Source: an uncultured Lentisphaerota bacterium | GTDB lineage: Bacteria > Verrucomicrobiota > Kiritimatiellia > CAIQIC01 | Length of the DNA stretch: 45,536 nucleotides | Direction: 5' to 3' | Assembly: GCA_903889245.1 (NCBI GenBank) | Contig: CAISWQ010000013.1 | Coordinates: forward strand, 1 to 45,536 | In this document: piece after piece, positions 1-45,536 of the stretch | Numbering within the stretch: position 1 is the stretch's first letter | Layout: every line of letters starts with the position of its first letter | Notes under the pieces: generated by a model | Told to the model about the DNA's origin: nothing | Seen by the model: only the letters and a program-made list of their open reading frames with translations | Databases searched by the model: none | Translations under genes and position numbers: made by a program

Positions 1-40
1 AGCCGCACGTTCGGGCTGTGGGACGCCCTCCTGTGCGGCT
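1..40. repeat. Inverted repeat at window edge
   Basis: The 8-base arm AGCCGCAC at 1-8 is the exact reverse complement of GTGCGGCT at 33-40. An inner GGGC at 13-16 can pair with GCCC at 25-28. The hairpin has no following T-run, so it is not a convincing rho-independent terminator. It may be the end of an element that continues outside the window. Confidence 0.45.
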
Positions 41-103
41 ATGGATAACTCCTTGAATGAAGAAATCAGTGTGATAACAATGCAGTCAAACACCGACCGG
101 GAC

Positions 104-577
104 TCACTCTGAATCTGTTCCAGTCCGCGGGGGAAGGTCAATGTCAGTCCCCACCACTTTCTGAGGTCTGCCTATCAGGCGTGGTCCGCTCTTGACTGCA
201 AATTCATCAATCACGAATGATTGCCTAAGAAGTGTCGCCGTAGCCTGCTTTACTACAGCACCAAGATCATTGTGTTGTGCAGACGCTGCTTTGGTTCTGC
301 GAAGCCATATCACCAGAAAATCCGACTCGAGACGTACACGAAGAAACCCATTTCGCGTGGGCACCCCGACCGAGACAGGCCGTCCGGTCCAGTGCGGATG
401 CTCAACGATGTGGCTGGTTTCGTTAGATGATATGTCAGTCAGAATGTCGGCGTTCATGGCACCTTGAACATACATCGCAAAGTCGTCGATCTTGAATTTG
501 CTTTCTTGGTCTGGTGCGGGTGCGGCCAAAACCGAAGAGAGCTGCGCAACCAGAAGGCAGAAGCTGGCTGTCATCAT
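104..577 (-). CDS. Small secreted protein of unknown function
   Basis: A 157-residue protein I do not recognise. The ATG at 577 (a second ATG follows at 574) gives an N-terminus with a hydrophobic stretch ending LSSVLAAPA, a good signal peptide with an Ala-X-Ala cleavage site near residue 20. The open frame runs upstream to 793, but that part is rich in Arg and Cys and looks non-coding. The mature part has mixed alpha/beta character, with FLRVRLESDFLVIWLRR as its hydrophobic core. It stands alone, and the surrounding DNA is less GC-rich than the rest of the window, which would fit recent acquisition or weak selection. Start choice is uncertain because no clear ribosome binding site is visible. 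Confidence 0.45.
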   Translation of the reverse strand: MMTASFCLLVAQLSSVLAAPAPDQESKFKIDDFAMYVQGAMNADILTDISSNETSHIVEHPHWTGRPVSVGVPTRNGFLRVRLESDFLVIWLRRTKAASAQHNDLGAVVKQATATLLRQSFVIDEFAVKSGPRLIGRPQKVVGTDIDLPPRTGTDSE

Positions 578-862
578 GAGCCTGTTGTATAACGGTAGTG
601 ACGGTAGGGTCAGACCTTGAACGGTGAATAGAGCGTAGTGGCATTCTCTACTCCTTCTCTTGTTGCACCGTTGGGGGGCGGGCTGTGCTCCCGCAGGCAG
701 GTTTCGGCGTCTGGCATCGGCCCAGTCCCAACAGGTCCCGTACATCTTATGTGATCCTTTCTTGAGGGCGGTGGCGTTAGAAACTCCGTCCACGCGCGGG
801 ACAAGTGTAGCAGGAAAATCAGCCGTAGGGCTAAACCATAAAATGTGCTAGTTTGCGGCGCG
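578..862. other. Non-coding gap, possible repeat remnant
   Basis: No supportable gene here. It contains GGGTCAGACCTTGAAC at 608-623, which resembles a motif I associate with REP-type elements, and a G-run followed by a GC-rich stretch near 666-695. No paired arm or transposase is visible, so I only flag it. Confidence 0.2.
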
Positions 863-2512
863 ATGCTGTGGATGGAAGACCAACCGATCGGACCGGCAAA
901 CACCCGGCCGACACCGCGCGCGCGGTGCGTGGTGTGGCTGCCGGCTGTGCTCGCCGTTGGTGTGCTGCTGGCGGGCTGTGGCGGGCTGTGGTGGCAGGCG
1001 GGGCGGGATACCGGCGGCTTCTGTCCCTATGTGCTGGACGACACCTACATCACCATGGCGATGGCCAAGCACGCCGCCGCCGGGGTCTGGGGCGTGACGC
1101 CGCATGAATTCAGCTCGACCACCTCCACGCCGCTGTGGGTGGCGTTGCTCGCCGGCTGTTACCGGTTGCTGGGGCCGCGCGAAGCCGCGCCGCTGGTATT
1201 GAGCAGCGCCACGGCGGTGGCGTTGCTGCTGACCCTGGGCTGGCTGCTGCGCCGCGAAGGCGTCCAGCCGCTACCGCTCGTACTGGTGCTGCTGGTGGCG
1301 ATGTTTGCGGTGCCGCTGATCCCCCTGCTGTTCTGCGGTTCGGAACATCCGCTGCACATGCTGCTGGTCGTGGGGCTGGTCTATGCCGGCGCGTTGGCGC
1401 TGGCGCCCGCGCCGCGCCGCGGTGCGCTGATCATCTGCTGCGCGCTGATCGTGCCCGCCGTGTTGACGCGTTATGAGAGCGCCTTCCTGGTGGCGGCCCT
1501 GATGTGGCTGGCCGTGGGGCGGCGGAAGTTCCTGGCGGCGTTCTGGCTGGGCTGCGCGGCAGCGCTGCCGCTGCTCGGGTACGGCCTGTGGTGCGCCAGC
1601 CACGGCTGGCCCCTCGTGCCCACCTCGATTCTCATGAAGGCGGCGCGGCCGGAGTTCAGCCTCGCCGGACTGTTGCGTTTCCTGGTGGGCGACACGCCCA
1701 AGGGCGCCGTGGGCCTGCTGGGCATCCTCACCACCCCCCATATGCTGGCGTTGTGTGTAGTGCTGCTCACCGCGTGGCTCGCCCTCCGCGCGCGCCCCGC
1801 CACACCGGCCACGGCCCTGGCCCGCGACGTGGTGGTGGTGGCGCTGGTGGGTACGCTGCTGCATATGCAACTGGCGCAGGTGGGCTGGTTCTATCGCTAT
1901 GAAAATTATCTGCTCCTGCTGGGCCTGGTCGCCGTGACCCTCGCGTGGCAGCAGGGCCTCGCGACACGGGGCGGCTGGACGCGCCGGGCGTGGCTGGCGC
2001 TGCTGGTGCTGGCCCTGTGTCCGCTGGCCCAGCGAGCCTGGCACGCGTTCCGCGATGTGCCGCGCGCCGCCCGGAACATTTACGAACAGCAGGTGCAAAT
2101 GGCGCTGTTCCTCCGCGAGCATTATGCCGGGCAGGCGATTGCAGCCAACGACATTGGCGCCATGAATTTTTTCACCGACCTGCGCCTGCTCGATACCCAC
2201 GGCATGGGCACCCTGGCGGTGTTTAACGCGAAGCGGGAACAAAGTTATGGCCCGGTCACGCTGGAGCAACTCGCCCGCCAGCACGGCGTACGGGTCGCCG
2301 TGATTTACCCCGAGTGGTTGGAGCGCAAATGGGGCGGCGTGCCATCTGCTTGGCGCCGGGTGGGCTCGTGGACCATCCCCGACAACATGATTTGTGCCCA
2401 TGCTACCGTGGTGTTCTATGCCGTGGCGGAGGGAGAGGATGAGCCTTTGCGACAGCGTCTCCAGGCTTTTGCCGCCAAGCTGCCACCCGCGGTAACCTGG
2501 CGGCTCCCCTGA
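863..2512 (+). CDS. GT-C-like polytopic membrane glycosyltransferase
   Basis: A 549-residue integral membrane protein with one N-terminal membrane segment (about residues 24-46), then an acidic loop with DDTYI at residues 59-63, then roughly ten further hydrophobic segments and a soluble C-terminal domain of about 160 residues. An acidic DD motif in the first periplasmic loop is the usual catalytic site of GT-C glycosyltransferases, which use polyprenyl-phosphate sugars on the outer face of the membrane; the sequence does not show which sugar. The loop sequence STTSTPLW after it is also seen in this broad group. An in-frame GTG lies at 845, but ATG 863 (or 872) is more likely. It converges with the next gene with a 7-base gap. 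Confidence 0.6.
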   Translation: MLWMEDQPIGPANTRPTPRARCVVWLPAVLAVGVLLAGCGGLWWQAGRDTGGFCPYVLDDTYITMAMAKHAAAGVWGVTPHEFSSTTSTPLWVALLAGCYRLLGPREAAPLVLSSATAVALLLTLGWLLRREGVQPLPLVLVLLVAMFAVPLIPLLFCGSEHPLHMLLVVGLVYAGALALAPAPRRGALIICCALIVPAVLTRYESAFLVAALMWLAVGRRKFLAAFWLGCAAALPLLGYGLWCASHGWPLVPTSILMKAARPEFSLAGLLRFLVGDTPKGAVGLLGILTTPHMLALCVVLLTAWLALRARPATPATALARDVVVVALVGTLLHMQLAQVGWFYRYENYLLLLGLVAVTLAWQQGLATRGGWTRRAWLALLVLALCPLAQRAWHAFRDVPRAARNIYEQQVQMALFLREHYAGQAIAANDIGAMNFFTDLRLLDTHGMGTLAVFNAKREQSYGPVTLEQLARQHGVRVAVIYPEWLERKWGGVPSAWRRVGSWTIPDNMICAHATVVFYAVAEGEDEPLRQRLQAFAAKLPPAVTWRLP

Positions 2513-2519
2513 CGGCTTT

Positions 2520-3467
2520 TCAGCGGCTCCACCGCCGGAAGCGATGCAGGACAAACAACGTGGCCAGACCCACCACCAGCACGCCGCTGGGCTCCGGGAT
2601 GACGCTCATGACCCAATCGGCCCGCTCGGAGACACGCGTCACGTAAAAATTCTGCGGCAGGTCCTGGGTGGTATTAGTGGCGAATTGCCAGCCCGAGGCG
2701 GTTTTATAATAGAGCCCGCCATAGTCGAACAGCGCGGCATAATAGCTACCCGCGTCGCTGGCGACCGTGTTGAACTGCACCGGGTCCACGGCCCAGTTGA
2801 TCCCGGCCAGCTTCCATAGGCCGCCGTCCTGCAGGAAGAAACCACCGCCGGAATCCTTGTCGGACAACATGCATTCGTTGGTCGAGCCGTCCGCGTCGAA
2901 GGCGGCGGCGAGATAGGGATTGCCATCGGCCACGCCCGTTTCGGTGACGGTATTGACGCCCCAGCGTTGCGTATAGTTGTAGGCACCCCACTTCCAGCCG
3001 CTCAAGTGGAGGTCGAGATTGGTGACGGCCGCCCCGCGGTCGGTGCCGCGGCCGAAGACGACGCCGGCCTGACCGGCCTCGTCACTGCTGGTATAGAGCG
3101 GGGCATAGCTGGCCAAGGCGCCGTTCACGCGGCATACGGTCAGATCGCTCAAGGGATCGTTGGTGACGGCCACGACGGAGAAGGTCTGGTCCTCGTAGCG
3201 GAAGGTCCAATTGGTGTCCACGGCCAGATGTTGGGCCGTGAGGAAATAGTTGGGCGCGATGGCGGTACCGAGATACTTCTTGTAGCTGTTTTCCAACAGG
3301 CCCTGCCATTGCCAGCCGCTGTTGGTGAGGCTGCCGGCGGGCGCGGTGGAGTTATACGCGGGATCGCCGGTGGCGTAGAACAGCACCGCACGCGCCGGCG
3401 GCTGGCAGAACCACGCGCAGCAGATCAGCAGGTACAGGAGCTGGAAGCGCGTGGCACAGCTCCTCAT
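2520..3467 (-). CDS. Trypsin-like serine protease with PEP-CTERM sorting tail
   Basis: A 315-residue exported protein. Residues 1-27 are a signal peptide. The trypsin fold is marked by TAQH (His80), SDLT (Asp108) and KDSGG (Ser206), so the catalytic triad looks complete. The C-terminus is a PEP-CTERM signal: PEP at 291-293, a hydrophobic helix, then the basic end RFRRWSR. Such tails are recognised and cut by exosortase, which is encoded in the same operon at 5763-6824. The start at 3467 follows GAGGTG with good spacing and lies 8 bases after the sugar transferase stop. The protein is probably translocated by Sec, held by the tail, processed, and released or attached to the surface polysaccharide. 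Substrate unknown. Confidence 0.85.
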   Translation of the reverse strand: MRSCATRFQLLYLLICCAWFCQPPARAVLFYATGDPAYNSTAPAGSLTNSGWQWQGLLENSYKKYLGTAIAPNYFLTAQHLAVDTNWTFRYEDQTFSVVAVTNDPLSDLTVCRVNGALASYAPLYTSSDEAGQAGVVFGRGTDRGAAVTNLDLHLSGWKWGAYNYTQRWGVNTVTETGVADGNPYLAAAFDADGSTNECMLSDKDSGGGFFLQDGGLWKLAGINWAVDPVQFNTVASDAGSYYAALFDYGGLYYKTASGWQFATNTTQDLPQNFYVTRVSERADWVMSVIPEPSGVLVVGLATLFVLHRFRRWSR

Positions 3468-3475
3468 GGGTCACC

Positions 3476-5002
3476 TCAATACGCACCCTCGGCCTTGAAC
3501 ACGGCGCGGAAAGTACGCACCAGGATGACCATGTCCAGCCAGACGGACCAGTTGCGGACATAGTACTGGTCCCAGCGTTCGAGGCCGGCGTTGCCGGAGT
3601 CGCTGCGGCCGGACACCTGCCAGAGGCCGGTGATGCCAGGCCGGACGCGGCGGCGAATCTCGCGCAGGCGCGCCGGCAGCTTGTCCTCGTGATAGGGCGG
3701 CAAGGGGCGCGGGCCGACGAGCGCCATGCTGCCCGCCAGGACGTTGAAAATCTGCGGGAGCTCATCGAGCGATGTCCGGCGCAGGAAACGGCCAACCCAC
3801 GTGATGCGCGGATCGCGCTTGAGCTTGCAGTGCGCTTCCCATTCGTGGCGCAGTTTTTCATCGGCGGCGAGGTGGCGGGCGAGCACCTCCTCGGCGTTAT
3901 GGACCATGGTGCGCAGCTTGAAGGTGTTGATGACCCGGCCGCGGAAGCCGATGCGTTTCTGGACGTAAAAGGGCGAACCGCGATCCTCCACCCAGACGAG
4001 GAAGGAAAACAGGGCGATCAGGGGCAGCCAGAGCGGCGCGGTCACCAGCAACAGCGCGAGCTCGAAGGTGCGCTTGAGAAACCGGTCGGTGGGCTTGACC
4101 AGGTTGTTGGAGATTTCCAACCCGATGACGCCGATGAACTCGCGCGGCCGCACCCAGAGCGAGGGCGCGTCCAGCAGGTCGGGAACGATGATGACGTGGC
4201 GGTAGGCGGCCAGCGGGCCCTCGATCAAGCCTGCCACCTGCTCGCGCGGCAGTTCTCCGGAAGCGAGGAAGGCACAGGGTGCCAGCGGCGTGCTCTCCTG
4301 CATCGGGCCGAAGACCGGCAGGCCGGCGATTTTGGACCCGCGCGGCGCGGCGTCGTCGAACACGCCGACGGCGTAATAGCCGAGGCCGCGTTCCTGTTGC
4401 AACACGCGCGCCACGTGTTCGAGGACGGGGCCCCAGCCATAGAGCACCGCGGGGATGCCCCAGCGGTGGATACGGATCAGATAGTTTTTGATCAGACTGC
4501 GGAATAATCCCACCAGGGGCGCCGCCACCAGGCAGGTGCTCGTGAGCGCGATACGGCTGGCCAGATCCGTGGTGTGCGTGAGGAACATGACGAAGGACAG
4601 GACGGCCAGGACCAAGCCGGTTAACAGCACCATGCGCCGGACGCTTTCGACGGCGCTGATGCCCCAGCCCGGCGTCAGCCGCAGCAACATGGCGCCAAGC
4701 CACCAGGCGGGAATCAACATGGCCCCGACATCCGCCAGCATGAATTCACCGCGCCAGAGCATGCGGATCAAACCGCCGAGCAGCAGGGCGGTCAGCAAGG
4801 CGAGCGCGTCGGCCAGCATCAGGAGCACACTATTGAGCAGGACGCGGAGATAATAGGCGTAGTCCGTCGCCGGCCGCGAAATCTGGAACGCATCCACGAA
4901 GGAATCGTTCAGTGGCGCTGTGGGGAAGCCCGGCGGCACGGCCCGGTCGCGGCCGCGTTCCAGCAGCGTCGCCTGCACGGGATCTGGCTGCGGCTGGCTC
5001 AT
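3476..5002 (-). CDS. Polyprenyl-phosphate sugar phosphotransferase (WbaP-like)
   Basis: A 508-residue initiating enzyme of exopolysaccharide synthesis. It transfers a sugar-1-phosphate from a nucleotide sugar to undecaprenyl phosphate on the cytoplasmic face. Four to five membrane segments fill residues 50-175, a Rossmann-like CoA-binding-type domain follows, then a further membrane segment and the bacterial sugar transferase domain. Diagnostic motifs are FKLRTM, DELPQIFNVL, LVGPRP and RPGITGLWQVSGRS. The start overlaps the epsI stop (ATGA), and the PEP-CTERM protease follows 8 bases later. This fits the known pairing of exosortase with exopolysaccharide genes. Which sugar it loads cannot be read from sequence. 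Confidence 0.9.
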   Translation of the reverse strand: MSQPQPDPVQATLLERGRDRAVPPGFPTAPLNDSFVDAFQISRPATDYAYYLRVLLNSVLLMLADALALLTALLLGGLIRMLWRGEFMLADVGAMLIPAWWLGAMLLRLTPGWGISAVESVRRMVLLTGLVLAVLSFVMFLTHTTDLASRIALTSTCLVAAPLVGLFRSLIKNYLIRIHRWGIPAVLYGWGPVLEHVARVLQQERGLGYYAVGVFDDAAPRGSKIAGLPVFGPMQESTPLAPCAFLASGELPREQVAGLIEGPLAAYRHVIIVPDLLDAPSLWVRPREFIGVIGLEISNNLVKPTDRFLKRTFELALLLVTAPLWLPLIALFSFLVWVEDRGSPFYVQKRIGFRGRVINTFKLRTMVHNAEEVLARHLAADEKLRHEWEAHCKLKRDPRITWVGRFLRRTSLDELPQIFNVLAGSMALVGPRPLPPYHEDKLPARLREIRRRVRPGITGLWQVSGRSDSGNAGLERWDQYYVRNWSVWLDMVILVRTFRAVFKAEGAY

Positions 5003-5760
5003 GCTTTTCCGGGTTGGGGCGCCGCCAGCTTGAGCTGGGGATAGAGCCGGCTGGCAAAATCCTCGATCTGTTTTTGGAACCCGTTCGAATCGGCCTCGCG
5101 CCGGCCGGCAATCGCGATGTAGGCCCAGCGGTGCGCCACACTATGGATGATCCGGTCCCACGCCAGCCAGAACATGCGTTCCCAGTGATGCGGCGTCTCG
5201 CGGCCCTGCCCGGCGAACCAGTAGGCGTAATAGCCAGTCAGGGCGCGGCGCCCGGAACGCACATCCAGCGGCCGCACGGTTTCCAGTACCATGACATCCA
5301 GCCGGGCCTGGTCCTTCAGCGGCGCTTCCAGGACATAGCTCTTCTGGATGCTGTTGCCCTGGCCCACCAGGCAACGCTCGGGCCGGTGGATGCTTTCGCG
5401 CTCGCGCCCGCTCAACACGATGGACACAAACACGTCCTCGCCCACCGAGTTGGTGTACTTGCCCTTCAGGAACTCCGTATCCTTGGGCAGGCTTTCGTAT
5501 TCCACCAGCGTCATGGTGAACAGCTCCGCGCCGCAGGCCGGGCATTTCCCGGCATCCTTCAACTGCTCCCGCGCGAACTCCTTCAGGCACGCGGCGTTGT
5601 GGCAAAACCGCAGCTCGGTACCTGTCCATGGGCCGAGCTTCACCGGCAGCAGCATGCGGATGCCCGCCTGATCCGCCACCTGCACGTCCACGGTGAACTG
5701 CAACGCCAGCACAGCCAGCAGCAGCAGCACAATAACGATGATGAACGGCCGATATTTCAT
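4999..5760 (-). CDS. epsI: EpsI-family exosortase-associated protein with zinc-ribbon-like insert
   Basis: A 253-residue protein with one N-terminal membrane anchor (residues 5-22) and a periplasmic EpsI domain carrying the family motif HRPERCLVGQG (His125, Cys130). EpsI proteins accompany exosortases and exopolysaccharide genes; their exact role is not established. Between residues 53 and 76 four cysteines (Cys53, Cys58, Cys73, Cys76; pattern C-x4-C ... C-x2-C) form what looks like a zinc ribbon, which the classic EpsI domain lacks. The start at 5760 lies 2 bases after the exosortase stop; the frame stays open upstream to 6024, but that part is antisense-like low-complexity sequence. Confidence 0.85.
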   Translation of the reverse strand: MKYRPFIIVIVLLLLAVLALQFTVDVQVADQAGIRMLLPVKLGPWTGTELRFCHNAACLKEFAREQLKDAGKCPACGAELFTMTLVEYESLPKDTEFLKGKYTNSVGEDVFVSIVLSGRERESIHRPERCLVGQGNSIQKSYVLEAPLKDQARLDVMVLETVRPLDVRSGRRALTGYYAYWFAGQGRETPHHWERMFWLAWDRIIHSVAHRWAYIAIAGRREADSNGFQKQIEDFASRLYPQLKLAAPQPGKA

Positions 5761-5762
5761 GC

Positions 5763-6824
5763 TCACCGGCCTTCCGCCGCCCCCTCCCGCGCCAGCAGCC
5801 AGCCGCGGGCCCGCCGCCACTGCTTCCGGTAATCCATGTTCAGCAACGCGCCCACGCCCACCATCAGGCTCACCGCCACGATGAACATGATGTAGCCGGA
5901 ATAGTCGTGGTAGATCTTCAGCGCCGCCTTCTCGCCAAACGCCGCCGAGACGATGATGATGCTGATGATGCGCGCCGAGTTGCCCGCCAGCGCCAGCGGG
6001 ATGCCCACGAGGAACAGGGTCCACTGCTTGAGCAGGGTCTTCTGGGTGAAATAGGCATAGCCCGCCGTCACCGCCAGCATGGCCAGCAACGAGCGCAACC
6101 CGCTGCAGGGGTCGGCCACATCGAACTTCAGGCCGCCGGAGACATCCGAGAGAATCTGCGAGCCGGAACTATAGACCCCGATGCCCAGCGCGTTGGCCAC
6201 ATGCGTCGAGAACGACGTGGCGAAGATGCGCAGCGGGAACGACAGTGTGTCCAGAAACGTCAGCGGGATGCAAAAGATCAGGTAGGCCGCCGGGAAAATC
6301 AGTTGCCGCGCCACCTGCCAGCCGAAGAAGTAAAACGGCACCCCCCACAGCAGCATGATCAACGCGAACAACGAGAGGCGCGTCTGCTGGATCTTGACAC
6401 CCAGCCAGTGGATCAGCAGCGCCAGCACGATCACCGCCAGACCCCACTGGCAGATTTGCTTGGGCGCCGCAATCAGCTCGCGCCGCCGGTACCACAGCAC
6501 CGCCAAGCTCAACAACGGGATCAGCTTGCCATGCGAATAGTCCGCGCCGCCATACGAGATGCTGTCCGTCCAGCGCGACATCATCCAGGAGAACGCCGAC
6601 CGGCTGTCCACGTTATGTTCCACCGCGTTGCCCAGCAGGTGGAACAGCACGAAAATCAGCCCGATGATCGCCGACATGAAGCCAAGTTGGAGTACCTGTT
6701 CGCGCTCCAGCACCGCCAGCCGCCAGCGTTCGCTAAGGATCGCCGGTTTGGGCGGCGTGGCCGGAGTATGGTTGGCTGCGTCGTTCACGCTGGCGACTCT
6801 AAGGGAAATCTCCAGATGCTGCAA
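5763..6824 (-). CDS. Exosortase (PEP-CTERM sorting transpeptidase)
   Basis: A 353-residue integral membrane protein with about eight membrane segments from residue 48 onward and a soluble N-terminal 40 residues. The exosortase active site is intact: Cys240 in ADPCSGLRSL, Arg285 in GNSARI and His306 in YHDYSGY. Exosortases cleave PEP-CTERM proteins at the membrane and are thought to pass them to a surface acceptor. It is the first gene of a four-gene operon with epsI, a sugar transferase and a PEP-CTERM protease. The hydrophilic N-terminal extension before the first membrane helix makes the exact start uncertain. Confidence 0.92.
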   Translation of the reverse strand: MQHLEISLRVASVNDAANHTPATPPKPAILSERWRLAVLEREQVLQLGFMSAIIGLIFVLFHLLGNAVEHNVDSRSAFSWMMSRWTDSISYGGADYSHGKLIPLLSLAVLWYRRRELIAAPKQICQWGLAVIVLALLIHWLGVKIQQTRLSLFALIMLLWGVPFYFFGWQVARQLIFPAAYLIFCIPLTFLDTLSFPLRIFATSFSTHVANALGIGVYSSGSQILSDVSGGLKFDVADPCSGLRSLLAMLAVTAGYAYFTQKTLLKQWTLFLVGIPLALAGNSARIISIIIVSAAFGEKAALKIYHDYSGYIMFIVAVSLMVGVGALLNMDYRKQWRRARGWLLAREGAAEGR

Positions 6825-6916
6825 GCATCGCCGCGCCCGGCACCCGGTCGTTCACAGGAGCCAAGCGCTTTCCTGGCCCAGCGTGCGCGCCGCTCCTGCA
6901 ACCGGGACCGGTCTGC

Positions 6917-7597
6917 TTAAACGGCGGAGACGCGGGCCTCGGCGAGGATCTTGACGCCGGCGGAGACGCCGAGGCGCGTGGCGCCGGCCGCGATCATCGC
7001 CAGCGCGTCGGCGAGGGTGCGGATGCCGCCGGAGGCCTTGACGCCGAGGCCGGCGGCCTTGACCTGCTCCGCCAGCAGCCGGACGTCGGCGACCGTCGCG
7101 CCGCCGGTACTGAAGCCGGTCGAGGTCTTGACGAAATCCGCGCCCGCCTCCACACAGAGCTGGCAGGCGAGGCTTTTTTCCTCCGGCGTGAGCAGGCAGG
7201 TTTCGAGGATGACCTTGCTGATGACGCCGTGCGCGCGGCAGAGCTGCGTGACGGCGAAGATGTCGTAGCTGGCGAGCGGCCGCTGGCCGCCCTTGAGCGC
7301 GCCGACGTTGAGCACCATGTCCACCTCCTGCGCGCCGAGTTCGATGACGCGGGCGGTCTCGTGGGCCTTGACGGTGGTCAGCGTCGCGCCGAGCGGGAAG
7401 CCGACGACGGTGCAGACCTTGACGCCGGAGCCGGAAAGTTCACGCGCCGCCAGCGGCACCCACGTGGGATTGACGCAGACGGAGCAGAAGGAATTTTCGC
7501 GCGCCTCGTGGCAGAGACGAAGCAGGTCGGCCTCGGTGGCCTCGGGCTTGAGGAGCGTGTGATCCATCAAGGCGGCTAGCTGGGCGGGCGCGAGCAT
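6917..7597 (-). CDS. deoC: Deoxyribose-phosphate aldolase
   Basis: Class I aldolase that splits 2-deoxyribose 5-phosphate into glyceraldehyde 3-phosphate and acetaldehyde in deoxynucleoside breakdown. The TIM-barrel signatures are all present: MDHTLLKP near the N-terminus, [19 protein letters not shown], the Schiff-base lysine in FVKTSTGF and the second lysine in [10 protein letters not shown]. Length (226 residues from ATG 7597) is normal for the short bacterial type. A TTG at 7609 overlapping the stop of the upstream foldase (TTGA) would add four residues and allow translational coupling. Its pairing with a periplasmic foldase gene has no obvious metabolic logic. Confidence 0.93.
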
Positions 7598-7605
7598 GGC
7601 GGCGC

Positions 7606-9375
7606 TCAATAGATGTTGGCCGGCACTTCGCGGCGGTCGGGCGCGCGGCGCTCGGGCTCGGCCGGCTCATCCTCGCTGGCGACGCGGGCGCGGCGGTCGG
7701 TGAAGCGCTCGGCCTTGAGCAGGTAGGCGGAGAAGGATTCGTCCAGCGCGCGCAGCTTCTGGCGCTGCACGGAGGCCTGCACCTGCGGCAGGAGGCCCTT
7801 GAGGGTCGCCTCGTCGGCGCCCTTGCGCTCGATGACGCGGGCGACGAGCAGGCTGCCGTCGTTGCCGCGCTGTATATCGCAGACTTCGCCCGCGTTGTGC
7901 AGCATGGCGGACCGCAGCAGGACCTCGGCGTTTTCATTCGTCTGGGAGCGCGCCGTCATCACGTTGCCGGTCAGCGTCAGCGTCGTCACGCCAAGCGGCT
8001 GCACGATCGCGGCCACGGACTGCGCGGGCGCGGCCTTGGCCAGCGCCTCGCGCACCAGGTTGGCCTTGGTCTCCTGCGCCTTGGTGTTGGCCTCCTGGCG
8101 CGCGGCCTGGAGCGCGTCCTGCGCGACCTCGGTGAACTGGGGCACGCGCGCGGGCAGGCGCTGGTCCAGATAGAGCACGTACATGCCATCGGCCCCGCGG
8201 ATGCCGTCGCTGAACCGCTCGTCGGCGTTGGTGCCGAGCGCGAACGCGGTGCGGGTGAAGGTGGGCACATCCTCGAGGGCGGGCAGCGCTTCGCCCGCGG
8301 TGAACGGGCCGGCGGTGCGGATGGCCAGGTTCGATTTCGTCGCCGCCTCGGCCAGGGTCAGGCACTTGCCTTTGCGGTCCGGTGCGAGCAGGTTGGCAAA
8401 CTCGGAGGCGAGGTCGGCGGCGCGGTTCCGCGCGCCCTCCTGCTGGAGCAGGGCGAAGATGTTGGTCTTGACGGTATCGAACGGCAGCCGCTCCTGCTGC
8501 TGGCTGATGGCCGGCGCGGCGTTCGTCACGCCCAGCGGCGGCGGGTTGGTCACGCTGACGAGGCGGGTGAAGCGCTGCATGTTCTCGTTATAGTAGGCCA
8601 TCGCCTCCTCCACTGTGGAGGTCACACTGGCGACGTAGTTGGAGAACGGAAAGACCACATAACTGACCTGCACCTTTTCCGGAACGGTGAAGGCCTTCGG
8701 GTCGCGGTCGAACAGCGCCTGCGCCTCCTTGACCGTCACACTCCTGGCGGCGTTGGTGTCGGCGGGGATGCTGGCGTAGTCGAGCCGGAAGAAATCACTC
8801 AAGGAGGCGACGGTCTGCTGCACCTCGCTGGGCGCCACCTGCAGCGTGCTGGAGATCGCGACGCGCAACTTCTCCAGCAGGATTTCCTGGCGCAGATAAT
8901 CCTCGAATTGCAGCAGGTTGATGCCTAATTCGCCCAGCGTGCTGCGGACAAACATGGCGAAGCGCTGCTCGTTGAAGCGGCCCTCGTGCTGGAAGGCGGG
9001 CTGGCCCTCAATGGCGTTGCGGATTTCGCCATCGGTCGTCAGCGGCAGGCCGAGGGCCAGCGCCTGGTGCTCGGCGGAGACGCGCTGCCAGGTGGTCTTG
9101 CGCAGCTCCTTCTCAAACTCGGCGGACTGCTGCGGCATCCGGCCGATCATCAGGCCGATGGCCACGCGACTGTTGATATAGGAGCGCTGGAACTCCTCGG
9201 GCGGCACCGGTTTGCCATTCAGCAGACCCGCGGCACGGTCCTGCTCGTTCTCGCTGACGCTCTTGCCCGTCTGGGAGCCCCAGTAAACGAAGGCGATGAT
9301 GATGAGGACGAGCAGCACCCCCCAGACGGCGCGTGACTGGATCATCCGGTGAAACTTGGAAATCATCATTACCAT
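7606..9375 (-). CDS. Membrane-anchored PpiD/SurA-like periplasmic foldase
   Basis: A 589-residue protein with one N-terminal membrane anchor (about residues 16-34) followed by a long periplasmic region. The segment after the anchor has the SurA_N/PpiD layout ([11 protein letters not shown], then an alpha-helical chaperone arm), and the middle resembles a degenerate parvulin-type domain. PpiD-like proteins help outer-membrane and secreted proteins fold after translocation. I cannot confirm an active prolyl-isomerase site, so chaperone function is the safer call. The start at 9375 is fixed by GGAAGGA eight bases upstream; an open frame to 9438 runs back over the promoter. The C-terminal 30 residues are charged and Pro/Arg-rich. 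Confidence 0.75.
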
Positions 9376-9409
9376 AACGTGCTTCCTTCCGTGAAAAAAA
9401 GCGGGCGGC

Positions 9410-9438
9410 ACAATAGCCAGTGTCGCCCTGTGGGTCAA
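9410..9438 (-). promoter_or_regulatory. Sigma70-type promoter for the foldase-deoC operon
   Basis: On the minus strand TTGACC (9438-9433) and TATTGT (9415-9410) are separated by exactly 17 bases, 5/6 and 5/6 matches to the consensus in standard spacing. Transcription would start near 9403, about 28 bases before the ATG at 9375. This is the best promoter match I found in the window. Confidence 0.6.
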
Positions 9439-9452
9439 TACAGGAGTAGGGT

Positions 9453-10424
9453 CTAGAAAATCTTGAACTTGGGCAGGTCCACGATGTCCACCATGCCCGC
9501 CAGCCGGCCCTGTTCGTCCACCACCACCAAGTCGTCAATGTTGCGCTTTTCGTAGATCGCCAGCACGTCCACCGCAAGATGGTCGGCGCGGACGCTGACC
9601 GGCCGCGGCGTCATCACCCGCGCCACCGGCAGGTCCGCCAGCGAGGGGCCGTCGTCCAGGTGCCGCCGCAGGTCGCCATCGGTGAAGATGCCCACCACCT
9701 TGTCCGCCGCATCCACCACCGCCACGGCGCCGGCGCGCGCGCTGGTCATCGCCAGCACGGCGTCGCGCACCAACTGATCATCGCGCACCTTGGCCAGCCG
9801 CTCGCCGGTGCGCATGATGTCGGCGACGCGCAGCAACAGCGTCCGGCCGATCGCGCCGCCGGGATGGAGCTTGGCGTAATCCTCGCGCTGGAAGCCGCGC
9901 GCCTCCAGCAGCACCATCGCCAGCGCGTCGCCGACCACGAGGGTCACGGTCGTGCTCGTCGTCGGCGCGAGGTTGAACGCGCCGGCCTCACGCTCGACTG
10001 TCACCGGGATGATCACATCGGCGTCGCGGCCGAGTTCGCTCTCCGGCTCGCCGGTGATGGCGATGATCGGCACCGCCTGCCGCTTGAGCGCCTGGATCAG
10101 CGTCAGCATTTCCTCCGATGCGCCCGAATAACTCAACGCCAGCACCACGTCGCCGGCCGCCACGAGGCCGAGGTCGCCGTGCATCGCGTCGGACGGGTGG
10201 AGAAAGACCGCCGGGCAGCCGGTGCTCGTCAGCGTCGCCGCGATTTTCTGGCCGATCGGCGCGTTCTTGCCGACGCCGGTGACGATGATTTTGCCGCGCT
10301 GCTTCAGCCGCGCCAGGATGATCTCGACGGCCCGGGAGAAGCCGCCATCGAGCCCATCCCGCAGCTTCTGCAGGCCGGCCAGTTCGATGTCTATCACCTC
10401 GCGGGCTTTGGCGGCGTAGTCCAT
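9453..10424 (-). CDS. kdsD: Arabinose-5-phosphate isomerase (KdsD/KpsF)
   Basis: A 323-residue sugar isomerase that converts ribulose 5-phosphate to arabinose 5-phosphate, the first step to Kdo of lipopolysaccharide. Residues 30-170 are the SIS domain with TGVGKNAPIGQKIAATLTSTG split around residue 53 and SYSGASEEM near 100; LHPGGAIG (187-194) is a family hallmark; two CBS domains fill 203-320. The start is ATG 10424. The frame stays open to 10562 through a palindrome array, but that extension encodes only repeat-derived sequence. The last palindrome ends 4 bases before the ATG, so its GGA may be the ribosome binding site. Presence implies a Kdo-type lipopolysaccharide and a Gram-negative envelope. 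Confidence 0.93.
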   Translation of the reverse strand: MDYAAKAREVIDIELAGLQKLRDGLDGGFSRAVEIILARLKQRGKIIVTGVGKNAPIGQKIAATLTSTGCPAVFLHPSDAMHGDLGLVAAGDVVLALSYSGASEEMLTLIQALKRQAVPIIAITGEPESELGRDADVIIPVTVEREAGAFNLAPTTSTTVTLVVGDALAMVLLEARGFQREDYAKLHPGGAIGRTLLLRVADIMRTGERLAKVRDDQLVRDAVLAMTSARAGAVAVVDAADKVVGIFTDGDLRRHLDDGPSLADLPVARVMTPRPVSVRADHLAVDVLAIYEKRNIDDLVVVDEQGRLAGMVDIVDLPKFKIF

Positions 10425-10428
10425 AGGT

Positions 10429-10537
10429 TTCCAAGGCTTGGAAAAAAGGCGGCGGCATTTTCCAAGGTTTGGAAATTTTTTCGAGCTTTTTTCCAAGCCT
10501 TGGAAAAACCACCCGCGCCACGTTCCAAGCTTTGGAA
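10429..10537. repeat. Palindrome array 1 (four copies, 31-32 bp period)
   Basis: Four copies of the 15-bp palindrome TTCCAAGSCTTGGAA start at 10429, 10460, 10491 and 10523 (two exact, two with one change). Start-to-start distances are 31, 31 and 32 bases; the 16-17 base spacers are unrelated to one another. The array sits immediately upstream of kdsD on the minus strand, with the proximal copy 4 bases from its ATG. Confidence 0.92.
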
Positions 10538-10538
10538 T

Positions 10539-10621
10539 GGTGGACAGAAAAACTTCCCGCACCGACGCGCACCCTGCTGTTGCCGGTTCTTGTTTTTCTG
10601 TCTGCTCTTTTTCTGTCCACC
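10539..10621. repeat. Foldback repeat beside palindrome array 1
   Basis: The 14-base arm GGTGGACAGAAAAA at 10539-10552 has a perfect reverse complement at 10608-10621, with a 55-base loop. A partial copy of the same arm (TTTTTCTGTCTGC) begins at 10593. It fills the gap between kdsD's palindrome array and the stop of the WbsX-like gene. It could act as an RNA hairpin in either direction, but no terminator-type T-run follows a compact stem. Confidence 0.65.
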
Positions 10622-10629
10622 CAGCCGCG

Positions 10630-13356
10630 CTAGTGCAGGCGGATGGCGGCGATTTCCACGTTCACGCCGGGCTGGCTGCACGGGTCGAGGCGCAGGCCGG
10701 TGATGATCCCACGCCAGCGCTTGTTCCGGCCGACGGCGATGGTGTAGTCGTGCCACTGGCCATCGCCGGTGACGGCAAAGGTTTCGCTGGTCGCCTCGGA
10801 TTCCGGCGTGCGGCTGGTGCGCCAGAAGAGTTGCGCGCGGTCGCCGGGCTGCGCGTCCGCCGCGGCCGTGAGCTTCATCCGCACGGTGACGGCGCTGAAT
10901 TTATCGGCCTTCGCCTGCATCGCCGGGCTGAAGAACGCCGGGTCGCGGCTGTTCGTCCGGCCGCAGAGCGCACCGTTGCGGAGGCCGCTCTCGGCCAGGC
11001 CCATCGTGTGCTTCCACGCCGCGTCGTCGCGCGCAAAATCCCACGCGGTTTTCGGCGGCGCGGGCGGCGGCACATCGTAGGGGCCCAGCCCGGCGTCGGC
11101 GGGCGTCACGTCGTCGTGCGGCGCGGACGCGGTGGTGAAGACCTCGCGGATGGCGTCGAGAAAGCCGAAGCCGAACTCGCGATGCGGCTCGATGTAGGAA
11201 CCTTCGCCCCACTCGTTCCACGCCTCGACGAGAATCGAGGGACGAGTGGCGGGTGTCGCGGGGAGGGCTTCCAGAAATTTTTTCGCGTCCTGCAGGTGTT
11301 GCTTGAACAGTTCCGGCGTGCGGCCGTAGCGGACGAGGTTGTTGTCGCCGTGCCACGGCCGGCTGTCCCAGCCGCCGCAGACCGGCAGCGGCGCGAGCGG
11401 GATGGGCGAGAGCTCGCGGAGGTGTTCCCACTGTTTCCGAAAGGCGGGCACGAGCGTCTCGAACGGCGCGTACAGGTCGGCCGTGGTCCGGCCGAGGCCG
11501 GGCCAGTTGTAGGCGCTGACGGCGTCGTAGCCCTCGGCCGCGCACTGCTTCGCCTGTCCCGACGTGCCGACGCAGGCGACGAGGTGCAGGCCCGGCAGCC
11601 CGGCGGCGCGGCACTCGGCGCGCATCGCGTCGAGCGCCTCCCGGACCTTGCCGGTGCCGAGGTCGTCGCTCAACCGGTGCGGACTGAAGATGATCATCAC
11701 CGGCTGGCCCTCCACCGTCAGGTGCTCCGGGCGGCGGAAATAATTTTCGATCCAGTAGCGCGTGACGGCGCGGCAGTCCTCGAGCGACGAGGTCTTCGGC
11801 GGATTGTGATTGGCCCAGAGCAGGCAGAACTTGAGCAGGTGGCGGTAGCGGGCCTTGAAGTAGGCGTCGTGCAGCCCGTGCTCCAGGTGCCGCGCGCCCT
11901 GCGACCAGTACCAGTCATAGACGAAGTAGGTGATGCCGTGTTCCACCGCCCACTTGATCTGCCAGTCGGCGACTTCGGGATCGCCCTCGCGATACCAGCC
12001 GAGCACCGGCCGCCGCTCGGGGAACCCCTGCAACGGCTGCCAGCGTTCCGCCGTGTGCCAGCCGGGGAAATAATAGACGCCGATCTCGTACGGCCCGCGT
12101 ACCGGCTTGGGCTCCGGCACGTAGCCGGTCTGCGGCACGGCCAGCCGCGGCGTGAAGGCGAGTTGCGTCCGCGCCGTCGCGCCATCGGCGCCGTCGGCGG
12201 CAACCGCGAGCGCCGCCTCGCCGGACACCGGCTGCGGCACCGCGAGCTGCCACGAAAAGTCCGCCTCCTCGCCGACGCCGAGCGTGTCCGGCTGCGCGCC
12301 GGCCACCGCCTTGACGCCAGCGGGCAACGTCAGCGTCGCGCGCAGCTTCTGCGCCGGCGCGCCGCCGGTGTTGAGCAGCCGCGCCGCGAGCGTCGCGGGC
12401 AGGCCCGCGCGCGGCAGCGCCTCCCGCGGCGCGAACGAGAGCACCTTGAACTGCGCTGGGCCTTGCGGAGCGTCGCCGGCCTTCAGCCAGCGCACGCGCG
12501 CCGCCGCGCCGGCAACCTCGCTTGGCGCGAGGCCGAGCGCGACGATGTGGCCGCGCCAGTTCTTGGCGGCGAGCAGGTCCACGTTATAGGTGTGCTCCTG
12601 TCCATCGCCCTCGATGGAGAACGAGTGGCGTTGCAGGCCGGGCAGCGCGTCGGAGGCATAGCAGAGCGACGCGCGCCGGCCCTTGTCCACCGCCATGCGG
12701 ATGGCGACGATCGTCCGCTCCTCGCTGGCGAAGCGCACCGGCGGCGCGAGCGCGAAGCCATCGGCCGTCGTAGTGATGCGCAGCAGCCCGGCGTCGGCTT
12801 GCACGGCGGCCTCGCCGGTCGCCTGCCAGTCTTGCGCGCCCCTGGCAAAATCGAACTCCGGCGCGGCCGCCGGCGGCGCGGGCAACTCGCTGATGCGGAT
12901 GAATTCCACCGCGAGGTGCGCGCCATCAAAGGGATCGAAACGCAGCCGGACGATCTGGCCTTCCGCCTGCCAGAACGGCATGAGGCGGTAGGTGTGCCAC
13001 TGGCCATCGCCGATCACCTTGAAGTCCGTCGTCTTTTTCTGGTCGAAGCCGCCGAATTTGCCCTTGGTGGTGCCGGTCCAGAAAAATTCCGCGTCGCCCT
13101 CGCGGTCGGACTTGAGCCGGATTTCGAGCTGCTGGAACGGCGTGGCCTTGAAGCCGAGCGGGCCGCGAAACTCGAAGATCGGGTCGGAGCCATCCGTGCG
13201 GCAGGTCAGCGCGCCATTGGTCACCGCGACGTTTTTCAGGTGTGCGTTGGGCGCCCAGCCGCGCAGGTTGCCCGGCTGGTCGAACCGCCACTCCGCCACC
13301 GGCGCGGCCGCGAGCGGCGCCGCCGAAACCAGCAACAGCAGCAGGAATTTTTTCAT
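10630..13356 (-). CDS. Secreted WbsX/GH99-like protein with three carbohydrate-binding-like modules
   Basis: A 908-residue exported protein starting at ATG 13356 with signal peptide MKKFLLLLLVSAAPLAAA. The core (about residues 423-745) begins IGVYYFPGWH, continues GITYFVYDWYW and ends NEWGEGSYIEPH (714-725), the pattern of the WbsX / GH99-like TIM-barrel family found next to polysaccharide genes. Whether such proteins hydrolyse or transfer sugars is not settled. Three related beta-sandwich-like modules surround it: residues 22-157, 167-292 and 771-908, the first and third sharing GDGQWH; residues 305-400 look like a CARDB/Ig-type domain. Many bacteria use this architecture for glycan binding outside the cell. 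It is divergent from the Tat oxidoreductase gene with a 115-base shared upstream region. Confidence 0.75.
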   Translation of the reverse strand: MKKFLLLLLVSAAPLAAAPVAEWRFDQPGNLRGWAPNAHLKNVAVTNGALTCRTDGSDPIFEFRGPLGFKATPFQQLEIRLKSDREGDAEFFWTGTTKGKFGGFDQKKTTDFKVIGDGQWHTYRLMPFWQAEGQIVRLRFDPFDGAHLAVEFIRISELPAPPAAAPEFDFARGAQDWQATGEAAVQADAGLLRITTTADGFALAPPVRFASEERTIVAIRMAVDKGRRASLCYASDALPGLQRHSFSIEGDGQEHTYNVDLLAAKNWRGHIVALGLAPSEVAGAAARVRWLKAGDAPQGPAQFKVLSFAPREALPRAGLPATLAARLLNTGGAPAQKLRATLTLPAGVKAVAGAQPDTLGVGEEADFSWQLAVPQPVSGEAALAVAADGADGATARTQLAFTPRLAVPQTGYVPEPKPVRGPYEIGVYYFPGWHTAERWQPLQGFPERRPVLGWYREGDPEVADWQIKWAVEHGITYFVYDWYWSQGARHLEHGLHDAYFKARYRHLLKFCLLWANHNPPKTSSLEDCRAVTRYWIENYFRRPEHLTVEGQPVMIIFSPHRLSDDLGTGKVREALDAMRAECRAAGLPGLHLVACVGTSGQAKQCAAEGYDAVSAYNWPGLGRTTADLYAPFETLVPAFRKQWEHLRELSPIPLAPLPVCGGWDSRPWHGDNNLVRYGRTPELFKQHLQDAKKFLEALPATPATRPSILVEAWNEWGEGSYIEPHREFGFGFLDAIREVFTTASAPHDDVTPADAGLGPYDVPPPAPPKTAWDFARDDAAWKHTMGLAESGLRNGALCGRTNSRDPAFFSPAMQAKADKFSAVTVRMKLTAAADAQPGDRAQLFWRTSRTPESEATSETFAVTGDGQWHDYTIAVGRNKRWRGIITGLRLDPCSQPGVNVEIAAIRLH

Positions 13357-13471
13357 GCACGGGATAGTGGCATCCGCCACGCGCAAACGCAAACCCACAT
13401 CGTCTTCCGGCTTGGCGCGTACGGGTTTTCTGGCATCATCGCGGCGTTGTCGAAACTGAAAGGAACTGGCG

Positions 13472-14764
13472 ATGAATCGGCGGACTTTTTTGGAGACGAT
13501 GTCGGCGGGCGCGCTCGCGCTTGGGGTGCACGCGGCGGAAACGCAGGGGAAGAAACTCAAGCTCGGGCTGATCGGCTGCGGCTGGTACGGGCTGGTGGAT
13601 ATAAAGGCCGCATTCAAGGCCGGCCGCGTCGAGGTGCTGGCGCTCTGCGATGTGGATTCCGACCACCTCGCGCAAGCCGCCGCCGAGATCGAGAAGTTAC
13701 AGGGCAAGAAGCCGCAGACGTTCAAGCTCTACGAGGACTTGCTCAAGGTGGCGGAGCTGGAAGCGGTCATCATCGCCACGCCGCCGCAGTGGCACGCGCT
13801 GCAGTTCATCGCCGCGCTCGAGCGTGGGCTCGATGTCTACTGCGAGAAGCCGCTCGCCTTTGACATCCGCGAGAGCCGGGCGATGGCCGAGGCCGCCGCG
13901 AAGAGCGGGCGCATCATCCAGGTCGGCTTCCAGCGCCGGCAGAGCGCGGCGTTCCAGCAGGTCCGGCGGTTCGTGCAGGCGGGCAACGCCGGGCGCATCG
14001 TCCACGCCGACGTGCAGATCCACTACTCCGCCGGCGTGCTGGACGCCACGCCGCAGCCGCCGCCGCCTGCGCTCGACTGGGACCTCTGGTGCGGGCCCGG
14101 CCCGAAAATTCCCTACAGCCCGCAGGTCGGCCACAAAAACTGGCGGCTCGAAAAAACCAGCGGCCAGGGCCACCTTGTGGACTGGGGTATCCACCTGATG
14201 GATGCCACGCGCGTCATGCTCGGCCTTGGCGCGCCGCGCGCGGTGACCGCGGCCGGCGGCATCTACTTCTTCAAGGACAAGATCACGACACCTGATGTGC
14301 TCACCGCGCACTTCGAGTTCGAACAGTGCCCGGTGACGTGGCGGCACCGCCTCTGGGGCGCGGAGGAATACACGCCGGAGATCAACAACGGCGTCTGCCT
14401 GTATGGCGAGCAGGCGACCGTGTTCGCCACCGACGCCAAGTGGGTCGTGATTCCAAAAGGCAGGAACGCCGAGCGGCAGGTCCACGAGGTCAAGGCCGAT
14501 ATGGGCACGCTGCACATGGCCGAGTTCCTCGCCGCCGTCCGCGCGCGCCGCCAGCCCGGCTGTTCCACCGCCGACGCCCACCTCTCCACCACCGCCGTCA
14601 AACTCGCCATGATCTCCTACGATACCGGCGCGAAAGTCACGTGGGACGCGCAGACCGAAAAAATTCCTGACAACCCCGCCGCCGCCGCGCTCCTCAAGCG
14701 CCCCTACCGTGCGCCGTGGCAGCATCCGGGCGGCGGCTGGGGGAACAAGGTTGATGGAGCATAG
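13472..14764 (+). CDS. Tat-exported Gfo/Idh/MocA-family oxidoreductase
   Basis: A 430-residue NAD(P)-dependent sugar or cyclitol dehydrogenase-like protein. The N-terminus NRRTFLETMSAGALALG is a twin-arginine signal, so it folds with cofactor and is exported. The Rossmann motif GLIGCGWYG lies at about 32-40 and the family lysine in YCEKPLAFD near residue 125. The C-terminal alpha/beta domain ends in RPYRAPWQHPGGGW. Start ATG 13472 has AAAGGA upstream. The next gene, another Tat protein, starts 9 bases after its stop, so they are likely co-transcribed. Tat-exported members of this family are abundant in Verrucomicrobiota and Planctomycetota; the substrate is unknown. Confidence 0.88.
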   Translation: MNRRTFLETMSAGALALGVHAAETQGKKLKLGLIGCGWYGLVDIKAAFKAGRVEVLALCDVDSDHLAQAAAEIEKLQGKKPQTFKLYEDLLKVAELEAVIIATPPQWHALQFIAALERGLDVYCEKPLAFDIRESRAMAEAAAKSGRIIQVGFQRRQSAAFQQVRRFVQAGNAGRIVHADVQIHYSAGVLDATPQPPPPALDWDLWCGPGPKIPYSPQVGHKNWRLEKTSGQGHLVDWGIHLMDATRVMLGLGAPRAVTAAGGIYFFKDKITTPDVLTAHFEFEQCPVTWRHRLWGAEEYTPEINNGVCLYGEQATVFATDAKWVVIPKGRNAERQVHEVKADMGTLHMAEFLAAVRARRQPGCSTADAHLSTTAVKLAMISYDTGAKVTWDAQTEKIPDNPAAAALLKRPYRAPWQHPGGGWGNKVDGA

Positions 14765-14773
14765 GAGACGATA

Positions 14774-15874
14774 ATGAACACACTCAATCGTCGGTCGTTT
14801 TTGGGCACGGTGGCGGCGGGTTCGCTCGCGGCGGGGTGCCGGTCGCCGCAAGGGGTGGGCGGGGCGGCGGCGTTGGCGCCGCCGCCGCAGGGCAAGCGGG
14901 CGCGGCTGGCGACGGTCTGCCAGGTCGGGCGTATGCGCAAGAGCGTCGCCGAGACGTTGCCGCTGGTCATGGAGCTGTGCGACCGCGCGCTCGCGCAAAA
15001 GCCCGACCTCGTTTGCCTGCCGGAAAATTTCGCCACGGCCAGCATGGGCAAAGCGCCGCCGCGCGAGCGCGCCGAGGCGTTCGATGGCCCCACGCTGACC
15101 GCCGTTGCGCAACGGGCACAGCAGCACCGCTGCTATATCGTCTGCCCGGTCATGCGCCTGGAGGGCGGCAGGCTGTTCAACTCCGCGGTCCTCTTCGACC
15201 GCGCCGGGCAGGTGCTCGGCCTCTACAACAAAGCCTGCCCGGTGACGACGTCGGCCGACTACACCTCGTTCGAGGATGGCGTGACGCCGGGCACGCCGGA
15301 CATCCCGGTCTTCGACCTCGACTTCGGCCGCGTCGGTATCCAGATTTGCTACGACCTCGGCTTCCCGGAGAACTGGGACCTGCTGCGGCGCAAGGGCGCG
15401 CAACTCGTGCTCTGGCCCTCGGCCTACGACGGCGGCACGCCGCTGTGGTCCTATGCCTACCTGCATCACTACTACATCCTGACCAGCGTCCGCGGCGGCC
15501 AGTCGCGGCTCGTGGACCCGTGCGGCGCGGTGCTCGCCGAGACGCAACCCAATGACGGCGTCATCGTGCGCGAGGTGAACCTCGACTACCTCGTCGCGCA
15601 CCTCGACTGGAACCGCTCGATCCCCGACAAGATCAAGGCGCAGTATGGCGACCGGGTGGACGTGCGCCGGCCGAACCTCGGCAGCAGCCACTTCCTCGTC
15701 GAGCCGGTGGACCCCGCGCTCACCGTGCGCGCGCTCCAGCAGGAGTTCGGCTTCGAGTCCACCTTCCAGTATCACGAGCGCCATCGCGTGGCCTGGGCCG
15801 CGCTCCGCGCCGGCCGGCAACCCCAGCCGCAAACCGCGCTGCACGGCCGGCGCCCACAGTGGGGCGCGTTCTGA
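14774..15874 (+). CDS. Tat lipoprotein carbon-nitrogen hydrolase (nitrilase superfamily)
   Basis: A 366-residue amidase-type enzyme. The nitrilase catalytic triad is visible as Glu84 (LPENF), Lys153 (YNKACP) and Cys192 (IQICYDLGFPE). The N-terminus NRRSFLGTVAAGSLAAGC combines a twin-arginine motif with a lipobox (LAAG-Cys22), suggesting Tat export followed by lipid anchoring. GGAGA lies 5 bases before the ATG. It is paired with the Tat oxidoreductase, so the two may act on the same extracytoplasmic substrate, for example an N-containing sugar derivative; that is inference. The C-terminal 45 residues beyond the fold are basic and variable. Confidence 0.88.
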   Translation: MNTLNRRSFLGTVAAGSLAAGCRSPQGVGGAAALAPPPQGKRARLATVCQVGRMRKSVAETLPLVMELCDRALAQKPDLVCLPENFATASMGKAPPRERAEAFDGPTLTAVAQRAQQHRCYIVCPVMRLEGGRLFNSAVLFDRAGQVLGLYNKACPVTTSADYTSFEDGVTPGTPDIPVFDLDFGRVGIQICYDLGFPENWDLLRRKGAQLVLWPSAYDGGTPLWSYAYLHHYYILTSVRGGQSRLVDPCGAVLAETQPNDGVIVREVNLDYLVAHLDWNRSIPDKIKAQYGDRVDVRRPNLGSSHFLVEPVDPALTVRALQQEFGFESTFQYHERHRVAWAALRAGRQPQPQTALHGRRPQWGAF

Positions 15875-15976
15875 ACGCCACGGCGGGTTGCCGACGAATC
15901 TGCTGGCCTCCGAACCCGGGCACAGGCTCGACTTGAGGCCCCGCCGCCGCTATAAGGGCGCCGCCGCGCAGCGGTT

Positions 15977-15993
15977 TCCCGCCTCTGGCGGGA
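15977..15993. repeat. Short GC-rich hairpin
   Basis: TCCCGCC, a 3-base loop TCT, then GGCGGGA form a perfect 7-bp stem at 15977-15993. It lies between the nitrilase gene and palindrome array 2. There is no T-run, so it is more likely an interspersed repeat than a terminator. Confidence 0.5.
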
Positions 15994-15997
15994 CAAG

Positions 15998-16107
15998 TTC
16001 CCAGGCTTGGAAAAGCAGGGTTGGATTTTTCCAAGGCTTGGAATGTTCAGGGATTGTTGGTCCCCATCCCTGGAAAAGGCGGTCATGGCTGGTTCCAATC
16101 CTTGGAA
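15998..16107. repeat. Palindrome array 2 (three good copies and one decayed, 31-32 bp period)
   Basis: Copies of TTCCAAGSCTTGGAA start at 15998 (one change), 16029 (exact), 16061 (decayed, 11 of 15 matches) and 16093 (one change). Distances are 31, 32 and 32 bases, the decayed copy still holding register. The last copy ends at 16107, directly against the ATG of the next gene at 16108, so the repeat supplies the only GGA that could serve as ribosome binding site. Confidence 0.88.
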
Positions 16108-17730
16108 ATGATGAACGTTATCCTGCAAGCGAACGAGCGGCTGGGCGCGGCGCTGGCGCGGCTGCTGCCGCGTATCCTGACGCAGGCCAGCCGCGATCCC
16201 AACTCGGCGACCGCCGGCGCGTTTGACCGCGACTGGTGGCACTACCGCATCCGCGATTTCCCGTCGGCAATTTTGCAGCAGGCGGCGTGGACGGTCTTCC
16301 TCACGGCCGACCATCCGGCCTTCGCCGCCGACCGCGCGGCGCTGACGCAGCTGGCGGCGGCCGGCGCGCGGTTCTGGAACACGCGCGCGCTCCGCCATGG
16401 CGCGTTCGAGGAATATTATCCGTGGGAACGCGGCTACCCCGTCGCCGCCTTTTCGACCCGCGCGGTGCTCAAGCTGGTCGAGGCTGGCGTCGTGCCGGCC
16501 GACGACGTGCGCGCGGGCGTCGCCGTCGCGGCGGAACAACTGCTCGCGCGGTTCGAGGACGAGGCCGCCAACCAGCAGGTCGCCGGTCTCGCGGCGCTGG
16601 CGCTGATCCGCAAGTTCTATCCCGAATTCGTCCCCGCCGCGGAACTCGCCGCGCAGGCGGCGCGCACGCTGGCGCTGCAGCACGACGAGGGCTGGTTCAT
16701 GGAATACGGCGGGCCGGACCTCGCCTATCTCTCCGTGACGCTCGATGCGCTGTGGGACCTGGCCGACGCCAGCGGCGAGTCGCGCTACCGCGAGGCGGTG
16801 GCGCGGGCTTTGCGCTTCCTGCATCAACAGGTCGGCGTGCTCGGCGCGAGCGTTGGCATGCTGAACGCGCGCAACAGCGATTACCTCCTGCCCTACGGCA
16901 TCGTGCGGTTTCTGCGCGACGGCAGCGCCGAGGAGCGCGGTCTGGCGGCGTGGTTGTTCACGACGCTCTACGGCCACCTCGACGCGCCGGACCATTTTCT
17001 GCACGCGGTGGACGACCGTTATCTCTGCCACTACACCGGCCACTCGCTGGTGCGCGCGTGGCAGCTGGTGCGGCAGCTCGACGCGGCCGCGCTGCCCGCG
17101 CCCGTCGCGCCGCCGGCCGGCGAGCGGCTGCTCGCCGGCGCGGGTCAACTGCTGCGGCTCGGCGGCGCTACGGAAATTTCGGCGCTGCTCGCGCTGAAGA
17201 AGGGCGGCGTTTTCAGTGCCCGGCTTGGCGACAGGCGTTGCGCCGATTTCGGCTGGATCGTCCGCTGCGGCGCAACGCAATTCGTCACGCACTGGTGGGG
17301 CGGCGACTGGGCTTGGCGTCAGGTGGCGGACGGCGGCTGGAACATCACCGGCCACCTCGTGCCGCATAGCGAGACCATCAGCACACCGCTGAAGCATGTC
17401 GCGCTACGCGCGGCGAGCCTGCTGCTTGGCGAGAAGATGGCGCCCTGGTTGAAGTCGGTCCTGATTTTCAAGAAGCGCCAGAGCCCGCTCGCGTTCGAGC
17501 GCTCCATCCGGTTCGCCGGCCGGCGCATCGTGGTGCGCGACGAGCTCCGCGGGCTGCGCCCGCACATGGACATTCTGCCGGCGCCGCGCGCCTCGAAGCG
17601 GCACGTCTCCAGCGCCGATGGTTTCCACCGCGAGGACCTCGCGCTGGCGCACGGCGTCAAGAGGGAGCGCGCCGCGCGGCGCGAGGGCGCGGCGTTCCGC
17701 GCCGAAACAATTTATACCTTCGAGGATTGA
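16108..17730 (+). CDS. Unknown soluble protein, probable alpha/alpha-barrel, in envelope glycan cluster
   Basis: A 540-residue protein I do not recognise with confidence. Residues 1-330 are mainly amphipathic helices with aromatic and acidic turns (DRDWWHYRIRDFPSA, YYPWERGYP, HDEGWFMEYGGPDLAYL, HYTGHSLVRAW), as in alpha/alpha-toroid carbohydrate enzymes. Residues 345-500 look like the beta-sandwich that often follows such a toroid in heparinase- or AGE-type proteins. No signal peptide or membrane segment is evident. ATG 16108 or 16111 is the start; an open frame to 16021 reads only through the palindrome array. Its stop overlaps the gtrA-like start (TGATG). A glycan-modifying enzyme is plausible but unproven. 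Confidence 0.6.
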   Translation: MMNVILQANERLGAALARLLPRILTQASRDPNSATAGAFDRDWWHYRIRDFPSAILQQAAWTVFLTADHPAFAADRAALTQLAAAGARFWNTRALRHGAFEEYYPWERGYPVAAFSTRAVLKLVEAGVVPADDVRAGVAVAAEQLLARFEDEAANQQVAGLAALALIRKFYPEFVPAAELAAQAARTLALQHDEGWFMEYGGPDLAYLSVTLDALWDLADASGESRYREAVARALRFLHQQVGVLGASVGMLNARNSDYLLPYGIVRFLRDGSAEERGLAAWLFTTLYGHLDAPDHFLHAVDDRYLCHYTGHSLVRAWQLVRQLDAAALPAPVAPPAGERLLAGAGQLLRLGGATEISALLALKKGGVFSARLGDRRCADFGWIVRCGATQFVTHWWGGDWAWRQVADGGWNITGHLVPHSETISTPLKHVALRAASLLLGEKMAPWLKSVLIFKKRQSPLAFERSIRFAGRRIVVRDELRGLRPHMDILPAPRASKRHVSSADGFHREDLALAHGVKRERAARREGAAFRAETIYTFED

Positions 17731-18188
17731 TGAACGCACCGCCCGTCAACGCCGCCGCCCCGACGCCGCTCTGGCGGCGCGGTCTCGTGCTGTTCAAGTT
17801 CATGGCGTCGGGCCTGCCCTCGTTCCTGCTGGCGGTGCCGGCGAACTACCTGCTGGTGGAGTGGGCGCACTGGAACAAGAGCCTCGCCTACGCGCTGATC
17901 ATGGCGGTGCAGGTGACGATCAATTTTTTCATCTGCCGCGCGTGGGTCTTCGGGCGGCGCGACCAGCACGCGCTGTGGAAGGAGTTCAGCGCGTTCTTCG
18001 CCGGCATCATGGCGTTCCGCTGCGGCGACTGGGTGCTCTACACAGCGATGACGTGGCTCTGGCCGACACAGTACCTGCTGATCCAGTGCGGTAACGTGGC
18101 CGTGTTCGGTATTTTGAAGTTTCTGTTCTCAGAGCGGCTCTTCAAACGTCAGGCCACTCCACCGGAGGACCAGCATGCCAACCCCTGA
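17730..18188 (+). CDS. GtrA-family membrane protein
   Basis: A 152-residue protein with four membrane segments and the GtrA signature NFFICRAWVFGRR after the second. GtrA-like proteins are small flippases or accessory proteins for polyprenyl-phosphate-linked sugars (known from O-antigen glucosylation and arabinogalactan decoration). The ATG at 17730 overlaps the previous stop by one base, and its 3' end overlaps the SGNH hydrolase gene by 14 bases. With a GT-C enzyme downstream, this fits a set that carries a lipid-linked sugar across the membrane and adds it to an envelope polymer. Confidence 0.82.
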   Translation: MNAPPVNAAAPTPLWRRGLVLFKFMASGLPSFLLAVPANYLLVEWAHWNKSLAYALIMAVQVTINFFICRAWVFGRRDQHALWKEFSAFFAGIMAFRCGDWVLYTAMTWLWPTQYLLIQCGNVAVFGILKFLFSERLFKRQATPPEDQHANP

Positions 18189-19461
18189 AACGCCCCTGCT
18201 GCGGACGCTCCGCCTGCTGGCGGCCACGGCTCTCTGTCTGCTCGCGGCGTTGATGGCGTTGAAGCTGGTGCTGATGCTGGTGAAAGGTGGCGAGACGGCG
18301 TGGATCATCTGGCACGGCAAGGGCCTTTATGCCGGGCACCCGCTGAAATATCTCGGCGTCGGCACCGCCGCACTGCTGGCCGGCTGGGTGCTGCTCCGGC
18401 TGCGGCGCAACACGGCCCGCGACTGGGCGCAGTGCGCCGGCAAACTGGTGCTGCTGGGTTTCAGCATCGCGCTGACGCTGATCGCCGGCGAAATCGGCCT
18501 GCGCATGTATCTGGTCTCGAAACTGGAGGTCAACTCACTCGACCGGCTGAAGAAGCTGTACCGCGAGGGCAAGAAGCCGGAGGTCCACACCACGCATCCG
18601 ATGTCGGTCATCATCCGGCCGTCGGATGACCCGGCGATTGTCTATGACCTGCAGCCCAAGCTTGAAATGGAGTTCGGCCATCGCAAGCTGCGCACGAACA
18701 GCATCGGCCTGCGTTCCGACAAGGACTACGCGGTGGCGCGCGCCCCCCACAGCGTGCGCCTGGTCGGCATCGGCGACAGCGGCATGTTCGGCTGGGACGT
18801 GGAGCAAAACGAGCCCTATCTGGCGGTGCTGGAAAAACTGCTGGGCCAGCGCGGCGATGGCGTGACTTATGAGGTGCTGAACTTTGCCGTGCCCGGCTAC
18901 AACACCCAGCTCGAGGTCGAGACACTGCGGCGCAAGGCGCTGGCCTACCAGCCCGACGTGGTGCTGGTCGGCTGGTGCGAGAACGATTTCGGCCTGCCGT
19001 TCTTCATGCTGGAGCACGTCAACTTCCGGCGACGCGACATCTCCTTCCTCTACCGGTTGCTCTTTGACCGCCAGAACTATCTCGCCGATGCGTCAGGTGT
19101 CCGGTTCACCGAGCTGCGCAAGTTCAACCAGCAGGACGTACTGCCGGAGATCATGGGTGGCGTGGATGTCGGCGGCGTCCGGCGCGCGTTGCAGGACCTG
19201 AAAACGTTGAGCCAGACCCACGGGTTCAAAGTGCTGCTTGTGGGTCCGCTCGGCGCGCCGATCCGGCAGCTCTGCCAGGAACTGGGCCTGGACACCTATA
19301 ACACGGCGGAGAAAATCCCCGGCGGGAAATATCCCGACGAATACGCGATTCACTTCATGCACCCGGCGCCCGCGGGGCACCGGGTCATCGCGGAGCATCT
19401 CGCGCGCGAGCTGGCCGACCGCGGCTGGCTCGCGCCGCGCGCGACCGTACCAGGAACCTGA
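18175..19461 (+). CDS. Membrane-anchored SGNH/GDSL-family hydrolase
   Basis: A 428-residue protein with three hydrophobic segments in the first 115 residues and an extracytoplasmic SGNH domain from about 190. Block I is GIGDSGMFGW (Ser202), block II FAVPGYN (Gly241), block III GWCENDF (Asn270), and the C-terminal His is in HPAPAGHRVI, so the catalytic set appears complete. SGNH proteins with membrane anchors in glycan clusters often add or remove acyl groups on polysaccharides. The gene overlaps the gtrA-like gene and is followed 2 bases later by the GT39-like gene. Confidence 0.85.
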   Translation: MPTPETPLLRTLRLLAATALCLLAALMALKLVLMLVKGGETAWIIWHGKGLYAGHPLKYLGVGTAALLAGWVLLRLRRNTARDWAQCAGKLVLLGFSIALTLIAGEIGLRMYLVSKLEVNSLDRLKKLYREGKKPEVHTTHPMSVIIRPSDDPAIVYDLQPKLEMEFGHRKLRTNSIGLRSDKDYAVARAPHSVRLVGIGDSGMFGWDVEQNEPYLAVLEKLLGQRGDGVTYEVLNFAVPGYNTQLEVETLRRKALAYQPDVVLVGWCENDFGLPFFMLEHVNFRRRDISFLYRLLFDRQNYLADASGVRFTELRKFNQQDVLPEIMGGVDVGGVRRALQDLKTLSQTHGFKVLLVGPLGAPIRQLCQELGLDTYNTAEKIPGGKYPDEYAIHFMHPAPAGHRVIAEHLARELADRGWLAPRATVPGT

Positions 19462-19463
19462 CC

Positions 19464-22439
19464 ATGACCCCCGAAGCCCCATTGTCCCGCTGGCAACGGT
19501 TTGCGCTGCTGCTGATCTTCCTGCTGGCGTTCGTCCTCCGCTTCGGCGGCTTGAGTCACGATTTGCACGAAGGCCAGATTTATCATCCCGACACGCCCAA
19601 GCAGATTCGCGCGGTGGAGCGCTTCCTCGACGGACACTATTACATCCACTATGGCAACCTCGATTACGATGCCTATCCCTACTTCAACTCGCACCTGATC
19701 GAGTACCTCGTTCGCGCCGCCGCGGTGGTCCACGACGCCGGCCAGCAGGTGCTCGGCCTGCCGGAGAAACCGTTGCGGCCGGATTTTTATGCACTGTTCT
19801 GGTTGACGCGTGTCTGGAATGCGCTGCTGGCGACCCTGCTGGTCCTGGTGGTGTTCCAGCTCGGGCGGGAGAACTGGGACCAGCGCGCCGGGTTCGCCGC
19901 CGCGCTGCTGCTGGCCGTGTCGCCCACCGATGTCACCTGTGCGCATTTCGCCGGCGCCGACACCACCGCCGGTTTCTTTGCCACGTGCGCGGTATTTTTT
20001 GCCTTGCGCATCTACCGGCTCGGCCGCTGGCGTGATTACGCGCTGGCCGCCGTCTGCGTGGCTTTCGGTTTTTCGACGAAGTATCACGCCGGCATGGCGC
20101 TGTTGCCGGTGCTGGCGGCCCATGGCCTGCGCACCGGCGCCTGGCGTGCGCTGTTCCAAGGCCCCTCGCTGGTGCGGCTCGGCTGGCTGGCCTTAATCGG
20201 CCTTCCGGCCACGTTTTTGAGCACGCCGACGTTGATCCATCACTTTTCCGAAACGGTGCAGAACATCTGGGCTTTCTTCTCGCAGATTTCCAGCTACCGC
20301 GGCGTGGAGGAGAGCACGCGGTTCGGCGGCTGGGCCGTCAAGCTGAAGTTCGCCATGGCGCGCAACCTGCCGATCCTGGCGTGGATTCTTTCGCCGTTCG
20401 TCGCGCTCGCCGCGCTGCTGGGCCTGAAGGATGTGTTGCGCCGCCGTCCCGACCCGCGCGCTGCGATCCTCTTCGCGCTGCCGTTGTGCTATTTCTTCAT
20501 CGGCGTCAGCCTGCGCCCGATGGCGCACCCGATTTATCACACGTTGATGACGCCGCTGGTGTTCATCATCGCCGCGGTTGTCTTCACGCGGCCCTTGGGC
20601 CGGCCGGCCAACGAACGGCGCTGGCTGGGCGTGCTGCGGTTGGGCGCGCTCGCCGCCGCGGTGTTCATGCTGTCCACCACCGCCGCCCGGGAAACTTTTT
20701 ATTTTCACCGGCAGGATGTCAGCCGCCTGGCACGGGCGTGGGCCGAGGAAAATATCCCGGCGCAGTTTGGCCTGATCGCCGAGCACTATGCCTTCGAATC
20801 GCAAAAGTTCAGCACCCAGGAGACCCAAGCCGTCGGTCTGGCGTGGGCGGTGACGCGCGATGGGGAGCCGCCCGCCACCTTTCAACAGATCAAAACCTTT
20901 TCGCTCGAACAGGACCGGATGGCGGTTTTCCGCAATATCCCGATCCGTCTCTACCTGAACAGCAACGCGTGGCTGCGACCGCATTTTCAGATGCCGCTCT
21001 TCCAGCGCGCGGCGTCGCGGAATGGCAACACGGTGATCTGCGACAACGGAGCGGAATTCCTGCGCAGCGAGAAACGGATGGAATTGGCACCTTCCCCACA
21101 GCCCGCCCGGCGCTGGCTGGTGCGGCCTGCCGTGCTGCCGCAGGCGTGGCTCGCCGTGCGTAACGGCAGCGCCCCCAACTGGGTCGAGTGCAGCTTGGGC
21201 GGTCAACGGTTCAGGCAGGCGCTTGCGCCACATGCCGTGGCGTGGTGGCCGGTCGAAAACCCGCGCGCCAACTGGGTACGTGAGCCCGGCCATCACTGGT
21301 ATGAGTGGAGCGCCCGCGCCTGCTATGGCCCGGCGACCGCCGTGCTCGCAACCAAGCCCGAAGAGCTGGGTGCGTTTCTGTACAGCGCCGGCCAGCCTGC
21401 CGCGGCCGCGCCACTGCTCACGCCAGCGGCGCTGGCGACGCGCAACCCGGCGCTGGCCGCCCTCGCCCTGCGCGCCGGCGCGCCAGAGCGCGACCGGCTG
21501 GCGCCGCTGGCCGGGCCGCTGGCCGGCTTGCGCACGGAGGCCGATTTCCTGAACCGGTTTGGCATCACACCCGCCTACCTGAACGCGCTCGACTTCCTCA
21601 CGTTCTCCGCCGCCGCGTGCTGTGGCGACGCCGCCACCAACCTCTCACCCCACATTCGCACGCCGTTCACCCACTTCGAGGCCGGTGCCTATACCCTGAA
21701 CCTTCGTGTGCTGCCTACCGACCAGACCCACACAACGGTGCGTTGGCGCGTGACCGCGCTCGACCGGGCCAGCAACGTCTGGTTCACCGCCGAGAGCGCG
21801 CCGGTGTCCGCCGGCAACCGCGATTTCAACTCCGTGCCGGTGGACTTCCACGTAGCGCCCGGTCTGCCGGAGTTGCGCTTGGATGTGCGCCCGAGCACAC
21901 CAAGCCCCTACCGTTTCGACGGGCTGGCCATCCAACCCGACGTGCCCGCGACTGCGCACTGGTTGTTGCAAACACCGGTGGCGGCAACACCGGTAGCCGC
22001 CGCTGCGCCCGGCGTGTTGCACAAGGTGGACACAGTGCTGAAGGACGGCCTGCGCTATACGGCTCTCCGGACCAGCGCCACGAGCATCCGGCGGGGCGGG
22101 AGCCTGGGGTTGAACTTTGATTTTCAGTTTGAACGGCCCGATCTGGATCTCTTCAACCTGGTGGTCTATGTGCACGTCGTCAACGCGGCGGGCGCCACCG
22201 TGTTCCAAGGTGATTACTGCCTGGCGGAGTTGTTGTCCCTGAAGACGGCGCGGCTGGCTTCGCCGGCGGTATGGCGGCAAACCCTCACGGTGCCCGTCAC
22301 CGCTGCACCCGGCGCGTACACCATCCGCACGGGTCTTTATTACCTCGACACCCTCGACCGCCTGCGCGTTGCTTCCAGCCCGCACCCGATCAAGATCAAG
22401 GCGGTGCATTTACCCGGCGAACTGCGCATCACCGAGTGA
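19464..22439 (+). CDS. Large GT39-like membrane glycosyltransferase with soluble C-terminal domain
   Basis: A 991-residue protein. The first 440 residues hold about ten membrane segments. The first loop contains YHPDTPKQIRAVERFLDG, with Asp43 in the position of the catalytic aspartate of PMT/ArnT-type GT-C enzymes. The remaining 540 residues are extracytoplasmic: a long variable region, then beta-rich sequence ending in a module with PGAYTIRTGLYYLDTLDRL, a pattern seen at the C-terminus of other large GT39-type proteins. It probably moves a sugar from a polyprenyl phosphate donor to an envelope acceptor. It is the last gene of the cluster starting at 16108. Confidence 0.78.
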   Translation: MTPEAPLSRWQRFALLLIFLLAFVLRFGGLSHDLHEGQIYHPDTPKQIRAVERFLDGHYYIHYGNLDYDAYPYFNSHLIEYLVRAAAVVHDAGQQVLGLPEKPLRPDFYALFWLTRVWNALLATLLVLVVFQLGRENWDQRAGFAAALLLAVSPTDVTCAHFAGADTTAGFFATCAVFFALRIYRLGRWRDYALAAVCVAFGFSTKYHAGMALLPVLAAHGLRTGAWRALFQGPSLVRLGWLALIGLPATFLSTPTLIHHFSETVQNIWAFFSQISSYRGVEESTRFGGWAVKLKFAMARNLPILAWILSPFVALAALLGLKDVLRRRPDPRAAILFALPLCYFFIGVSLRPMAHPIYHTLMTPLVFIIAAVVFTRPLGRPANERRWLGVLRLGALAAAVFMLSTTAARETFYFHRQDVSRLARAWAEENIPAQFGLIAEHYAFESQKFSTQETQAVGLAWAVTRDGEPPATFQQIKTFSLEQDRMAVFRNIPIRLYLNSNAWLRPHFQMPLFQRAASRNGNTVICDNGAEFLRSEKRMELAPSPQPARRWLVRPAVLPQAWLAVRNGSAPNWVECSLGGQRFRQALAPHAVAWWPVENPRANWVREPGHHWYEWSARACYGPATAVLATKPEELGAFLYSAGQPAAAAPLLTPAALATRNPALAALALRAGAPERDRLAPLAGPLAGLRTEADFLNRFGITPAYLNALDFLTFSAAACCGDAATNLSPHIRTPFTHFEAGAYTLNLRVLPTDQTHTTVRWRVTALDRASNVWFTAESAPVSAGNRDFNSVPVDFHVAPGLPELRLDVRPSTPSPYRFDGLAIQPDVPATAHWLLQTPVAATPVAAAAPGVLHKVDTVLKDGLRYTALRTSATSIRRGGSLGLNFDFQFERPDLDLFNLVVYVHVVNAAGATVFQGDYCLAELLSLKTARLASPAVWRQTLTVPVTAAPGAYTIRTGLYYLDTLDRLRVASSPHPIKIKAVHLPGELRITE

Positions 22440-22514
22440 TAACCACGGCGTTTCGCTGGAATGGGAACCCTGCCCCTTCGCTATTCGTACCAAGCCAGCG
22501 AGACGTGATTGGGC

Positions 22515-22543
22515 TTGCAGCGAATGTCGCCCTCGGCTACAAC
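22515..22543 (+). promoter_or_regulatory. Candidate promoter of the terpenoid operon
   Basis: TTGCAG (22515-22520) and TACAAC (22538-22543) are separated by 17 bases, 18 bases before the PadR start codon. The spacer holds ATGT at 22524-22527, and ACA lies within the -10 box, so the two overlap a loose ATGT-N11-ACA dyad of the kind PadR proteins bind. This would allow self-repression. Both matches are modest. Confidence 0.3.
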
Positions 22544-22560
22544 ACCTGCGCTAATAGACC

Positions 22561-22977
22561 ATGTCCACTAGCAAGACCATCGGGAAAATGCGCGGCGCCT
22601 GCCCCTGCCGGGGCGCGACGCTCGCCAAGCTCGTGCAGCCCGCGATCCTCGCGCTGCTCGCGGAGGGCGGCCTGCACGGCTACGAGATCGTCCAGCGTGC
22701 CGCCGACCTGCCGACACTGCGCGGCAGCCGGCCCGACCCGACCGGCGTCTATCGCCTGCTGCGCGCGATGGCGCGCCGCGGCCTGCTCGCCGCCTCGTGG
22801 GACGCCTCCGAGAAAGGTCCGGCGAAGCGTTGCTATCACCTCACCCCCGCCGGTCGCGACTGCCTCGCGTCGTGGGTTGCCACCCTGAGCGACTATCACC
22901 GCGCGCTCGAGGCTTTGCTGAACCTGACGCGTCGCGCCGCCGGCCGCACCCGCAAGAAAGGCTGCGGCTGCCCGTGA
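22561..22977 (+). CDS. PadR-family transcriptional regulator with terminal Cys motifs
   Basis: A 138-residue winged-helix regulator. The PadR core runs from LAKLVQPAILALLAEGGLHG through the recognition region and the wing (GPAKRCYHLTPAGRDCL). It has unusual cysteines at both ends: CPC at residues 14-16 and CGC at 135-137, plus Cys in the wing, which could bind a metal, an Fe-S cluster or respond to redox state. The gene is first in a co-oriented run that ends with a terpene cyclase, so it probably controls that run. Its TGA overlaps the aquaporin GTG (GTGA). The ligand is unknown. Confidence 0.85.
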   Translation: MSTSKTIGKMRGACPCRGATLAKLVQPAILALLAEGGLHGYEIVQRAADLPTLRGSRPDPTGVYRLLRAMARRGLLAASWDASEKGPAKRCYHLTPAGRDCLASWVATLSDYHRALEALLNLTRRAAGRTRKKGCGCP

Positions 22978-23801
22978 AAGTCCCCGCCTGGCTGGTCGGC
23001 GAATTCTTCGGCACGTTCCTGCTGGTGTTCTTCGGTTGCGGCAGCGTCTGCGCCGCGGTGCTGACCGGCGCGCAGGTCGGCGTGTTCCAGGTCGCCATCG
23101 TGTGGGGACTCGGCATCGCGACGGCGATCTACCTGACCGGCGCGTTGAGCGGCGCGCACCTGAATCCGGCGGTGACGGTGAGCCTGGCGGTCTGGTCGGA
23201 CTTCCCGAAGGCGCGCGTCGTGCCCTACGTCATCACCCAGTTCTGCGGCGCCTTCGCCGCCGCGGCGGCGCTCTACTTCTTGTTCGGCGGCGCGCTGCAA
23301 ACCTACGAGCAGGCGCACAGCATCGTGCGCGGCCAGCCGGGCGGCGAGGCAAGTGCGATGGTCTTCGGCGAATTCTTCCCGAACCCCGGCGGTGCGCCGC
23401 TGACCGACGCCGCGCGCGCCCGCATGAGCCACCTCGCCGCGTTCGGCGCGGAAGTCATTGGTACCGCCATCCTGCTGCTCGTGATTTTCTGCGTCACCGA
23501 CGCGCGCAACAAGGCGCGGCCGCAGGTGCTCACGGCGCTGACGATCGGCCTGACGGTGACGCTGCTGATTTCGCTGCTCGGTCCGCTGACGCAGGCGTGT
23601 TTCAACCCGGCGCGTGACCTTGCACCACGCGTTTTCTCCGCGCTCGCCGGCTGGGGCGCGGGGCCTTTCACGGCGAACGGCTGGGGCTGGCTGACCGTCT
23701 ACATCGTTGCGCCGCTGCTCGGCGGATTGCTGGGCGGTGGTCTTTACAAATTATTTTTCCAACCCGGCTACATGCAAACGGACGAAAAGGAGACTACATG
23801 A
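22974..23801 (+). CDS. Aquaglyceroporin (MIP family)
   Basis: A 275-residue channel with six membrane segments and both NPA boxes: HLNPAV (64-66) and FNPARD (211-213). The Asp after the second NPA-Arg is typical of the glycerol-conducting GlpF branch rather than strict water channels, so a small neutral solute is likely. The start is GTG 22974, overlapping the padR stop; this gives KVPAWLVGEFFGTF as the proper N-terminus. It overlaps the CobW-like gene by ATGA. An aquaglyceroporin inside a terpenoid or metal-maturation operon is unexpected; related channels also pass arsenite or other small hydroxylated metalloids. Confidence 0.9.
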   Translation: MKVPAWLVGEFFGTFLLVFFGCGSVCAAVLTGAQVGVFQVAIVWGLGIATAIYLTGALSGAHLNPAVTVSLAVWSDFPKARVVPYVITQFCGAFAAAAALYFLFGGALQTYEQAHSIVRGQPGGEASAMVFGEFFPNPGGAPLTDAARARMSHLAAFGAEVIGTAILLLVIFCVTDARNKARPQVLTALTIGLTVTLLISLLGPLTQACFNPARDLAPRVFSALAGWGAGPFTANGWGWLTVYIVAPLLGGLLGGGLYKLFFQPGYMQTDEKETT

Positions 23802-24901
23802 GCAAGGCTGGCTATATCCTCATCGGGGGATTTCTCGGCGCGGGCAAGACGACCGCGATCCTCAAGCTGGCGGAGCATCTCAAGGCGCAAGGGAAACGCG
23901 TCGGGCTGATCACCAACGACCAGGCCGGCGGGCTGGTGGATACCTCGCGCGTGCGCGCCGCCGCCTATCCAGTCGAGGAGATCGCCGGCGGCTGCTTCTG
24001 CTGCCGCTTCAATTCGCTGGTCGAGGCCTCGCAGAAGCTCGCGGCCACGGCGCGGCCCGAGGTCTTCCTCGCCGAGCCGGTCGGCAGTTGCACCGATCTG
24101 GTCGCCACGGTCGCCTTCCCGCTGCGGCAGATGTTCGGCGAGCAGTACCGCATCGCGCCGTTCAGCGTGCTGGTGGACCCGGTCCGCGCGGCGCACGTGC
24201 TCGGCCTCGCGAACGGCGCGCAGTTCTCGGGGAAGGTCGTCTATATCTACCGCAAGCAGCTCGAGGAGGCCGACCTCATCGTCATCAACAAATGCGATCT
24301 GCTCGACGCCACGGGCCGCGCCGCGCTGCGGGCTGCGCTCGCCAGGGAATTTCCGCGCGCGGAAATCTTCGAGTGTTCCGCGCGCACCGGCGCGGGCCTC
24401 GACGCGTGGTTCGCGCGTATCACGAGCGCGGAAATCCGCCCGCACACCGCGATGGAGGTGGATTACCAGCTCTACGGGCAGGGCGAGGCGCTGATGGGCT
24501 GGCTCAACGCCACCATCAAGGTTTCCGCGCCGCAACCGTTCGACGGCAACCTGCTGCTGACCGACCTCGCCGCGCGGCTGCGCGCGCAACTGCAAAACGC
24601 CCACGCCGAAATCGCGCACCTCAAGATGACGCTCGCCAGCGGCGCCGACGCGCTCGCCATCGGCTCGGTCAGCTTGGTCCGCCACGACCAGAAGCCGGAA
24701 CTGACGCATACACTGCTCGATCCGCTCACTGCCGGCGAGTTGATCGTGAACCTGCGCGCCGAAGCCGCGCCGGAACTGCTCGAACAGGTCGTCCGCCGCG
24801 TCGCCGCCGGCTGGCTCGGCCTCAAGCTCGACGTCACCAAGCTCGCCAGTTTCCGCCCCGGCCAGCCGAACCCGACCCACCGGCTGAAGAAGTTGGAGTG
24901 A
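23798..24901 (+). CDS. CobW/COG0523-family GTPase metallochaperone
   Basis: A 367-residue P-loop GTPase. Walker A GFLGAGKTT spans residues 11-19, the metal-binding motif GGCFCC residues 64-69, and the guanine-specificity motif NKCD lies near 168. COG0523 proteins use GTP to deliver metals such as zinc or cobalt to target enzymes. The C-terminal region lacks the His-rich stretch of many zinc-type members. It is translationally coupled to the aquaporin gene. The operon encodes DUF116 and ferredoxin proteins, so a role in maturing a metal- or corrinoid-dependent enzyme is possible, but no such enzyme is visible here. Confidence 0.88.
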   Translation: MSKAGYILIGGFLGAGKTTAILKLAEHLKAQGKRVGLITNDQAGGLVDTSRVRAAAYPVEEIAGGCFCCRFNSLVEASQKLAATARPEVFLAEPVGSCTDLVATVAFPLRQMFGEQYRIAPFSVLVDPVRAAHVLGLANGAQFSGKVVYIYRKQLEEADLIVINKCDLLDATGRAALRAALAREFPRAEIFECSARTGAGLDAWFARITSAEIRPHTAMEVDYQLYGQGEALMGWLNATIKVSAPQPFDGNLLLTDLAARLRAQLQNAHAEIAHLKMTLASGADALAIGSVSLVRHDQKPELTHTLLDPLTAGELIVNLRAEAAPELLEQVVRRVAAGWLGLKLDVTKLASFRPGQPNPTHRLKKLE

Positions 24902-25157
24902 TGGAGAATTGGAGTACTGGAGTGTTGATAAGAAAATCCATAGGGTGGAACGCTGGCCTCCGGCGCGTTCGCAGTAGCGGCAGCCTGCGGTCGCCCCCGG
25001 GGGATATGATCCGCTGCCACGAAAGCAGATTTGTGGGTGGGAGCTCCAGCTCCCGCACCACCCAAGCCACACCTACGCGGGAGCTGGAGTTCCCGCCCAC
25101 AAGAATCCACATTCCTCTCATCACTCCAATACTCCAGGACTCCAACACTCCAGAGCC
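24902..25157. repeat. Foldback element with nested inverted repeats
   Basis: This gap between the CobW and ferredoxin genes is made almost wholly of repeats. GGAGTACTGGAGTGTTG near 24911-24927 faces complementary units (CTCCAATACTCCAG, CTCCAACACTCCAG) at 25124-25156. Nested within is a second inverted pair with 24-base arms at 25033-25056 and 25077-25100 (two mismatches), built around GGGAGCTCCAGCTCCC. A related outer-arm pair recurs at 34022-34165. A transcript through it could form a long hairpin and lower expression of the downstream genes. No transposase is present. Confidence 0.75.
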
Positions 25158-25169
25158 CCTTGTGTCATC

Positions 25170-26042
25170 ATGAGCCTTCAACCGCATATTCTTTATTGTC
25201 ACTGCGCCCAGGCGCGGCTGCTGTCCGGCGACGGGCGGCGGGCGGTGCTGGAGCGGCTGTGCGCGTCGGGCGCGGACTTCGAGGCTGTGCCGGATTTGTG
25301 CACGCTGGCGATGCGACGCGAGGTGCTGCTGCAAAAACTGGCGCGCGCGTCGGAACTGATCGTCATCGCCTGCCACGCGCGCGCGGTGCGCGGCCTCTTC
25401 GCCGCCGCGGGCGCCACGCTGCCGGAGCAGAACGTGAAACTGCTCGATCTGCGCGCGCAGCCGGCGGAGGAAATTCTCGCGGCGCTGCCGCCGGCCGGCG
25501 GCGGTGCGCGCGACGCCGCGCAGCTCGCGGCTGAACTCGATACGCAGGCCGGGGCGAAGCCGGTCTGGTTCCCCGTGGTGGATTTTGCGCGCTGTACGCA
25601 CTGCATGCAGTGCCGCAGCTTCTGCCTGTTCGGCGTTTACGGCAAGGACGCCGACGGCAGGCTGGAAGTGCAGCATCCCGAAAACTGCAAACCCGACTGT
25701 CCCGCCTGCGCGCGCGTCTGCCCGGAACTGGCGATCATCTTTCCACGCTACAAGGAAAGCCCGATCAACGGCGGCGAGATCACCGCAGCCGACGCCGCGC
25801 GCGAGCCGGTCAAGGTGAATGTCTCGGCGTTGCTTGGCGGCGATGTCTATGCAGCGTTGCGCCAGCGCAGCGGCTGCACGTGCCAGCGCTTCGCGCCCGA
25901 CCGCGACGCCGAGCAGGCGCGCGCGGAGCGGCAGCAATGCCTGGAGCAGTTGCAGCGCGATCTGGACATTCCGCCCTCCGTGCTGCACTCTCTGCCGCGT
26001 CCCGGCGCCGCGCCGGGCGGTGAGCGAGAAAAACCGACATGA
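25170..26042 (+). CDS. Ferredoxin-type protein with two 4Fe-4S motifs
   Basis: A 290-residue cytoplasmic protein. Cysteines 142, 145, 148 and 152 (CTHCMQCRSFC) and 173, 177, 180 and 184 (CKPDCPACARVCP) fit two [4Fe-4S] clusters. The N-terminal 100 residues look like a Rossmann-type domain that begins ILYCHCAQARL, with CHC at 10-12; a further CTC sits at 236-238. It lacks a signal peptide. Its stop overlaps the start of the DUF116-prenyl synthase gene (ATGA), so it probably supplies electrons or a cluster to that protein or to a partner. I cannot name an established family for the whole chain. Confidence 0.75.
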   Translation: MSLQPHILYCHCAQARLLSGDGRRAVLERLCASGADFEAVPDLCTLAMRREVLLQKLARASELIVIACHARAVRGLFAAAGATLPEQNVKLLDLRAQPAEEILAALPPAGGGARDAAQLAAELDTQAGAKPVWFPVVDFARCTHCMQCRSFCLFGVYGKDADGRLEVQHPENCKPDCPACARVCPELAIIFPRYKESPINGGEITAADAAREPVKVNVSALLGGDVYAALRQRSGCTCQRFAPDRDAEQARAERQQCLEQLQRDLDIPPSVLHSLPRPGAAPGGEREKPT

Positions 26043-27769
26043 GCGCAACGCCTGCCAGCCTGGCCTCCACCGTCAGCGTTCCGCCCCATTTCCGCGCGCC
26101 GCACGAGAAAATCCCCCAGACCCGCGCCGAGCGCGAGCTGTTCGCGCAGTTCATCAGCGGCTTCGTCAAGGAATGGGCGCCCGTCCCGCCGCTGCCGGTC
26201 AGCGAGCTGCTGCAGCTCGCCGACAAGGTGATCGAGCTGACGCAGGTCGCGCCGGTCTACCGCGACTACATCGCGATCCTCATCAACAACGAGCTGTGGC
26301 GCGAGGCGCTCGCCGCCGTGCCCTACGAGCGCCGGCTGCTCCTGCTGCCCAAGTGCCTGCGCAATCACGCGGTCTGCACCGCGCCGCTTGATGAATTCGG
26401 CCTGCTCTGCCAGTCGTGTGGCTGCTGCTCGATCCAGGATTTGCAGAGCGAGGCGCAGCGGCTCGGCTACGCGGTGCTCGTCGCCGAGGGCGCGGGCGTC
26501 GTCATGCAGCTCATCCAGACCGGCCGCGTGGATGCGATCGTCGGCGTCTCGTGCCTCAACGTGCTCGAACGCGCATTCCCCTACATGGAGGCCGCGGCGA
26601 TCCCCGGCCTCGCGATCCCGCTGTTGCAATGCGACTGCGCGAACACCGGCGTGGATCTCGACTGGGTCTGGGACGCGATTCATTTGACCAGCGCCGACCG
26701 GACGCGCCGGCTTGATTTGACCGCGCTCCAGCACGAGGTCGAGACGTGGTTCGCACCCGCCGCGCTGGAGCAGCAGATGGGCGCGGCCGAGGGCGAGACC
26801 GAGCAGCTGGCGCGCGAGTGGCTCGCGCGCGCCGGCAAACGCTGGCGGCCGTTCCTCGCCGTCGCCGCCTTCCAGGCGCTGCGCACGGAGCCGGAGGCCG
26901 CGCTGCCGGAGGCCATCCGCAAGCTCGCGATCTCCGTCGAATGCTTCCACAAGGCCTCGCTGGTCCACGACGATATTGAGGATGGCGACGAAACCCGCTA
27001 CGGCGCCAAGACGCTCCACGCGCAGCACGGTATCCCCGTCGCGCTCAACGTCGGCGACTACCTGATCGGCGAAGGCTACCGCATGATCCAGGAATGCGCG
27101 CTCGCTCCGGCGGTGAAGGACGAGCTGATGCGCGTCGCCGTCGCCGGCCACCGCCGCCTCTGCCGCGGACAGGGCCGCGAGCTTGCGTGGGCGCGCCACC
27201 CCGCGCCGCTGACGCCCGCCGAAGTGCTGGACATCTTCCGCGAAAAAACCGCGCCCGCCTTCGAGGTCGCGCTGCGCCTCGGCGCGCTCTGCTCCGGCGG
27301 TGACTACGCCGCGGTCAGCGCCGCGCTCGGCGCCTACAGTGAGGCGCTCGGCGTCGCCTACCAGATTCGCGACGACCTCGAAGACTACGGCGCCGGCGCC
27401 GAGGCCAACGATTTGCAGGGGCTGCGGCCGAGCCTGCTGCTCGCGCTCGCCTACGAGGGCGCGAAGGGCGGACAGCAGACGCTGCTCGACGCGCTCTGGC
27501 ACCGCCAGCCGCCCGCCGGCCTGAACGTGGCGCAATTGCAGGCGCGCTTCGCCGAGCTACAGGCCGATACGCGCGCCCAGCAATTGCTCGAAACGCACAA
27601 GGACGCCGCCATCCGCGTCCTGCGCGAACTCGACAACGCCAATCTCAAGGGCCTGCTTCGCCGGGTCATCGGCAAAATTTTCAACGACGTGCAAATCAAG
27701 GGCTGGTGCCATGAGTTTGAAGCTCGCCATGCGGCAGACCGCGCGCCGCGCGCCGCGGCTGCTGGGTGA
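26039..27769 (+). CDS. DUF116 domain fused to polyprenyl diphosphate synthase
   Basis: A 576-residue two-domain protein. Residues 60-215 match DUF116: LPKCLRNHAVC, then LLCQSCGCC (Cys106, 113, 124, 127, 129, 130) and the segment GAGVVMQLIQTGRVDAIVGV. Residues 245-560 are a complete trans-isoprenyl diphosphate synthase with GKRWRP (266-271), first Asp-rich motif DDIED (311-315) and second DDLED (445-449), which bind the magnesium-diphosphate of the allylic substrate and IPP. Chain length of the product cannot be read safely. DUF116 has no settled function and is often Cys-rich and linked to redox or corrinoid genes. The 3' end overlaps the next gene by 59 bases in another frame. Confidence 0.9.
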   Translation: MSATPASLASTVSVPPHFRAPHEKIPQTRAERELFAQFISGFVKEWAPVPPLPVSELLQLADKVIELTQVAPVYRDYIAILINNELWREALAAVPYERRLLLLPKCLRNHAVCTAPLDEFGLLCQSCGCCSIQDLQSEAQRLGYAVLVAEGAGVVMQLIQTGRVDAIVGVSCLNVLERAFPYMEAAAIPGLAIPLLQCDCANTGVDLDWVWDAIHLTSADRTRRLDLTALQHEVETWFAPAALEQQMGAAEGETEQLAREWLARAGKRWRPFLAVAAFQALRTEPEAALPEAIRKLAISVECFHKASLVHDDIEDGDETRYGAKTLHAQHGIPVALNVGDYLIGEGYRMIQECALAPAVKDELMRVAVAGHRRLCRGQGRELAWARHPAPLTPAEVLDIFREKTAPAFEVALRLGALCSGGDYAAVSAALGAYSEALGVAYQIRDDLEDYGAGAEANDLQGLRPSLLLALAYEGAKGGQQTLLDALWHRQPPAGLNVAQLQARFAELQADTRAQQLLETHKDAAIRVLRELDNANLKGLLRRVIGKIFNDVQIKGWCHEFEARHAADRAPRAAAAG

Positions 27770-28763
27770 GTCCACCGAGCTCGTCCGGCGCTTCGTCCGC
27801 AGCCGGCAGAACCCCGACGGCGGCTTCCAAGACCGCGCCGGCCAGAGCGATCTCTACTACACCGTCTTCGGCCTCGACGCCCTCGCCGCCCTCGACCTGC
27901 CGTGCGATGCCGCCGCACTGGAGAATTTTCTGCGCCCGTTCGGCGATGGCCACCAACTCGACTTCGTCCACCTCACCTGCCTCGCGCGCTGCTGGAGCGA
28001 ACTGCCGCCGGGAAAAATTCCGCGCGCCGCCCTGCTCGAGCGCCTGCTGACCTTCCGCGCCCACGACGGCGGCTTCGCGCCGACGCCCGGCGCCGCGCAC
28101 TCCACCGCCTACGCCTGCCTCCTCGCTGGCGAAGCTTTCCAAGCCTTGGAAATCAACCCGCTCGAACTTTCCAAGCCTTGGAAAATATTGGCCTCGGTTT
28201 TTCCAAGCCTTGGAAAAACCTTCCAAGGATCAGAAGATAGTGAATTAGGAAAGCAGGAAATCAGGAATCCGGGGAAAAGTGGCACAGCCGTCCCGGCTGT
28301 GAATTCGAATCGTTCCCCTACCGCAAATCTTACATCTCACATCTTCCATCTTACCTTGCAGCGGTTCCTGGAGCGCTTTCGCTCCGCCGATGGCGCGTTT
28401 GCCAACGAGCCCGGCTATGAGTTCGGCGCGGTGCCGGCGACGGCCGCGGCGGTCGCGCTGCTGGCGGAAGTCGGAGCGCCGGTGCCCGCAGAGCTTGCGC
28501 CGTGGCTGCTCGCGCGCTGCCATGCGCGCGGTGGCTTCTGCGCCACGCCGCAGACGCCCATGCCCGATCTGCTCTCCACCGCCACCGCGCTCCATGCCCT
28601 CGCCGCGCTCGGCACGCCCTTGGACGGCATCCGCGAAAGCTGCCTCTCCTTCGTGGATTCGCTCTGGGACAATACCGGCGGCTTCCACGGCCACTGGGCC
28701 GATGACGCCCTCGACGTGGAATACACCTTCTACGCGCTGCTCGCGCTGGGGCATCTCGCATGA
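27711..28763 (+). CDS. Prenyltransferase/terpene-cyclase-like alpha-barrel protein with repeat-derived insert
   Basis: A 350-residue protein with PFTB/squalene-oxidase-type repeats: RQNPDGGFQ, FRAHDGGFAP, SADGAFANEPGYEF and WDNTGGFHGHW, ending DVEYTFYALLALGHL. Proteins of this type form alpha/alpha barrels that bind prenyl chains. Residues about 142-215 do not belong to the fold: they are encoded by palindrome array 3 and other interspersed repeats, in frame. Without that insert the protein would be about 275 residues, the size of half a class II cyclase. It starts 59 bases inside the previous gene and ends in an ATGA overlap with the cyclase. It may be a partner subunit or a stand-alone cyclase; no DxDD is present. 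Confidence 0.78.
   Translation: MSLKLAMRQTARRAPRLLGESTELVRRFVRSRQNPDGGFQDRAGQSDLYYTVFGLDALAALDLPCDAAALENFLRPFGDGHQLDFVHLTCLARCWSELPPGKIPRAALLERLLTFRAHDGGFAPTPGAAHSTAYACLLAGEAFQALEINPLELSKPWKILASVFPSLGKTFQGSEDSELGKQEIRNPGKSGTAVPAVNSNRSPTANLTSHIFHLTLQRFLERFRSADGAFANEPGYEFGAVPATAAAVALLAEVGAPVPAELAPWLLARCHARGGFCATPQTPMPDLLSTATALHALAALGTPLDGIRESCLSFVDSLWDNTGGFHGHWADDALDVEYTFYALLALGHLA
28137..28355. repeat. Palindrome array 3 and other repeats inside a coding region
   Basis: Exact TTCCAAGCCTTGGAA copies start at 28137, 28169 and 28201 (32-base period), followed by a half site at 28221. Because 32 is not a multiple of three, the host gene reads them in its three frames as FQALE, SKPWK and PSLGK. 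Next comes AT-richer sequence and a palindrome CACAGCC-GTCCC-GGCTGTG at 28283-28301. The total insert is about 222 bases, a multiple of three, with no stop in the host frame. Confidence 0.88.
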
Positions 28764-30667
28764 ATCCCGCGTTCCAGGAAACGAGGCAGCGCGTCCGCGG
28801 GCGGTTGCTGGCGAAGCGCGGGGCACATGGGCATTGGGAGGGCGAGCTTTCGTCGAGCGCGCTTGCGACGGCGACGGCGGTCATCGCGCTCGCGCTGGTG
28901 GATCGCGAGCGGCACGCGCCGCTGCTCCGCCGCGGCCTCGACTGGCTCGCGGCCCACGCCAACCCCGACGGCGGCTGGGGCGATACGATCCAGAGCAAGA
29001 GCAACATCAGCACGACGACCCTCGCATGGGCCGCATTTGGCCTCCTAAATGAACCCAACCATGAAGCGGAACGATGGCTAGAGAAAGCAGTCAGTAGTCA
29101 GTGGTCAGTGGTCAGTGGTCAGCAGAGAGAAAGCGAACATCGAACATCGAACGAACAGCCATCGACCATCAACCATCCGCCATCTGCTATCCGCTATCCG
29201 CTATCCGCTATTTCTCCGCCATCGCTTGTCGCGACCATTGCCGCCCGTTATGGGAAAGACCGCACATTCTCGGTGCCAATCCTGACGGCGTGCGCGCTGG
29301 CGGGGAAAATTCCCTGGGACGAAGTTATGCCGCTGCCGTTCGAGTTGGCGGTGCTGCCGCATCAGTTGTTCAAGTGGCTGCGGTTGCCGGTGGTCAGCTA
29401 CGCGCTGCCCGCGCTGATCGCCATCGGGCAGGTGCGTCATCATCACCGGCCGCCGCGCAATCCGCTGACGCGCGCGGTGCGCAACGCGGCGCGTGCGCGG
29501 TCGCTGCGCGTACTGGAAAAAATCCAGCCGGCGAGCGGCGGCTTCCTGGAGGCCGCGCCGCTGACGAGCTTCGTGACGATGGCGCTCGCCGGCATGGGCC
29601 TGGGCGCGCATCCGGTGGCGCAGCGCGGGGTGCAGTTCCTCGTCGAGTCGGTGCGTCCCGACGGCAGTTGGCCGATTGACACCAACCTCGCCACGTGGCT
29701 GACGACGCTCGCGGTCAACGCGCTGGGACCGACCGTGCCTGCACATGAGCAGGCGTCCGTCCGCAACTGGATACTGAACCAGCAGTATCGCGACGCGCAT
29801 CCGTTCACGCACGCGGCACCGGGCGGTTGGGCGTGGACTGATCTTTCCGGCGGCGTACCGGATGCCGATGACACCGCCGGGGCGCTGCTGGCGCTAAAAA
29901 ATCTGAAGCCTGCCATCTGTATCCCGGAACCAGAAGCGAACATCGAACATCGAAGTGAAGAAGCAGCCATCGCAGGCATCCAGTGGCTGCTGGATTTGCA
30001 GAACGGCGATGGCGGGATGCCTACGTTCTGCCGCGGTTGGGGCGCGCTGCCGTTCGACCGCAGCACGCCGGACCTGACGGCGCATGCGCTGCGCGCCTTT
30101 GCCGCGTGGCGCACTGAACTGCCCGCCGGGCAGCAAGCGCGCACACGAAAGGCCACGCAGCGCGCGCTCCGCTATCTCGCCGGTACGCAGCGCAGCGATG
30201 GCGCGTGGTCACCGCTGTGGTTCGGGAACCAGGATGCGCCTAACGAGGAGAATCTGACCTACGGCACGGCGCAGGTGCTGCGCGGTTTGCAGGCGCTCGA
30301 CGACCCGCAGACCGCGCCGCTGCAGCAGCGCGCCGTGGCGTGGCTGCTCGCGGCGCAAAAGCCCGACGGCGGCTGGGGCGGCGGCAAGGAACTGTCTCGG
30401 GTCTCGGGTCCCGCGTCTCGCGTCAGCGGTTCGGTTGAGGAAACGTCGTTGGCGGTGGCGGCGCTGGCCGGCGTGGCGGAAGCGCGCGCGGCGGTGGAGC
30501 GCGGCGTGGATTGGCTGATCGCCAGGACCGAGGCCGGGCGCGTCACGCCCGCCGCGCCGATCGGGCTCTACTTTGCGCGGCTGTGGTATTTCGAGCGGCT
30601 CTACCCGCTGATCTTCCTCGCCGGCGCGCTGGAGCGCGTCGCGCATTTCCAAGCCTTGGAAAGCTGA
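28760..30667 (+). CDS. Squalene-hopene-cyclase-like class II terpene cyclase
   Basis: A 635-residue enzyme of usual cyclase length. The class II acid motif is DADDT (368-372) inside GGWAWTDLSGGVPDADDTAG. QW-type repeats include HANPDGGWGD (66-75), VRPDGSWPIDTN (298-309), NGDGGMPTF, RSDGAWSPLW (479-487) and KPDGGWGG (534-541). The C-terminal IGLYFARLWYFERLYPLIF also matches squalene-hopene cyclases. It should protonate and cyclise a polyprene such as squalene or a polyprenyl derivative. Repeat-derived stretches appear at about residues 111-153, 389-401, 545-558 and 630-635. No squalene synthase gene is visible, so the substrate may come from the fused prenyl synthase two genes upstream. Confidence 0.87.
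   Translation: MNPAFQETRQRVRGRLLAKRGAHGHWEGELSSSALATATAVIALALVDRERHAPLLRRGLDWLAAHANPDGGWGDTIQSKSNISTTTLAWAAFGLLNEPNHEAERWLEKAVSSQWSVVSGQQRESEHRTSNEQPSTINHPPSAIRYPLSAISPPSLVATIAARYGKDRTFSVPILTACALAGKIPWDEVMPLPFELAVLPHQLFKWLRLPVVSYALPALIAIGQVRHHHRPPRNPLTRAVRNAARARSLRVLEKIQPASGGFLEAAPLTSFVTMALAGMGLGAHPVAQRGVQFLVESVRPDGSWPIDTNLATWLTTLAVNALGPTVPAHEQASVRNWILNQQYRDAHPFTHAAPGGWAWTDLSGGVPDADDTAGALLALKNLKPAICIPEPEANIEHRSEEAAIAGIQWLLDLQNGDGGMPTFCRGWGALPFDRSTPDLTAHALRAFAAWRTELPAGQQARTRKATQRALRYLAGTQRSDGAWSPLWFGNQDAPNEENLTYGTAQVLRGLQALDDPQTAPLQQRAVAWLLAAQKPDGGWGGGKELSRVSGPASRVSGSVEETSLAVAALAGVAEARAAVERGVDWLIARTEAGRVTPAAPIGLYFARLWYFERLYPLIFLAGALERVAHFQALES
29091..29208. repeat. Heptamer tandem repeats inside the cyclase gene
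   Basis: About four 7-base units of the GTCAGTG type (29091-29122) and three TATCCGC units (about 29187-29208) flank a stretch with CGAACATCGAACATCGAAC. Their reading gives low-complexity residues (QWSVVSGQQ ... AIRYPLSAI) that lie between conserved cyclase blocks. Base composition is visibly less GC-rich than in the flanking gene. Confidence 0.75.
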
Positions 30668-30724
30668 AGAGGTGGTTTTTCCAAGCCTTGGAAAATCTCA
30701 CGGAAAATTTTCCAGGCCTTGGAA
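30647..30724. repeat. Palindrome array 4 (three copies, 31-32 bp period)
   Basis: TTCCAAGCCTTGGAA at 30647 and 30679 (both exact) and a copy with one change at 30710; distances 32 and 31. The array lies between two convergent genes. The first copy encodes the last residues of the terpene cyclase (HFQALES) just before its stop. Confidence 0.9.
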
Positions 30725-30730
30725 AAAGGG

Positions 30731-32269
30731 TCACTCGGCGCCGGTGTTGGCGCCGGCCGCGACGGCGTAGAGCCACTTCTGGCTCAAGATAAAGAGCACG
30801 CCGTTGTGCGCGATGGGCGTCGCGGAGAGCGGCGATTCGAGCTTGGTCTTGCCGAGAATCTTCAGCTCCTTCGCGGCGGCATAGACGTAGAGGTCGCCGG
30901 CGTCGGTGCCGAGATAGACCTTGCCATCGGCGACCAGCGGCGAACTCCAGATCGGGCGGCCGGTTTCGTGGACCCAATGGGTCTTGCCGTTGTCGGCGTC
31001 CAAGCAATGGACGCGGCCGGTGAAGTCGGCAGTGAAGAGCAGGCCGTCCTTGACCACCACGGTCGTCAGGCTGCGGTCCACGTTGGTGTTGACCCAGACG
31101 CAACCGGTTTTCGTGATGTCGCCGGTCTGCGTCGCGTCAATGCAGGCGAGCGCGCCGCGGCCTTCCTTGTGGCGCGGGTCCTGGCCGACGGCGATATAGA
31201 CGCGGTTGTTGTGGAAGACCGGCGTGGCGATGCACTCGCTCGGACCGACGCGGCCGGCGGGATTGTTCCAGTAGGGGCCGGTGCGGCCGCCGGCGGCGTT
31301 GATGTCGAATTTCCAGATGACCTTGAGCGTCTTGATCTCCGCGTTGGTGCCTGGCACCGGCGTGGGATCAAAGGCGTAGCAGACGCCATCGCCCGCGCCC
31401 CAGTAGAGCTGCTTCCGGCCGTTGACGACGCCCATGGCGGGCGACGACCACTCGCCGTGCCAGAGTCGCGTGCCGACTTCCTCGAAGTCGCGCGCGACGA
31501 GCTGGCCGGTGTGCTTGTCGAGCACGATGAGGCTCGGCGTATGCGGGCGCGGCACGCGCCGGTGCGATTTGTCCACGCCGTTGCAGGGGCTGACGTAGAC
31601 GTAGTCGCCATCCACCAGCGGCGAACCCGACGAGGCGTCCTGCACCCACGCGTCCACGAATTTTTCCGAGAGCATGGAGAAGACCCAGTGGAAGCCGCCC
31701 ACGGCGGTGCGGAAGAACGGCGGTTTCTGCGCGGAGCCCTCGGTGCTCCACGTGATGTTGGTCAGGCCGGCATTCGCCGCCTGGTTTTTTCCGGCGGCGT
31801 CGAGGCAGAAGACCTCGTCGCGGTTGGAGACGAAGTAGAGACGGCCGCCATCCAGTGTCGGCGTGGAGCAGACGCCGAGGTCGAGGATATCGTAGTTATA
31901 TTCTTTCCGCTTGGTGATGAACTGCGGGAGGTCGAATTGCCAGAGCGTTTTCCCGGTGGCCTCGTCGAGCGCGGTGACGAGCCCGCCCTTCTTGCCGTTG
32001 GTGGTGCCGAGGAAGAGGCGGCCAGCGGCGATGACCGGTCCGCCATAGGCGTGCGTGTAGAAGCGCACGCGCCATTTCAGGTTGCTCACCTGACCGGTGC
32101 TGGCGGTGTCGAGGCGCATGGTTCCGGGATTGAACGTGACGGGCAGGTTGGTCTCCGGCGAGACGCCATTGCGCGTGTTGCCGCCGAAGAACGTCGGCCA
32201 GTCGGCGGCGAGCGATGAAATCAGGGATAGGCACAACGAGCCGGTCACGATGGGCTTCAGGACGTTCAC
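30731..32269 (-). CDS. Exported PQQ-like beta-propeller protein 1
   Basis: A 512-residue secreted protein with signal peptide ending SLISSLA before DWPTFFGGNTRNG. It has repeated PQQ/BamB-type blades with Gly-Trp-rich turns (LYWGAGDG, ALACIDATQTG, VHCLDADNGKTHWVHE, VYLGTDAGDLYVY). It could bind a quinone cofactor, act as a scaffold or bind polysaccharide; no PQQ-specific Cys-Cys pair stands out. Start is GTG 32269, overlapping the stop of the next propeller gene (GTGA) and preceded by AAGGAGA. The two propellers are therefore coupled and probably form one complex. No heme CxxCH motif is present. Confidence 0.82.
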   Translation of the reverse strand: MNVLKPIVTGSLCLSLISSLAADWPTFFGGNTRNGVSPETNLPVTFNPGTMRLDTASTGQVSNLKWRVRFYTHAYGGPVIAAGRLFLGTTNGKKGGLVTALDEATGKTLWQFDLPQFITKRKEYNYDILDLGVCSTPTLDGGRLYFVSNRDEVFCLDAAGKNQAANAGLTNITWSTEGSAQKPPFFRTAVGGFHWVFSMLSEKFVDAWVQDASSGSPLVDGDYVYVSPCNGVDKSHRRVPRPHTPSLIVLDKHTGQLVARDFEEVGTRLWHGEWSSPAMGVVNGRKQLYWGAGDGVCYAFDPTPVPGTNAEIKTLKVIWKFDINAAGGRTGPYWNNPAGRVGPSECIATPVFHNNRVYIAVGQDPRHKEGRGALACIDATQTGDITKTGCVWVNTNVDRSLTTVVVKDGLLFTADFTGRVHCLDADNGKTHWVHETGRPIWSSPLVADGKVYLGTDAGDLYVYAAAKELKILGKTKLESPLSATPIAHNGVLFILSQKWLYAVAAGANTGAE

Positions 32270-33999
32270 TTGCTCTCCTTCGCCTCCACACAGAACAGAT
32301 GGTCCTTGCAGCGGACATACAGCCGGCTGCCGAGTGGGGCGGGGCTGGCGTTGCACTCCTCGCCGAGTTCGCCCTTGCCGATCTGCTCAAACTTATCGCC
32401 GGGCTTGAGCATATAGGCGTGGCCCTTGCGGCTGACGAGCAGGAGCTTGTCGCCGACGAGGGTCGGCGAGGCGTAGAAACGGTCGTCAATCTCGTGCTGC
32501 CACTTGGTCTGGCCGGTCTGGAGGTCGGCGCACATCACCATGCCCTCGCTGTCCACGATATAAAAGTTCACGCCATCGCTGACCGGGCTGGTGGCATCGG
32601 GCACGTTGTTCTCCAGCTTCCAGGTGATCTTCGTGTCGCCGGGCTTCACGCCGAAGATCGAGGTGTTCGGCGCGACGGCGATGATCATGCCTGCGGCGAA
32701 AATCGGTGACGGCGCCACGTCGCTCTCCAGGCAGTTCACACGCCACAGCTCCGCGCCGTCGAGCGGGTTGTAGGCGCAGAGCAGCGGCGCGGCCGAGGTC
32801 AGCAGTTGCGGCTTGCCCTCCACGGTGATCAGGATCGGCGAGCTCCACGAGCCGGCGACGGGGCGCGGTTTCTGCCACAGGTCCTTGCCGGTCACGGCGT
32901 CGAGCGCGACGAGCTTCGAGAGGTTGTCCTCGACCACGCCGCGGTCAATCTGGATCAGCAGGCGATCCTGATGGAGCGCGAGCGAGGCCGCGAAGCCATA
33001 GTTGTTTTCCAGCGGGCCGATGTTGCGCGCCCAGACCTGCTTGCCGGCGAAGTCGAACGCGGCGATCTCGCCGTTCGGGAAGAGCGCATAGACGCGGCGG
33101 CCGTCGCTCACCGCCGTCGGCGCGGCCAGGCTGGTGTCGTCGGCGACCTTGGCCGGCGCGGGCCGCGCGCCGCCGGGCACCTTGAGCAGGGCGCTCCAGA
33201 GCAGCTGGCCGGTGTCGGCGTCAAAGCGATAGACGCAGTTGGAAGACTCGTCGGCGCCGGTCAGGAAAACCGAGCCGCCCCAGATGATTGGCGAGCTCAT
33301 GCCCGGCAGCGGAATCGGGGTTTTCCAGCGGACGTTCGCGCCGGTCTTGGCGTCGAAGGACAGCGGCAGGCTCGCGCCCTTGGCGACGCCGGAGCCATCC
33401 GGGCCGCGGAAACTCGGCCAGTTCTTCTGGATTTCTTCCGGGGTCGGGAACGGCGGCAGCGCGGCGGCCGTCTGCCCGCCACCGGCCGCCGGCGCGGGCG
33501 CAGGCGGCGCGGGCAGTTGCGCCGGGTGGCGCGTCAGCAGCGCGACGAACGCGACGATGATCGCCAGCATGGCGACGACGGCGAGGGCGGTGGTCTGGCG
33601 CATATGCATTTCCTCATCGTGGTGGGCGGGCCGTGGGTGGTGCTGCGGTGCGGGCCGCGGACGGAAAACCAGGTAGCCGTGCGCGCCGAGCAAAAACAGA
33701 ACCAGCCCGCCGAAGAGCAGCGCGCGGGCGGCGCCATGCGAGAGGTTGAGGCGGCGGAAGGTGTCGTGACGGAGCTGATGGTCGAGCGCGCGGATTTGCT
33801 GCTTCAGCGCCTCGTCCTTCGGCTGCTTGCGCAGTTGCTCGTGCAGCTTGGCGATTTCCGGCGCGTTGACCAGCGCGGCCACCTTGCCCTGCGACTCGAC
33901 CCACGCCAGCAGCCCGCCGGCCGCCACGCTGAACAGCGCCGCCGCCAGCATGACCGCGAACGAAACCTGGCGAAGTAAAACTTTACGATGTTCTTGCAT
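32266..33999 (-). CDS. Membrane-anchored PQQ-like beta-propeller protein 2
   Basis: A 577-residue protein with three hydrophobic segments in the first 180 residues, separated by a charged coiled-coil-like stretch (EIAKLHEQLRKQPKDEALK) and a His-rich linker (HHPRPAHHDEE). A Pro/Ala-rich linker follows, then the propeller from WPSFRGPDGSG at about residue 200 with seven or so blades. It is held at the outer face of the cytoplasmic membrane. ATG 33999 is the start. The frame continues to 34065 into the neighbouring foldback repeat, which I exclude. It is coupled to propeller 1 and lies downstream of the NosR-like iron-sulfur protein, suggesting one exported electron-transfer system. Confidence 0.82.
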   Translation of the reverse strand: MQEHRKVLLRQVSFAVMLAAALFSVAAGGLLAWVESQGKVAALVNAPEIAKLHEQLRKQPKDEALKQQIRALDHQLRHDTFRRLNLSHGAARALLFGGLVLFLLGAHGYLVFRPRPAPQHHPRPAHHDEEMHMRQTTALAVVAMLAIIVAFVALLTRHPAQLPAPPAPAPAAGGGQTAAALPPFPTPEEIQKNWPSFRGPDGSGVAKGASLPLSFDAKTGANVRWKTPIPLPGMSSPIIWGGSVFLTGADESSNCVYRFDADTGQLLWSALLKVPGGARPAPAKVADDTSLAAPTAVSDGRRVYALFPNGEIAAFDFAGKQVWARNIGPLENNYGFAASLALHQDRLLIQIDRGVVEDNLSKLVALDAVTGKDLWQKPRPVAGSWSSPILITVEGKPQLLTSAAPLLCAYNPLDGAELWRVNCLESDVAPSPIFAAGMIIAVAPNTSIFGVKPGDTKITWKLENNVPDATSPVSDGVNFYIVDSEGMVMCADLQTGQTKWQHEIDDRFYASPTLVGDKLLLVSRKGHAYMLKPGDKFEQIGKGELGEECNASPAPLGSRLYVRCKDHLFCVEAKESK

Positions 34000-34021
34000 C
34001 CACAACCTCGGAGGAGAAACA

Positions 34022-34165
34022 CTTGGAGTGCTGGAGTACTGGAGTGTTGGAGTGATGGGAAGCAACCGCCGTCATGGCCAGTTTCAGAGCATCCGTGGCA
34101 CGGATTTGTGGACCACGGCTGAACGGTCCAATACTCCAGCACTCCATCACTCCAACACTCCCTGC
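34022..34165. repeat. Foldback element related to the one at 24902-25157
   Basis: Direct units TGGAGTGCTGGAGTACTGG at 34024-34042, continuing through GTGTTGGAGTGATGG, face CTCCAATACTCCAGCACTCC-type units at about 34130-34165. The loop of about 70 bases differs from that of the first element but contains its own small dyad ATCCGT-GGC-ACGGAT. It separates the propeller genes from the NosR-like gene in the same transcript direction. Confidence 0.75.
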
Positions 34166-34182
34166 TTCTCTTTCCCCGCGCT

Positions 34183-35445
34183 TCATGACGCCAACACTCC
34201 GTTTATCTCGGCCTTCTGCTGCCGCCGCTTGTGCTCCTGCGGACAATGCTCGAAGCAGCGCGCACAGGCGACGCAGCGCACGGCATCGGTCTCGAATTCC
34301 GGCCGCCGCGGCCGCCACGCGAGCACGATCAATTTCAGCCCCACGATAAGGCCGACCCACGCGCCGCACAGGCGGCCGGCGAGGACGTAGCGGTGCACCA
34401 GCGCGTGCGCCTCGGCAAAAAGTTTTTCCGGCGGCGTGCCCTCGGCGCGGAAGCCGTTCGAGGCATCGGTGGCGCCGGTGACCGCGCCGGCGTCCTCCAG
34501 GTGAATGCGCTCGGCGAGCGCGACGGTGTGGTGCGCCTTCGCGAGCGAATCACCGGAGAGCCCGCCGAGCCACAGGCCGGCGACGATCACGGTCGGCAGC
34601 AACGCGCAGCGGATGACGAGACGGCGCTTGTCCTCCGGCGTCGGGTCAATCTGCAATGTCCGGGGCGTCGCCTTGTTGATGGCGTTGAACGGGCACTCGT
34701 TCTGGCAGCGGCGGCAGAGCGTGCATTTGTCGGGCGTGATGCGCGCGCGCCAGCGCGAGACGCTGCCGGCGAGGCCGAGCAGCACGCCGTAAGGACACAG
34801 GAACCGGCAGTAGGGCCGGCCGATGAAGATGCTCATCAGCAGGAAGATCACGCCGGTCAGGATCATCGTCAGGCTGCCGGTCAGCCGGAAAATCTGCACG
34901 AAGGGATCGAAGCGGCAGATGATGTAGCCGCCGCCGGTCGCGGCGAAGACGACCGCGAGGCCGAGATAGACGTAGGCCAGCAGGCGCAGGCCGTGCTCAA
35001 GCCAGACCGGCAGAGTCACGGGCTTCAGCAGCATCAGATCCTGAAACGCGCCGTGCGGACAGACCGCCGCGCAAAAGACGCGGCCGACGACGAGCGCGAA
35101 CGCCAGCGGCAGCACACCGAATACGAGCACGGTCAGGGGCAGCGCATAGGAGGAATCGAACAGCGCCTGCGTGATGTTCTGGATGCTGCCGATCGCGCAG
35201 ACGCAGCCGTTGCGCCAGAAGCCGAAGTAGAGCAGCGAAAAGAGGCCGAGCAGCATCAACTCGCGCCGCTGCCGGCGGCGCAGCACCAGCCACGTCGCCA
35301 GCGCGAGGCAGGCGAGCAGCACGCCCATATCAAGCCAGTCGAGCGCGCCGAGCCGCGGCGGCGGCGCGGTCAGGTGCGGGAGCTGGTGGCCGGTCTCGGT
35401 GAACTGCGGCGGCGGGAAGCGCTGGTTGATCTGCGCCGCGATCAC
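34183..35445 (-). CDS. NosR/NapH-type polyferredoxin membrane protein
   Basis: A 420-residue membrane protein with about six membrane segments. Cysteine pairs sit at membrane edges (FCAAVCPHG and YCRFLCPYG, the C-x3-CP pattern of NosR, NapH and RdxA), and there are two ferredoxin motifs: CTLCRRCQNECP in the middle and CVACARCFEHCP near the C-terminus. Such proteins pass electrons from the quinol pool to exported reductases. A periplasmic loop with HHTVALAERIHLED lies before the last helix. Start is GTG 35445 overlapping the stop of the Tat ferredoxin gene (GTGA). It is not next to nosZ or napA, so its electron acceptor is likely one of the neighbouring exported proteins. Confidence 0.85.
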   Translation of the reverse strand: MIAAQINQRFPPPQFTETGHQLPHLTAPPPRLGALDWLDMGVLLACLALATWLVLRRRQRRELMLLGLFSLLYFGFWRNGCVCAIGSIQNITQALFDSSYALPLTVLVFGVLPLAFALVVGRVFCAAVCPHGAFQDLMLLKPVTLPVWLEHGLRLLAYVYLGLAVVFAATGGGYIICRFDPFVQIFRLTGSLTMILTGVIFLLMSIFIGRPYCRFLCPYGVLLGLAGSVSRWRARITPDKCTLCRRCQNECPFNAINKATPRTLQIDPTPEDKRRLVIRCALLPTVIVAGLWLGGLSGDSLAKAHHTVALAERIHLEDAGAVTGATDASNGFRAEGTPPEKLFAEAHALVHRYVLAGRLCGAWVGLIVGLKLIVLAWRPRRPEFETDAVRCVACARCFEHCPQEHKRRQQKAEINGVLAS

Positions 35446-35990
35446 TTTTTGCCCTCAAGCGTCTTGAAGCGGTAGGGCTTGTCGGCCGGCACGCGGCTGA
35501 TCGCCTGCACGGGGCAGGCCTTCGCGATCGAACACTCGTTGCAGTTCAGGCAGCGGTCGTGGCGGATTTGCAGGTGGAACGAGCCGTTGCCGAACAGCGT
35601 GCAGCCTTTCACGCACTTGCCGCAGCCGACGCAGAGCGGCTCGTTGATCGAATACTCGTAGTAAGGGTCCTCGATGAACTTGCGGATGATCGCGCCGGTC
35701 GGGCAGAGCTGGTTTTCCGCGCCGGTGTTGAGCTTGTTCGGTTGCGGCTCGAAGTAGCCGGTGCAGAAATCGCAGTAGCCGCAGATGTCGTAGAACTGGA
35801 CGCACTTGACCGCGGAAAGCTCCAGCACGCACTCGGTGGCGCACTTGCCACACCACGTGCATTTCCACGGGTCAATCTGCCAGACCGTATGCCCCGCCTG
35901 CGCGCGCCGCGCCAGGCTGCCCGCCAGTCCGCCCAGCCCGAACAGCGCCGCCACGCGCGCAAGGCCGTTGAAGAACGCGCGCCGCTTCAT
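35442..35990 (-). CDS. Tat-exported multi-cluster ferredoxin (NapG/NosR-associated type)
   Basis: A 182-residue protein starting at ATG 35990 with MKRRAFFNGLARVAALFGLGG, a twin-arginine-like signal with a hydrophobic core. The mature part holds four Cys-rich stretches: CTWCGKCATEC, CGYCDFCTGY, CVGCGKCVKGC and CLNCNECSIAKACP, enough for about four [4Fe-4S] clusters. NapG-like ferredoxins work with NapH/NosR-type membrane proteins to carry electrons out of the membrane. It is tightly coupled on both sides: its start overlaps the stop of the 58-residue Cys protein and its stop overlaps the NosR-like start. Confidence 0.85.
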   Translation of the reverse strand: MKRRAFFNGLARVAALFGLGGLAGSLARRAQAGHTVWQIDPWKCTWCGKCATECVLELSAVKCVQFYDICGYCDFCTGYFEPQPNKLNTGAENQLCPTGAIIRKFIEDPYYEYSINEPLCVGCGKCVKGCTLFGNGSFHLQIRHDRCLNCNECSIAKACPVQAISRVPADKPYRFKTLEGKK

Positions 35991-36163
35991 GGCCGCTCCT
36001 GCTTCTGCGGCAACGTGCACCTGGCGAACAGCGCGCAGCCCTCACACGCGCCGCCGCGTACGCACACCTGCGAGCGCCGCACCAGCGTCACGCCCAGCAA
36101 CGCGAGCAGCCCCGCGAGCACCGCGCGAGCAAACGAGCGTCGGGTTTGAGAATTAAATTTCAT
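35987..36163 (-). CDS. 58-residue membrane protein with Cys motif
   Basis: A small protein with a basic N-terminus (MKFNSQTRRSFARAV), one hydrophobic segment (LAGLLALLGVTLV) and a Cys-rich tail CVRGGACEGCALFARC (four cysteines). The twin arginines and Phe resemble a Tat signal kept as an anchor. The tail could bind a single Fe-S cluster or zinc. Its ATG 36163 has weak upstream sequence; its stop overlaps the ferredoxin start (ATGA), which supports it as a real gene of this operon. Function unknown; a short electron-transfer or assembly subunit fits the context. Confidence 0.7.
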   Translation of the reverse strand: MKFNSQTRRSFARAVLAGLLALLGVTLVRRSQVCVRGGACEGCALFARCTLPQKQERP

Positions 36164-36173
36164 CGGACTTTTT

Positions 36174-36256
36174 ACAGAAGGAAACAAAGGCAACGAAGGC
36201 GGGCTTGGGAATTTTCCAATGCGAGGAAACCCTTCGTTCGCTTTGTTAACTTCTGT
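36174..36256. repeat. Inverted repeat between NHL gene and ferredoxin operon
   Basis: A 26-base arm at 36174-36199 (ACAGAAGGAAACAAAGG and onward) faces its near reverse complement at 36231-36256, with about four mismatches and a 31-base loop that has its own dyad TTGG-GAATTT-TCCAA. It fills the gap between two co-directional minus-strand genes and could attenuate or separate their transcripts. Confidence 0.7.
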
Positions 36257-36272
36257 TCAAACCTCTTCATTT

Positions 36273-37316
36273 TCATTTCTGTTGCGCCGGTGTTTTCTGT
36301 GGCTCATCTGCTTTCGGCACAAAAATCCTGATGACGCCCGTGATCGGGTCGAGCGCGAGCACGCGGCCGGCGGAGTCGCAGGCGACGCGATAAACCGGCA
36401 GGTTCTGGTCGTTCTGCGCCAGTTGCGAGTGGCCGGCGACGAGGCCGAGGAACTTACCCTTGGCGTCATAGACCTTGATGCGGACGAGGCCTCTCTCGCT
36501 GGTGATGAACCGGTCGTCCGGCAGGCGCGCGAAAAACGACGGATTGCAGCAGCCGCAAAAACCTTCCACGCACATCGCCGGTTGGCCCCAGCCCAGCTCA
36601 AACCGGCCTTCGAGTGTATGCGCCTGAATCTGGTGGCGGCCGGGATTGGCCACCCACAGCAACCCATCGCTGCCGATCATCAAATGAAAATAGGGGCTGG
36701 GCACCACGAAGCCGGGGTTGCCGTCTTTGCTGCCGAGCTTGCCGAAGCGGCCGAGCACCTTGCCGGCGGCGTCAAAGCGCACGACCTCGCGATTGCCCGC
36801 GTCGGCGACGAAGAGCACCTCGCCCGTCGCGGCGATGGCGGTCAGGTGCGCCCTGGGCCCCAGCGCTTCGCCCTTGAGCAGCGTCTGGCCCGCGCCATCG
36901 AAGATCGCGAAGTGATCCTTGAAGGCCACGAGCACGCGGTCCTTGTCGAGCGCGAGGGCCTGCGGCGGCTCCGGCAGCGCCAGCGCCGACCGCGGCCGGC
37001 CGTCCTTCTCGAAAATCTTGATGACCTGATCGCCGCCAACGTAGAGCGCGTCATCGGCGCCGACCGCGAGACAGCTTGCCGCCTGCAGGCCGGTCGGGAT
37101 TTGGCCGGCCGCGGCGAAAAGCAACTGGCCCGGCTCGACCTTCTCATATTCGCTGACGTCGTAGGTAAAGCGCTTGCCGAGCGGCTGGCGGTTCGTGGGC
37201 GCGGGCGGTTGCGCCTGGTCGCAGCCGGCGAGCCACCCGGCCGCACCGCCGGCGGCGACCAGCCCCGCGTTCAGGAAACCGCGTCGGCTGACTTTCTTGT
37301 CCGCGTCCGAGTGCAT
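36273..37316 (-). CDS. Tat lipoprotein with NHL repeats and a CxCC motif
   Basis: A 347-residue protein starting at ATG 37316. The N-terminus KKVSRRGFLNAGLVAAGGAAG is a twin-arginine signal, and WLAGC gives a lipobox cysteine. The mature part is a six-bladed-type beta-propeller of NHL repeats (DDALYVGGDQVIKIFEKDG, GEVLFVADAGNREVVRFDA split at blades, GLLWVANPGRHQIQ). An exposed cluster CVEGFCGCC, near residue 240, is unusual for NHL proteins and could bind a metal or Fe-S cluster. It lies upstream of the ferredoxin operon in the same direction, so it may be a redox sensor or electron acceptor of that system. The C-terminus is Lys/Gln-rich. Confidence 0.8.
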   Translation of the reverse strand: MHSDADKKVSRRGFLNAGLVAAGGAAGWLAGCDQAQPPAPTNRQPLGKRFTYDVSEYEKVEPGQLLFAAAGQIPTGLQAASCLAVGADDALYVGGDQVIKIFEKDGRPRSALALPEPPQALALDKDRVLVAFKDHFAIFDGAGQTLLKGEALGPRAHLTAIAATGEVLFVADAGNREVVRFDAAGKVLGRFGKLGSKDGNPGFVVPSPYFHLMIGSDGLLWVANPGRHQIQAHTLEGRFELGWGQPAMCVEGFCGCCNPSFFARLPDDRFITSERGLVRIKVYDAKGKFLGLVAGHSQLAQNDQNLPVYRVACDSAGRVLALDPITGVIRIFVPKADEPQKTPAQQK

Positions 37317-37407
37317 GTGCTCCGTCAAACGTTTCGACCGGGCGTTTCGTGTCGCACGGCGGCGCACCGTAGCAAAATCGGGCGCGGAGATAAAGCGCGG
37401 GGCGTTT

Positions 37408-37484
37408 TTCCAAGGCTTGGAAAAGTGGAGGCCGTTTTTCCCAAGCCTTGGAAAATAAATACGCGGATTTTCCAAGGCCTGGAA
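37408..37484. repeat. Palindrome array 5 (three copies, 31 bp period)
   Basis: Copies of TTCCAAGSCTTGGAA start at 37408 (exact), 37439 (one change) and 37470 (one change); both distances are 31 bases. The array lies between the stop of propeller 3 and the start of the NHL gene on the minus strand, ending about 90 bases before the NHL start codon. Confidence 0.9.
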
Positions 37485-37509
37485 AACCGGGCCTGACGCG
37501 GCCGGGTCC

Positions 37510-38766
37510 TTATTTGAAACCGACGCAGAGCAGGTGCTTCTCGCCGCGGAAGAGCAGGCGCTGGCCGGTCGGGACGGGCGAGGCGATCATGCGTTCGCCG
37601 AGCGGGAGTTCCGCGAGCACTTCAAATTTCCCGTCGGCGCGCACGACCGAGACGAGGCCATCCTCGCGGGCGCAGTAGAGCTTGCCGTCGGCGAGCAGCG
37701 GCGAGGCATAGTAGCGGTGCATGTTGGTGGCGAGCTGGCCGCTCCACTCGGTCTGGCCGGTGGCGGCGGCAACGCAGGTGACATCGCCGCGGTCGCTCAA
37801 GCTGTAGGCGCGGCCGGCGGCGAGGACGGGCGTCGGACAGAACGAGGCGGGCACCTCGCGTTTCCAAACGCGCTGCGTCTTCGTCACGTCGCCCGCGCCG
37901 GCAAGGCGGATGGCGTGGAGGAACAGGCCGCGGCCGTAGGGGACGAGCGCGAGATCGCCGGCGAGCACGGGCGAGGCGACAGGCGGCCAGTTCTTCTTGG
38001 CGTCGGGATTGAAGTCGCCGCAGGTCCAGAGTACGCGGCCATCGGCGGCGGAGTGGATGGTCAGGCGCTCGCCGCCGAGGACGAGCAGCGCCTCGGCGCC
38101 GTGGTGGCGGATGACGAGCGGCGTGGTATAGCTGTGGTCGCCCTCCAGCGCGGTCTTGTAGTTGCGCGGCACCTTCCAGTGCACCGCGCCGGTGTGCTGG
38201 TCGAACGCGACGAGAAAGGAATCGCCGCCGTGCATCACGGCAATGACGACGTCCTTTTCCGTCAGCGCGGGCGAATTGCCGATGTCCCAGTAGAGGACAA
38301 CCTTGCCCCAGCGGTCCTGCAGGTTGGTCTGCCAGCGGATTTTGCCGTCGAACTCGACGGCGGCGAGCGTGCCGCTCTTGAAGTAGACGAAGAGGCCGTC
38401 GCCCGCTGTCACCGGCGAGGGATTGCTGCCGGAACCGGCGCGGTGCTTGCCGGGTTTCTCCGCGCCAAAGGTGGCCTGCCACACGGTCCGGCCAGCGGCA
38501 TCGAGCGCGAGCAGGGCATCCTTACCCTCCAGCGGCGCGGTCACATAGATGCGCTGCTTCCAGACGATCGGCGTCGAGCAGCCGCGGCCGGGCAGCGGTA
38601 CTTTCCAGAGAACGTTCGAGTCCGTGCCCCACGCGGCTGGATAGGCGCCCGCCGGCGCGCAGCCATCGTCATGCGGCCCGCGCCAGCGCGGCCAGTCGGT
38701 CAGCTCGCTGGCCACGGCCGCAGCCGCGCAACCCAGCGCCGCCAGAAAAACAGGGAGCTTTTTCAT
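37510..38766 (-). CDS. Exported PQQ-like beta-propeller protein 3
   Basis: A 418-residue secreted protein with signal peptide MKKLPVFLAALGCAAAAVAS and the same domain start as the other two propellers (DWPRWRGPHDDG). Blades include LLALDAAGRTVWQATFG, LLVLGGERLTIHSAADGRVLW and KLYCAREDGLVSVV. It is shorter than propellers 1 and 2 and free of membrane anchors. A role in cofactor binding or envelope assembly is possible; sequence alone does not separate true quinoproteins from BamB-like scaffolds. It is divergent from the pseudopilin operon, with a 152-base shared upstream region. Confidence 0.82.
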   Translation of the reverse strand: MKKLPVFLAALGCAAAAVASELTDWPRWRGPHDDGCAPAGAYPAAWGTDSNVLWKVPLPGRGCSTPIVWKQRIYVTAPLEGKDALLALDAAGRTVWQATFGAEKPGKHRAGSGSNPSPVTAGDGLFVYFKSGTLAAVEFDGKIRWQTNLQDRWGKVVLYWDIGNSPALTEKDVVIAVMHGGDSFLVAFDQHTGAVHWKVPRNYKTALEGDHSYTTPLVIRHHGAEALLVLGGERLTIHSAADGRVLWTCGDFNPDAKKNWPPVASPVLAGDLALVPYGRGLFLHAIRLAGAGDVTKTQRVWKREVPASFCPTPVLAAGRAYSLSDRGDVTCVAAATGQTEWSGQLATNMHRYYASPLLADGKLYCAREDGLVSVVRADGKFEVLAELPLGERMIASPVPTGQRLLFRGEKHLLCVGFK

Positions 38767-38854
38767 GGCCCCATTGTGATCGCGCGGCCGCCGGAAAGAC
38801 AAGTCCAACCTTGGCCGGGGCCGCATTTGGCGTGGACGCCACGGGCCGTTTCGG

Positions 38855-38897
38855 TATAGTCGCCCGCGCCAAATAGGCCGCCGGTGGTACGGCGGCC
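38855..38897 (+). promoter_or_regulatory. Candidate -10 box and leader hairpin of the pseudopilin operon
   Basis: TATAGT at 38855-38860 is a good -10 match, with a poor -35 (TGGACG, 16 bases upstream). About 16 bases further a perfect 8-bp stem, GGCCGCCG (38876-38883) and CGGCGGCC (38890-38897), with loop GTGGTA, would form in the 5' leader before the ribosome binding site GGAAAG. It might tune translation of the first pilin. Confidence 0.35.
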
Positions 38898-38918
38898 GGG
38901 GCAGGAAAGTGAGCCGCC

Positions 38919-39602
38919 ATGCAAGTCCGCCTAGAGAGCGTGTCGGGTCAACGCCGGCAGGCGTTCACGATGATCGAATTGCTCGTGGTCATCGTCATCA
39001 TCGCCATTCTGGCGGGGCTGTTGTTGCCGGCCGTGATCGGCGGCCTGAAAAAGGCCGATATCACCCAGGCCCAGTCCGAAACCAAGCTGATCGCCATGGC
39101 GATGGAGGCCTTTCGTCAGGATTATGGCAAATGGCCGGCGGAATATCCCGGCCGTGACACCTCCACCCAGGCCTATTGGGATTATGCCGACCTGATCAAC
39201 ACCCTGCGGGGCAGCAATATCACGGGCACGGTCCAAGACCAACTGGGCTTGAGCGGCAATCATTGGGCCAACCAGAATCCCAAACGGAAGGTCTATCTCC
39301 AAGTGTCGGAGAAAAGCATCGTCACCAACACCTCCGGCACAGCCGGAACCTATTCCGGCACGACAGCGGCCAACAACCAGCCCTATGCGGCCTCGTCCGG
39401 CATGTTGGCCGACCCGTGGGGCAACCGCTATGTGGTCCTGCCCGATTGGAACATGGATGGCGAAATCCGGGGGGCGGATGGCGAAACGTCCATCCGGGCC
39501 AACGTGGCGGTCTGGTCCTGGGGCCCCAACCCCACCCCCGGCTCCGGCGGCACGCTGGAGAACCCGACCAACACCACCCATATCCGCTCGTGGCGCAACT
39601 GA
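38919..39602 (+). CDS. GspG-like type II secretion pseudopilin 1
   Basis: A 227-residue prepilin-like protein. The N-terminal class III signal is RRQAFTMIELLVVIVIIAILAG, split here at the peptidase site A-FTMIE with Glu at +5; prepilin peptidase would cut before Phe. Then comes the long helix and the mixed globular head with DPWGNRYVV (residues about 165-173), a GspG hallmark loop, and end THIRSWRN. These proteins polymerise into the type II secretion pseudopilus. It begins an eight-gene co-oriented run and shares long stretches of near-identical DNA with the gene at 40206, so they are recent duplicates. Confidence 0.88.
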   Translation: MQVRLESVSGQRRQAFTMIELLVVIVIIAILAGLLLPAVIGGLKKADITQAQSETKLIAMAMEAFRQDYGKWPAEYPGRDTSTQAYWDYADLINTLRGSNITGTVQDQLGLSGNHWANQNPKRKVYLQVSEKSIVTNTSGTAGTYSGTTAANNQPYAASSGMLADPWGNRYVVLPDWNMDGEIRGADGETSIRANVAVWSWGPNPTPGSGGTLENPTNTTHIRSWRN

Positions 39603-39687
39603 CGGGTATAAGTCCTGCTTGACCTATCTTTGGCATAGACGGCAGAGGTCGTTGGTGTATAGTGCCCCGGCGGTCAGGAACATGGTT

Positions 39688-40188
39688 ATGAAGATAGAAG
39701 CCAACGGACAGCGACCGGCGGGTGGCGAGCGCCGTGGATTCACCATGGTGGAGCTTTTAGCAGTCATCACCATCATCATGATTCTGGCGGGGTTGGTGCT
39801 CGGCGCGGCGGCGTGGGCCAGCCGGAAGGGAGACCTGGCCCGCTGTCAGGGGCGCATGCAACTGCTCAAAAACGCGCTGGATGAATACAAGCTGGATTAC
39901 GGGAAAGTCCCGCAGGGCAGTTACACCTTGTTGTACACGGAGTTGTTCAGCAAGCCCTTGAGCAGTGGCCGGCCCGGTGGCGAACGCAAGCCCTATATCA
40001 GCGATACGAATTTCCTGAACACCAGCAAGCAGTTCGTGGACCCATGGGGCAACTACTTCCGTTACCAGGCGCCGGGAGCGCGCAACAAAGAGGCCTATGA
40101 TCTCTGGTCCTTTGGCCCCAATGGGAAGGACGAGAGTGGCAGTTCCACCGGTTCTGACGATCTCAACAACTGGTCGTCAGGTCATTAA
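39688..40188 (+). CDS. Short pseudopilin-like protein
   Basis: A 166-residue prepilin-like protein with peptidase site G-FTMVELLAV and hydrophobic N-helix, then a head with FVDPWGNYFRYQ and an acidic/Ser-rich C-terminus ending WSFGPNGKDESGSS. It keeps the GspG-type DPWGN loop but is shorter and clearly divergent from its three neighbours. ATG 39688 is 8 bases after AGGA; an in-frame ATG at 39682 would be too close to it. The gap of 85 bases upstream contains TATAGT (39658-39663), the same -10-like box as before pilin 1, so it may have its own promoter. Confidence 0.85.
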   Translation: MKIEANGQRPAGGERRGFTMVELLAVITIIMILAGLVLGAAAWASRKGDLARCQGRMQLLKNALDEYKLDYGKVPQGSYTLLYTELFSKPLSSGRPGGERKPYISDTNFLNTSKQFVDPWGNYFRYQAPGARNKEAYDLWSFGPNGKDESGSSTGSDDLNNWSSGH

Positions 40189-40205
40189 TTTTGGCGCGTG
40201 CGGAC

Positions 40206-40853
40206 ATGAGACTCGACTCCAAGCTGGTTCCGGTGCAGGCCCGGCAGGCGTTCACGATGATCGAACTGCTGGTGGTGATCGTCATCATCGCCATCCTCGC
40301 GGGGCTGTTGCTGCCGGCGGTGATCGGCGGCCTCAAGAAGGCCGATATCACCCAGGCCCAGACGGAGACCAAACTGCTGGAGTCCGCCTTGATGTCCTAT
40401 TGGAACGACTTCGGCAAGTTCCCGGGCCAGGCCATCAACATCTCCGGTGGCGGCATCGTGGACCACAAGTACGAGCACTATCCGCGCATGATTGCCACCC
40501 TGCGCGGCTCCAATCTTCCCGGCGGCAACGCACAGACCTTGCTGGGGATCAGCGGCAACAACTGGTACAACCAGAATCCCGGCCAAAAGGTGTATTTGCA
40601 AGTCAATGAAAAGAGCATAGCCACCAACGGCTCGGTCACACTCGGCTACGCCATCCCGGCCACGTTGGGCGATCTGGCCGACCCGTGGGGCAACCGCTAT
40701 GTGGTGATGGCCGACTGGAGCGGGGACGGACAGATTCAGGCCGATGGTGAAACCCTGATGCGTAAGGTGGCGGTCTGGTCGTGGGGCCCGGACACGAAGG
40801 CTGTGGGCGTATTCAGTTCGACCAACACCTCGCACATTCGCTCGTGGAGATGA
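40206..40853 (+). CDS. GspG-like type II secretion pseudopilin 2
   Basis: A 215-residue paralogue of pilin 1: same processing site A-FTMIELL, same helix, DPWGNRYVVMADW in the head and a THIRSW-like end. The DNA encoding the N-helix differs from that of pilin 1 mainly at third positions, and the head diverges in the middle, as expected for two major pseudopilins kept side by side. ATG 40206 is the likely start; the frame stays open to TTG 40191. It ends 3 bases before the next gene. Confidence 0.88.
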   Translation: MRLDSKLVPVQARQAFTMIELLVVIVIIAILAGLLLPAVIGGLKKADITQAQTETKLLESALMSYWNDFGKFPGQAINISGGGIVDHKYEHYPRMIATLRGSNLPGGNAQTLLGISGNNWYNQNPGQKVYLQVNEKSIATNGSVTLGYAIPATLGDLADPWGNRYVVMADWSGDGQIQADGETLMRKVAVWSWGPDTKAVGVFSSTNTSHIRSWR

Positions 40854-40856
40854 GTC

Positions 40857-41474
40857 ATGAAAAAGCTATCCGTAAGCAACGGTCAGCGGTCTGTCGGCAA
40901 CCGGCAGCAGCCGGGATGGTTCCGCGGGTTCACGCTCGTGGAGTTGCTGGTGGTCATCACCATCATCGCCCTGCTGGCGGGCCTGCTCCTGCCGGTGATT
41001 ATCGGCGCCATCGGCAAGGCGGAGAAGGCCAAGGCGCAGGCCGAGGTCAATGCCCTTGCCACGGCGATCGAGCAATATCAGATTGAATACAGCAAGTACC
41101 CGGGCCAGTCCACAGGCAGCAGCGGCGACCATCAATACGGTGCTTCCGAATATCGCAATCTGGTGGATACCCTGCGCGGGACGAACATCTCGTGGGGAGG
41201 TGGCTATGCCAATCCCCGCGGGCATGTGTTCTTGAGTGTGGATGAGAAGAGCATCGTGGCTTCCAACGCCTCAGGCACGGCCTCGGTGGGCATGTGGTCC
41301 GATCCGTGGGGCAACCGCTATGAAGCCATTGCGGATTGGAATTTCGACAACAAGATTGATAATCCCCTGGCCGATGGCGCCCGCATCTCGGGGCGCGGCG
41401 TGGCCGTGTGGTCCCGCGGACCCAAGGGGATTGCCACGGCCGGCGATCCCACCCACATTCGTTCCTGGAAGTGA
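40857..41474 (+). CDS. GspG-like type II secretion pseudopilin 3
   Basis: A 205-residue prepilin-like protein with peptidase site G-FTLVELLVV, IGAIGKAEKAKAQAEV in place of the KKADITQAQ segment, and a head with DPWGNRYEAIADW and end THIRSWK. The leader before the peptidase site is long (about 27 residues) and low in complexity (SNGQRSVGNRQQ), possibly repeat-derived. It is followed 7 bases later by the GspH-like gene. Three large GspG paralogues in one operon suggest alternate pseudopili or different major subunits. Confidence 0.87.
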   Translation: MKKLSVSNGQRSVGNRQQPGWFRGFTLVELLVVITIIALLAGLLLPVIIGAIGKAEKAKAQAEVNALATAIEQYQIEYSKYPGQSTGSSGDHQYGASEYRNLVDTLRGTNISWGGGYANPRGHVFLSVDEKSIVASNASGTASVGMWSDPWGNRYEAIADWNFDNKIDNPLADGARISGRGVAVWSRGPKGIATAGDPTHIRSWK

Positions 41475-41481
41475 GCCAACG

Positions 41482-42075
41482 ATGACGCCCTCCCTTCTCC
41501 ATCGGCAGCGCAACCCCGGCCGCGGCGGCTTTACGCTGGCGGAACTGCTGGCGGTGATCATCATCATGGCCATCCTGGCGGCGGTGGTGATCCCCGGCGT
41601 CACCGGCCTGACGCGCGGCGCGAGCCTGCGCGGCGCGACCATGCAGGTACGCGCGACGCTGGTACAGGCCCGGCAGAATGCCATCAGCCGGCGCGCGGAT
41701 GTCAGCGTGCTCTTCCCCGAGACGCTGCCCAGCGGCAATGCCAAGAACTTCCGGGCCTGTGCCGTGTATGCCTCGACCTACACCGGCAAGTGGTATGCGG
41801 CCAACTGGGAATTCCTGCCGCAGGGCATTGTCTTCAAGCTCAACAATTTTGGTTCGGGTGATTCCGCCACCGCGCCCGTGGATGGCGCCACGGCGACCAT
41901 GAAGGCCCTGATGTTCAACCGGCTCGGCGAGCGCTCCAGCGCCACCGCCGCGCAGGTGTGGTTGATGGAGGGTTTTGTCAGCGGTGGCTCCATCCAGGCC
42001 AGGGCCAAGGCCGGCGGCACCAACCAGATTGACGTGCTGTTCCCGGCGGGCATCGTGCAGGTCAAACGCTTGTGA
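41482..42075 (+). CDS. GspH-like minor pseudopilin
   Basis: A 197-residue protein with peptidase site G-FTLAELLAV and a helix followed by GATMQVRATLVQARQNAISRR split near the GspH-type region, where helices of minor pilins carry such Ala/Gln/Arg repeats. The head is beta-rich and lacks the DPWGN loop, as expected for GspH/FimT. The last residues (FPAGIVQVKRL) give the terminal beta strand. It probably forms part of the pseudopilus tip complex with the three following gene products. Confidence 0.8.
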   Translation: MTPSLLHRQRNPGRGGFTLAELLAVIIIMAILAAVVIPGVTGLTRGASLRGATMQVRATLVQARQNAISRRADVSVLFPETLPSGNAKNFRACAVYASTYTGKWYAANWEFLPQGIVFKLNNFGSGDSATAPVDGATATMKALMFNRLGERSSATAAQVWLMEGFVSGGSIQARAKAGGTNQIDVLFPAGIVQVKRL

Positions 42076-42080
42076 GGCAC

Positions 42081-42608
42081 ATGAAAACTCATCTTCCAGC
42101 CGGCCGGGCGGGCTTCTCGATGGTCGAGGTCGCACTCGCGCTGCTCATCTTGAGCATCGGCGTGCTGACCATGATCGGCCTGATGAGCGGCGGCCTCGAT
42201 ATGAGCAAGACGGCGGTGGACTACACGCAGACCTCCATCTTCGCCAGCGATGTGCTGGAGGGTGTGCGCCACACGGCCTACAACGGCAGCCCGACCAACG
42301 GCGCCTCCAAGTTCTGGCAGAATCTGCAGAGCAGTCTGGCCCTCAAGCCTGTGGCTGCGGGGATCTTTGACAGCGACACGCAGGCCCAGATCATCAAGCG
42401 CTACACCACCTATACGCGCTACTTCAATTCCTACCAGACCAATGTGGATTTTGCCTGCCGGTACCGCCTGGACATCACCCAGTATCCGGGCCAGTCGGGC
42501 AATCTGGTGGACCAGGTGGCCGCCGTGAAGTTGGACGTGATCAACGGCCTCTACGGCGCGGCCACCACGCAGAGTTTCTACACGGAACTGTTCCAGTTCG
42601 TCAGGTAA
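42081..42608 (+). CDS. GspI/PilV-like minor pseudopilin
   Basis: A 175-residue protein with peptidase site G-FSMVEVALALLILSIGVLTMIG, the GspI/PilV-type N-helix. The head begins at about residue 50. Two starts are possible: ATG 42081, or GTG 42072 overlapping the stop of the previous gene (GTGA), the kind of coupling seen three other times in this window. The order H-I-J-K that begins here matches classical type II secretion operons. Confidence 0.82.
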   Translation: MKTHLPAGRAGFSMVEVALALLILSIGVLTMIGLMSGGLDMSKTAVDYTQTSIFASDVLEGVRHTAYNGSPTNGASKFWQNLQSSLALKPVAAGIFDSDTQAQIIKRYTTYTRYFNSYQTNVDFACRYRLDITQYPGQSGNLVDQVAAVKLDVINGLYGAATTQSFYTELFQFVR

Positions 42609-42624
42609 AGCGGAAGACGGAGCC

Positions 42625-43413
42625 ATGAGCATGAGCCAGAAGAGACAACGCAGGGCGGCCTTCACGCTGGTGGAATTGCTGGCGGCGATGGCGGTGCTGT
42701 CGCTCATGCTGTTGATGTTCGCCAACATCTTTGCCAGCAGCGGCAAGGCCTGGACCTCCGGCACACGGCGCACCGAGCAGAACATGAATGGCCGCGCCGT
42801 GCTGGAATTCATGAGCAAGGAGATTGCGCAGTCCATCATGAACACCAACAGCGTGGTGTTCCAGGTGGACTACGACACCGGCGGGGCCTTCTCCGAGCGT
42901 TCCTATAACCAGGCGAACTCCGCCCTCCACTTTGTCGCGGCGCGCGGCTGTAACGCCGAAAACACGCCTGATGAGGCCCGCCTGATCCACTACTATGTGC
43001 GGCGCGACCCCGTGGGCACCAGCGATGGCTTCCGGCCCTACCAACTGATGCGCGGCCAGTGTACGGACCGGAGCGCGATCAATCAGGCCTATCAAAGCAC
43101 CACCCGCGCGTGGGTCGCGCAAAAAACCGGGGCCGGCTGGAGTTCCTCCATCTTTGTGGACAACATCACGCAATTCTATGTGGTGGCTTACCGGCGCGGG
43201 ACCAGCTATGCGAATTACCGCTCGTACACACCGGCCAACCAGCACCTGCCAGAATATGTGGATATTGTCATCGGTCTTTTGAGCGAGGACGATGCGCGCA
43301 AGGCCAGCTTCCTGCCGCCGGCGATGCAGACCAATTACACCGCGAAGGTGGAGAAGCGCTTTACCCGGCGCGTCTATTTGCCGAACCGGACCGGTTACAT
43401 ACCGGTACCCTGA
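42625..43413 (+). CDS. GspJ/PilW-like minor pseudopilin
   Basis: A 262-residue protein with site A-FTLVELLAAMAVLSLMLLMF, the GspJ-type helix, then NGRAVLEFMSKEIAQSIM, the conserved stretch of GspJ/PilW heads, and a beta-rich domain ending KRFTRRVYLPNRTGYIPVP. Length is near that of known GspJ. It starts 16 bases after the GspI-like stop and precedes the GspK-like gene by 16 bases, so the four minor pilins form one unit. Confidence 0.82.
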   Translation: MSMSQKRQRRAAFTLVELLAAMAVLSLMLLMFANIFASSGKAWTSGTRRTEQNMNGRAVLEFMSKEIAQSIMNTNSVVFQVDYDTGGAFSERSYNQANSALHFVAARGCNAENTPDEARLIHYYVRRDPVGTSDGFRPYQLMRGQCTDRSAINQAYQSTTRAWVAQKTGAGWSSSIFVDNITQFYVVAYRRGTSYANYRSYTPANQHLPEYVDIVIGLLSEDDARKASFLPPAMQTNYTAKVEKRFTRRVYLPNRTGYIPVP

Positions 43414-43429
43414 ACCGAAAGGCGTGTTC

Positions 43430-45536
43430 ATGCGAACCTTCAGCAAGACATACGCGGCCGGCCGGCGGGGCATCGCCCTTGTCGTGGTGTTGGCCCTGCT
43501 GGCGATGCTCGTGATCATGGCGGTGTCGTTCGTCACCTTCATGCGCGCCGAGCGTTCCGCCAGCCGCGACTACGCGGATTCCGTCCGGGCCCGCAACGTG
43601 GCCCTGGCCGGTATCTCGCGCGCGCTGGTGCAGGCCCAGCAGCACATGAACCAATCCAACCAGTTCTATTATGGCGGCGGTTTCTATACGACGGGTTCGG
43701 GCGAGATTTGTTCCAACTGGATGATCGCCGGCTTCGCCTTTCTGGACCACTACATCCCCAACTACGGAACCATCAACACCCTCCTCAACGACTCCGAGCA
43801 TCTGGGCAAATGCAAGTGGACCAACATGACCTATCAGGGGATCGGCGGGAACAACGTCCTCGCCGGCCGCTATAGCGTCATCTTCCTCGACTGCTCGCAC
43901 TTCCTCAATATCAACACCATCAGCAACGTGGCGCAACGCGGCAACGGGATCCGGCCGGAAGAGGTCGCCATGCCGCCCGATGACATCCAGAACGGCGCCA
44001 ACCTCATCGCCATGCGGCAGCAGCATCTCTTCGAGAGCCTGACCGAGGCCAATCTGCGCAATCGCTCCGCACCCATGTTCAACACGGGTTATCAGTATCA
44101 ACCCCGCCACCTGCTCACCTATTCCTATTGTCCGATTGACACCTATTGGGGCAACAACCAGCAGAATGGCCGGGTGGTCATCGGGACCAATGCCCCCTCT
44201 ATTTTGGCACAAAAGGCCAGAATCCAGAATGTCGCCTCCACCCTTGGGCTGGACACCTCCTTCTATGACAACCTCTATGATTTTGCCAATCGTACCACCG
44301 TGGTGCCCTCGAATCCCAACCAGATGGGCGGCGGCAAACTGGTGCCGATGCTCTACGAAATCATCGTCACCAATGGCCTGCGCCGGGTCAATATTGGTGG
44401 GAAGCTCTACTGGGACGTGGAAACCCGTTGCCTGGTCGAGACCTGGTTCCCCTTCCCCGTGACGGACAACAAAACCTTCTCCATCAACATGCCGGCCCCG
44501 CAGATTTCGCTCTCGTCGGTGCCGCCCATGACCTTGCCTTGGTTGCCCGTGGCGGGTTCCAACAATATCGCCACGCCCAACTCCATCGCGACGGCCACCA
44601 ATTCCTTCTGGACCAACAAATTCATTGCCGTCTATCGCAATGCGGACACCAACATGCTGTCCTCTGTCACCACGACCATCAAGTGGTCGGGGAACATCAC
44701 GGTCAACACCGGTGGTTCACCGGTGGACCAAGCGCCCGTACCGACCACGGCCCAGACCATGACGTTTGTGGCCGCCCCCGGAGTGCCGGTGGTCTCCAAG
44801 GGTTGGGGCGTCAACGATCCGCGCATCAACTGGCGCACCTCGGACTGGGTGGCCAACAAGGCGGCGGACCCCGTCAAGACACAACTGGGGCGGACCAACG
44901 ACCTGTGCGACACCACCTCCGCCAACGGCGATGGCTCCACCTTCATGTTCGTCCAGCGGCAGACCAACAACATCAACATCGGCCTGAGCAGCATCGGGGA
45001 TCTGGGTTATCTGCTCTACGACGCGAGCAAGCCGTGGCACACGGTGCGCATGATGGGCCCCGATGCGGCGGACCCCAAGAACACCCGGCGCTTGTTCGAC
45101 ATGCTTTCCCTCCTGCCGACGAACAAAATCTACCAGGGTTTCGTCAATCCCAATTCGCAGGATGCCGGCTCGCTCCTGTGCGCCTTCCTCGGCGCGCGCA
45201 AGGAGCGCTACCCCGGCGAGGCCACGGGTACGCGCATGACCCAGGCGGAATCCAGCACCCTGGCCAACCGCCTGATTTCGCTGGGCATGAAAGGTTCCGG
45301 TTACACCAAGGCCTACACGAACATCTCGGATGTCTGCCGTTTGCAGGCCAGCGACATCACCGCGGGCGCCGATTTCTGGCAGAAGAAGGGCATCCTGCGC
45401 AACAGCCTCGGCCTGCTGTATCCACGGCAGAACTACTGGCTCGTGCTGGTCTGCGCGCAGGCGACCAAGGACGTCAACAACAACGGCACCTATGAACCGG
45501 GTACGGATTTTGTGACCGCCGAAACACAGGCGATGG
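43430..45536 (+). CDS. GspK/PilX-like protein, partial (3' end outside window)
   Basis: Open from ATG 43430 to the end of the window, at least 702 residues. The N-terminus is RRGIALVVVLALLAMLVIMAV after a short basic leader, with FMRAERSASRDYADSVRARN following: the GspK-type helix and first turn, without the Glu at +5, as is normal for GspK. GspK is usually about 300-350 residues, so this one is more than twice as long. The extra region is Asn/Thr-rich and looks beta-structured. It may combine the tip pilin with an adhesin-like domain. Confidence 0.78.
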   Translation, partial: MRTFSKTYAAGRRGIALVVVLALLAMLVIMAVSFVTFMRAERSASRDYADSVRARNVALAGISRALVQAQQHMNQSNQFYYGGGFYTTGSGEICSNWMIAGFAFLDHYIPNYGTINTLLNDSEHLGKCKWTNMTYQGIGGNNVLAGRYSVIFLDCSHFLNINTISNVAQRGNGIRPEEVAMPPDDIQNGANLIAMRQQHLFESLTEANLRNRSAPMFNTGYQYQPRHLLTYSYCPIDTYWGNNQQNGRVVIGTNAPSILAQKARIQNVASTLGLDTSFYDNLYDFANRTTVVPSNPNQMGGGKLVPMLYEIIVTNGLRRVNIGGKLYWDVETRCLVETWFPFPVTDNKTFSINMPAPQISLSSVPPMTLPWLPVAGSNNIATPNSIATATNSFWTNKFIAVYRNADTNMLSSVTTTIKWSGNITVNTGGSPVDQAPVPTTAQTMTFVAAPGVPVVSKGWGVNDPRINWRTSDWVANKAADPVKTQLGRTNDLCDTTSANGDGSTFMFVQRQTNNINIGLSSIGDLGYLLYDASKPWHTVRMMGPDAADPKNTRRLFDMLSLLPTNKIYQGFVNPNSQDAGSLLCAFLGARKERYPGEATGTRMTQAESSTLANRLISLGMKGSGYTKAYTNISDVCRLQASDITAGADFWQKKGILRNSLGLLYPRQNYWLVLVCAQATKDVNNNGTYEPGTDFVTAETQAM

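Follow-up and report, generated by a model that had tools for sequence, protein, structure and literature searches.

A serine protease gene with a PEP-CTERM tail at the end of an exosortase operon in one genus of uncultured Kiritimatiellia

Layout of the Operon

The window, that is the whole stretch of DNA analysed, is an entire contig of 45,536 bases (C13) from a genome of 5.26 Mb that is distributed over 125 contigs and is 96.6% complete. An exosortase, EpsI, a WbaP-like transferase and a protease are encoded in this order by nearly contiguous genes on the minus strand at positions 2520-6824 (Table 1), which agrees with an earlier sequence-only reading that placed a PEP-CTERM protease behind an exosortase, EpsI and a polysaccharide transferase. 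The end of the EpsI gene overlaps the start of the transferase gene by 4 bp, and 8 bp separate the transferase stop codon from the ATG of the protease gene, with a GAGGTGA-like stretch upstream of this ATG. A scan of positions 2300-7700 revealed zero promoter-like sites, against a mean of 0.7 in shuffled sequence, and 5 terminator-like sites, against 3.5 (sd 2.1), and an Rfam scan of the whole window gave no match. The convergent gene facing the operon end had weak matches only, such as that to the NCBIfam LA_3751 family (E 0.23). The related genome G002 also has a convergent gene in this place, which is Alg9-like (E 0.009); no blastp match was found between the two products at 1e-4.

Table 1. 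Genes and sites of the exosortase operon and the gene facing its end
Feature	Coordinates	Strand	Basis or remark
Exosortase (termed type 1)	5763..6824	-	TIGR02602, PF09721, motifs; at most 353 aa, start uncertain: TTG 6824 or downstream
EpsI, 253 aa, zinc-ribbon-like four-Cys insert	4999..5760	-	PF11984; start and Cys conservation
WbaP-like polyprenyl-phosphate sugar-1-phosphate transferase, 508 aa	3476..5002	-	TIGR03025 over cut-off, PF02397
S1-type serine protease, 315 aa, signal-peptide-like N-terminus (by eye), PEP-CTERM tail	2520..3467	-	
Catalytic His80 codon, protease	3228..3230	-	residue numbering from family alignment
Catalytic Asp108 codon, protease	3144..3146	-	residue numbering from family alignment
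Catalytic Ser206 codon (DSGGG), protease	2850..2852	-	residue numbering from family alignment
PEP-CTERM tail of protease: IPEP, hydrophobic stretch, RFRRWSR, stop	2520..2600	-	
Convergent hydrophobic protein, possibly a glycosyltransferase, facing the operon end	845..2512	+	weak matches only

Exosortase, EpsI and Transferase

The operon exosortase scored 161.5 bits with TIGR02602 (cut-off 105.55) and matched PF09721 at 2.3e-50. Its motifs PCSG, NSAR and YHD give Cys240 and the putative functional residues Arg285 and His306. It remained under the cut-offs of all subtype models among the matches listed, including the XrtA model TIGR03109 (149.2 of 208 bits). Three features by which an exosortase/PEP-CTERM system is recognised were found in the genome: an exosortase family protein with the conserved cysteine, several PEP-CTERM proteins, and an adjoining exopolysaccharide gene, this last one being the WbaP-like transferase.

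EpsI was recognised by PF11984 (3.1e-14). Its start is probably the ATG at 5760, so the 341-aa open reading frame listed for it begins too early. The insert contains the residues C53, H54, C58, C73 and C76. In a set of 32 distinct EpsI sequences accompanying this type of exosortase, mostly the closest matches from among 253 genomes that had a match, all four cysteines were present in 27; four sequences were without all four together and one was without one of them. When 28 DUF3485 loci from 18 genomes (25 loci lying outside the class) were examined with a simple four-Cys pattern, it was found in the window EpsI only. A search of the open-access literature for exosortase, EpsI and zinc returned no title concerning EpsI. 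The transferase exceeded the cut-off of TIGR03025 (312.7 against 295.55); its best E-value was obtained with the WbaP model, yet the score of 373.6 of 403 was under the cut-off.

Protease

As a single sequence, the protease showed a weak match to Trypsin_2 (0.006, below the Pfam cut-off), and a PDB search was at chance level, the best hit (E 0.11) being a non-protease. A profile made of 35 family sequences, compared with PDB sequences, matched peptidases of the chymotrypsin fold (2.3e-8 for the best), and Pfam Trypsin was matched by 11 of the 35 members (E up to 0.01). The catalytic residues are conserved throughout the family alignment of 53 rows (His80 in 52, Asp108 in 51, Ser206 in all 53), the exceptions being one row gapped at both His80 and Asp108 and the protein of genome G399 with Glu for Asp108. 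Both the sequence relationship and the His-Asp-Ser triad of peptidase family S1 are thus present, and the earlier description of a trypsin-like protease with a complete triad is confirmed. The predicted structural model, built from seven sequences, was poor (mean pLDDT 52.7, pTM 0.59), and the chymotrypsin that Foldseek placed on top with it was a weak match (2.5e-5, TM about 0.25).

The C-terminus of the protease, judged by eye, comprises VIPEP, a hydrophobic stretch and the basic end RFRRWSR. In these three elements the PEP-CTERM tail claimed in the sequence-only reading is recognisable, but the curated models are not reached (TIGR02595, 14.4 of 16; PF07589, 11.9 of 20.7). Comparison with named genomes yielded six loci, all in metagenome-assembled genomes: one of Lentisphaerae (67% identity), one of Kiritimatiellaeota (45%), three of Verrucomicrobiota/Verrucomicrobia (41-44%) and one of Patescibacteria, with a short match.

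Conservation of the Gene Order

The family sample consisted of six genomes, the window genome counted: four of the genus (the window genome G000, G001, G002 and G003) and two of a sister genus (G004 and G005). The gene maps showed the order exosortase-EpsI-transferase-protease in G000, G002 and G003, i.e., in three of the four genomes of the genus, with 8, 11 and 11 bp ahead of the protease start. A chance arrangement is unlikely given this recurrence and these short gaps; random gene placement would put about 0.04 PEP-CTERM genes within 4 kb of the operon exosortase. Chance or an artefact of reading was rejected on the order in three genomes together with the conserved triad. Within the genus, the protease gene stays next to the exosortase in relatives, and the refuting condition named in the sequence-only reading does not apply there.

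In G001, the exosortase, EpsI and transferase genes are followed by a gene for a TIGR03790 protein, and no protease was matched at E 0.01 in this 94% complete draft. In the sister genus, the exosortase and EpsI genes are followed by a TIGR03790 protein gene, neither the transferase nor the protease being matched at the locus in G004 or G005; G004 encodes a distant relative of the protease with a PEP-CTERM tail on another contig. Nothing on TIGR03790 was found in the open-access literature, and a search for exosortase in Kiritimatiell* brought up, in the titles and openings of abstracts, a planctomycete paper only.

The protease family occurs in 44 of 288 genomes of the class and in 43 of 387 genomes of the phylum, these samples overlapping, and in several phylum genomes outside the genus the protein has a PEP-CTERM tail. 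Joined with the exosortase positions, the samples comprise 64 protease-bearing genomes, and an exosortase is encoded in 62 of these. A distance of at most 10 kb between the two genes was found among the 64 genomes in G000, G002, G003 and G399 only; in G399 it amounts to 7.8 kb, and the protease is without a PEP-CTERM tail. For the 61 other genomes, no case of a protease gene less than 5 kb from an exosortase gene was observed, with both genes lying on one contig in only 8 of the 61. Around the operon type of exosortase, a PEP-CTERM tail within 6 kb was detected at 3 of 18 loci, those of G000, G002 and G003, by a pattern that recovers 85 of 98 model-found tails. Conservation of the order across the class was not supported by gene maps, distances or tails, and among the genomes examined the arrangement is restricted to one genus.

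PEP-CTERM Proteins of the Genome

A count of further PEP-CTERM proteins, suggested along with the earlier claim, gave 25 matches over the TIGR02595 cut-off in the window genome besides the protease, spread over many contigs, with a readable C-terminal tail in 24. One match over the cut-off was found in each of 2 out of 14 control genomes, and chance may account for a few of the 25. One tail lies on three contigs and was counted thrice, and another match belongs to a mini protein encoded beside the genome's second exosortase; true separate PEP-CTERM genes are perhaps slightly fewer than 25. In G001, where no protease was matched, there is a single exosortase with seven PEP-CTERM matches that exceed the cut-off, which means that the operon exosortase does not need the protease. 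Presumably, this exosortase serves many proteins.

A sorting enzyme with a single target has been termed dedicated in the case of rhombosortase and GlyGly-CTERM (PMC3237569, in the accessible part of the paper); the operon exosortase is not of this kind. One exosortase for one substrate is rejected on the 25 other matches and G001, and the suggestion that the protease is a dedicated substrate finds only partial support: besides these two observations, the protease is missing from the sister-genus locus, in other genera no copy was noted less than 5 kb from an exosortase, and most members examined there end in another C-terminus.

The second exosortase of the window genome has two mini PEP-CTERM proteins encoded just upstream. 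Two such proteins precede it in all four close relatives found, namely the window genome, G002, G003 and G202, no other match in the class reaching 59% identity; the linkers of the G202 proteins are unrelated to those of the other three. At the 26 exosortase loci that followed in rank, no mini PEP-CTERM proteins were found within 1.5 kb. Judging by this gene neighbourhood, dedicated pairing has a stronger case in the second exosortase and the two mini proteins ahead of it than in the operon protease, and this set of genes may be the better choice as a model for minimal sorting.

Two Protease Subfamilies with Similar Tails

The phylogenetic tree of the protease, composed of 52 rows (the fragment from G166, the off-frame sequence from G226 and repeat readings of G004, of G202 and of the contigs carrying L063 and L066 were left out), placed the proteins of the window and G002 on one side of a branch with support of 100/99 and that of G003 on the opposite side. 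A single clade of the three operon proteases was rejected by a constrained tree test (p 8.6e-33), the group having been named after the tree was seen.

A C-terminus other than PEP-CTERM was assigned to most of the rows examined from outside the genus and to 36 of the 52 tree rows overall; the count of other tails includes the proteins of G186 and G174, which are cut by the contig end, and that of G085, with a degenerate IPEV form. TSP3 was identified in 4 and DUF11 in 2 of 35 members. PEP-CTERM tails and C-termini of other kinds are intermingled across the tree, with 8 changes for three labels together. In G042 and G075, proteases of both subfamilies are encoded in tandem. In genus g28, members of different subfamilies resemble each other more closely over the final 70 residues than in their catalytic cores (for example, G042-G065, 81% vs 31%; the G075 pair, 61% vs 30%). 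On these comparisons, the protease family is modular, with C-termini passing between subfamilies.

The tails of the operon proteases scored 82, 74 and 71 among themselves, and at best 57, 59 and 68 against the 98 further tails compared from the four genomes of the genus (BLOSUM62, last 29 residues). Of 111 PEP-CTERM matches in these genomes besides the window protease, 105 had entered this comparison, three of the 8 from G001 and the three weakest from G000 being omitted, and 98 were readable; PEP is present in 97 of them, the exception, on contig C258 of G002, having no PEP tail by eye. The similarity of the operon tails could have arisen by keeping of the tail and exchange of the catalytic domain, by sorting out of an inherited pair, or by convergence. 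The persistence of slot and tail is weakened as proof of a special role, because C-termini are common to both subfamilies outside the operon too.

Comparison with Known Systems

Like the exosortase/PEP-CTERM system described for EpsH (PMC1569441), as far as the accessible part of that paper goes, the window genome has an exosortase accompanied by EpsI, a neighbouring transferase of exopolysaccharide type and many PEP-CTERM proteins; unlike it, the window operon ends in a cargo gene and its EpsI has a four-Cys insert. The rhombosortase system is similar in having trypsin-like proteases among the tagged cargo and families with varying C-terminal tags, although its sorting enzyme is unrelated to exosortase (PMC3237569). 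According to the available text of the same paper, the target adjoins the sorter in the majority of genomes that have one target and in a few that have a pair of them, and in no other genome with multiple targets. As judged from that text, the window operon is an arrangement not seen there, here for an exosortase.

In Nostoc, 35 PEP-CTERM proteins are predicted and some are encoded inside a functional operon; the cargo belongs to the scy locus, which lies apart from the crtB locus, and the available portion of the paper names no protease (PMC12188702). In Aquincola, a PEP-CTERM gene, pepA, also stands beside another gene of the system, prsT; it is located upstream of prsT, and in the accessible text it is neither put beside an exosortase nor termed a protease (PMC9850573). 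Titles and abstract openings of the open-access papers listed mentioned no protease cargo in an exosortase operon.

Interpretation of the Locus

The most likely reading, with a probability of about 0.6, is that of an ordinary exosortase/PEP-CTERM locus with many targets, whose operon has taken in one of the cargo genes in a single genus. The arrangement resembles a locally modified form of a sorting system already known more than it does a dedicated enzyme-substrate pair. The 25 other matches, G001, the occurrence of the family elsewhere in the phylum, in several genomes with a PEP-CTERM tail and with no exosortase noted within 5 kb outside the genus, the triad, the S1 relationship and the short gaps speak for this reading. 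Against it, two subfamilies with similar tails in one slot hint at something beyond passive placement, and the protease tail falls short of the curated PEP-CTERM models. Cargo beside the sorter is, besides, uncommon where there are many targets, both for rhombosortase (PMC3237569, available part) and here (3 of 18 loci).

In the published exosortase model (PMC1569441 and PMC12188702, accessible parts), which we take as the basis, the protease would be exported via its predicted signal peptide and held in the inner membrane by the PEP-CTERM tail. The adjoining exosortase would then cut the tail at the PEP motif, as in other tagged proteins, and the enzyme would reach the cell surface or the matrix of exopolysaccharide, to act on its targets as a surface protease. 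If the four genes are co-transcribed, the position of the last gene would couple the level of the protease to that of the sorting machinery. That the operon exosortase and not the second one makes the cut, we infer from the position of the gene and from G001, where the sole exosortase is of the operon type and the tails are of VPEP or IPEP form.

In a rival reading, which builds on the sequence-only suggestion that the protease perhaps matures or releases other sorted proteins, it is a dedicated accessory that acts on them in trans and is for this reason produced together with the sorter. Occupation of the slot in three of the four genus genomes by members of two subfamilies (one-clade p 8.6e-33), whose tails score higher among themselves than with any of the 98 others, is in its favour. 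This function is nevertheless improbable, and no result favours maturation or release over ordinary surface proteolysis: in G001, the sorter and tagged proteins exist without the protease, no protease gene next to an exosortase was noted in the 61 other genomes bearing the family (the two sharing a contig in 8 only), and, with C-termini common to the subfamilies outside the operon as well, similarity of tails need not imply a special role. Still more specific, and very improbable in our opinion, is a standing need of the operon for a surface protease, the slot and tail being inherited and the catalytic domain swapped between anciently separate subfamilies, so that a protease acting in trans on sorted proteins would form a sorter-plus-maturase unit.

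The protease may also be a passenger, taken in from a modular family by a permissive operon end, with one copy kept per lineage and no special functional link. The tandem pairs of two subfamilies in G042 and G075, the greater similarity of C-terminal 70 residues than of catalytic cores in g28 and the lack of the protease in G001 would fit such a history. It is somewhat unlikely, however, as no second copy is visible beside the operon protease in the maps drawn for G000, G002 and G003, and the near-contiguity in all three genomes suggests selection for co-expression. The multi-target locus with one cargo gene in the operon remains the preferred reading.

Significance

Little is known of most exosortase substrates and their functions, and this operon, in which an identifiable enzyme is coupled with the sorter, offers a testable cargo in the protease. 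Surface protease activity could serve as a report on tail processing. If function is the reason why the slot and the tail persist, this would hint at a proteolytic step coupled to sorting by exosortase.

The second exosortase and its neighbourhood

The second exosortase of the genome, located apart from the operon of the window, is preceded by two tandem genes encoding mini PEP-CTERM proteins, and the same arrangement is present in three related loci (L143, L144 and L294). The frames of these proteins comprise 69-100 amino acids, counting the signal-peptide-like start, and the first of them contains a linker AVVRPPPxSPYD in all three genus genomes (own genome, G002 and G003). All 4 members of the subfamily of the second exosortase that were found in the class have the pair ahead of the exosortase gene. 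Of the 26 exosortase loci that matched next best, none shows proteins of this kind within 1.5 kb. Upstream of the second-exosortase locus, the own genome encodes a hybrid histidine kinase, and frames whose C-terminus is similar are present in G002 and G003. No match to this kinase was found in the 12 kb of sequence examined from G202, a genome outside the genus.

Features and their coordinates
Feature	Location	Remark
Second exosortase and two mini PEP-CTERM genes	L142:8113-9456	Own genome, contig C56, about 74112-75455
Four-Cys insert, zinc-ribbon-like	window 5533-5604	EpsI residues 53-76
TIGR03790 family protein	L127:2282-4261	
TIGR03790 family protein	L146:4619-6793	
TIGR03790 family protein	L186:963-3149	

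EpsI, proteases and prepilin-like proteins

Of 32 distinct EpsI sequences, 27 retain the four-Cys insert and four have lost it as a unit; among the 28 DUF3485 loci examined, the 27 other than that of the window lack the pattern. Both protease subfamilies occur side by side as tandem pairs in two genomes of genus g28, where one protease of the pair carries a PEP-CTERM tail (G042, L075) or both proteases have a similar non-PEP C-terminus (G075, L073). The window also encodes three tandem proteins, presumably prepilin-like (38919-41474), the first two of which have near-identical N-terminal regions.

The TIGR03790 neighbour and contig ends

In 5/6 family genomes, the exosortase has a gene for a TIGR03790 family protein at a distance of up to about 6 kb, counting G003, where a piece scoring below the cut-off lies at a contig end. 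A short inverted repeat lies in the left end of the window (within 1-80), and the first bases of contig C14 of the same genome (L186:1-80) apparently belong to the 5' part of a transposase gene of the IS3 type. Probably, the ends of the window and C14 represent an assembly break at a repeat. The TIGR03790 protein of this genome is encoded near the start of C14, a position that would fit C14 adjoining the left end of the window.
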